Origin: Candidatus Kuenenia stuttgartensis
GTDB lineage: Bacteria; Planctomycetota; Planctomycetia; Planctomycetales; Planctomycetaceae
Assembly (NCBI GenBank): GCA_945861865.1
Contig: CAMAWN010000031.1
Span: forward strand, 1-41,430
Length of the DNA stretch: 41,430 bases
Reading direction: 5' to 3'
Each line of letters starts with the position of its first letter. Position 1 is the first letter of the stretch. The notes beneath the pieces were generated by a model. That model worked only from the letters and a program-made list of their open reading frames with translations. It did not search any database and had not been told where the DNA came from. A program made the position numbers and the translations under genes. Below are positions 1-41,430 of the stretch, piece by piece.

Positions 1-33
1 CAACAAAGCCGCAAAACTGGGTACAAGTTCCAT
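1..33 (-). CDS. Start of a gene leaving the window on the minus strand (partial)
   Basis: Reading leftwards from 33 there is an ATG followed by open codons (MELVPSFAALL) up to the window edge. A very good Shine-Dalgarno sequence, GGAGG at 44-40, lies six bases upstream on the minus strand. Eleven codons are not enough to assign a family. The same ribosome-binding site forms one arm of an 11-bp inverted repeat, described separately. It may belong to the element or to an insertion sequence within it. Confidence 0.45.
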   Translation of the reverse strand, partial: MELVPSFAALL

Positions 34-94
34 CGTGAGCCTCCTTGCTCGATGCCTGAGAGTGATGTCCCAAGCATTGTCGTGGAGGCTCACG
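34..94 (-). promoter_or_regulatory. Inverted repeat covering the ribosome-binding site of the leftward gene
   Basis: CGTGAGCCTCC at 34-44 is perfectly repeated in inverse orientation at 84-94, with 39 bases between. In a minus-strand transcript the arm nearer the gene contains the Shine-Dalgarno sequence and touches the ATG at 33, so folding would hide the start site. This arrangement is known from insertion sequences, where transcripts reading in from outside are kept untranslated. It could equally be a terminal repeat or attachment feature. The pairing is visible, and the function is inferred. Confidence 0.4.
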
Positions 95-183
95 CTATTT
101 CCGCAGATCAGTTATCAACACGCTGAAAACTGCAAAAGTCGAACTCAGACGTTGCCGCTGACGGCCACATCGGGCCACGGCAA

Positions 184-981
184 TTGAAGTCCGAAGATTC
201 AATCGGCCTATCGCCGAACTCAGAGTTGTTTCCGTCTCCCCCGCTGGACTGCCGATGGGTTGTTGCCGATGGCCGATTGTGGCAATTCTGTTTCATCGAC
301 GACCGTAGCAAAGTAGGGAAGCGACCTTTCAGCACCAATGAAGGATTTGAGTTATTGATGGAAGCGGTGAAAGCATTTGAATTGCTGGCGCGTACTGCGG
401 CGAAGGAACTGAGTCTACCATCAACCACTGGTCCCGATAACGACATCGCGACGTTGTGGCTCGCGTGTTTGGTGCCCGCGATGGCGGAGACAAGGCACGG
501 TGAGTTTCTGAAACGGAAAACTTCTGCCGACGTGTTTTCTGAATCGGCGGCAGTCCTTAATGCGATGGCGGTGACAGCAAAGCAGTCTCTCGCTGGCAAA
601 CCAGTGACGACACCGAAGATCGTAAGCCCAATCGACAACGAGCGTCCCAATGAATTCTCGATTGGGCCGCTCATCGGTACGAAAACGGAGTTTGGATTTG
701 CAATCCGTTATCCTCGGTTCCCCGCGCTGACAACCGAACAGGGATTGCGACACCACTTTGAAACTATTGCTTCGCGTCCCAACTCACCTTTCAGGTTTGA
801 AGACGCCGGGGCCAACAAAATCGCTGTCTATTTTCGTGATGTGGATCAATTCCAAGTTGTCGAAGCGAGACTGAAAGTCGCGCCGGCATTCATCAAAACG
901 CTTCAACAAGGAAAGTCCAAGAAAGTGCGAGAAAGCGGACGAAAACCGGCGCAAGCGACATCGCCTCGAAAGTCGAAATAG
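184..981 (+). CDS. Hypothetical protein, 265 aa
   Basis: I do not recognise a family. The frame is closed upstream by a stop at 124-126, and TTG at 184 is the first usable start. No clear Shine-Dalgarno sequence precedes it, and the next in-frame ATG (358) would remove 58 residues. The protein has a mixed globular middle and a strongly basic tail (KSKKVRESGRKPAQ...KSK), which suggests nucleic-acid contact. There is no signal peptide or membrane segment. A good intrinsic terminator follows at 1024-1055, so it forms its own transcription unit, separate from the replication genes downstream. Confidence 0.6.
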   Translation: MKSEDSIGLSPNSELFPSPPLDCRWVVADGRLWQFCFIDDRSKVGKRPFSTNEGFELLMEAVKAFELLARTAAKELSLPSTTGPDNDIATLWLACLVPAMAETRHGEFLKRKTSADVFSESAAVLNAMAVTAKQSLAGKPVTTPKIVSPIDNERPNEFSIGPLIGTKTEFGFAIRYPRFPALTTEQGLRHHFETIASRPNSPFRFEDAGANKIAVYFRDVDQFQVVEARLKVAPAFIKTLQQGKSKKVRESGRKPAQATSPRKSK

Positions 982-1023
982 GTCGATGCTCGCGTTGATT
1001 GAATCGCCATCATCACGATGATC

Positions 1024-1055
1024 GGGACCGAAGTTTTGAACTCGGTCCCTTTTTG
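1024..1055 (+). terminator. Intrinsic terminator after the 184-981 gene
   Basis: A perfect 8-bp stem (GGGACCGA 1024-1031, TCGGTCCC 1042-1049) with a 10-base loop is followed directly by a T run at 1050-1054. It lies 43 bases after the stop codon of the upstream gene. It also argues against the next small gene starting at the upstream TTG (999), because that start would be inside the terminator region. Confidence 0.8.
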
Positions 1056-1058
1056 TTG

Positions 1059-1265
1059 ATGAGGTGTGACGTGTGCTTCTCGGAACTGTTGAAAGACCTT
1101 CGCCGGCAGGGAATCGAGGTGAGCGAAGCGAGTATCCGCTTCGCAATCAAGACCGGAAAGGTGAGCCGCCCCCGCGTTGATGGCTCGCTTCGTTTCGACT
1201 TCTCTGACGAGAACATTGCTGAATTCGCTGCCCACTTTGCCGCTCGCGAGGTGTCCCATGCGTGA
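1059..1265 (+). CDS. Small MerR/excisionase-like DNA-binding protein, 68 aa
   Basis: I place the start at ATG 1059, just after the terminator, rather than at the in-frame TTG 999. The segment around residues 18-60 (IEVSEASIRFAIKTGKV, then a short wing and DFSDENIAEFAAHF) has the look of a MerR-type winged helix-turn-helix. Small proteins of this kind act as excisionases or as repressors in integrated elements. The stop codon overlaps the start of the next HTH gene by eight bases, so the two are probably translated together. Its target is unknown. Confidence 0.6.
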   Translation: MRCDVCFSELLKDLRRQGIEVSEASIRFAIKTGKVSRPRVDGSLRFDFSDENIAEFAAHFAAREVSHA

Positions 1266-1482
1266 CGCCTTCACTCATTCCACAGTGCCGGCCGCTCCGC
1301 TACTGCTAACCGCTCGCGATGCAGCTTGTGCGCTATCACTATCGGAGAGGTCGCTGTGGTCCCTCACTGCACCGAGAGGCCCGATCCCAGTGACGCGGCT
1401 GCCATGCTGTCGCAGCGTCCGATACAGCGTCGATGCGTTGCGTGAGTGGGTTGCGAGCCAGCAACAGCATTCGCAGGCGTAA
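1258..1482 (+). CDS. Helix-turn-helix protein of excisionase type, 74 aa
   Basis: ATG 1258 overlaps the end of the preceding gene. The sequence LLTARDAACALSLSERSLW, followed by a proline-rich turn, then VRYSVDALREWVASQQ, fits the small 'helix-turn-helix domain 17 / excisionase family' fold, in which the last helix follows a tyrosine-containing wing. Such proteins bind attachment sites to favour excision or repress element genes. Two adjacent HTH genes of the same general kind suggest one is a regulator and the other a recombination directionality factor. The sequence does not show which is which. Confidence 0.65.
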   Translation: MRDAFTHSTVPAAPLLLTARDAACALSLSERSLWSLTAPRGPIPVTRLPCCRSVRYSVDALREWVASQQQHSQA

Positions 1483-1564
1483 CGCCCTTGTCATCTCTCA
1501 CTCAACGAAAAGCGGCTCAGACGTGTCACCGTCGCGAGCCGCGAAGAAAGGAACCCATAGCGAA

Positions 1565-2056
1565 ATGAAGACTACCAGAAGTCGCATCACCGAAAAAGTA
1601 GTCGTCACCCACGTCACTGCGATCGCTCCGACCGCTCGTCTACTCGTCATCTCGGTCGATGCCGCGCCCGACGAAAAAGGTGACATCGAAACAGAAACAT
1701 TCACGCTGCCAGTCGTGAGCATCCGCACGACGGTCACTGATGTGTGGGCGCGTCATGAACTCGGCGACGAAATGGATGAACGAGAATACGCCGACGCCGA
1801 TGAGCTTCGCGAAGCTCGCTATCAATTCTGCCGCCAGCAGCTCGACGACGAGCTGCTCGTACGGTGCCCGGTCATGGGTGACTCGCTGATTTCGTTGGCC
1901 GACCTACGCCGCGCGTGGCGCTTCAAGTGCCAGGTCGTCACTGCGACGTGGGAGCTACGCGACGACGAACAGCGGTTCGAACCGATCGTCGAAAAGTTTG
2001 TTGGCTGTGTGAAGCAAGCGGCGCAACGGCACATCGCAAAAGGGACGGTATCGTGA
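1565..2056 (+). CDS. Hypothetical protein, 163 aa, coupled to the primase-helicase
   Basis: ATG 1565 is preceded by AAAGGA at 1547-1552, a somewhat long spacing. An in-frame ATG further upstream (1433) would overlap the previous gene, so the shorter form is preferred. The N-terminal half is beta-rich and the C-terminal half is acidic and helical (DEMDEREYADADELREARYQF). No known family is recognised. The TGA at 2054-2056 overlaps the GTG start of the primase-helicase by three bases (GTGA), so translation is coupled. A replication accessory or element-control role is a guess from position only. Confidence 0.6.
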   Translation: MKTTRSRITEKVVVTHVTAIAPTARLLVISVDAAPDEKGDIETETFTLPVVSIRTTVTDVWARHELGDEMDEREYADADELREARYQFCRQQLDDELLVRCPVMGDSLISLADLRRAWRFKCQVVTATWELRDDEQRFEPIVEKFVGCVKQAAQRHIAKGTVS

Positions 2057-4500
2057 CGCAGCACATTTCAGCCGCCGACCGCGATGAAGCTCGCCGACTC
2101 GAAATCGAGCGGGCACTCAGACTGCTGATCGAACCGGGACAAGTCGCCGAATTGCGTGCGCTCAACGTGCCGCAAAAGGGCTGGAAGCCGATCATAATGG
2201 CCGGCTACTTCGACAGCGATCACTTGAACGAGATGGCTCACGAAGCCACCCGATTGACGCTGGGCATGGCGACGGGCGTTTATGTCACGCTCAACAGCGT
2301 CAACCCCGACTTATTGGCGCGCGCAGTGAATCGCGTGAAAGTAGCGAAGCAAGACGAACTGACCAAAGACGAAAACATTCTGCGGCGGCGGTGGTTGCTG
2401 ATCGACGTTGACCCGGTGCGCGTTTCTGGCGTGTCGGCAACGGACGAGGAAAAGGCGAAGGCCCGTGACGTGTTCAACATGGTCTGGTGCCATCTTTTTG
2501 ATTGCCGTTGGCCGGATGGACTCGTTGTCGATTCGGGAAATGGTTTTCATTTGCTGTTTCGGATCGACCTGCCGGTTGGCGACGACGGTTTGGTGAAGCG
2601 GGTGCTCCAATCACTCGCAGCACAGTTCGACACTGATGAAGCCAAGGTCGATGCGTCTGTGTTCAACCCGTCGCGAATCAGCAAACTGCCGGGGACGATG
2701 GCTCGTAAAGGCGATCACGTCGCTGGTGTGCGGCCGTGGCGTTGGTCTCGCATCGAATCGGAATTGCCGCTCGAATCACCGTTGGAAGTCGTGTCGCGGG
2801 AACTGCTGGAAGCGGTCGCGGCTCAAGCGACGCCCCGCGTGTCGAACGTCCTGGCAGCCTCCAAACCCACGGCCTTGCTTCCGAGTTCACCAGCCGACCG
2901 ACTCAGCATCCCGGAGCGTGCTCGCAGGTATTTGACGACGCTTCCGCCTGCCGTCTCCGGTCAAGGCGGCAGCAACGTGACATTCCATGCGGCTTGCGTG
3001 CTCGTGAAGGGATTCGCGTTGTCGGTTGACGCTGCTCTGCCACTGCTTGCTGAGTGGAACGCGACCTGTCAGCCACCGTGGACCGAGCAAGAGTTGCTGC
3101 ACAAGCTCAACGACGCCGTGAAAGCTCCCGGCGAAGTTGGCAACTTGCTGCGGGCGTCGGCACAGTCACCGACTGGATCACCTGTCGCCGTCACGTCACC
3201 AATCGGTCAGCGTTCCGCTCTGATCCTGCCCACTGGTACGCTCGTTCGTTGCGGCGATCGCGGCAACATCGGTGATGTCGTTCAAGACGATGGCGGCAAC
3301 ACCGTCAGAATTCATTTCTGCTCGCCTGACGGCGTGGAAGCGATCAAGGACATTCCCCGCCGCGAGGTGTCACAAGCGGACGGAACGCCGCTTGTGCCGA
3401 CCGGCTTCACGTTGAACTTGATCACGTCGCGTGAGTTTGCCACCGCCGATTACCGGAAACGCTTCCTGATTCGTCATGTCCTCACCGAAGGTCAACCCTG
3501 CATCGTGGGCGGACCTCGCAAGGGCATGAAGACCGGAACGATGATTGAACTGGCCGTGAGTCTCGGATCGGCGACGCCGTTTCTCGGACGGGAAGAATTC
3601 GCGGTCAAAGATGCCGTCAACGTAGCGATCTTCAGTGGAGAAAGCGGCCTAGCGACGCTTCAAGAGACTGCGCGGCGAGTCGCGTTTGCGCACAGTGTTG
3701 AATTAGCCGACTGCCGAATCTGGTGGGAAACGCGACTGCCGAAAATCGCGAACCCCGAACATCTCGAAGCCTTGCGAGCGGTCATTCGGAAGCACGAAAT
3801 TCGAGTCGCCATCCTGGACCCGGCGTATTTGTGTTTGCTCTCCGGTGACACTCAAGGCCGGCAAGCGAGCAACGTGTTTGATATGGGCAGCATCCTGCAA
3901 GGACTCGCCGACGTGGGGCAGGACATCGGTTGCGGAATCATCCTCGCGCATCACACTCGCAAGAATCTGACCGAGCGATTTGCAGTCCCCGACTTGGATG
4001 AGTTGGCGTTCGCCGGATTCGGTGAGTTCGCTCGCCAATGGATTCTGCTCAACCGCCGCAAAGAGTACGAACCGGGCCAGCACGAGCTTTGGCTGTCTAT
4101 CGGTGGCAGCGCCGGGCATTCGTCGTGTTGGTCGCTGACAATCGAAGAGGGTATCCCGGATGAAGAGTTTCGCGGCCGATTCTGGAGAACCACCGTGCGA
4201 CCGGCTACCGAAGCCATCCAGCAAGCTCGTGATGACCGCGAACATCAAAAGGAAAACGACCGTCACTCGCGGATGCTGAGCGACCTGGAACGGATCGCGG
4301 ATTTGCTACGGAAGGCAACCGAACCGATGACCCAAAACGAAATCAAAACTCGTCTGGGTCTGAACGACACAAATTTCAAGCCTGCATTCGCGGAAGCGCT
4401 CAACCGCGACCTCTTGACGACAACAACCAAGAAATCGGGTAACGGTCGTAAGTATGACGCCTTCAAATTTCGGCACTCAGACACTCAGACGTCTGTGTGA
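2053..4500 (+). CDS. Primase-helicase replication protein (AEP primase plus RepA/AAA_25 ATPase)
   Basis: The 815-residue protein begins at GTG 2053, overlapping the upstream stop. The N-terminal part has the three signature sites of archaeo-eukaryotic-type primases: the LLIDVDP acid pair D118 and D120, SGNGFHLLF with H166, and a third aspartate D200 in KVDASVFNPSRISKLPGT. After a linker, a RecA-fold ATPase of the RepA/AAA_25 group follows. Its phosphate loop is GPRKGMKT (487-494), with Met where a glycine is usual, the Walker B region is VAILDP (D589), and AHHTRK follows. The last 80 residues look like a winged helix. It should prime and unwind DNA for the element's own replication. The repeat and hairpin region starting at its 3' end is a natural origin candidate. 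Confidence 0.85.
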   Translation: MTQHISAADRDEARRLEIERALRLLIEPGQVAELRALNVPQKGWKPIIMAGYFDSDHLNEMAHEATRLTLGMATGVYVTLNSVNPDLLARAVNRVKVAKQDELTKDENILRRRWLLIDVDPVRVSGVSATDEEKAKARDVFNMVWCHLFDCRWPDGLVVDSGNGFHLLFRIDLPVGDDGLVKRVLQSLAAQFDTDEAKVDASVFNPSRISKLPGTMARKGDHVAGVRPWRWSRIESELPLESPLEVVSRELLEAVAAQATPRVSNVLAASKPTALLPSSPADRLSIPERARRYLTTLPPAVSGQGGSNVTFHAACVLVKGFALSVDAALPLLAEWNATCQPPWTEQELLHKLNDAVKAPGEVGNLLRASAQSPTGSPVAVTSPIGQRSALILPTGTLVRCGDRGNIGDVVQDDGGNTVRIHFCSPDGVEAIKDIPRREVSQADGTPLVPTGFTLNLITSREFATADYRKRFLIRHVLTEGQPCIVGGPRKGMKTGTMIELAVSLGSATPFLGREEFAVKDAVNVAIFSGESGLATLQETARRVAFAHSVELADCRIWWETRLPKIANPEHLEALRAVIRKHEIRVAILDPAYLCLLSGDTQGRQASNVFDMGSILQGLADVGQDIGCGIILAHHTRKNLTERFAVPDLDELAFAGFGEFARQWILLNRRKEYEPGQHELWLSIGGSAGHSSCWSLTIEEGIPDEEFRGRFWRTTVRPATEAIQQARDDREHQKENDRHSRMLSDLERIADLLRKATEPMTQNEIKTRLGLNDTNFKPAFAEALNRDLLTTTTKKSGNGRKYDAFKFRHSDTQTSV

Positions 4501-4640
4501 CTTGTCCGACTGTCCGACTGACAAAGAGCACACAGACAGACAAGGGGGCTATAAATAGCCCCTTGTCGTCCGTCTGTGTGGCTCGTGTCGGACGCTGGAA
4601 TGTGAGTGGATCAATTTGGAACCTGTCTGTCTGCGTGAGA
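4475..4640. repeat. Origin-like cluster of short repeats around a large stem-loop
   Basis: The end of the primase-helicase gene and the 226-base gap after it are crowded with related short words. ACTCAGAC is in tandem at 4475-4482 and 4483-4490. CAGACGTCTG, a palindrome, lies at 4486-4495. GTCCGACT is in tandem at 4504-4511 and 4512-4519, with its inverse GTCGGAC at 4587-4593. GTCTGTGTG occurs at 4491 and 4572 with its inverse at 4529-4537. A stem-loop spans 4529-4580: an outer 9-bp arm and an inner arm GACAAGGGG...CCCCTTGTC closing on GCTATAAATAGC. No T run follows, so it is not a typical terminator. A replication or mobilisation origin is inferred. Confidence 0.55.
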
Positions 4641-4726
4641 CACCGCAACTGGTACACACTGCGACGTGCCATCCACAGCGAGTTCACGAGAAATTTTTCC
4701 CTGTGTGATTTTCGGAGTGGCGTGAA

Positions 4727-5101
4727 ATGACGCTTGGACCGCGACAAAAACGAAATGATTTGCTCGTCACAGCTCTCGCTCGCGGCGAGCAGTTGGCGAC
4801 GGCGGCGCAGCTTGCGGGCGTCTCAGTCCGAACCGTCAACCGTCGGCTGACGCTCTCGGACTTCCGGGCCGAGGTTCAGCGAGCACGATCGCAGCTCGTG
4901 GACGCGGCGGCCGGCAAGATCAGCAACACCTTGGACGCGGCAGCCGATTGCCTCAAGAGCCTGTTGAGCAGCGAGTCTGACGCCATCAAGTTGTCGGCGG
5001 CCCGCGCTGTGTTTGAAATTGGGATTCGATTGAAGGAAGTCGTCGAATTGGAAGGCCGGATGCAATCCGTGGAGGAAAAACTCAATGCCGAACCTGCATA
5101 G
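4727..5101 (+). CDS. HTH protein resembling phage terminase small subunits, 124 aa
   Basis: ATG 4727 has GGAG at 4714-4717. The N-terminal 45 residues carry a helix-turn-helix (QLATAAQLAGVSVRTVNRRL) and the rest is a long helical region (residues 50-120) with likely coiled-coil character. That layout is common to terminase small subunits and to a group of unnamed HTH proteins in planctomycete elements. No large terminase subunit is present in the window, so a packaging role is not supported, and DNA binding is the safe statement. The C-terminus overlaps the next gene by 17 bases. Confidence 0.6.
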   Translation: MTLGPRQKRNDLLVTALARGEQLATAAQLAGVSVRTVNRRLTLSDFRAEVQRARSQLVDAAAGKISNTLDAAADCLKSLLSSESDAIKLSAARAVFEIGIRLKEVVELEGRMQSVEEKLNAEPA

Positions 5102-5378
5102 CCGCTTGAAGAAAGCAGAAGCGACTTCGATGCGAAGGGCGATCGCCAAGGACGACGAAGTGTTTCGAGTGGCGGGCCTCACGGCTGAGGAAGCGCGGCG
5201 GAGAATACTCACTTACTTCCTGGATCGCCTCGAACCGAGCGGTATCTCGGTGGCACTCAGGTCAAAAGTTTGTGCGTCGATCGCCAAGATCTTGCCGCTC
5301 ATCGAATCACCCGACTTGGCCGAACGATGTCGAGCAGCGATCGAACGGAGCCGACGCGAAGAAAACGCAAATCTGTGA
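5085..5378 (+). CDS. Small hypothetical protein, 97 aa
   Basis: ATG 5085 lies inside the end of the preceding gene and has an excellent ribosome-binding site, GGAGGA at 5071-5076, nine bases upstream. That makes real, coupled translation likely. The protein is helical and highly charged (RLKKAEATSMRRAIAKDDEVF at the start, RCRAAIERSRREE near the end). No family is recognised and there is no membrane segment. It probably works with the upstream HTH protein, judged only from the coupling. Confidence 0.6.
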   Translation: MPNLHSRLKKAEATSMRRAIAKDDEVFRVAGLTAEEARRRILTYFLDRLEPSGISVALRSKVCASIAKILPLIESPDLAERCRAAIERSRREENANL

Positions 5379-5404
5379 AGGAAACAAACTAAGGACGACA
5401 ATCC

Positions 5405-6232
5405 ATGACGAAAAACTCACTCCGCATGACCGACACGCCAAGTGTTACATATAGATTGACGAACCACAAGGCTTACGTAACAATGGTTGCACGCCAGTTG
5501 AATCGGCTCGTGAATGATTACTTCGGAGAATCCGCCGTGCAAAAAATCATCGCGTACTATCGAGTCTCGACCGCCAAGCAGGGGCGGAGTGGACTCGGCC
5601 TGGAAGGACAGGAAGCGGCCGTGTCGGCATTCGTCCAAACACGGGGCTGCGACGTACTGGCAACGTATCAAGAAATCGAATTGGGCAAGCGGGCGGACCG
5701 TCCACAACTGGCCAAGGCTCTCGCCCATGCCAAGCGATCCAAGGCAGTTTTAGTTGTCGCGAAACTCGACCGCTCGGCTCGCAACGTGGCGTTCCTGTCC
5801 CGGCTGATGGAATCCGGTGCGGACTTCATCGCGATTGATCTGGAGCACGCGAACCTGACGATCCACATTCTATCGGCCGTGGCGAAAGGCGAAGCGAAGG
5901 CGACCAGCGATCGAACAAAGGTTGCATTGCGTGCGGCAAAGGCTCGTGGGATGAAGCTGGGATCGGCCCGCCCTGGACACTGGGACGGGCGCGAACAGGC
6001 TCGTCTACGTGGAGCGGCCAAGGGAGCGAAAGTTTCGGCGGCAGTTCGCGCGAAGGCGGCAACCGAGGCTTACGTTGACCTCATTCCGCAGATGAAGCAA
6101 CTACGGAGCGAAGGTCGTAGTCTGCGAGCGATTGCGGAATCGCTGAACGCTGCTGGCCACACGACCCGTCGTGGCAAGTCGTGGAACCAAGTTCAAGTTA
6201 GCCGCGTGCTCCAACGGCTCGCGATCGTGTGA
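5405..6232 (+). CDS. Serine recombinase (resolvase/invertase family)
   Basis: The catalytic domain begins with IIAYYRVSTAKQG, in which S55 is the nucleophile. LDRSARN and the helix leading to SDRTKVALRAAKARGMKLG complete the fold. A C-terminal HTH (SLRAIAESLNAAGHTTRRGKSW) binds DNA. Length fits the small resolvase class, not the large serine integrases. Two starts are plausible: ATG 5405 with AAGGA at 5391, or GTG 5537 with GGAGA at 5525. The second removes a 44-residue leader with no resemblance to the family and may be the true start. The stop overlaps a GTG belonging to the integrase frame. It may resolve or invert element DNA. Confidence 0.88.
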   Translation: MTKNSLRMTDTPSVTYRLTNHKAYVTMVARQLNRLVNDYFGESAVQKIIAYYRVSTAKQGRSGLGLEGQEAAVSAFVQTRGCDVLATYQEIELGKRADRPQLAKALAHAKRSKAVLVVAKLDRSARNVAFLSRLMESGADFIAIDLEHANLTIHILSAVAKGEAKATSDRTKVALRAAKARGMKLGSARPGHWDGREQARLRGAAKGAKVSAAVRAKAATEAYVDLIPQMKQLRSEGRSLRAIAESLNAAGHTTRRGKSWNQVQVSRVLQRLAIV

Positions 6233-6282
6233 ATCAAACAGCAACACAAATTCTTTCAACGCTCTGGCGCAAGGAACGCTCA

Positions 6283-7629
6283 ATGGCATCCATCTCGACC
6301 GACTCCAACGGCAATCGCACGATTCAATTCGTGGGTGCCGATTGCAAGCGTCGCAGCGTTCGGCTTGGCAAAGTACCGATGCGAGTCGCAGAGTCGGTCA
6401 AAGTCAGGGTCGAGGCTCTGGACATCGCGAATATCAGCGGCCTTCCCGTTGATTGCGACACTGCTCGCTGGGTTTCAGAACGTGACGTGATGCTGTTGGA
6501 GAAACTCGCGTCCGTGAAACTCATCCAACCGCGTGAGCCGGTCAAACAAATCAAACTGGGTGCCTTTCTGGACGATTACTTGGAACGCCGCTCAGACGTG
6601 AAAGACGGAACCCAAGTCTTCTACGGGCACACGAAACGGAATCTGATCGACGTGTTTGGTGCGGATCGTCCGATCGACAGCATCACAGCCGGGGACGCAG
6701 ACGAATTTCGCCGACAACTTTTGAAGGAACGGCAGTCGCAAAATCTCGACGGGACGAGTCGAAAAACGAAACCCCTCTCGGCGGCAACGGTGGCTCGCCG
6801 TTGCAGTCTTGCCCGGACATTTTTCCGCGATGCCGTGCGGCGGAAGTTGATCGACGCGAATCCATTTCAGGACATCGGAGCCGGCAACAAAGCAAACCCC
6901 GACCGGCAACGCTTCATTGACCAAGTCTCGATCGCGAAAGTCATCGACGCCTGCCCCAACGCCGAATGGCGGTTGTTGGTCGCGTTGTCGCGGTTTGGTG
7001 GCGTGCGAATCCCGTCCGAGGCTCTCACGCTGCATTGGAGCGACATCGACTGGACCGGCAACAAGATGACGATTCACTCGCCGAAGACTGAACATCACGC
7101 CGGCAAGGCCACGCGGATTGTGCCAATCTTCGGCGAGTTGCGGCCGTACCTCGATGAAGTCTTTCAACAAGCGACCGGCAGTTTCGAGCGTCCAGTTGAT
7201 CCCGATGCTTTTGTTCTTGCCGACCTGCAACACGAAGCCGGTCACCGCGGTGACTGGCGAGCCGTCAACGTACGAACTCGATTTCAGAAAATCGTCAAGC
7301 GTGCTGGCCTGACTCCGTGGCCGCGACTGTGGCACAACCTGCGAAGTTCTCGTCAGACGGAACTGACGGAGCAATTCCCGTCTCACGTTGTCAGTGCGTG
7401 GCTCGGCAACAGCGAGCGTGTCGCCGAGCAGCACTACCTGCAACTGCTCGACTCACACTTTGAAAAGGCATCACAACCGGCGGTGCGGAATCCGGTGCAG
7501 TCAGCGTCCGCACTGCACCGCATTGCACCGCATGGCGTCACCACGAATGCAAAAACCCTCGGAAATCCGAGGGTTCTTGCAAAATCAATGGGCGATACTG
7601 GATTCGAACCAGTGACTTCCACCGTGTGA
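6283..7629 (+). CDS. Tyrosine recombinase / tRNA-targeting integrase
   Basis: I start the 448-residue protein at ATG 6283 with AAGGA at 6271-6275. The N-terminus (MASISTDSNGNRTIQFVG) is a form seen repeatedly in planctomycete integrases, while the upstream in-frame GTG 6229 would add an unrelated leader. The catalytic residues are R242 (FGGVRIPSE), the H351-N-L-R354 box and Y385 (VAEQHYLQ). A SAM-like arm domain precedes them. The C-terminus reads through the tRNA-Val terminator (residues NPRVL) and into the tRNA (DTGFEPVTSTV), stopping at TGA 7627-7629. It integrates and excises the element at the tRNA. Confidence 0.93.
   Translation: MASISTDSNGNRTIQFVGADCKRRSVRLGKVPMRVAESVKVRVEALDIANISGLPVDCDTARWVSERDVMLLEKLASVKLIQPREPVKQIKLGAFLDDYLERRSDVKDGTQVFYGHTKRNLIDVFGADRPIDSITAGDADEFRRQLLKERQSQNLDGTSRKTKPLSAATVARRCSLARTFFRDAVRRKLIDANPFQDIGAGNKANPDRQRFIDQVSIAKVIDACPNAEWRLLVALSRFGGVRIPSEALTLHWSDIDWTGNKMTIHSPKTEHHAGKATRIVPIFGELRPYLDEVFQQATGSFERPVDPDAFVLADLQHEAGHRGDWRAVNVRTRFQKIVKRAGLTPWPRLWHNLRSSRQTELTEQFPSHVVSAWLGNSERVAEQHYLQLLDSHFEKASQPAVRNPVQSASALHRIAPHGVTTNAKTLGNPRVLAKSMGDTGFEPVTSTV
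7551..7575 (-). terminator. Intrinsic terminator of tRNA-Val, inside the integrase gene
   Basis: AACCCTCGG at 7554-7562 pairs with CCGAGGGTT at 7567-7575 around a 4-base loop. On the minus strand the second arm runs into a stretch of five T residues, giving a standard terminator 14 bases past the tRNA 3' end. The same bases are sense codons of the integrase on the plus strand. Confidence 0.8.
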
Positions 7630-7661
7630 GGATGGCACTCTAGCCGCTGAGTTAATCGCCC
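7589..7661 (-). tRNA. tRNA-Val (anticodon CAC)
   Basis: On the minus strand the acceptor stem GGGCGAT...ATCGCCC closes a complete cloverleaf. It has a D arm ACTC...GAGT, an anticodon arm CCATC/GGTGG with loop CTCACAC (anticodon CAC, reading GUG), a five-base variable loop and a T arm ACTGG-TTCGAAT-CCAGT. The base at 7589 supplies a discriminator A, and CCA is not encoded. The gene is intact although an element is integrated at its 3' side, because the element brings its own copy of the 3' part. Confidence 0.95.
7590..7630. other. Integrase-side attachment site within tRNA-Val (inferred)
   Basis: The integrase ends within the tRNA, so the recombination core must lie in the 3' half of tRNA-Val, somewhere between the anticodon loop and the acceptor end. 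The exact core cannot be set without the second copy, which was not found to the left in this window. Confidence 0.5.
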
Positions 7662-7787
7662 AAGTTCATCGGGACTTCTCGCCGATGAAGAGCGTCATCG
7701 GCACGACGGCCTTGGGTTCTTCACAACGAGGCGGCGTTGTACTGTCTAGCAGTTGGGGTCGCAAGTTTCTGAAAGCGGATCACGCAC

Positions 7788-8567
7788 ATGACCGAATCGA
7801 TCGCACAACCTGGACGAGTCGTCGCGGTCATGCCGGCTTTCAACGCGGCCGCCACGCTCGAAAAAACCATTGCCGACATTCCGGCCGGATCGGTTCACGA
7901 AATCATCCTGGTCGATGATTGCAGTCGCGACAACACGGTGGAGATCGCTCGTCGACTGGGTCTGACCGTCATTGCTCATGAAAAGAACACGGGCTACGGG
8001 GGGAATCAGAAGACGTGCTATCGGCAGGCTCTGGAACGTGGGGCCGAATTCGTTGTCATGATCCATCCGGACTACCAGTACGACAGCCGAGTGATTCCGG
8101 TCGCGGTTGAGATTTTGAAGTTGGGCATCTGCGACGTGATGCTCGGCTCACGCATTCGCACGCGACGCGAAGCGCTCGACGGCGGAATGCCGAAGTGGAA
8201 GTACGTCGCGAATCGCGGGCTGACGATTTGCGAGAACATCGCGCTGGGCCAAAACCTCGGCGACTTTCATAGCGGATTTCGAGCGTATCGCCGCGAGGTG
8301 CTGGAAACGATCCCCTTCGAGCGGAACTCGAATGATTTCGTGTTCGACAGCCAGTTTTTGGCGCAGGCGGTTCATTTCGGATTCAAGCTGGGAGACATCC
8401 CTGTCCCAGTGCGCTACTTCGAGGAAGCCTCCAGCATCAACTTCGGTCGCAGCGTGACGTACGGCATGCGGACGCTCGGAGTGCTGGCTCAGTTCTGGCT
8501 GCATCGCCTCCGCGTTTGTCGCAGCTCGCTTTTTCAAAAGCGCGAGTCACCAACTCCGGCCGGATAA
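7788..8567 (+). CDS. Glycosyltransferase family 2 (DPM1/DPG-synthase-like)
   Basis: This is a soluble 259-residue GT-A enzyme. It has the nucleotide-sugar fold start [18 protein letters not shown], the first acidic site [11 protein letters not shown] (around residues 40-50), the metal-binding region MIHPDYQYD, and the acceptor segment [15 protein letters not shown], which is typical of dolichol-phosphate-mannose synthase-like proteins. No membrane segments are seen, so it would act at the inner face of the membrane on a lipid carrier or on cell-surface glycans. It is the first chromosomal gene after the tRNA and has no obvious partner here. The sugar is not predictable. Confidence 0.85.
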
Positions 8568-8587
8568 GTCAGGCTCGAAAGCCTGAC
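8568..8587. repeat. Short palindrome between convergent genes
   Basis: GTCAGGCT-CGAA-AGCCTGAC forms a perfect 8-bp stem with a GNRA-like tetraloop. It starts right after the TAA of the glycosyltransferase and lies 9 bases before the end of the oppositely oriented pheT. It can act as a terminator in both directions, though T runs are weak. It is one of several intergenic palindromes in this window. Confidence 0.6.
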
Positions 8588-8596
8588 CTACGACTT

Positions 8597-10630
8597 TCAC
8601 CGTAGTGCTGCTCCCAGCTTCGTCGAGCAGGCTTCGATGACGGATTTCACGGCGGCGTCGACGTCTTCGCTGGTCAGCGTGCGATCGGCGGCGCGGAACG
8701 AGACAGTCAAGACGTAGGACTTCTTGTTCGCAGGGATTTGTTGGCCGCGATACTGACTGCCGAACGTCAGCACATCGAGCGACGGGCCAGCCGCAGCTCG
8801 AACGACCTCACTGAGCGCATCCCAAGTGATGGCTTCCTCGAGTACGAAGTTGAGATCGCGTGAGATGCTCGGATAACGCAGCAGTTCAGCGAACGTCGGG
8901 ACCAGATTGGGCGAGGCTTCCAAGGTCGCGAGGTCGAGTTCCGCAGCGATCACGCTGTCACGCAGGTCGAGCTTGTCGGTCACATCGCGAGACAATTCGC
9001 CTAACCAACCGAGCGACTGACCGTTGAGCAGGACTTCAGCACCTCGGCCGGGGACGAAGTGCGGTTGGTCGCTCGGACGAACGGTGACGACCGATTGCGG
9101 ATTGATGCGCCGTGCGAGCGTTTCGACAACTCCTTTGACTTCGACGAACGAACCGCCGGTGACAAACGACAAGCGACGCGGTTCGGCAGTCGGATCTCCG
9201 GGGCGAGCGGCAAGGTATACGCCAGCAGTCTCGAACAACTTCGCGTTGAAGTTGCCATGCCGTTCGTTGTCGCGACGCACAACGAGCAGGCTGGGAATCA
9301 AACTTTGCCGCAGTGTGTTCTCTTGCCGACGCGACGAATGATCGACGCTCAGGCAGGCGTGGGGCAGGTTGGAAACCGGCCCCACGATCAACTCGGCCAG
9401 TTCGCCGCTGACGAAGGACAGCGTGATCGTCTCGAAGAATCCGGCGGCTGTGAGCGTGTCTCGAATGCGATCGAGCACTCGTTCGGTCAGCGTCTTTTGG
9501 CTGAGTGACAACGGCACGAAGACGTCTTCCGGAATCTTGTCGTAGCCGTGAATGCGAGCAACCTCTTCGATCAGATCCGCTTCGCGCGAGAGATCGCGAC
9601 GCCAGCTTGGTGGGAGATATTGTCGCGTGCCGTCGGCGTCGGCTTGATCGCCGGTCGGTTTCAAGCCGAGAGCCATCAGAATGCGATGCGACTCGTTTGC
9701 CGGGACATCAATGCCGAGGATGCGGCGGAATTGGTTCGGCCGCAGGGACACGGCCGGGCGTTGAGTGACGGGAGGTTCACCGGCCCAGATCGCACCTTCG
9801 AGCAGTTCGCCGCCAGCAACTTGCTGGATCAGTTCGCAGCAACGGCGGCTGGCCCAGTCCATTTGACTGGAGTCAACGCCACGCTCGAAGCGATACGACG
9901 ACGGGCTGTGAAGGTTCAGTTTCCGAGCGGTCGCGCGGATCGACATCGACGAGAAGTCCGCGACCTCGATCAAAACGTTCTTCGTCGAACTGCTGATTTC
10001 CGTGGCGGCTCCGCCCATCACGCCGGCGACGGCGACGGGGCGTTCGGCATCGCAGATGACGCACATGTCCGGGGGCAGCGAGTACTCGTTGTGGTCGATG
10101 GCTTGGATTTTCTCGCCGGCCTTCGGTCGCCGGACGATGATGCGGCCGCCGCGCAGTTTGTCAAAATCGAACGCGTGGAAAGGCTGGCCACTTTCCATCA
10201 GGCAGTAGTTGGTGACATCGACGATGTTGTTGATCGAGGCGATGCCGATGGCCTCGATCCGATCGCGCAGCCATTTCGGGCTGGGGCCGATCGTCACGCC
10301 GCGAATCACGCGAGCAACGTAGCGCGGGCAAAGGTCGAGGCACTCGATGGCGACGGACGTGGCCTTCTCAATCGGCTGTCCGTTGGACTTCACGGCCGCC
10401 GGCGGAATCGTCAGCGGCTTGTTGAAAAGGACGCTCGCCTCGCGCGCGATGCCGATGTGACCCAGGCAATCAGGGCGGTTGCTGGTGACTTCGAGATCGA
10501 TGGCTTGGTCGTCACCGTGCGGTTCGATCGACTCCAAATTGAGTCCGGCCATCATCAGCCGCTCGGCGACTTCGGCGAGCGGCTGGTCGAGCGGGACGTA
10601 GTCTTTGAGCCAATTCCAACTGACGATCAT
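8597..10630 (-). CDS. pheT: Phenylalanine-tRNA ligase beta subunit (short form)
   Basis: The 677-residue protein starts at ATG 10630 (MIVSWNWLKDYVPLDQPL). A TTG twelve bases upstream is less likely. It is the beta chain of the alpha2-beta2 enzyme charging tRNA-Phe. The N-terminal segment reaches LEVTSNRPDCLGHIGIARE, then comes the B3/B4 editing region (CPRYVARVIRGV...FHAFDFDKL), B5 (SLRPNQFRRILGID), the core and a C-terminal FDX-ACB anticodon-binding domain (LLRYPSISRDLNFVL to the end). The roughly 110-residue EMAP-II-like tRNA-binding domain inserted near the N-terminus of the E. coli protein (795 aa) is missing. The partner pheS is not in the window; it would lie elsewhere. Confidence 0.95.
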   Translation of the reverse strand: MIVSWNWLKDYVPLDQPLAEVAERLMMAGLNLESIEPHGDDQAIDLEVTSNRPDCLGHIGIAREASVLFNKPLTIPPAAVKSNGQPIEKATSVAIECLDLCPRYVARVIRGVTIGPSPKWLRDRIEAIGIASINNIVDVTNYCLMESGQPFHAFDFDKLRGGRIIVRRPKAGEKIQAIDHNEYSLPPDMCVICDAERPVAVAGVMGGAATEISSSTKNVLIEVADFSSMSIRATARKLNLHSPSSYRFERGVDSSQMDWASRRCCELIQQVAGGELLEGAIWAGEPPVTQRPAVSLRPNQFRRILGIDVPANESHRILMALGLKPTGDQADADGTRQYLPPSWRRDLSREADLIEEVARIHGYDKIPEDVFVPLSLSQKTLTERVLDRIRDTLTAAGFFETITLSFVSGELAELIVGPVSNLPHACLSVDHSSRRQENTLRQSLIPSLLVVRRDNERHGNFNAKLFETAGVYLAARPGDPTAEPRRLSFVTGGSFVEVKGVVETLARRINPQSVVTVRPSDQPHFVPGRGAEVLLNGQSLGWLGELSRDVTDKLDLRDSVIAAELDLATLEASPNLVPTFAELLRYPSISRDLNFVLEEAITWDALSEVVRAAAGPSLDVLTFGSQYRGQQIPANKKSYVLTVSFRAADRTLTSEDVDAAVKSVIEACSTKLGAALR

Positions 10631-10744
10631 TTTGAATTCCAAAATCCAAGATTGTGAGGCGGTGTAATCTAGGAGGCCCCTGGCCCTTCGCCAAGTTGGG
10701 CGTCAGAAACTACAACGCTCGCCCGAAGGAAAGGCGAATCAGAC

Positions 10745-11944
10745 ATGACTCAGACGGACGTGGCGATTATTGGCGGCGGGATCGTGGGATTGGCGACGGC
10801 TTATCGGCTGCTCGAACGGTTTCCGGGGACGACGGTGACGATTCTCGAAAAAGAAGCGACGCTGGCATTTCACCAGACGGGACGAAACTCCGGAGTCCTG
10901 CACAGCGGCATCTATTACAAGCCGGGATCGCTGCGAGCGACGAACTGCCGCGAGGGCAAGAAGGCGATGGAGGAATTTTGCCAGCGGGAAGGAGTCGCCT
11001 ACGACATCTGCGGCAAGGTGATCGTCGCGGTCAGTGAAGACGAACTGCCGAAAATGAACGACATCTTCGCTCGCGGGCAGGCGAACGGAGTGCAGTGCGA
11101 GATGATTGGGCCGGAGCGGTTGCGAGAACTCGAACCGCATACGGCGGGGATCGCGGCGATTCATGTGCCGGAGGCGGGGATCGTGGATTACCCAGGCGTC
11201 TGCGAAAAGTTGGCGGCTCGGATTCGCGAACGAGGCGGTTCGATCCTGTTCAACGCGCGAGTGACTTCGATGGCACGATCGAACGGTCGGATGATTGTGC
11301 AGACGACGGCCGGGGAGGTCGAGGCTCGATTCGTCGTGACGTGTGCGGGGTTGCATGGCGACCGCGTTGCGAAGCTCAGCGGCACGCCGGTGGACTCGAA
11401 GATCGTTCCGTTTCGTGGCGAGTATTTTGAACTCAAGCCGGAATGGCAGCATCTGTGCCGCAACTTGATTTACCCGGTGTCCGATCCGAAGTTTCCGTTC
11501 CTGGGCGTGCATTTCACGCGGCTGATTCTCGGCGGCATCGAATGCGGGCCGAATGCGGTGCTGGCGTTTGCTCGCGAGGGGTACACGAAGCTCGACATCA
11601 ACCTGCGCGATCTATTCGAGTCGCTGACGTATCCCGGCTTCCTGCGGATGGCAGCGACTCATTGGCGAACCGGCTGCGGCGAGATGTGGCGGTCGTTCAG
11701 CAAGGCCGCATTCGTCCGCGCGCTGCAACGGCTGATGCCGGAGATTCGCTCCGAGTATCTGCGCTCGGCCCCGTCGGGCGTGCGAGCGCAGGCGCTCGGT
11801 CGAGACGGCAAGCTGGTGGATGATTTTGTGATCGTTGAGAACGACCTGGTCGTGAACGTGCTCAACGCGCCGTCACCTGCGGCGACGGCGGCGCTGAATG
11901 TGGGGAGACTGATTGTCGACAAGCTGGCGGGAAGGCTCAAATAA
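10745..11944 (+). CDS. lhgO: L-2-hydroxyglutarate oxidase/dehydrogenase
   Basis: This 399-residue flavoprotein belongs to the DAO family. The FAD-binding [13 protein letters not shown] lies at the N-terminus, followed by [20 protein letters not shown], the signature stretch of LhgO/L2[18 protein letters not shown] and the C-terminal FAD closing segment ([16 protein letters not shown]) are also present. It oxidises L-2-hydroxyglutarate to 2-oxoglutarate, repairing a side product of central metabolism and passing electrons to quinone or oxygen. It is divergent from pheT with a 114-base gap that should hold both promoters. The substrate is inferred from close family resemblance. Confidence 0.9.
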
Positions 11945-12030
11945 CCAGCACGACGCGCCAGCGAGTGGTGAATTCCATTCGAGGTCTATCAGTCGCCGAG
12001 TTCGGACCACTCGCTGGCGCGTCGTGCTGG
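11945..12030. repeat. Long perfect inverted repeat between convergent genes (24-bp arms)
   Basis: Bases 11945-11968 are the exact reverse complement of 12007-12030, with 38 bases between. The left arm starts with the first base after the lhgO stop codon. The right arm lies 21 bases before the end of the oppositely oriented methyltransferase gene. The core word of the arms is GACGCGCCAGCGAGTG. The arm is longer than a normal terminator and lacks a T run, which fits a REP/MITE-like dispersed repeat that may also stop transcription from both sides. Confidence 0.8.
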
Positions 12031-12051
12031 GACCGGGTCGATGAGATTTCG

Positions 12052-13245
12052 CTACTCGCAGCGCAGGAGCGCGAATTTCAAGTAGCGGAATTCCGGCATT
12101 GCGAGCGGCGTCGGGTGATCGGCGGGTTGCGAGTGCATCGCCAATAGGGTCGCTCGGCGGCGGGCTTCGGAGATGCCTTCCTCGCACGCTTCGAGAAACG
12201 TCTGCGAATCGACGTGGCTGGAACACGATGCCAGTGCGAGCAAGCCGCCGCGTTCGCAAATCGCCGCGCCGTTGAAGGCGAGTTTGCGATAGGCCGTGAC
12301 CGCGCGAGCGACGGTCGCTTCCGATGGCGCGAAGGCGGGCGGGTCGATGATGACGACGTCCCACTTGCGACGTTTCAAGCGTGCTTCGTCGAGGAACTCG
12401 AACGCATCGACTGCGATGCCGGCATGAGCATCAGGTGGCAGGCCGTTGAGCAGCCAATGAGCGTCGGCCGCAGCGATGGCCGGTTCAGCCGAATCAACCG
12501 ACGTGACGTGCTTCGCACCGCCGACTCCGGCCAGCACCGAGAAGCCGCCGGTGTAACTGAAAACATTCAGCACGCACGAACCGCGACTGAGTCGGCGAAT
12601 CGCTTGTCGATTGTCCCGCTGATCCAGGAAGAAGCCGGTCTTCTGGCCGTGCAAGACATCGGCGGTGAACTTCACACCGTGCTCGCGAAACTCGATCAGC
12701 GGCGAAGGCGGACCGATCAACCAGCGACCTTCTCGGCCGCGCTGCTTGCGGCGTTCGACGACCGCTTGAACTCCCGCATTTTCGACGAGCCAGGCGGCGA
12801 TGCCGTCGATGTCCCAAAAGCCGCTGGCGGCCGGGCCGTCCAGCTTGAGCACAGCGACATCGGCGTAGCGATCACAGACGAGTCCGGGGAGGCCATCCCC
12901 TTCGCCGTTGAAGAGCCGGTAGCCGGTGGTGTGCTCATCGAAGAGACGACTTCTCAGAGCGATCGCTTGCTTGAATCGAGTCTCGGCCCAATCGTCGTTG
13001 AGTCGCAGCGGCTCATCGACTCGGCAGGCTCGGAACGTGACCGAGCTTTCCGGGTCGTAAAATCCGGCGGCGATCGGTCGGCCGCGTGTGTTGTCCAGCA
13101 GCAGCGCCGGCGTTCCGGGAGGAGCCGGCGGCAAATCTCGCAGAGCGTCCACGAAGACCCACGGATGACCACGCTTCAGGCTGCGAGTCAGGTCGCGGGA
13201 AAGCCGCAACGTCAGGCGAGTCGATTGGCTGCGAAGAAGCGTCAT
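12052..13245 (-). CDS. rlmI: SAM-dependent rRNA methyltransferase, RlmI family
   Basis: The 397-residue protein starts at ATG 13245 (MTLLRSQSTRLTLRLS). An upstream in-frame start at 13302 adds a leader with no family resemblance. Order: an N-terminal PUA domain (about 1-75, with LKRGHPWVFVDAL), a central EEHEE-like domain, then a Rossmann methyltransferase with NVFSYTGGFSVLAGVGGA (SAM binding) and VVIIDPPAFAPS (catalytic-region loop), and the near-C-terminal LASCSSHVDSQTF. It should methylate a cytosine of 23S rRNA (position 1962 for E. coli RlmI). The exact target base is inferred from the family. Confidence 0.88.
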   Translation of the reverse strand: MTLLRSQSTRLTLRLSRDLTRSLKRGHPWVFVDALRDLPPAPPGTPALLLDNTRGRPIAAGFYDPESSVTFRACRVDEPLRLNDDWAETRFKQAIALRSRLFDEHTTGYRLFNGEGDGLPGLVCDRYADVAVLKLDGPAASGFWDIDGIAAWLVENAGVQAVVERRKQRGREGRWLIGPPSPLIEFREHGVKFTADVLHGQKTGFFLDQRDNRQAIRRLSRGSCVLNVFSYTGGFSVLAGVGGAKHVTSVDSAEPAIAAADAHWLLNGLPPDAHAGIAVDAFEFLDEARLKRRKWDVVIIDPPAFAPSEATVARAVTAYRKLAFNGAAICERGGLLALASCSSHVDSQTFLEACEEGISEARRRATLLAMHSQPADHPTPLAMPEFRYLKFALLRCE

Positions 13246-13461
13246 GCGCGAGTTGTAGTCGTGACTCTGCGTCGGGTGTAGTTTCGGTCGGAATGTTGCC
13301 AAAACGCGACATCTCGATGATCAGCCATGTGAGTTCACGAAAATGTGGCGATCCAGGCAAGACAGCGTCTTGTTTCCGCCTGTGGACTCCATTGGAATTT
13401 TGCCTCGTTTCCTGAGCCGATAATCAGCGGGAGCCAACGACCAAACGGCGGATGTTCTGTT

Positions 13462-15501
13462 ATGCGAGCCTTGTCTTGGTGTCATTCGTTTTGGTCGCAA
13501 CTCTTCCGCTGTCCGAAGCGCGGCAGGCTGACGGCGCGGTCGCGCGCGGAGCTGTTGGAATCACGGCAACTGCTGACGGTCACGATCCAATTCGACTACA
13601 GCCGCGACACGAATCATTTCTTCGACGACACTGCTCGCCGTCAAATTTTGGAGCTGGCTGGCGAAACGCTCGGCAGTCGTCTCGACGATCATTTGCTGGC
13701 GATCACGCCCAGAGGCGGGAACACCTGGTCACTGAATACCTCGAACCCGTCTGGATCGGGATCGTTCACGCTGAGCAATCAGACGATCCCTGAAAACGCG
13801 ATCCTCGTGTTCGTCGGCTCGCGCAACATGAGTTCGTTGGGAGTGGGTGGTCCTGGCGGGTACTCGTCCTCTGGCTCAGAGACGTGGCTCGATTTGGTGG
13901 CAGCGCGCGGGCAGACGGGGATGTTGGATGTTCCTGAAACCGATTTCGGTTTGTGGGGCGGTTCGATCACGTTCGACAACGACGCGAACTGGTACTTCGG
14001 CATGTCGGCGGACGGACAGGATTCCAACCAGCAGGATTTTCTGTCGGTGGCGATGCACGAGTTGGGACATGTGCTGGGCGTTGGCACGGCCGGTTCGTGG
14101 GACAATCAAATCACCGGGAGCTCCTTCACCGGTCCGCATTCGGTCGCGGAGTACGGCGGCAACGTACCGCTGTCGGGGAGCGCCCACTTTCGCGAAGAAA
14201 CGGAAGACGGCGGCGACGAGGTCGCGATGGACCCGTCGATCCTCGTCGGCACGCGAAAACTTTTCACCGCGCTAGACTATGCCGCGCTCGCGGACATCGG
14301 CTGGGAAATGACTGCCGCTGAGGACAGCGGAAGTGGCACCGGGCCGATCCCGCCGCCAGAGATTTACACGATCAACGTCGATCCGAATCGCGCACACACG
14401 ATCGTGATCGTGGATGATGATTTGCCGAATAATCGTCGCTCGCGATTGATTCTCGACGGACAATCGTCCAGGTTTTTTAATCCGACCACCGAGCTGATCA
14501 TCAATGGCGGCTCGAAGAACGACTCGGTCGTGATTCTGTCGCTCGACGTGGCATTCGCGGCGAAGATCACGGTCAATGCTGGCTCTGGAGCCGACCGGGT
14601 TGATGCGTCCGCAGTTGGCGTTGCAGTCAGTGTGCTTGGCGCGGCGGGGCGTGACACGCTTATCGGCGGCGCGGGGGACGACACGTTGCTGGGCGGCAAT
14701 GACGACGACAGTTTGACCGGCAACGACGGTGCGGATTCTTTGGCTGGCGAGGCGGGAACCGACAAACTGTTCGGGGGTAGCGGCAACGATGTGCTCAACG
14801 GCGGAGATGGCAACGACAACCTGCAAGGCCAGTCTGGTAATGACACCGTCAGTGGCGGAGCCGGTCAGGACTCGATCAACGGTGGTAACGATGACGATTC
14901 GCTCAGTGGCGAGGTCGGTCGCGACACGCTGCTCGGTGGACTCGGCAACGATTCGCTCGACGGCGGAGTTGAGAACGACAACCTTCGCGGCCAAGAGGGC
15001 AACGACCTGTTGCAAGGTGGCGACGGCAACGACTCGATGGCCGGTTTGGCCGGAGCTGACACGCTGCGCGGCAACGCCGGCAATGACACGCTCAACGGTG
15101 GTCTCGACGACGATTCATTGCTGGGCGGTGACGGGAACGATTACATCCTCGCGGATGCAGGTAACGACACGCTCAACGGTGGTGAGGGCAACGACACGCT
15201 GTTCGGCGGACTCGGCAACGATGCGCTGTCTGGCTTCACCGGCAACGACAGTCTGCTCGGCGATGATGGCAACGACACGCTGCTTGGCGGCGACGGCAAC
15301 GACCGCTTGCGCGGAGGCCGCGACAACGATTTGCTGCGTGGCGGACTCGGCAATGATCGCATCGACGGCGAAACCGGCGCCGACACAGTCTCAGCCGGCA
15401 ACGGCGCTGGAAAAGATCCGCTCGACACGGTTGTCTCAGGTGCCGGCGATCTTATCGATGAGTTGTTCGTCTTCGATGCCGACTGGATCAACGCGATCTG
15501 A
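13462..15501 (+). CDS. Secreted leishmanolysin-like metalloprotease with RTX repeats
   Basis: The 679-residue protein starts at ATG 13462. The N-terminus ends in RAELLESRQLLTV, the 'LE-x-R-x-LL' motif placed at the start of many planctomycete exported proteins. The protease domain has HELGHVLGVGT, with H199, E200 and H203. The place of the third metzincin ligand (209) is Thr, so the third zinc ligand is probably H242 in SGSAHFRE, and M256 in AMDPS is the Met-turn, as in leishmanolysin-type enzymes. A beta domain (330-400) follows, then 27 calcium-binding nonapeptides and a short acidic tail. It is probably exported and folded by external calcium. No type I secretion genes are nearby. Confidence 0.85.
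   Translation: MRALSWCHSFWSQLFRCPKRGRLTARSRAELLESRQLLTVTIQFDYSRDTNHFFDDTARRQILELAGETLGSRLDDHLLAITPRGGNTWSLNTSNPSGSGSFTLSNQTIPENAILVFVGSRNMSSLGVGGPGGYSSSGSETWLDLVAARGQTGMLDVPETDFGLWGGSITFDNDANWYFGMSADGQDSNQQDFLSVAMHELGHVLGVGTAGSWDNQITGSSFTGPHSVAEYGGNVPLSGSAHFREETEDGGDEVAMDPSILVGTRKLFTALDYAALADIGWEMTAAEDSGSGTGPIPPPEIYTINVDPNRAHTIVIVDDDLPNNRRSRLILDGQSSRFFNPTTELIINGGSKNDSVVILSLDVAFAAKITVNAGSGADRVDASAVGVAVSVLGAAGRDTLIGGAGDDTLLGGNDDDSLTGNDGADSLAGEAGTDKLFGGSGNDVLNGGDGNDNLQGQSGNDTVSGGAGQDSINGGNDDDSLSGEVGRDTLLGGLGNDSLDGGVENDNLRGQEGNDLLQGGDGNDSMAGLAGADTLRGNAGNDTLNGGLDDDSLLGGDGNDYILADAGNDTLNGGEGNDTLFGGLGNDALSGFTGNDSLLGDDGNDTLLGGDGNDRLRGGRDNDLLRGGLGNDRIDGETGADTVSAGNGAGKDPLDTVVSGAGDLIDELFVFDADWINAI
14665..15393 (+). 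repeat. 27 tandem RTX nonapeptide repeats (27-bp units)
   Basis: Consecutive nine-residue units of form GGxGxDxLx (for example GGDGNDNLQ, GGLGNDSLD, GGEGNDTLF) run without a break for 243 residues. I count 27 units. Degenerate ones carry GNDGADSLA, GEVGRDTLL or ADAGNDTLN. They form a parallel beta-roll that binds calcium between turns. DNA units are similar but not identical, so the array is old rather than freshly expanded, although CTCAACGGTGG-type words recur. Confidence 0.9.
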
Positions 15502-15514
15502 CGATCCGCGTGCG

Positions 15515-15949
15515 CTACAGCGGCGGCAAAACATCCGGCTCGATTTGATAGCCGTCTGCCAGCGCGTTCGTACTGTTGAACAGCGCCACGATCGCAAGCA
15601 CTTCGCCGAGTGCCTCGACATTCAGTCCCTGTTTTCGAACCGCCGCCGTGTGCGAGTTCACACAGTACCGGCAGCCATTCGTTGCCGAGACCGCCAGCGC
15701 GATGATCTCGCGAGTGACCACGTCGAGCGGCGAAGTTCGCCCGGTCGCCTCCGGGTGCATCAGTGTCTTGAGCCGAGTCCAAATCAATTCGAGTTGATCG
15801 GGGTTCGTAGCCAATACACGCCAGAAGTTCGGCACGAAGTCGATCTGCTTCGTCCGCTTGAGGTCATCAAAGATCGCAGCCACTCGCGGCGCGGCGGTCG
15901 CTTCGTCCACTGGTGTGACCGTTGCGATCCGAGTCGAAGGATTGCTCAT
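15515..15949 (-). CDS. AhpD-like carboxymuconolactone decarboxylase family protein
   Basis: The 144-residue all-helical protein has the family active site NGCRYCVNSHTAAV, with the redox pair C93/C96 and H100. Members act as peroxidase partners (AhpD) or as small decarboxylases; the CxxC-x3-H form points to the peroxidase-like branch. It ends 13 bases from the convergent RTX protease gene. The short gap to the upstream sialate esterase gene holds a terminator, so this gene is transcribed separately. Confidence 0.85.
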   Translation of the reverse strand: MSNPSTRIATVTPVDEATAAPRVAAIFDDLKRTKQIDFVPNFWRVLATNPDQLELIWTRLKTLMHPEATGRTSPLDVVTREIIALAVSATNGCRYCVNSHTAAVRKQGLNVEALGEVLAIVALFNSTNALADGYQIEPDVLPPL

Positions 15950-15974
15950 CGAATGGCCTTTCGGCGTGATCCAT

Positions 15975-16008
15975 GAAAACGCCCGGCGTTCCTGCGAAGG
16001 CCGGGCGT
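15975..16008 (-). terminator. Intrinsic terminator after the sialate esterase gene
   Basis: ACGCCCGGC (15979-15987) pairs with GCCGGGCGT (16000-16008). On the minus strand the stem is followed by TTTTC. It begins 17 bases past the stop of the 16025-17563 gene and precedes the AhpD-like gene. Confidence 0.8.
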
Positions 16009-16024
16009 CTCGTCGTGGGGCAGG

Positions 16025-17563
16025 TTACTTGGCGTCGATCGTCACGCCCGGCCAATCGTCGGTGCGGAACGGAGTCAGCGGCAGGCCGGCCGTTGAGTAC
16101 ATGTTGACGACCGGGTTGTCGGCCCACGCATAACGGACCGAGGCCGGTTCCTTCACCTTGTCGCTCGAAACTTCGATGCGGCCGTCCGGCAGGATCTTGG
16201 CCGAAGCCCAGACGAATTTCTTGTCGTCACCAGCGATCGCAAAGCCACGCGGTTCATTGACGTCGAAGGGCCGCCAACCGTTTGCAGCCGGAGCAACATT
16301 GTCGAACGTCAGCACGATTTTGTTGCCGGACTTTTCCATTGACTTGTAAAGCGGGTTGCGACACGGAATGCCCTGAACCTTGTACGTCTCGGCCAACGCC
16401 CAGCGAGCCAGCCGACGGCCAACATCGACCTTGTTTTTCGGATGAATGTCCTTCCCCTCGCCGATGTCGATGATGACCGCCTCGCCGGTGTTCTTGAGAC
16501 GCTTCATCGTCATCGTCTGAGCCTCTCGAAGTTCGGCCCACGAGCTGTCACCCGGTTCGGGCTTCTCGCCAAGGAAGTCGGCGAGCTGCACCCAATAAAA
16601 CGGGAAGTCCCCTTGGCCCCACTCGTCGCGCCAATTCTGAATCATCAGCGGGAACAGGTTGCGGTACTGGTACGCTCGGCCGGCGTTCGATTCTCCTTGA
16701 TACCAGATCGCTCCGCGAATGCCGTAGCCGATGTGAGAACTCAGCACGCCGTTGTAAATGTTGGCCGGCCGAGCATTGCCTCGCATTTGGTTCTGCAATC
16801 CGGCGAGCTGCTTCTTCTGGTCCTCGTTGAGGTCCGTCTTCGCCGACAGATCGGCAAACGACTTCTCGTTGAGAATCCAGCGCTCCATCAGCGGTTGCAT
16901 GGAGGCGGTCTTCGTGAGCAAGTCACGGTTGACCCACGCCTCACAGGCGGAGCCGCCCCAGGCGTTGTTGATCATGCCGACCGGGACGTCAAGTGTTCGC
17001 TGCAACTGCCGAGCAAAGAAATAGCCGACTGCCGACCAGTTGCCGACTGTCTCCGGCGTGCAGACTTGCCATTGCCGATCGGGGTGAGTCCAGATCGGCT
17101 CCTGCACGCCGATGTTTGGAAAGTTGATCATCCGCAGCTTCGGATGTTTCGCAGTGGCCTTTTCCAAATCGGCATCGTTGGACGAGTTCACCGACCACTG
17201 CATGTTCGACTGGCCGGAGCAAATCCAAACTTCGCCGACCAGCACGTCGCCGAACTTGATTTCGTTCTTGCCTTTGACCGTCAGCGTCAGCGGTTCGCCA
17301 ACCTCCAGTGGGTCGAGCATGACGCTCCATGTACCGTTGGCTCCGGCTTTCGCCTTGTGGCTTTGCGAGGCGATCGAAACTGTCACCTCTTCGCCGGCCG
17401 CCGCTTTGCCCCAGACTTTGTTCTTCTGGCTCCGTTGCAAAACCATGTGCTCGCCGAAGACGTTCGGCAGCGTCACGTCCGCCATTGCCGAGCCGGCTCC
17501 CATTAAAGCCACCGCAACTGCTACCCACGCTCGCGAACGAGCCGCCTTGAGAAGACTGTGCAT
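16025..17563 (-). CDS. Sialate O-acetylesterase (SGNH/GDSL hydrolase)
   Basis: ATG 17563 with AAAGGA upstream begins a clear signal peptide (basic MHSLLKAARSR, hydrophobic core, cut after GSAMA near residue 27). The mature enzyme has a jelly-roll-like start and then the SGNH domain: ICSGQSNMQW (nucleophile Ser), the WYQGESNAG block, and the distal D-x-x-H in GKDIHPKN. It removes O-acetyl groups from sialic acids or from acetylated polysaccharides in the periplasm or outside. Such exported esterases are abundant in planctomycetes that degrade algal sugars. The 512-residue length fits the family. The substrate is not shown by the sequence. Confidence 0.9.
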   Translation of the reverse strand: MHSLLKAARSRAWVAVAVALMGAGSAMADVTLPNVFGEHMVLQRSQKNKVWGKAAAGEEVTVSIASQSHKAKAGANGTWSVMLDPLEVGEPLTLTVKGKNEIKFGDVLVGEVWICSGQSNMQWSVNSSNDADLEKATAKHPKLRMINFPNIGVQEPIWTHPDRQWQVCTPETVGNWSAVGYFFARQLQRTLDVPVGMINNAWGGSACEAWVNRDLLTKTASMQPLMERWILNEKSFADLSAKTDLNEDQKKQLAGLQNQMRGNARPANIYNGVLSSHIGYGIRGAIWYQGESNAGRAYQYRNLFPLMIQNWRDEWGQGDFPFYWVQLADFLGEKPEPGDSSWAELREAQTMTMKRLKNTGEAVIIDIGEGKDIHPKNKVDVGRRLARWALAETYKVQGIPCRNPLYKSMEKSGNKIVLTFDNVAPAANGWRPFDVNEPRGFAIAGDDKKFVWASAKILPDGRIEVSSDKVKEPASVRYAWADNPVVNMYSTAGLPLTPFRTDDWPGVTIDAK

Positions 17564-17764
17564 GAATCGAGTTCCTTTCCAAAGGTGTCGAACAGAGTTC
17601 CTGGTCCCAGTGACCGACACGGCGGAAGCTAATCAACCCGCCCGGCCAGGGCAAAGCTGGCGTTGGCAGTTGCCCCGCCGGACGAAATAATGCTCCGGCA
17701 CGGCGCATCGCTTGGCGTGGCCCGGCGTCGGAAATGCCGGCCAGGTCAATCAAAAGGAGCGGTC

Positions 17765-20338
17765 ATGGCTCGCTGGCTGGTCTCGATGGGAATGTTCGCG
17801 ATGTTCGGTTGGACTGTGGTCGCCACTGCCGCAGATGCCGTCCCGGACAAAAAGGGGATCGCCTTTTTCGAAAAACGCATCCGCCCGGTGCTGGTCGAAA
17901 GCTGCTACGAATGCCACTCGACCAAAGAGGGGAGCAAGCTCAAAGGTGGCCTCGCACTCGATTCTCGCGAAGGGCTGCTGCAAGGGGGCGAGACCGGCCC
18001 CGCGATTGTCCCCGGCAGTCCGGAGGACAGCCTGCTGATCGAGGCTCTTCGCCACGACGGCCTCGAAATGCCTCCGGAAAAAAAGCTGCCGGAAACGGTC
18101 ATCGCCGACTTCGTCGCCTGGGTCAAAATGGGTGCTCCCGATCCGCGCGAGGGAGGCAAGGTTCCGGCCGCCCGCAAAGAGATCGACATCGAGGCCGGTC
18201 GCCAGTTCTGGGCGTTCCAGCCTCCGAAAACGGTCGAGCCGCCGAGCGTCAAAGACAAACAGTGGCCGAAGTCGGACGTCGACAAGTTCGTGCTCGCCAC
18301 GTTAGAGAAGAACAAACTGAAACCGGTCGCCGACGCGGATCGGCGAACGTGGATTCGCCGAGTCACGCTCGATCTGGTCGGCCTGATTCCGACCCCGGCC
18401 GAGATCGATGCGTTCGTCAACGACAAGTCGCCGCAAGCTGCTGAAGCGGTCGTCGATCGGCTGCTCGCGTCGCCGCAGTTCGGTGAGCGCTGGGGCCGGC
18501 ATTGGCTCGACGTCGCACGCTTCGCGGAATCGAACGGCAACACCGACAATGTTTCGTACCCGCATGCTTGGCGATACCGCGATTACGTCATCCTGTCGTT
18601 CAACTCAGACAAGCCGTTCGATCAATTCATCCGCGAACAACTCGCCGGCGACTTGCTGCCGTCCGAGAACGCGAAGCAGCGGGACGAGTTCTTGACCGCG
18701 ACCGGCTTCTTGGCACTCGGCTCGAAGCCGCGAGCGCAGAACAATCCCGATTTTCAAATGGATGTTGTCGCCGAGCAGATCGAAGTCGCGACGACCGGAT
18801 TCATGGCGTTGACCGTCGCTTGTGCTCGCTGCCACGACCACAAATTTGATCCGATCCCGACCAGCGAGTACTACGCGATGGCCGGCCTCTTCACGAGCAC
18901 CGACACGCTCTACAGCTCTGGTGGCGGACAAGGCAACGGTCGGCAAAAGAACACCGGGTTCCACGAACTCAACGGCGATCCCAACATGGCGGACGTCCGC
19001 CAGAAGCACACCACGGCGCTCGCGACGTTGATCGAGCGTCGTCAGAAAGTGACCACTGAACTCAAACGGCTGGGAGCCGTCGCCAAGGACAAACCCGCCG
19101 AAAAGAACAAGCAGAAGCCCAAGAAGGCCGCTAAAAATCAGCCCCCCGTAAGGCCCGAAGACGTGCCTGCCGTCGAGGTCAAAGTCCCCAAGGACGCTTC
19201 GCCGGAAGAGGCGGACAAGATCAAGCAACTCGGCGAAGACCTGCGGCACTGCGTGGATGAAATCAAGGAACTTCAGGCGAACGCTCCCCCCGCCGGTGAG
19301 ATGGCGATGGGCGTCCGCGACGACAAAAAACCCGCCGATTGCCAGATTTGCGTTCGCGGCGATTCAAAAAATCGGGGAGCCACTGTGCCGCGCGGTGTCG
19401 TCTCGGTCGCCACGATCGGTGAACTGCCGAAGGTCGATCCGACACAGAGCGGCCGGGTCGAACTCGCGAACTGGATCGCCTCCCCGAACAATCCGCTGAC
19501 GGCTCGCGTGGCGGCGAATCGCGTGTGGCAACATCTCTTCGGCCGAGGACTCGTCGCCAGCGTCGATAACTTCGGCGAACTCGGCGAGAGAGCCAGTCAT
19601 CCGGAACTGCTCGATCAACTCGCGTTGCAGTTCGTGCGCGACGGCTGGTCGATCAAGAAATTGATTCGCTCGCTGGTGCTGTCGCGAACCTACGGCCTCG
19701 CCAGTTCGCATGTCGCGAAGAGCTACGAAGCCGATCCCGACAACATTGACCAGTGGCGACACTCGCCGCATCGCATGGACTCGGATCAGATTCGCGACGC
19801 GATCCTCGCCGTCAGCGGCCAGCTTGATCTCGAATCGATGGCCGGCTCGATCGTGTCGAAGTCGCCCGAAGAAGTCGTCCAGCAAGGCCGCTTGAATCCA
19901 GCGACGTTCTCCAACGCCAGCATTCGCAACCGCAGCATCTACCTGCCGATCGTCCGCAACGCGATGCCCGAAGCTCTCGAACTGTTCGACGCACCGGACC
20001 CGTCGCTGGTTATCGGAGTCCGCGACGTCACGACGGTTCCATCGCAAAGCCTCTTTCTGATGAACAGTCAGTTTCTCGTCCAACAGTCGCGGCATTTCGC
20101 CGAACGACTGCTGGCCGTCGGCGACTTGGGAGACTCCGCTCGCGTCGCGCTGGCGTTCCGAATTGCATTGAACCGCGATCCGTCCGCGAAAGAGTCTGCG
20201 GAATCCACCGAGTTCGTGAAACGATCCGAGTCCGTCATCGAGTCCTCCGAAAAAGACCAAGAACAACTCCGAGTCCGCGCCTGGGCGGCCTTCTGCCAAG
20301 CCCTGCTCGCCTCGGCTGAGTTCCGGTACGTCGAATAA
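17765..20338 (+). CDS. DUF1549/DUF1553 protein with N-terminal cytochrome-c-like domain
   Basis: ATG 17765 with AAGGAG upstream starts an 857-residue exported protein with signal peptide (to about residue 23). The N-terminal planctomycete cytochrome-C domain has the haem site C47-Y-E-C50-H51. DUF1549 follows (WPKSDVDKFVLATLE to DHKFDPIPTSEYY) and contains a second CxxCH, CARCH. A lysine- and proline-rich linker then precedes DUF1553 (ELANWIASPNNPLTARVAANRVWQHLFG onward). These giant families exist almost only in Planctomycetota and Verrucomicrobiota and pair with DUF1501 proteins. A redox role on polysaccharides has been proposed, but the function is not established. Confidence 0.92.
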   Translation: MARWLVSMGMFAMFGWTVVATAADAVPDKKGIAFFEKRIRPVLVESCYECHSTKEGSKLKGGLALDSREGLLQGGETGPAIVPGSPEDSLLIEALRHDGLEMPPEKKLPETVIADFVAWVKMGAPDPREGGKVPAARKEIDIEAGRQFWAFQPPKTVEPPSVKDKQWPKSDVDKFVLATLEKNKLKPVADADRRTWIRRVTLDLVGLIPTPAEIDAFVNDKSPQAAEAVVDRLLASPQFGERWGRHWLDVARFAESNGNTDNVSYPHAWRYRDYVILSFNSDKPFDQFIREQLAGDLLPSENAKQRDEFLTATGFLALGSKPRAQNNPDFQMDVVAEQIEVATTGFMALTVACARCHDHKFDPIPTSEYYAMAGLFTSTDTLYSSGGGQGNGRQKNTGFHELNGDPNMADVRQKHTTALATLIERRQKVTTELKRLGAVAKDKPAEKNKQKPKKAAKNQPPVRPEDVPAVEVKVPKDASPEEADKIKQLGEDLRHCVDEIKELQANAPPAGEMAMGVRDDKKPADCQICVRGDSKNRGATVPRGVVSVATIGELPKVDPTQSGRVELANWIASPNNPLTARVAANRVWQHLFGRGLVASVDNFGELGERASHPELLDQLALQFVRDGWSIKKLIRSLVLSRTYGLASSHVAKSYEADPDNIDQWRHSPHRMDSDQIRDAILAVSGQLDLESMAGSIVSKSPEEVVQQGRLNPATFSNASIRNRSIYLPIVRNAMPEALELFDAPDPSLVIGVRDVTTVPSQSLFLMNSQFLVQQSRHFAERLLAVGDLGDSARVALAFRIALNRDPSAKESAESTEFVKRSESVIESSEKDQEQLRVRAWAAFCQALLASAEFRYVE

Positions 20339-20466
20339 TTTGGAGTGCGGCGAGTCATCGCCACTTTTGCAGTTGTTGTTCAGATTGAGTCGAAACCAAA
20401 ACCCAAAGGCGGCTTTACCGCCAATCCAAAGCGGTGCTGACAAACCGCATTCCCAAGGAGTCAATC

Positions 20467-21834
20467 ATGCGTTGGTCCCGTCGCGAAATGTTGCAGCGAG
20501 TTTCCAGTGGATTCGGCATGATGGCCTTCGCCGGCCTCGCCAGTCAGCGAACCTCCGCCGATTACACCAACCCATTGGCTCCGAAGGAACCGCACTTCGC
20601 TCCGAAGGCAAAGCGAGTGATCTACGCCTGTATGCGGGGCGGCCCGTCGCACGTCGATACGTTCGATTACAAGCCGGCACTCGCCGATCACGATGGCAAA
20701 GCGGCTCCCGAACAGAAGGGCCGCACGCTGTTGTCGTCGCCGTGGAAGTTCGAGCAGCAAGGTCAGAGCGGCCTGCCGATCTCGGAACTCTTCCCGCACG
20801 TTGGCAAGCACGCCGATCAGATGTGTCTCATCAACAGCCTGTGGACCGACGTGCCAAATCACCCGCAAGCGTTCCTGATGATGCACACCGGCGAGTTCCG
20901 CTTTGCTCGCCCCAGCATGGGAGCGTGGTCGCTGTACGGTTTGGGCACGCAGAACCAAAACTTGCCGGGATTCGTGACGATCAACCCGCCGAACAACCTT
21001 GGTGGCGCGCAAAACTATTCGAACGGATTCCTGCCGGCGATCTACCAAGGGACTGCCATCGGTCGAGAAGGTCAGAAGGTTGCCGATACGCGGATTGGCA
21101 ACATCACCTCCAAACATTTGCCCGGCTCGCTGCAACGCGAGCAACTCGACCTCGTGCAGTCGCTCAACCGCGATCTGCTCGGCCGCCAACAAGTCAACGC
21201 CGAGATCGAAGGGGTCATCGAATCCTACGAACTCGCCTTCCGCATGCAGGACGCGCTGCCAGAGGTGCTCGACCTGACGAAAGAGTCTAAGGCGACGCTC
21301 GATTCTTACGGCATCGGTGGCGGCCCGACCGACAACTTTGGCCGGCAATGCCTGATGGCTCGACGACTGGCGGAATCGGGAGTTCGCTTCATCGAAGTCA
21401 CGCACGCGAACTGGGACCAGCACAGTGGTCTCAAGAACAACCTGACCAACAACTGCAAAGCGATCGATCAGCCGCTCGCCGCGTTGCTGGCCGATCTCGA
21501 ATCGCGGGACATGTTGAAAGACACGCTGGTCATGTGGGGCGGCGAATTCGGCCGCACTCCGCACGTCCGCAACAAAGACGGCCGCGATCACAACGGGACT
21601 GCGTACTCGATGTGGCTCGCCGGCGGCGGTGTGAAAGGCGGCCTGCGTTACGGGGCTAGCGACGAATTCGGCATCAAGGCGGTCGAAAACAAAGTCCACC
21701 CTCACGACCTGCACGCCACGATCCTGCACCTGCTCGGACTCGACCACGAGAAGCTGACGTACCGCTACGGCGGTCGCGACTACAAACTCACGGGCGTCGG
21801 CGGCGCTCGCGTGATCGACGACATCTTCGCGTGA
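20467..21834 (+). CDS. DUF1501 protein with twin-arginine leader
   Basis: ATG 20467 with AAGGAG at 20456-20461 is preferred over the upstream in-frame ATG 20434. The start, MRWSRREMLQRVSSGFGMM, contains the RR pair and hydrophobic stretch of a Tat signal, so the protein is folded before export. The body is the alkaline-phosphatase-superfamily-like DUF1501 fold, with RFIEVTHANWDQHSG, LVMWGGEFGRTPHV, GRDHNGTAYSMWLAGGG and HPHDLHATILHLLG, where histidines and aspartates could bind metal. It follows the DUF1549/1553 gene by 128 bases, the standard pairing, and ends in a terminator. The substrate is unknown. Confidence 0.92.
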   Translation: MRWSRREMLQRVSSGFGMMAFAGLASQRTSADYTNPLAPKEPHFAPKAKRVIYACMRGGPSHVDTFDYKPALADHDGKAAPEQKGRTLLSSPWKFEQQGQSGLPISELFPHVGKHADQMCLINSLWTDVPNHPQAFLMMHTGEFRFARPSMGAWSLYGLGTQNQNLPGFVTINPPNNLGGAQNYSNGFLPAIYQGTAIGREGQKVADTRIGNITSKHLPGSLQREQLDLVQSLNRDLLGRQQVNAEIEGVIESYELAFRMQDALPEVLDLTKESKATLDSYGIGGGPTDNFGRQCLMARRLAESGVRFIEVTHANWDQHSGLKNNLTNNCKAIDQPLAALLADLESRDMLKDTLVMWGGEFGRTPHVRNKDGRDHNGTAYSMWLAGGGVKGGLRYGASDEFGIKAVENKVHPHDLHATILHLLGLDHEKLTYRYGGRDYKLTGVGGARVIDDIFA

Positions 21835-21858
21835 GTCAGACGCCACGACGAGAAAACT

Positions 21859-21897
21859 GAAGCCCGGCTTTTCCGCAGAAGCCGGGCTTCTTCGTTT
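21859..21897 (+). terminator. Strong intrinsic terminator of the DUF1549-DUF1501 operon
   Basis: GAAGCCCGGCTT (21859-21870) pairs perfectly with AAGCCGGGCTTC (21879-21890), with an 8-base loop and a TTCGTTT tail. It closes the two-gene unit. Confidence 0.85.
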
Positions 21898-22162
21898 GGC
21901 TCACGGAGCGATGTTGAAACATGGCTTGCGCGATTTGAGATTTGATCAGTTCGGATTCGTAGGCTCGCCGGTGCACAGACGCGGCAACGTGTTCGTGACA
22001 ACGATTGCCATGTGGTGAACGAATCTGACTACGATACGTCGACACTTCTGGTGGGCTTGCAGAATGTTTTTGGAGAGCTAGTTTGTGATGAGCACGAATG
22101 TGCCCCTTGGAACCGTGACGACTCACGCGTACCATGCTCGTGCCGTTTTGCAGGAGCCGAAC
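21898..22162. other. Non-coding gap before the small membrane protein gene
   Basis: This 265-base stretch shows no credible gene. An in-frame ATG at 22085 could extend the next gene, but the leader has no family features and the start at 22163 has a better ribosome-binding site. A promoter is expected, but I cannot point to a convincing -35/-10 pair. Confidence 0.4.
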
Positions 22163-22654
22163 ATGCTGTCTCGCTCGTTGATCGCCGCTGTGGTCTTGGT
22201 TGGAGTTTTCGGAATCATTTGGCTCGCTCGCCGGTTCTTCGGTTCGTGGAACGCGACTCGACGGCAAACTGAAACCGAGAGCGCGATGAAACAGTTCCGG
22301 ATGCAACGCGAACAGTTGGAGGCCAAGTTCTATGATTTGGCTCGCGTGTCCGGGAAACCGCGCGGCCTGAAATGGTTGGATGGCGACTGGCAGAGCGACG
22401 TCACGTTCGCTCGCGCGTGCGACACCGGCTTGCTGACCGCCTTCGTTGGACTGCACATTCGCTTCGAGGCCATTGAGGGAGGCGATATGGAGGGTGTCGC
22501 CGCCGTGGACACGGTTCGCGATGCCGCCGCCGTCTTTCACTACCAGCGCGGGCGATGGGGAACTAGCGGCCGAGTTCTGATGAACATGAATCCTGCGGAA
22601 GCCGTGACTCGGCTGGCTGGGCAATTCGCTCCCGTGATCAGCAGCGGTTCGTGA
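22163..22654 (+). CDS. Hypothetical single-span membrane protein, 163 aa
   Basis: ATG 22163 follows AGGAG (22152-22156). Residues 4-24 (RSLIAAVVLVGVFGIIWLARRFF) form one membrane helix with positive residues after it. A short coiled stretch (ETESAMKQFRMQREQLEAKFYDL) and a small globular domain of about 110 residues then follow (GKPRGLKWLDGDWQSDVTFAR...). The domain contains paired statements about vertebrate-like 'VFHY' strands but no known active site. The next gene, a transglutaminase-like protein, starts nearby and may be co-transcribed. I do not recognise a family with confidence. Confidence 0.65.
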   Translation: MLSRSLIAAVVLVGVFGIIWLARRFFGSWNATRRQTETESAMKQFRMQREQLEAKFYDLARVSGKPRGLKWLDGDWQSDVTFARACDTGLLTAFVGLHIRFEAIEGGDMEGVAAVDTVRDAAAVFHYQRGRWGTSGRVLMNMNPAEAVTRLAGQFAPVISSGS

Positions 22655-22689
22655 TCGGTTCGCCCTCTCAAGATCTCAAGGTGACGCTC

Positions 22690-23289
22690 ATGGATGGACC
22701 CCTTTCGCCGGAGGAACTCGGCCTGCTCAAAAGTTTGAACCGGCCGGAAAAAATTCAAGCGTTTCTGGACAACGAAGTCCGCTACAACCAAGAGACAACC
22801 TGTCGCTCGCCGCGCCGCGTCATCCGAGATCGTAAAGCCCATTGTGCCGAAGGAGCGTTCTTCGCGGCGGCGGCGATGGATGCTAATGGAATCCCACCGC
22901 TGATCATCGACTTGGAAGCGATCCGCGATGACGACCATCTGCTGACCGTCTTTCGCGAGCACGGCTGCTGGGGCGCGATCGCCAAATCCAACTACGCGGG
23001 ATTGCGATTTCGTGAGCCGGTCTATCGCACGCTCCGCGAGTTGGTGATGTCGTACTATGAGCACTATTTCAACGCTGCCGGCGAGAAAACGCTGCGTACG
23101 TTTTCACGACCGGTCAATCTGCATCGTTTCGATCACATCGATTGGATGACCACGGAAGAAGATGTCTGGGAGATTTGCGAGTATCTCTGCACGATCCCGC
23201 ACACGCGCGTGTTGACGTCGGCAATCGAGCGTCGGCGGCGCAGCGTGGACGCGCGGTTATTCGCCGCGGGACACGTCGGGGCCGTTTGA
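22690..23289 (+). CDS. Transglutaminase-like (cysteine peptidase fold) hypothetical protein
   Basis: The 199-residue protein resembles small transglutaminase-fold proteins. A cysteine follows a helix in DRKAHCAEGAFFAAAAM, a histidine sits in DDDHLLTVFREHGCW, and an asparagine or aspartate of the KSNYAGLRFREPVYR strand would complete the triad. A C-terminal helical part contains SYYEHYFNAAGEKTLRTFSRPVNL. ATG 22690 is chosen, but GTG 22651 (13 residues longer, overlapping the upstream stop region by four bases) is possible. No signal peptide is seen. It could process peptides or amides, but no substrate can be named. Confidence 0.65.
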   Translation: MDGPLSPEELGLLKSLNRPEKIQAFLDNEVRYNQETTCRSPRRVIRDRKAHCAEGAFFAAAAMDANGIPPLIIDLEAIRDDDHLLTVFREHGCWGAIAKSNYAGLRFREPVYRTLRELVMSYYEHYFNAAGEKTLRTFSRPVNLHRFDHIDWMTTEEDVWEICEYLCTIPHTRVLTSAIERRRRSVDARLFAAGHVGAV

Positions 23290-23367
23290 CGCTCGCTTGT
23301 CACGCTCCTCGCACCCCGTCAGACTCCGCCGACTTTTCGTCTTTTTGCCAGCCTCACGGACGGAGCG

Positions 23368-24603
23368 ATGCCCGAACAAATCATTCACACGCACGAGTTG
23401 CCCAACGGTTTGACGGTCGTAATCGAGCCGATGTCCGACGTGCAATCGGCGGCGTTTTGCTTTCTGATTCCGGGCGGCAGTGCGTTCGATCCTGCCAACT
23501 ACGGCGGCACCGCAGCGGTTCTGACCGACTGGATCACGCGCGGCGCGGGAGACCTCGACAGCCGCGATTTGTCGAATGCACTCGACAATCTCGGTGTGCA
23601 GCGCAACGAGAGCACCGGGCTGAATCACCTCGCGTTCACGGCCGCAACCTTGGGAGAAAACGTACCCGCCGCGCTGTCGCTGTATGCCGACATCATCCGC
23701 CGGCCGCAACTTCCCGATGAAGAATTCGAGGGTGCGATCGCCGGAATCGAGCAGTCACTGCGAGCCATCGAAGACGAACCGCAACGCAAGTTGATGATCG
23801 AACTCCGCCGCCGCTGCTACGACGCGCCGTGGGGTTTGCCGACCGAAGGAACTCTCGAAGAGATCGCGCGCATCACGGCGAAATCGGTGCGAGCACATTA
23901 CGACCGTTGCCTGCGTCCGAACGGTGCCATTCTGGGCATCGCCGGCTGCGTCGAGATTCAAGAGATGCTCGCCTTGGTCCGCGAAAAGTTCGGTGACTGG
24001 ACCACGAAACCCGATTCTTCCATGGTCACCGGCCCGCGCGGTGAACGAGTCGGACACATCGATCACGACTCGACGCAGACGCACATCGGAATTGCCTACG
24101 ACGCCATCGAATACGCTCATCCCGATTATTACAAGGCGTGGGCGGCGGTCGGAGTGCTCAGCGGAGGCATGAGCGCGCGGCTCTTCACCGAGGTTCGCGA
24201 GCGTCGCGGTTTGTGCTATTCGGTCAACGCGTCGCTCAACAGCTTGAAGCACGAAGGGCGAGTCCTGTGCTACGCCGGGACGACCGTCGAACGTGCTCAG
24301 GAGACGCTCGACGTGACGTTGCACGAATTGCAACGACTCGGCGACGGGATCGAATCCCATGAACTCGAACGCTGCAAAGCCCGCGCGAAGAGTTCGCTGA
24401 TCATGCAACAAGAATCGACGACGAGCCGTGCGACGTCCATCGCACGTGACTGGCATTTCTTGAAACGTGTCCAAACGCTGGACGATATCCGCCGCGACAT
24501 CGACGAACTGACCGTGTCCGGAGTGCTGGATTACGTCCATCAACATCCGGCGCGTGACTTCACGGTCCTGACAATCGGCCCGAATGCTTTGAAGGTTCCG
24601 TAG
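23368..24603 (+). CDS. M16 peptidase-family subunit lacking the zinc site
   Basis: The 411-residue protein has the two-domain M16 (pitrilysin/MPP) fold, starting with [22 protein letters not shown]. Where active members have H-x-x-E-H, this one reads [15 protein letters not shown], so no zinc ligand remains. In contrast, the second-domain substrate-binding element [15 protein letters not shown], with the Arg/Tyr pair, is fully kept. The next gene has the reverse pattern. The two should therefore form an obligate heterodimer like the alpha/beta subunits of the mitochondrial processing peptidase or the known bacterial M16B pairs. There is no signal peptide, so the pair is probably cytoplasmic. 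Confidence 0.9.
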
Positions 24604-24606
24604 CAG

Positions 24607-24648
24607 CAGGCGGCTCGCCTGCTCATCGCACGACAGGCGAGCCGCCTG
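24607..24648. repeat. Perfect palindrome between the two M16 genes (15-bp arms)
   Basis: CAGGCGGCTCGCCTG at 24607-24621 is the reverse complement of 24634-24648 with a 12-base loop. It begins four bases after the first M16 stop codon and ends 17 bases before the next start. Unlike others it lies inside an apparent operon, so it may reduce or balance expression of the second gene. Confidence 0.8.
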
Positions 24649-24665
24649 TCGCCACGAAAGATGCC

Positions 24666-25895
24666 ATGAAATTCCATCAATCAAAACTCGCGAACGGTCT
24701 GACGGTCATCGCCGAGTTGAATCCGGCGGTGCATTCGGTCGCGCTGGGCTTCTTCGTCCGGACTGGTTCGCGTGACGAAACCGCCGCCGTGTCAGGCGTC
24801 AGTCATTTTCTGGAGCACATGGTTTTCAAGGGGAGCGAGAAGTACTCGGCCGACGACGTCAATCGCATCTTTGACGAGGTCGGAGCCAAGTACAACGCGG
24901 CAACGGCCGAAGAAGGAACGCTGTTCTACGGAGCGGTCTTGCCCGAATACTTGCCGCAAGCGTTCGAGCTGTTCGCGAACATCCTGCGACCCGCGCTGCG
25001 GCAAGAAGACTTCGACATGGAGAAAAATGTCATCCTCGAAGAGATCGGAATGTACGACGACCAGCCGAGCTTCACGGCCTACGAAAATCTGATGCAGACG
25101 CACTTCGCCGGACATCCGCTGGGGCAAAGCGTGCTTGGCACGAAGGAGAGCATCACCGCTCTGACCTGCGAACAAATGCGTGGGTACCACCGTGACCGCT
25201 ACCTCGCAGGCAACGTCACGCTGGCGGTTGCTGGCAACACGGATTGGGCACAAATTCTCACGCTGGCTGAGCAGCATTGTGCGAACTGGCCGGCGGGAAC
25301 TTGCGGCCGCGCGACTCACGAAGCGAAGCCAGCGGGTGGATTGAAAGTCATCACTCGGCCGAAGAGTCAACAAGAACACATCATGCAGATGACTCCGGCC
25401 CCGTCGGCTCAGAATCGCTTGCGATTCGCGGCGGAGATTCTGTCGGTGATCGTCGGCGATCACAGCGGCAGCCGGCTGTTTTGGGAACTGGTCGATCCCG
25501 GACTCGCCGAAGCGGCCGACCTCGACTTCAACGAGTACGACGGCAGCGGCAGCTATCTGACGTATTTGTCGAGCGAACCCGAAGCGATCGCCGACAACCT
25601 CGCCCGCATTCAGGCAATCTTTGCGGAAGTCAACCAGCACGGCATTCGCGAAGACGAGCTCGAACAAGCCAAGAACAAAGTTGCGTCGCGCGTCGTGCTG
25701 CGCAGCGAACGCCCGACTGGCCGACTCTCGTCGTTGGGCGGCAATTGGATCTACCGCGAGGAATACCGATCGGTCGACGATGATCTCGCCGAATTGCGCG
25801 GGATCACGTCGCGCGACGTCCGCGAGTTGTTGGACATCTACCCGCTGGGAGCTACGACCACGGTCGCCGTCGGGCCGATGGAGTCACTGGAGTAG
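24666..25895 (+). CDS. M16 zinc peptidase, catalytic subunit
   Basis: The 409-residue protein has the complete inverted zinc motif H47-F-L-E50-H51 and the distal glutamate in [12 protein letters not shown] (E125 or E126). It should be the catalytic partner of the upstream protein. In the second domain the usual RLFxEVRExRGLxYxV element is changed to [19 protein letters not shown], so the Arg/Tyr substrate clamp is lost here and supplied by the partner. The protein cuts short or unfolded peptides inside a clam-shell dimer chamber. The stop codon TAG lies inside the palindrome at 25892-25913. Confidence 0.92.
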
Positions 25896-25913
25896 ACCGG
25901 ACGTCCGGTCTAC
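25892..25913. repeat. 22-bp perfect palindrome without loop, over the M16 stop codon
   Basis: The 22 bases are fully self-complementary around the centre ACGT (25901-25904); the half-site is GTAGACCGGAC. It includes the stop TAG at 25893-25895 and ends 9 bases before the end of the convergent bamA gene. It may work as a bidirectional terminator core or be a dispersed repeat that supplied the stop codon. Confidence 0.8.
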
Positions 25914-25922
25914 GGTTCGGGG

Positions 25923-28745
25923 CTACCGTGTCAGGCCCATCGTGAATTGAAAGACCTGTGTCAGGTCGCCGCTTTCTTTCATGAGCGGGAAACCAAAGTC
26001 GAGCGCAATCGGAGCCGGGCCCATCATCGGCACCGTGACTCGCATTCCAAAGCCCACCGTCAACCGCAGATTAGTCAGCTTCGCACTGGTGTCTTGGATT
26101 GTGCCGAAATCCGAGAACGCGACGGCTCCAAGCATTCCATCGGCGGTGATGGGGACAAGGTATTCCGCGCCACCGAGGAAGCTGAACTGTCCGCCGATGC
26201 GGGCACGATTTGCGATCGGGCTGATGCCGCGGTACGAGAAGCCTCGCACGGATTGGAAACCACCCGCGAAATAGCGTTCGTAAATTGGAGTGTCGGCACC
26301 GGTCCACGCGGCTTGCAGGCCCAACGACAGAATGTGACCGCCGTCACCATCGGGTCGCTCCAAGAAGTAGAAGTACTGGTGTCCCTCCGCATCAACTCGC
26401 GAATAGTTGAACTCGCCAAAGGCTTGTTCGAATCCGCTCGTGACGTAGTGCCCGTGACGCGGCTGAAACGGTGAATCACGAGTGTCGTGCGCGATGGCGA
26501 GGCGGCCTGTGGAGAGAAACGAATTCCCCAGCGAGTCCTCCAAGATCGGGGCAATGTTGCCGCCCGAATCTTTGGTCGGATTCGAGAGATGCACCGATTC
26601 CATGCGAAGTGAACCGATCAGTGACCACGCCGCGTCCAGTTGTCGACCAACGGTGACTCGGCCGCCCATGCGTTGTTCGGTCCAATCGCGATAGAAGCGA
26701 TTGAAATAGAAGCCGCTGACGCCGACGCTGTAGGGACTGTCATTGAAATACGGATCGGTCCAACTCACGAGATAGCGACTGACAACGTTGCCGGGAACAA
26801 CCTCGATGCGGAATTGCTCGCCGTGGCCGCGCAATTTCCGAAATGCTCGGCCAGAATAGATGTCCTCCGCGCTGCGCGGGAAGTTCATGATGTCGAAGTT
26901 ATTCTCTTCGAGAACAATGGATCCGACGACTCCCGAATTGCTGTTGACCCCAACGCCAAATGACAGCCGGCCGGTTTGCGCCGTCGTCGCGTCCACGCCC
27001 AAATCAATCTGTCCGGGCGGCAAATCGGGCACCGCCAAGGGATCCGTCGCATCACCTCCGAACGGATATTGTGGCGCGGGAACTTGAGCCATCAAAACCG
27101 ACGAGCCGAAGTCTGGAGAATCAGCGTCCGAGGAATCCGGGCTTTGTCCACGAATCGAAGCTTTGGTGCCAAAGATCAGTGAGTCCGATTTCAGACGCTC
27201 CATGCTGATGACTGCGGGTTCGGGAGTTTGCCCGCGAATAATGCTCGCTTGCGTGAGTTGCTGCCGATTGGGATTCGGCTTGTCGGGCACTTTCGAGATT
27301 TGAATGCGGGGAGCTTCGGGGCCATTGGGCGTGAAAATCTGGCCGCCGATCCGCCGTTCGCTTTGCCGAATTTTTTGGGGGTCCGCCAGATCGCCGGGAT
27401 GCACCATCATGCGATTGAGGACGACCGACAACTTGGTGTGCGGTTGATCTTCGTGAATTCGGACATCGACGTGACGGATCGTGTAAACGCGGTCTTCGTT
27501 GACGTGGTAAACCAAGTCCATGGTCCCCGGCTCTTCCAGGAATCGAGGCACCGGCTCCACGTTGGCGAACGTGCGGCCAAGGTTGCCGTAGCGCTCCTTG
27601 ATTCCATCCACATCCTTGCTCATGTACCGAGCGTTGTAGAACTCTCCCGAACGCAGTTTCAGCTCATTGGCTAACTCCTCGTTCGTGAAGATCTTGTTGC
27701 CTTCGATGACGAGTTCGCGAATTCGGAATCGCGGTCCCTCTTTGATGCGATACGTGATGATCGCGTGAGCCGCCTTGTAGCTCAGCGGATTCCACGGGCT
27801 TTCGTCGATGGCGACTTCCTTCTCGATATCGACGTCGAAATAGCCCAGACTGTGGTAGTACTGCTTGAGAGCGGCGACGTCGTCTGGCAACTGCTCTGGC
27901 TTGTACTTGCCGAGAAATGACAGACCGAGAATCGCCGGCTTCAGCGTGAGCTTCTGTTTCAAGACGCCGTAGGAAAACGAGTCGTTGCCGTCAAATTTCA
28001 CCGAGCCAACGATGACCTTCGGACCCTCGTCAACCACAAAGACCACTTGCCGGTCTTCGCGGCGATTGCCTTTTTCGAGCGAGACCTTCGTGTACGGGAA
28101 GCCTTTCGTTTTGTAGTGCTCTTCAATCCGCTTGATCGCCTCGCGATTCACGCTGACATCGAACGGACTGCCCGCCTTGAGGCCGGTCAGCTTTTCGAGG
28201 TAGCCCGTCTTGATCCGCTCATTGCCGCGGAATTCGACCGACTCGACGATCGGCCGCTCGATCACACGAAACACCAGCACCAACCCTTTGTCGTTGCGGC
28301 GGTAACGCGGTTCGACGCTGAAAAACCAGCGCGTGCTGTACAGAGCCCGCACGTCTTCGCGAATCTGAGACTCCGCCGAAGGCCGCCCGACGGCCGAACG
28401 CACCAACTTGCGAATCGCAGTCGTGTCGATCGTGTCGTTGCCTTCAATCACGATGTCGGTGATTGGATCAGTCAACGCCTCTGGACCTTCTCCACTCAGA
28501 TTCAAACCTTCGTCGAGATCACCAGGAATGCGCTCCTCGTCGGGCGTTGACTCATTGTTGATGCGGCGTACACGACGATCCGATTCTTTCGAAGCGGGCT
28601 CATCGAACGCAGGCGATTGGCCGCGAATGGTGGGCCACGACTGGCAACCGGCCAGCACGCTCAACCACATCGCCAAGCCAAACAGCGACAAGCATTCCCA
28701 GTGGGCCACACGGCCCACACGCTCGCCATAAAAGGTGCCTTCCAT
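25923..28745 (-). CDS. bamA: BamA/Omp85 outer-membrane assembly protein with lipobox
   Basis: About 940 residues: a leader ending in WLSVLAGCQSW, where LAGC is a lipobox; five POTRA-like domains (starting at ITDIVIEGND, IVESVEFRGN, VIVGSVKFDGN, IRELVIEGNK, TIRHVDVRIH); a roughly 110-residue low-complexity linker (about 27012-27345); and a 16-strand-type barrel with the L6 motif GGFQSVRGFSYRG and a C-terminal strand ending QFTMGLTR. It inserts barrel proteins into the outer membrane. The start is uncertain: ATG 28745, ATG 28757 or TTG 28784 all precede the same lipobox. A lipid anchor on BamA itself is unusual. Confidence 0.88.
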   Translation of the reverse strand: MEGTFYGERVGRVAHWECLSLFGLAMWLSVLAGCQSWPTIRGQSPAFDEPASKESDRRVRRINNESTPDEERIPGDLDEGLNLSGEGPEALTDPITDIVIEGNDTIDTTAIRKLVRSAVGRPSAESQIREDVRALYSTRWFFSVEPRYRRNDKGLVLVFRVIERPIVESVEFRGNERIKTGYLEKLTGLKAGSPFDVSVNREAIKRIEEHYKTKGFPYTKVSLEKGNRREDRQVVFVVDEGPKVIVGSVKFDGNDSFSYGVLKQKLTLKPAILGLSFLGKYKPEQLPDDVAALKQYYHSLGYFDVDIEKEVAIDESPWNPLSYKAAHAIITYRIKEGPRFRIRELVIEGNKIFTNEELANELKLRSGEFYNARYMSKDVDGIKERYGNLGRTFANVEPVPRFLEEPGTMDLVYHVNEDRVYTIRHVDVRIHEDQPHTKLSVVLNRMMVHPGDLADPQKIRQSERRIGGQIFTPNGPEAPRIQISKVPDKPNPNRQQLTQASIIRGQTPEPAVISMERLKSDSLIFGTKASIRGQSPDSSDADSPDFGSSVLMAQVPAPQYPFGGDATDPLAVPDLPPGQIDLGVDATTAQTGRLSFGVGVNSNSGVVGSIVLEENNFDIMNFPRSAEDIYSGRAFRKLRGHGEQFRIEVVPGNVVSRYLVSWTDPYFNDSPYSVGVSGFYFNRFYRDWTEQRMGGRVTVGRQLDAAWSLIGSLRMESVHLSNPTKDSGGNIAPILEDSLGNSFLSTGRLAIAHDTRDSPFQPRHGHYVTSGFEQAFGEFNYSRVDAEGHQYFYFLERPDGDGGHILSLGLQAAWTGADTPIYERYFAGGFQSVRGFSYRGISPIANRARIGGQFSFLGGAEYLVPITADGMLGAVAFSDFGTIQDTSAKLTNLRLTVGFGMRVTVPMMGPAPIALDFGFPLMKESGDLTQVFQFTMGLTR

Positions 28746-28885
28746 GACACCGCTCATGAGGTGGTTTTCCGGCTGGAGAGTCAAAGGTCGGAATGGAACA
28801 CAGAGAAGAGACAGATCGCTCTTCCGAGGAGGGCGGGGATGTATCGCAAATTTGATTTCGAGAGCAAGACGTGTTTTCGTAGTTC

Positions 28886-28900
28886 ACGCGGCTCGCGTGC
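28886..28900. repeat. Copy of a dispersed 15-mer
   Basis: ACGCGGCTCGCGTGC lies in the gap upstream of bamA and is found again, identical, at 40423-40437 in the arm of an intergenic palindrome in the suf locus. Here it has no opposite arm, so it looks like a decayed or half copy. Confidence 0.6.
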
Positions 28901-28901
28901 A

Positions 28902-29420
28902 TCACTTGAACAAACCCAACGAGCCACCCGAAGAGAGCACGCCGTCCGGCGGTGTCGCGGGCACCTCATCGACGTGCGGCAGGATGACCTCGGACAGCCA
29001 ATACTGCTTCAACTCTTTGACCAGCCACAAAAACTTTTCGAGGTCCACCGGCTTGGTGAGATACGCGGCCACATCAAAATGCTCGACGTCGGCTCGATCC
29101 GCCGGATCAATCGAGGCCGTCAGCACGACGACCGGAATGTCTCGCAGCGCGGCGTCATCTTTCACCGCCGCTAACACATCTTTGCCACTGATCCCCGGCA
29201 AACCCAAGTCGAGCAAAATCAAATCGGGACGCGGAGCGCGAGCATACTTGCCAGCATGACGCACAAACTCCAGCGCATCCTCACCGGTCTTCATCCAGGT
29301 CAGGTGATGCGCAATGTGCCCCTTGACCAGCGCTCCCATCGTCAATTTAGCGGCCGTGAGGCTGTCCTCGACCATCAAAACTTCCATCGGCCGGCCGACG
29401 GTCTGGCGATCGCTATTCAT
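28902..29420 (-). CDS. Single-domain response regulator
   Basis: ATG 29420 with AAAGGAAG upstream gives 172 residues. The upstream frame is open but unrelated. One receiver domain: E18-D19 acidic pair, phospho-acceptor D71 (LILLDLGLPG), the Thr of VVLTAS and the Lys of YLTKPV. The spacing with a longer helix 1-strand 2 region (KGHIAHHLTWMKTGEDALEFV) fits the Rcp1-like group that pairs with phytochrome-type kinases. No output domain is present; the 40-residue tail is proline- and glycine-rich. No kinase gene is nearby. It is divergent from the dehydratase gene by 157 bases. Confidence 0.88.
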   Translation of the reverse strand: MNSDRQTVGRPMEVLMVEDSLTAAKLTMGALVKGHIAHHLTWMKTGEDALEFVRHAGKYARAPRPDLILLDLGLPGISGKDVLAAVKDDAALRDIPVVVLTASIDPADRADVEHFDVAAYLTKPVDLEKFLWLVKELKQYWLSEVILPHVDEVPATPPDGVLSSGGSLGLFK

Positions 29421-29577
29421 GGCAACTTCCTTTCTGACGATGTCGGCGTGCAGTTTACGACAGGAATGTTGAATTCTGAAACTCGAATTCCGAATCGCCA
29501 CGGCTTGCTTGACGTCCGCACGAGTGGCCGAAAAGCTGTCACGCAGCGTTCCATCGCCAACTATCGAGACCACCACC

Positions 29578-30705
29578 ATGAAAATCACTCACATCGAAGT
29601 CATTCCGCTCACCGGAGCCACCGTCGACGGCGGCTGGCCTCAAGGCCACGAGCCGCAAGAGAACTTGCACACGTTCGTCGAGGTGCGAACGGACGAGGGC
29701 TTGTCGGGGTGGGGGAGTTGTTTCACGTCCGGCAAGCTGGTCGAAGGATCGGTCGAGTTACTGTGGCCGCTGCTCAAGGGCGAATCGGCGGTTGAGCCGG
29801 AACGGGTCAGCGAGAAGTTGCGGCAGTCGTCGTTCTGGCAAGGACGTGGCGGCTCGGTCGAGCACGCGATCAGTGGGATCGACATCGCGCTCTGGGATCT
29901 GTTCGGCAAAGTCTGCGGGCAGCCGGTGTCGCGGTTGCTCGGCGGGAACTATCGGCAGCGGATCAAGCCGTATGGTTCGATCCTGTTCGATGAGCCAGAT
30001 GCGTTGCGAGCGACGCTGGAATCGACGGTCGAACGCGGATTCAAAGCGATCAAGATGGGCTGGCGACCGTTCGGCCGCCGCGATCGCAAGTTCGATGAAT
30101 ATCTCATCGGGACCGCGCGCGAAACCGTCGGTGCCGGCGTCGATCTGATGGTCGATGCCGGCGGCAGCGAACAGTTCTGGCCGCATGGTGTGAACTGGGC
30201 ACGCGAGACTGCGATGATGCTCGCCGATTACGGCATCGTCTGGTTTGAAGAAGCGTTGCCGCCAGACGACATCGAAGGCTACATCGAGCTGACTCGCGTC
30301 TCGCCCGTGCCGATCGCGACGGGCGAGGTACTGACTCGGCGACAGTCGTTTCGGCCGTGGCTCGAACGCCGCGCGGTGGACATCATCCAGCCCGATTGCA
30401 CGAAGAACGGCGGCCTCTCCGAGTCTCGCCGCATCGCTTGGATGGCCTACGACCACAACATTCAAATGGTCTCGCATGGATGGAACACGGCGCTGGGTTT
30501 GGCCGCTGACTTGCAGCTCGCGGCGGCGATGCCGATCGCTCGGTATGTCGAGTACCTCACGCCGTGCGCGTACATTGACTCGTTGACCACCGAGCCGTTC
30601 CGCATCGACTCCGAAGGCTTTTTGGAAATCCCGACGAAGCCGGGGCTTGGTGTGGAAATCGATCGCGAGAAGCTCAAGCACTTTGACGCTCGAAAGCGGA
30701 ATTAA
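29578..30705 (+). CDS. Enolase-superfamily dehydratase (mandelate racemase / muconate lactonizing family)
   Basis: The 375-residue protein has the capping domain (1-125) and TIM barrel of the superfamily. Visible catalytic elements are the metal ligands D (LMVDAGGSE), E (IVWFEEAL) and E (IATGEVLTRR), and the D...H dyad in IIQPDCTKNGG and MVSHGWNT. The Lys site is KAIKMGWRPFG: the first Lys of K-x-K is kept but the second position is Gly. This fits acid-sugar dehydratases of the mandelate racemase branch better than muconate cycloisomerases. The likely substrate is an aldonate from polysaccharide breakdown; the exact one cannot be read from the sequence. Confidence 0.85.
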   Translation: MKITHIEVIPLTGATVDGGWPQGHEPQENLHTFVEVRTDEGLSGWGSCFTSGKLVEGSVELLWPLLKGESAVEPERVSEKLRQSSFWQGRGGSVEHAISGIDIALWDLFGKVCGQPVSRLLGGNYRQRIKPYGSILFDEPDALRATLESTVERGFKAIKMGWRPFGRRDRKFDEYLIGTARETVGAGVDLMVDAGGSEQFWPHGVNWARETAMMLADYGIVWFEEALPPDDIEGYIELTRVSPVPIATGEVLTRRQSFRPWLERRAVDIIQPDCTKNGGLSESRRIAWMAYDHNIQMVSHGWNTALGLAADLQLAAAMPIARYVEYLTPCAYIDSLTTEPFRIDSEGFLEIPTKPGLGVEIDREKLKHFDARKRN

Positions 30706-30718
30706 CCAATTCTTCATT

Positions 30719-30751
30719 GCGGTTCGACACGACATCACCGGTCGAACCCGC
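30719..30751. repeat. Stem-loop between the dehydratase and response-regulator genes
   Basis: GCGGTTCGAC (30719-30728) pairs with GTCGAACCCGC (30741-30751) with one bulged C. It lies 13 bases after the dehydratase stop codon. No T run follows, so it is a weak terminator candidate at best. Confidence 0.5.
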
Positions 30752-30807
30752 GATAACTCGCCGCCAAAAGCAGAGGGACGAATTCTCCGCAGGTTCGGAG
30801 GCGGTTG

Positions 30808-31494
30808 ATGTCGAAGTCGAAGATTCTGATTATCGAAGACGAACGCTCGCTGAGCGAAATTCTGAGCTACAACTTGGCCAACGAGGGCTTTGAGGTGCTC
30901 ACCGCCAGCGACGGCACCGACGGATTGCGGCGTGCTCAAAACTCGCTGCCGGATTTGATCGTGCTGGACCTGATGCTGCCGGGGATCGACGGCCTGCAAA
31001 TCTGCCGTCAGCTTCGCAGCGACCCCAAGACGCAGGGAATCCTGATTTTGATGCTGACCGCGAAGAGCGAAGAAGTCGATGAGATCGTCGGCTTCAACAT
31101 GGGAGCGAACGATTACGTCTCCAAACCGTTCAAAATCAAACCGCTCATCAGTCGCATCAAGGCGATGCTGCGACGCCCGACCGCCGAGCAAAGCTCTGCG
31201 GAAGTGATCTTGATTGCAGGGATCGAGGTTGATCGCACGTACCACACAGCCAAGCTCGACGGCCAAGATCTGCAACTCACGCCCACCGAATTCAAGATGC
31301 TTTGGACATTGATGCGCCGCCCCGGTCGTCCGTACTCGCGCAACGAGTTGCTCGACAACGCGCGCGGCGAGGACGCTAACGCTCTCGAACGGACGATCGA
31401 CGTGCATGTCCGCTCGCTGCGGCTGAAGCTCGGCGACAAAGGTCACTTGGTCGAGACGGTTCGCGGCATTGGCTATCGCTTCAGGGTGGAGTAG
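30808..31494 (+). CDS. OmpR/PhoB-family response regulator
   Basis: ATG 30808 is preceded by GGAGG at 30797-30801. Receiver domain: IIEDE, phospho-acceptor D54 (LIVLDLMLPG), MLTAKS and the Lys in VSKPFK. The C-terminal winged helix runs from LDGQDLQLTPTEFKML to HVRSLRLKLGDKGHLVETVRGIGYRF, the normal DNA-contacting signature. It should be a phosphorylation-switched transcription factor. The neighbouring genes do not include a histidine kinase, so its partner is elsewhere. The residues around the linker are close to PhoB itself, but a phosphate role is not shown by the context. Confidence 0.92.
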   Translation: MSKSKILIIEDERSLSEILSYNLANEGFEVLTASDGTDGLRRAQNSLPDLIVLDLMLPGIDGLQICRQLRSDPKTQGILILMLTAKSEEVDEIVGFNMGANDYVSKPFKIKPLISRIKAMLRRPTAEQSSAEVILIAGIEVDRTYHTAKLDGQDLQLTPTEFKMLWTLMRRPGRPYSRNELLDNARGEDANALERTIDVHVRSLRLKLGDKGHLVETVRGIGYRFRVE

Positions 31495-31498
31495 CTTT

Positions 31499-31607
31499 GT
31501 GGGGCAGGTTTTCAACCTGCCGGGCCGCGATTTTTCAACTCGTCGCAGTGCCGTTCTCTGCAACTCTCGACCGATTGATGTCCGGGCAGGTTGAAAACCT
31601 GCCCCAC
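31499..31607. repeat. Nested long inverted repeat (23-bp arms)
   Basis: Bases 31499-31521 are the exact reverse complement of 31585-31607. Each arm is itself a small hairpin (GGCAGGTT-TTC-AACCTGCC), so the unit can fold as one long stem or as two separate ones. It starts five bases after the response-regulator stop codon and takes up most of the 175-base gap before the permease gene. It fits a mobile palindromic repeat (MITE/REP-like). Confidence 0.85.
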
Positions 31608-31669
31608 GTCAATACGCTACCCGCCTCACGCAACACGGCGTTGAGTACATTCCATCGGAGGCGGACGGC

Positions 31670-33217
31670 ATGTCGCAGAATCAGTTCTTTGCGAAGAAGA
31701 ATCTTCAGGATTTGCTCGACGAAATGGCCGGCGACCACCGCTTGAAACGGGTTCTGGGGCCAGTCGCACTGACGAGCCTGGGCATCGGAGCGGTGATCGG
31801 AGCGGGCATCTTTGTCTCGACCGGCAAGGCGGCACACGACATCGCGGGACCGGCTCTGATGGTCTCGTATGTCGTCGCGGGACTGACCTGCATCTTTGCC
31901 GCTCTGTGCTACGCCGAGTTCGCGTCAATGGCTCCGGTTGCCGGCAGTGCCTACACCTACGCCTACACGACGATGGGGGAACTCTTCGCCTGGATCATCG
32001 GCTGGGACTTGGTTCTGGAATACGCGGTCGGAGCGGCGACCGTGGCCAATGGCTGGTCGTCCTATTTTCAAGCAGTGCTCAAGAAGTTCGACATCGTGCT
32101 CCCAGACATCATCAGCAAGAACCCGCTGGTTTACGAAAATGGGCACTTCGTGACGACCGGAGCGTGGGTCAATCTGCCTGCGGTTCTGATCGTCGCCATC
32201 GTGACTGCAGTGTTGGTCAAAGGCATTCAGGAGAGCGCCAAGTTCAACACGGCGATGGTCATCGTGAAAGTTTTAGCCGTGTTGTTCGTGATCGGAGTGG
32301 GTGCGTTTTACATCGACTCCGCAAACTGGACTCCGTTTGCTCCCTACGGTTGGTCGGGACTGAGCTTCTTTGGGCAACCGATCTTGAGTGAACCGCAGAA
32401 CGGACGTCCCGTCGGCGTGTTGGCAGGAGCGGCCATCATCTTCTTCGCGTACATTGGTTTCGACAGCGTGTCGACTCACGCCGAAGAGGCCAAGAATCCG
32501 CAGCGCGATGTTCCCATCGCGATTGTGACCTCGCTTTTGATTTGTACGGTGCTCTACATCGCCGTGGTGGCGGTGCTGACGGGCATGGTTCGCTACAACG
32601 AAATCGACATCAACGCGGGAGTTTCGGACGCATTTAAGAAGGCCGGCTTGCCCAAAGCAGAGTTCATTATCGCCGGAGCCGGCGTCGCTGGAATTACATC
32701 CGTGTTGCTGGTGATGATGCTGAGTGCTCCGCGCGTGTTCTTGGCGATGGCTCGCGATGGGCTGGTGCCCAGCAAGTTCTTCGCCGACGTGCATCCGCGA
32801 TTTCAAACGCCGTGGAAGAGCACCATCCTGATCGGCTTGTTCGTCAGCGTGTTGGCCGGACTGCTGCCGATTGACGCCCTGCTCGATCTCACCAACATCG
32901 GGACATTGTTCGCGTTCGTCATTGTGTGCGGGGCGGTGCTCATCATGCGCAAGACGAACCCGGACACTCCGCGACCATTCCGCTGTCCGTTCGTTCCCGT
33001 CGTCCCGGTGCTGGGGATCGCCGCCTGCCTGATGCTGATGTTTTCACTTCCCGCAGAAAATTGGTACCGGCTCATTGGCTGGCTGGCGATTGGGATGTGC
33101 ATCTATTTCGGCTACGGCCGGAAACACAGCGTTCTCGGCCAGCAGTTGCGGGGCAAATTGGCTCGTCACGGTGCGACTCCCGCCGGGTCGCTCAAAGATG
33201 ATGGTCCGCAACCCTGA
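31670..33217 (+). CDS. APC-family amino-acid permease (cationic amino-acid transporter type)
   Basis: ATG 31670 has GGAGG at 31656. The 515-residue integral membrane protein has 12 or more hydrophobic helices. The first contains the APC substrate motif GIGAVIGAGIFVSTG. YAEFASMAPVAGSAYTYAYTTMGELFAWIIGWDLVLEY, read in two parts, is the helix 3-4 region typical of the CAT/YfnA branch, and IIFFAYIGFDSVSTHAEEAKNPQRD is the helix 6-7 signature. It imports or exchanges amino acids across the inner membrane. The substrate (Arg/Lys or neutral) is not decided by the motif. The gene ends 33 bases from a convergent gene. Confidence 0.92.
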   Translation: MSQNQFFAKKNLQDLLDEMAGDHRLKRVLGPVALTSLGIGAVIGAGIFVSTGKAAHDIAGPALMVSYVVAGLTCIFAALCYAEFASMAPVAGSAYTYAYTTMGELFAWIIGWDLVLEYAVGAATVANGWSSYFQAVLKKFDIVLPDIISKNPLVYENGHFVTTGAWVNLPAVLIVAIVTAVLVKGIQESAKFNTAMVIVKVLAVLFVIGVGAFYIDSANWTPFAPYGWSGLSFFGQPILSEPQNGRPVGVLAGAAIIFFAYIGFDSVSTHAEEAKNPQRDVPIAIVTSLLICTVLYIAVVAVLTGMVRYNEIDINAGVSDAFKKAGLPKAEFIIAGAGVAGITSVLLVMMLSAPRVFLAMARDGLVPSKFFADVHPRFQTPWKSTILIGLFVSVLAGLLPIDALLDLTNIGTLFAFVIVCGAVLIMRKTNPDTPRPFRCPFVPVVPVLGIAACLMLMFSLPAENWYRLIGWLAIGMCIYFGYGRKHSVLGQQLRGKLARHGATPAGSLKDDGPQP

Positions 33218-33250
33218 CGGCAGAGCAACTCGTGGCAGAAGTTCGGCACA

Positions 33251-34243
33251 TCAGCCGTCGAGCGCGGCCCCCAATGCCGTCTTCTTGTTGGACGATTCAC
33301 GAACCTTGTTGGCGATTCGAGCCAAGACCATTTGTGCTCGCCGTTCACCGTTGCTCTGCGCCCCGAGGAACGCATTGTTCATCTTGCCCTGCAAGGTTGT
33401 GAGCAGCTTGCGATAGAACTCGAAGCCGTTTAGGGCCTGCTCCATGCCGTCAAACGGCACACGCGGGATCACAAATTGCACATGAAGCTGCTCGAAGTGA
33501 CGTTTGTGGCCGGCCGAGCTGGGATCGCCGATATCGAACTCTTTGACGCACGCCCGCAAGCGATTGTCCGAGTCTCTCAGAAACCGTCGAGCGTCCTGCC
33601 AGTCCTGCTTGTCCTCCCGGCTGGAATACAGTCGCTCATCCGGATTGAGATCGCGGTTCAAAGTTTTCAATCGACTCGCCATGTCGACGAGCATCTTGCG
33701 CAGCCGCTCCAAATCCTTTTCGACATCCATCGCAGCGTTCCACTCCGTGTCCAGTCGCTCTAATAATTCGGCAGATTGGCTGGTGGGTGCCGAAGTCGAA
33801 ACGCTTGCAGGGGGCATCAACGGGGATGTCACAAACGGCATCATCGGCGGCATGTAAGTCGGTTGCGGCGTAGCAACACAGACGACGAGATTTGGATCGG
33901 CCCCGGCCACGAGCACTGGGATGGGCTGATCCAACAGAGGATTGGCTCCATTCATGCCGGGATAAACCATGCCGTAGACCTGCCACATCGCCACCCAAGT
34001 CGGATCGATACCGATCAAATGCAGGACGGTGCGAAGCGTCAATGACTGAGCCTGCGAAGCCTCGTCCGGAATTCGCACAATCAATCCCTGAGGAACTGCC
34101 GCAGGCTTAAACCAGACCCACAAAAAACTCTGTGGGCCATCTGCGAAACGAATCTGCTCCCAGGCCTGCGAAGGTGGCCGAAAAGCGAAGCCCGCTGATG
34201 CCTCGCTGGATGCTGAACCGCCGGCAAGTGGAGGTTGGCTCAT
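33251..34243 (-). CDS. Hypothetical protein with helical C-terminal half, 330 aa
   Basis: I start at ATG 34243 (GGGAA upstream); a longer in-frame start at 34318 adds a basic leader. The N-terminal domain (20-110) contains FLWVWFKPAAVPQGLIVRIPDE and VLHLIGIDPTWVAMWQVYG. A Pro/Met-rich linker (PTYMPPMMPFVTSPLMPP) then leads to a charged helical region (150-300) that should form coiled coils, with DMASRLKTLNRDLNPDERLYSSREDKQDW. No signal or membrane helix is seen. It appears to be a lineage-restricted planctomycete protein. The function is unknown. Confidence 0.65.
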   Translation of the reverse strand: MSQPPLAGGSASSEASAGFAFRPPSQAWEQIRFADGPQSFLWVWFKPAAVPQGLIVRIPDEASQAQSLTLRTVLHLIGIDPTWVAMWQVYGMVYPGMNGANPLLDQPIPVLVAGADPNLVVCVATPQPTYMPPMMPFVTSPLMPPASVSTSAPTSQSAELLERLDTEWNAAMDVEKDLERLRKMLVDMASRLKTLNRDLNPDERLYSSREDKQDWQDARRFLRDSDNRLRACVKEFDIGDPSSAGHKRHFEQLHVQFVIPRVPFDGMEQALNGFEFYRKLLTTLQGKMNNAFLGAQSNGERRAQMVLARIANKVRESSNKKTALGAALDG

Positions 34244-34429
34244 GGGTGAGTTCCCTTGACGATGACCTCGTCTCCTCGACATCGCGTTGATTGAAATGGT
34301 TCGCGATGTGCCGGGCATCGTCGGTCGGCACGGAGTTTAGTTCTCGGACTTTTCTTGTTCGAGTTCGATTCCAAAGAGGCGATGAATTCTGTGACCGTGA
34401 TGAGTGATTATCGCTTGGTCAGCTACATT

Positions 34430-34456
34430 TTGACAATTTGAGTTGTCAATATTGTC
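34430..34456 (+). promoter_or_regulatory. Candidate SufR operator overlapping a -35 hexamer
   Basis: TTGACAA (34430-34436) and TTGTCAA (34443-34449) form a perfect inverted repeat with a 6-base spacer. A further half-site TTGTC follows at 34452-34456. The left arm contains TTGACA, a perfect -35 box, but no good -10 was found at the right distance. The repeat lies 86 bases before the sufR-like gene and about 100 bases into a 298-base non-coding stretch (34244-34541). SufR regulators are known to bind CAA-type inverted repeats upstream of their own gene; identity of the site is inferred. Confidence 0.55.
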
Positions 34457-34541
34457 GAGCACGGATACCATCGTTCCGTGAGCAGGGTCGTGCAACCGAC
34501 AATTATTGACGTAACTTCAAGGCTCATCAATTGGTTTAGCC

Positions 34542-35171
34542 ATGAAAGCGGCACTCGAAACCAGCGATCGAACGTTCTTGGATCAGCTTCATCGGCTCGG
34601 TTCCGGGACGATTTCTGAGATTTGTGGCTCGGTCGGAGTGACCGCCACCGCCGTGCGTCAGCGGCTCGTCCGCTTGCAAGGACAAGGGTTCGTCTCGCGA
34701 GTGATGGTTCGCAGCGGTCGAGGTCGGCCGCACTTCGTTTATCAGGTCTCAGAGTCTGGGTTGAATCAGCTCGGCGAGAATTACAGCGACCTCGCTCTGA
34801 TTCTGTGGCAAGAGATGCAGAGCATCGAAGAGCCAGTACTCCGTGAGCGAGTCGTGCGGCGAGTGCGTGAGTCGATGGTACAGCGCTACGGGCGGACGGA
34901 TCGCTCGCGGTCGTTGTCCGATCGGTTGCGTCAGTTGCAAGTCTCGCTGACGAATCGGGGGTTTGATGTCGAGATCGACGAAACCGGCGACTTGCCGATC
35001 CTCCGTGAAAACAGTTGCCCGTATCAGGAATTGGCCTCGTCAGACGCAGGAATCTGCGGATTGGAACAAGATGTCTTTGCGGAAGTCTTGGGAACGAAAA
35101 TGACACTCACGAAGTGTTGCCGCGACGGGCATCATTGCTGTGAGTTTCAGCTAGAAACCGTGGGGAGTTGA
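34542..35171 (+). CDS. sufR: SufR-like iron-sulfur-dependent transcriptional regulator
   Basis: The 209-residue protein has an N-terminal winged HTH (about 10-70: SGTISEICGSVGVTATAVRQRL, then the GRGRPHFVYQVSESG wing) of the DeoR/ArsR-like SufR type. The C-terminal domain carries cysteines C159-X12-C172 and later pairs C192/C193 and C199/C200, which can hold an Fe-S cluster. With cluster bound, SufR proteins repress suf genes; when the cluster is lost, repression stops. It is first in the suf locus and has an inverted repeat upstream, so it probably represses itself and the downstream genes. The later cysteine spacing differs from the cyanobacterial form. Confidence 0.85.
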   Translation: MKAALETSDRTFLDQLHRLGSGTISEICGSVGVTATAVRQRLVRLQGQGFVSRVMVRSGRGRPHFVYQVSESGLNQLGENYSDLALILWQEMQSIEEPVLRERVVRRVRESMVQRYGRTDRSRSLSDRLRQLQVSLTNRGFDVEIDETGDLPILRENSCPYQELASSDAGICGLEQDVFAEVLGTKMTLTKCCRDGHHCCEFQLETVGS

Positions 35172-35271
35172 GTCGATTGCAGGACACGTTCGTGCCGCTA
35201 GAGTTCAGTTCTGAAATCTGAAACCTTAGATTTGAAATTTGAATTCAGAACACCAAACAACGGACAAAACC

Positions 35272-35826
35272 ATGAGCAGTTGGATCGAAGGACGCTTTGA
35301 AGAGAACGTGATTGTTTCGACGCTGGAACAGGCGATGAACTGGGCGAAGGAGTCCAGTGTGTGGCCGATGACGTTCGGCCTGGCGTGCTGTGCGATCGAG
35401 ATGATGGCGGTCGGAGCCAGCCGCTTCGATCTGGACCGCTTCGGAGCCGGGGCGTTCCGCGCGAGTCCTCGGCAAGCGGACTTGATGATCGTGGCCGGGA
35501 CCGTCACCTACAAAATGGCCAGCCGAGTGCGGCGGCTCTACGAGCAGATGCCCGATCCGAAGTATGTGATCGCGATGGGAGCCTGCACGGTCGGCGGCGG
35601 CCCGTACTTCAAGTGGGGCTATCACGTCGTCAAGGGTGTCGATCTGGTCGTCCCGGTCGATGTGTACGTCCCCGGCTGCCCGCCGCGTCCGGAGGCTCTG
35701 CTCGAAGGGATCATGCGGATTCAAGACAAAATCAAAGCCCGCAAGCTCGGCAAAGGGATGACCGAAGTCCTCCCCGTCCCCCACCACAGCGGAGTCGCGG
35801 CCGTGCCGAGTGTTTTGAATGTGTGA
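35272..35826 (+). CDS. nuoB: NADH-quinone oxidoreductase subunit B (lone copy)
   Basis: ATG 35272 gives 184 residues, a normal NuoB length. All four ligands of the N2 [4Fe-4S] cluster are present: C39-C40 ([10 protein letters not shown]), C105 (GACTVGGG) and C136 ([13 protein letters not shown]). So it should be an active complex I subunit carrying electrons to quinone. It stands alone: the gene before is sufR and the gene after is sufC, with no other nuo gene in the window. It might serve the main complex I from this site or a different assembly; the sequence of the protein itself looks typical. Confidence 0.93.
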
Positions 35827-35852
35827 GTGATTCGAGAGTCCATCAGAAATCC

Positions 35853-35917
35853 GTACCGCAACCGTTAGGGAACGGCCTCGCGGGCCGAAGCGGGCCGGTC
35901 CCTAACAGTTGCGGTAC
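35853..35917. repeat. Long near-perfect inverted repeat between nuoB and sufC (25-bp arms)
   Basis: Bases 35853-35877 and 35893-35917 are inverse copies with two mismatches. The word GTTAGGGA is prominent in the left arm, and the loop CGCGGGCCGAAGC can pair further. It fills most of the 112-base gap. Inside a same-strand gene run it could partly end transcription after nuoB, thereby separating nuoB from sufC expression, or protect the upstream mRNA. Confidence 0.8.
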
Positions 35918-35938
35918 TGCGGAAAGAGTGAAAGTCGA

Positions 35939-36745
35939 ATGAGCGCGATTCTGAAGATCAGCGACCTGCGAGTCGCCGTGGATGGCAAGCCGATTCTCAA
36001 GGGGGTGAACCTGGAGATTCGGCAGGGGGAGATTCATGCCTTGATGGGGCCGAACGGGTGCGGCAAGAGCACTCTGGCTTACGTCGTCGCCGGGCATCCG
36101 AAGTACGAGATCACCGGCGGGGCGATTGAACTCGACGGTGTCAACGTGCTGGAGTTGGACCCCTGCCAGCGAGCACGGCTCGGCATCTTTCTGGCGTTTC
36201 AATACCCGGTGACGATTCCAGGCGTGAAGGTCTCCGACTTCCTGCGGCACGCGGTCTCGAACGTCCGCAACCCCGACCGCAAAGAAGGCGAGGGCCTGAT
36301 CCCGATGAAGGATTTCCGCAAGGAACTCAAGGATCGGATGTCCGAGATCGACATCGACAGTGAGTTCGCTCGGCGGTACCTCAACGACGGCTTCAGCGGC
36401 GGCGAGAAGAAGCGGATGGAGATTTTGCAGTTGTCGCTGCTGCGTCCGCGGTTCGCGATCCTCGACGAAACCGACAGCGGCCTCGATAGCGACGCCGTCC
36501 GAGCAGTCAGCGAAGGGATCAACAAACTCCACGGCCCGCACATGGGGGTGCTGATCATCACGCACCACGAACGCCTGCTCGAATTCAATAAGCCGAGCTT
36601 CACGCATGTGATGCTCGCGGGGAAAATTGTGGAAACGGGCGATGCGTCCCTCGCTCACGACCTGCACGCCAACGGCTACGCAGCGGTGCGAGAGCGGCAT
36701 CCGACCGAGGCGGCTGAAGAACAAGCGGTCACCGTTAAGGCATAA
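35939..36745 (+). CDS. sufC: Fe-S cluster assembly ATPase SufC
   Basis: ATG 35939, with GGAAAGAG a little upstream, gives 268 residues. It is an ABC-type ATPase with Walker A G37-PNGCGKST45, the signature FSGGEKKRMEILQ, Walker B FAILDETDSGLD and the switch histidine in ITHHERL. DETDSGLD is the form specific to SufC rather than to transporter ATPases. It forms the SufBC2D scaffold with the downstream sufB and sufD and powers its conformational change during cluster assembly. Confidence 0.96.
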   Translation: MSAILKISDLRVAVDGKPILKGVNLEIRQGEIHALMGPNGCGKSTLAYVVAGHPKYEITGGAIELDGVNVLELDPCQRARLGIFLAFQYPVTIPGVKVSDFLRHAVSNVRNPDRKEGEGLIPMKDFRKELKDRMSEIDIDSEFARRYLNDGFSGGEKKRMEILQLSLLRPRFAILDETDSGLDSDAVRAVSEGINKLHGPHMGVLIITHHERLLEFNKPSFTHVMLAGKIVETGDASLAHDLHANGYAAVRERHPTEAAEEQAVTVKA

Positions 36746-36795
36746 CTTTGGAATGCGGTGCTGAAACACCAAACTCCAGAAGGCGAGAATAAATC

Positions 36796-38223
<1,428 letters not shown>

Positions 38224-38230
38224 GTCGGTC

Positions 38231-38788
38231 ATGTACGTCACCGCCGAAATCATCCGCGAGGTCGAACAGCGCTACAGCACTCCAGTTGAAATCGCGAGGG
38301 AGTACGAGATGACTCCCGAACAACTCGACCTCGTGCGGTTGGGGCAAAAGCAAGGACGCTGTCACGACGTGACGCTCGTGATCGTCGATGACGAGCGGAA
38401 CATCGTGGTGACTCGCAAGCCGAGCTATCCGTGCGGGGCGTATCGCACGCCATCGGGAGGCGTCGAAGTGGGAGAGGCGTTTGACGACGGAGCGATCCGA
38501 GAAGCGAAGGAAGAAACCGGTTTAGACATCGTTTTGGAGAAATACCTGATCCGAGCCAATGTCCGATTTCGCTGCGGCTCCGAATTGATCGACTGGACGA
38601 CTCACGTCCTGCAAGCTCACGCGACTGGCGGGACGTTGCAGCCAATCGACACGAAAGAAATCGTCGAGGCTCGCAAAGCGACCATCTCCGAAATCACCGG
38701 CCCGATCCGCGAAGCGTTGATCGCGACTGGCTCACCGGGGTTGAGATACCGAGCGGAGTTGGATGGGCTGGCAATTGAATTGTTGTAG
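38231..38788 (+). CDS. Nudix hydrolase
   Basis: The 185-residue protein carries a complete Nudix box, GGVEVGEAFDDGAIREAKEETGLD (matching G-x5-E-x7-REUXEEXGU), preceded by the strand TLVIVDDERNIVVTRKPSYPCGAYRTP. An N-terminal 40-residue helical extension may help dimerise. It hydrolyses a nucleoside-diphosphate-linked substrate; ADP-ribose, NADH or others cannot be told apart. It starts seven bases after sufB, so it is co-transcribed with the suf genes, an unusual location. Confidence 0.88.
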   Translation: MYVTAEIIREVEQRYSTPVEIAREYEMTPEQLDLVRLGQKQGRCHDVTLVIVDDERNIVVTRKPSYPCGAYRTPSGGVEVGEAFDDGAIREAKEETGLDIVLEKYLIRANVRFRCGSELIDWTTHVLQAHATGGTLQPIDTKEIVEARKATISEITGPIREALIATGSPGLRYRAELDGLAIELL

Positions 38789-38800
38789 AAAGGCCATCTC

Positions 38801-39043
38801 ATGGAGATTACTACGTCACGAATAAAGGTCTTGATTTGGATACCCGCAGCCTTCTGCGCTTTGTTGTCGTTGATGAAGATGTTTAGTCCCAATGATGCCG
38901 GAGCACCGGCGTTTTACAGTTTTCTGCCAATGTGCTTTTTCTTTGCGGCGACTGTTCACCTCGAACTATTGGAACGGATCAAAACTCTGGAGAAGGCGCT
39001 TGGTGATGACTTGGGGCAGAAGGTAAAAACAACGGATACCTAA
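38801..39043 (+). CDS. Small two-span membrane protein, 80 aa
   Basis: ATG 38801 lies 12 bases after the Nudix stop codon. Residues 8-26 (IKVLIWIPAAFCALLSLMK) and 38-54 (FYSFLPMCFFFAATVHL) are hydrophobic enough to span the membrane, and the tail ERIKTLEKALGDDLGQK is helical and charged. No family is recognised. Base composition is visibly more A/T-rich than its neighbours. Position in the run between sufB and sufD is suggestive only. Confidence 0.6.
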   Translation: MEITTSRIKVLIWIPAAFCALLSLMKMFSPNDAGAPAFYSFLPMCFFFAATVHLELLERIKTLEKALGDDLGQKVKTTDT

Positions 39044-39096
39044 CAAACGACATAGTCTCCTCCGGGCTTCCTCCGGCGGACTGAAGTCTGGGAATT

Positions 39097-40413
39097 ATGA
39101 CTGCAACACTGACTGACATTGTGACTGGCTTTAGCCGTACCGCTTTTGAAGCGTTTCTCGAATCGCGCGATGAAGCCGATTGGATCGTCGACACGCGTCG
39201 CAAGGCGTATGAGCAGTATCAAGATCATCTCTCCGTGCCGTTGGACCCGGAGGAATGGAAGCGGGTCGAGACACGCACGTTTCGGCCGGATCAGTTTCAT
39301 GTCCGCGCCGAGCCGACCGAGTCGGCGACGTTCGGCTCGTTGATGCAGGATCGGGCGGAGTTTTCCGGAATGGTGACTCATGTCGATGGGCATACGACGC
39401 GAGCGACGCTCGATGAGAAATATGCGAAGCAAGGTGTGCTGTTCGGCGATCTGAGAACATTGCTGGTCGAGCATCGCGAAAAGCTCGAACCGTATTTCGG
39501 CAAGCGCGGCGTACAGGCACGGCGAGATCGGTTCGCGAGTTGGCACGCGGCGTTTTGGACCGGCGGTACGGTGCTGTTCGTGCCGAAAGGCGTGTCGATT
39601 AACGAACCGCTCGACAGCTTGATCGGGCTGAGCGCGGCCGGGGCTGCGGACTTCAGCCACACGCTGGTCATCTTGGAAGACGGCGCGAGCGCAACGCTGC
39701 TCGAAGAGACTTCGTCGGCGACGGCGGATGCGTCTGGACTGCATGTCGGAGCGGTGGAACTCATCCTCGGCAAAGAAGCGCGGCTGCGGTACGTCCAATT
39801 GCAGAACTGGAACGACAAGACGTGGCACTTCGCGCATCAGGCAGGGCGAGTCGAATCGAACGGCATGCTGCAGTGGACGGTCGGCGGCCTCGGGGCCAAG
39901 CTGGCTCACATTCATCAGGACGTGCATCTCGACGGACGCGGGGCCGAGGCCGAAGTGAACGGCGTGACGTTCGCGACAAACCGGCAAGTCCTGTCGTACT
40001 ACACGCAGCAGTGGCACAACGCGCCGGATACTCGCAGCGATCTGCTCTACAAAGACGTCATTCGCGATCGCGCTCGCGTCGTCTGGCGAGGCATGATCAA
40101 GGTCGCGCCCGAAGCACAGAAGACCGATGGATATCAGCGGAACGACGCGTTGTTGCTGTCGGATGCTTGCCGAGTTGATGCCATTCCCGGCTTGGAAATC
40201 GAAGCGGATGACGTGCGCTGCACGCACGGAGCGACGGCTGGCCGCGTCGATCGCGAGCAAGTGTTTTACTGCATGGCTCGCGGCCTGAGCGAATTCGAGG
40301 CGATGCACGTGATCGTGCAGGGCTTTTTGCAGATTGTGTCTGACCGTATCCCGATTGAGTTGGTTCGCGAGACATTGAATCAGGCAGTCGAACGGAAATT
40401 GGGGATCGGCTGA
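39097..40413 (+). CDS. sufD: Fe-S cluster assembly protein SufD
   Basis: The 438-residue protein is the SufB paralogue SufD. It has FAVLN-like central HAAFWTGGTVLFVPKGVSINEPL, the beta-helix, and the C-terminal GLEIEADDVRCTHGATAGRVDREQVFYCMARGLSEFEAM, read in parts, where the CTHGAT histidine corresponds to the one proposed to help bind the cluster at the SufB-SufD interface. It completes the SufBC2D complex. Two unrelated genes (Nudix, membrane protein) separate it from sufB. Confidence 0.93.
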   Translation: MTATLTDIVTGFSRTAFEAFLESRDEADWIVDTRRKAYEQYQDHLSVPLDPEEWKRVETRTFRPDQFHVRAEPTESATFGSLMQDRAEFSGMVTHVDGHTTRATLDEKYAKQGVLFGDLRTLLVEHREKLEPYFGKRGVQARRDRFASWHAAFWTGGTVLFVPKGVSINEPLDSLIGLSAAGAADFSHTLVILEDGASATLLEETSSATADASGLHVGAVELILGKEARLRYVQLQNWNDKTWHFAHQAGRVESNGMLQWTVGGLGAKLAHIHQDVHLDGRGAEAEVNGVTFATNRQVLSYYTQQWHNAPDTRSDLLYKDVIRDRARVVWRGMIKVAPEAQKTDGYQRNDALLLSDACRVDAIPGLEIEADDVRCTHGATAGRVDREQVFYCMARGLSEFEAMHVIVQGFLQIVSDRIPIELVRETLNQAVERKLGIG

Positions 40414-40416
40414 TTG

Positions 40417-40491
40417 TGGCGTACGCGGCTCGCGTGCGTGGATTGATCGAGGCTCAAACTAAAAGGAGACGCACGCGGGCTGCGTGCGCCA
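40417..40491. repeat. Imperfect inverted repeat between sufD and the Rieske-SufT gene (23-bp arms)
   Basis: Bases 40417-40439 and 40469-40491 are inverse copies with three differences, each of which still allows a G-U pair in RNA. The left arm contains ACGCGGCTCGCGTGC, found also at 28886-28900. It fills the gap between the two genes and ends seven bases before the next ATG. Confidence 0.75.
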
Positions 40492-40497
40492 TAGGCC

Positions 40498-41223
40498 ATG
40501 TTTGAACGAGTTGCTGCTGTCACGGAAATTCCTCCGAATGGGCGGAAGTCAATTATTGTGGATGACGTGCCGGCGTTGTTGGTACGTGTGGGCAACGACT
40601 ATTTCGCCATCGAGGATGTGTGCTCGCACGATGGGCAACCGTTGACGGATGGGCCGATCGCCGATGGAGCGATCACCTGTCCGCGTCACGGAGCCAAGTT
40701 TGATCTCAGGAACGGCAAGCCGGTGTGCATGCCGGCGACACGAGGGATTGAAACCTTTGCGGTGCAAGTCCGTGATGGCGAGATCTTCGTTGGACCAGTC
40801 GGTTCCGAACCGCCAGCGATGCCGAGCATCGTGGCGCCAGCTCGAGTCGTCGCGCCAAGCGAAATCCCTGTTGTCTCTGCGGCTTCGACGAGCGGCGATC
40901 AAGTGCCGACTCCGGAACCGGGAGCAGATGATGACATCCGGCTTATTGATGCGTTGAAGCAGGTCATCGATCCCGAATTGATGGTCAACATTGTGGATCT
41001 GGGTCTCGTCTATTCGGTCAATCGAGACGACCGAAAGATCTATGTCGAGATGACGCTGACCAGTCCCGCCTGTCCCGCGGGCCCACAGATTGTGCAGCAG
41101 TCGAAGATGGCGCTTGAGCGATTGCGTGATGTCGATGAGGCGGAAATCAAGCTGGTGATGTCGCCGCCGTGGACGCCGGATCGTATGACCGACGAGGCGA
41201 AGGACATGCTGGGGATTTTCTAG
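40498..41223 (+). CDS. Fusion of Rieske [2Fe-2S] ferredoxin and SufT/MIP18 (DUF59) domain
   Basis: The 241-residue protein has an N-terminal Rieske domain with C42-x-H44 (CSHDGQPL) and C61-x2-H64 (CPRHGAKFD), the full ligand set. A proline- and alanine-rich linker (about 100-140) joins it to a DUF59 domain starting DDIRLIDALKQVIDPELMVNIVDLGLVYSV, read in parts, with the key Cys of SPACPAGPQI. DUF59 proteins (SufT, MIP18/CIA2) help deliver Fe-S clusters to target proteins. Joining a redox [2Fe-2S] domain could couple electron supply to cluster maturation. It is last in the suf run here. Confidence 0.9.
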   Translation: MFERVAAVTEIPPNGRKSIIVDDVPALLVRVGNDYFAIEDVCSHDGQPLTDGPIADGAITCPRHGAKFDLRNGKPVCMPATRGIETFAVQVRDGEIFVGPVGSEPPAMPSIVAPARVVAPSEIPVVSAASTSGDQVPTPEPGADDDIRLIDALKQVIDPELMVNIVDLGLVYSVNRDDRKIYVEMTLTSPACPAGPQIVQQSKMALERLRDVDEAEIKLVMSPPWTPDRMTDEAKDMLGIF

Positions 41224-41249
41224 CAGTCCTGTCGCTCCGCGACGGACTG
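41224..41249. repeat. Stem-loop after the Rieske-SufT gene
   Basis: CAGTCC and GTCGC pair with GCGAC and GGACTG (41224-41249), with one bulged T, and begin right after the stop codon. No T run follows. It could end the suf transcript weakly or protect its 3' end. Confidence 0.55.
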
Positions 41250-41430
41250 ACCATTGCGAGATCGGCGCTGGCGTTTTCTGTGGGAGCGACATCGTGGGCT
41301 TCCCCGCGTTCGGTGGGCGCTGGGTTAGGGATGTAACAGACAGGGTGACATGATCAGGAACTCCGCAGGAGTTCTTATTGCCGTGGGGAGTCTTTTTCGC
41401 CGTGAGTGGACGTGGAATTCAAAAACAGAC
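41250..41430. other. Window end; no gene established
   Basis: One short hairpin (GAACTCC 41358-41364, GGAGTTC 41368-41374) followed by TTATT is visible. An ATG at 41350 stays open for 27 codons to the edge, but it lacks a clear ribosome-binding site and overlaps the hairpin, so I do not call it. Confidence 0.4.

Follow-up and report, generated by a model that had tools for sequence, protein, structure and literature searches.

A planctomycete integrase gene that very probably spans its own attachment site and would exchange its C-terminal tail for a tRNA-coded stub upon integration

Our analysis suggests that, in a family of planctomycete elements and phages, the integrase gene (int) very probably spans the whole attachment site; integration would swap the tail of the integrase (Int) for a tRNA-coded stub and stop codon, and excision would restore it. 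With attP inside int, 48-76 residues would be exchanged for, in most cases, 4-17 host-coded ones. In the free form, circular or phage, a single open reading frame (ORF) would encode the catalytic enzyme, a disordered stretch and a folded two-helix tail, and the DNA of the disordered stretch would hold the P arm, the tRNA terminator, the core from the tRNA 3' end and the P' arm. On insertion into the 3' portion of a tRNA gene, the int ORF would be severed within the core. The gene at the tRNA would keep the catalytic part and take its stub and stop from the host tRNA. The tail would be stranded at the far end of the element behind a displaced tRNA fragment, still in phase, and excision would bring the long form back.

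The case from which we started lies in the window, that is, the whole stretch of 41,430 nt that was analysed (Table 1). Its integrase scores 38.6 bits against PF00589, above the curated cut-off of 27.1, and is thus a tyrosine recombinase / phage integrase; the match covers residues 231-408 of 466 and is whole in the integrated gene. The ORF overlaps the antisense strand of tRNA-Val(CAC) by 42 nt, the last 14 Int codons including the stop. An earlier note on this DNA had claimed that the Int tail is coded by the tRNA-Val terminator and the antisense of the tRNA, and this proved accurate to the base. The sequence also confirms that the TGA at 7627-7629 is the reverse complement of U33, C34 and A35, and the GTG before it that of positions 36-38 (anticodon arm, sense strand: CCATC-CTCACAC-GGTGG). 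The stop on the anticodon is an outcome of the frame and the tRNA identity and is not special, unlike the open frame up to the tRNA. We call the hairpin beside the tRNA gene terminator-like because of its fold and position; it is absent from the strict terminator pattern scan. Two unlike recombinases, the serine and the tyrosine one, adjoin in the window.

Table 1. Features of the window around the integrase gene and its target tRNA gene
Feature	Position	Strand	Basis or remark
AAA_25 ATPase, presumably a gene of the element (placement inferred)	1915..4500	+	PF13481 1.2e-13
Serine recombinase gene, 4-base overlap with int start	5405..6232	+	PF00239 1.3e-22
Tyrosine integrase gene (Int), integrated form	6229..7629	+	466 aa; PF00589 E 1.2e-9 and PF13102; relatives found
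Candidate P-arm site GCGGTGCGGAATCCGGTGCAG, inside Int linker	7480..7500	+	22 bases 7480-7501 identical (100%) at C59:980-1001
Terminator-like hairpin of the tRNA gene, also Int codons	7548..7581	-	15 bp; -26.5 kcal/mol, z -6.6
tRNA-Val(CAC), target gene	7588..7662	-	ARAGORN
Probable common core (tRNA 3' end to T loop), read MGDTGF	7588..7607	+	20 bases common with C59; 19-nt repeat in L114
Probably host-supplied stub and stop, read (E)PVTSTV*	7608..7629	+	Deduced from where the L114 repeat block ends

The overlap is no curiosity of one window, and it is beyond chance that the Int frame stays open as far as the tRNA. The same genome (G000, a 6.24-Mb draft) has 32 PF00589 hits, at many different tRNAs; 10 of them have their stop within an antisense tRNA and 3 continue across one. 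Among relatives in named genomes, where the best 80 of at least 552 matches were kept, 66 of the 80 end within a tRNA, 3 read across one, 3 stop short of one, 2 run off the contig and 6 are without a tRNA according to the script. On inspection, one of the latter (L123) stops in tRNA-Val, and another (L112) ends in VGDTGFEPVTSTV; L125, counted as stopping before the tRNA, is an integrase broken in two, the second part of which stops in the tRNA. Between the catalytic Tyr and the tRNA (median distance 175 nt), the Int frame is open throughout at 72 of the 75 loci that have a tRNA, versus 13 and 10 for the other frames; 72 of these loci are genomic and 3 viral.

The strongest pointer to an attachment site inside int comes from elements of which both ends could be paired. 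We sought the displaced tRNA 3' piece, without requiring a tail, upstream of 74 integrases whose stop lies in a tRNA or just past it (72 from L112-L247, plus L102 and L105). Of these relatives, 13 show the hallmark of a tRNA-targeting element, an integrase at a tRNA and a displaced 3' fragment at the opposite end, with the piece 5.1-14.0 kb away; the other 61 have no displaced piece on the fetched stretch. In all 13, the frame in phase with Int stays open for 48-76 codons past the repeat. At least 48 open codons are thus seen in 13/13 Int-phase frames versus 4/26 other frames (p 2.9e-7, a rough value, as frames of one stretch are not independent), and in 11/11 versus 3/22 if L102 and L105, first found through their tails, are left out (p 1.9e-6, rough for the same reason). 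The conserved tail is recognized by profile in 11 of the 13 and by eye in L117; the free tail of L179 is without the motif. In the integrated gene, 4-17 host-coded codons follow the repeat in 11 of the 13, 31 in L105 and 73 in L179, and the integrated C-terminus is shorter than the free one in 12 and longer in L179. L111 is an additional pair in phase, but with stop codons between core and tail. For the family, these continued frames support the earlier suggestion that the tail or stop may be altered by excision; the crossover would lie in the core.

Within the linker, a direct repeat flanks the repeat block in 12 of the 13 paired elements, with one copy 77-156 nt before and the other 39-61 nt after; L151 alone has no arm repeat. 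The copies match in 17-20 of 20 bases and shuffled sequences in at most 16, and four elements only reach 17. The positions are coordinates from the direct-repeat search, a first expression for the arm motif having matched nothing, and the register can vary because the arm repeats are themselves double. Since the reading frame differs between the two copies in 9 of the 12 elements, they look conserved as DNA, like putative arm-type Int sites. These DNA sites fall within the disordered stretch of the protein.

In our collection of 67 distinct tails, gathered by profile and including a few that are perhaps unrelated, the consensus is SGAvdadsaadDprLarlieaWPtLpedvRaaIlalvg. In 18 overlapping pairs with 70-98.5% identity, differences fall on the three codon positions as 119/105/192, and single-base codon changes are 105 silent versus 105 replacing. 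Without selection, about one in four single-base changes is expected to be silent. The substitution pattern thus indicates that the tail is under selection as protein. An earlier proposal had been to look for a conserved C-terminal tail in relatives; this holds for the tail of the free form, and the tRNA-coded stub just follows the tRNA. The idea of selection on the stub itself was dropped for that reason. In a model of the natural long integrase L195 (58 aligned sequences, mean pLDDT 82.5), the enzyme part is confident, residues 415-489 are of low confidence or disordered, and helices 487-502 and 505-520 form a predicted helical hairpin, with block pLDDT of 84-94 over residues 491 to 520. The closest solved folds to L195 are Tn1549 Int, XerA and lambda Int. 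Pfam assigns no family to two orphan tails, NCBIfam none to the orphan tail of L114, and five integrases gave nothing above an NCBIfam cut-off. A degradation tag at the free tail was considered but not seen: by eye, no -AA end occurs among the 13 free tails.

As for its spread, a search of the window's own genome with the tail from contig C59 gave 11 places at E up to 1, 9 of which come after a displaced tRNA 3' piece (by eye). A profile of ten tails has matches in 40 of 61 family genomes at E up to 0.001, a number that may overstate the system because weak matches include the end of L067 (G034:C130:20022-20105). There, the tail motif lies at the C-terminus of another ORF, which we take to be ion-channel-like, and no tRNA piece was seen beside it.

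Loss of the tail may change the activity, direction or stability of Int and so act as an integration-state switch, a step to which we give a little less than an even chance. The whole scheme, a widespread bacterial switch in which a recombination event edits the recombinase, we put forward tentatively. The long Int of a free phage would integrate and thereby destroy its own long form; a new C-terminus with its stop would be written by the host tRNA, and until excision restores the tail the short Int would differ in direction, stability or partner binding. Rather unlikely, in our judgement, is the alternative that the overlap is passive, so that int spans attP and changes when the element integrates, but merely continues into any sequence beyond the site, with a tail that does nothing. 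Such a passive overlap would fit a stub set by tRNA identity and a linker whose DNA is constrained as arm sites and terminator, as well as the L179 free tail without the motif and three loci (C49, L180, L215) where integrase and tail lie side by side but out of frame; these three loci also count against the main reading. However, the same hairpin tail occurs in two integrase clades that have different arm repeats, and this conserved, folded tail makes it likelier that both forms are made and that the swap matters. The protein-like substitution pattern, the confident fold and the open frame in 13/13 elements also argue against a tail without a role.

Natural genes running from integrase to tail bear on the remaining alternatives. 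The 56 viral loci include continuous ORFs, with no tRNA on the stretch, in L195, L196 (=L197), L201 (=L202), L204 and L210; the continuous ORF of L240 is weak, and L210 and L240 were judged by eye. In the second integrase clade (alignment A4, 34 viral loci), the ORF is continuous in L287 and L300. L204 carries terminase, portal and major head genes, and L287 and L300 each carry a terminase gene. These viral contigs agree with the earlier view that integration state could alter the protein, and both proteins would presumably be produced. For L195 and L210, 19/20 bases of the core agree with a tRNA 3' end. The core of L201 reaches 16, equalled by one of its shuffles, and those of L196, L204 and L240 reach 15, within one of their shuffles; these four are not distinct from shuffled controls. 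Of the 56 viral loci, 46 have no tRNA within 900 nt and no tail by the profile then used; many of them, as seen in the part inspected, are distant relatives ending soon after the catalytic domain. INPHARED phages searched with L195 gave nine records, none covering 80%. Chromosomal continuous cases are C24, L080 and L174, the core of the last matching a tRNA 3' end in 19/20 bases. A chimeric ORF, L107 (406-1476, minus strand), joins the C-terminal half of an integrase, core and tail to a foreign start, presumably HD-domain-like.

We regard it as improbable that the tail is a separate small protein, e.g. a directionality factor, with its own start at the far end and a secondary continuity with int. 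The orphan tail frames do contain possible start codons, some of them at the core, but the tail is continuous with int in the viral contigs and the Int phase is kept in 13/13 elements. About as improbable is that, instead of the free form, the continuous ORFs represent junctions of tandem insertions or remnants in decay. L174 does resemble a tandem junction, C49 has both parts contiguous with a frameshift and L080 begins with a foreign piece; but the long ORFs are found in viral contigs that have packaging genes and, on the stretch, no tRNA, and a tandem junction would also have the attP sequence, so the gene-structure argument survives.

As to the far end of the window's own element, the window holds no second copy of the core. 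L114 is an element at the same tRNA, tRNA-Val(CAC), and if the core ends as it does there, probably only about MGDTGF of the end of the window's Int is element DNA and the remainder up to the stop is host DNA. DNA searches of the window's own genome led to C93 (another tRNA-Val integrase), C59 and C289. In both C59 and C289, a displaced tRNA-Val fragment lies within a frame that continues into a tail, which reads ...DDPRLLALIDAWLTLPEDARDAIARLAGQL in C59. C59 is a candidate for the far end of the window's element, but it may be a former tandem junction, because its left side resembles an older integrase linker (by eye). C59 stayed a candidate after genus-level searches for the window's far end, and a plasmid collection searched with the window's Int gave no match.

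Three known systems come closest to these elements. With the lambda-type phages and islands that target tRNAs, they share the integrase fold, the core at the tRNA 3' end, the arm repeats and the displaced tRNA fragment. In the lambda type, attP is usually located beyond the reading frame of int, and the protein is unchanged by integration. In the archaeal suicidal (SSV-type) integrases, such as those of SSV1, pTN3 and pT26-2, attP lies in the int gene, which is split upon integration at a tRNA, as described in a 2021 review (PMC8371274). Judging from the paired ends and the natural long genes of relatives, the planctomycete attP likewise appears to lie inside the integrase's own gene. However, SSV-type integration parts the catalytic domain from the rest and inactivates the gene, whereas in the planctomycete elements and phages catalysis would remain whole and only the C-terminal tail be exchanged; the former system is archaeal, the latter bacterial and phage-borne. 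PF16795 (Phage_integr_3), which the same text names for SSV-type integrase families (PMC8371274), is not among the Pfam matches of the window's Int at E up to 0.001. In mycobacteriophage BPs, attP lies inside an ORF, the prophage repressor has 103 residues versus 136 in the viral form, with a shorter C-terminus, and the long form carries an ssrA-like tag (PMC4557955). As in BPs, integration would shorten the C-terminus of the product (12/13 planctomycete elements); in contrast to BPs, the product is an integrase and not a repressor, and the free tails do not share the -AA end.

The principle is therefore known, and in the literature searched, mostly outside subscription journals, we found no description of a bacterial integrase that swaps its own tail for a tRNA-coded one, so that part appears to be new. 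It would contrast with the review's statement that self-disrupting integrases are exclusively archaeal (PMC8371274). Through such an exchange, the cell would hold a record of integration state at the level of protein and have a simple means of controlling direction. In addition, the exchange would explain protein ends such as GDTGFEPVTSTV as those of integrated integrases, and the stranded tail could serve as a marker of element ends in draft genomes. The element of L117 (4777-11314) is small (6.5 kb) and carries patatin-like and DNA polymerase A-like genes, and the 5.7-kb element of L121 has a D5_N protein aboard. L110 has a tail with a tRNA-Val piece (137-523) and, 8 kb apart, an intact tRNA-Val(TAC) (8102-8176); between them lie repeat-rich ORFs and no integrase was found there, and L110 is possibly an element that lost int.
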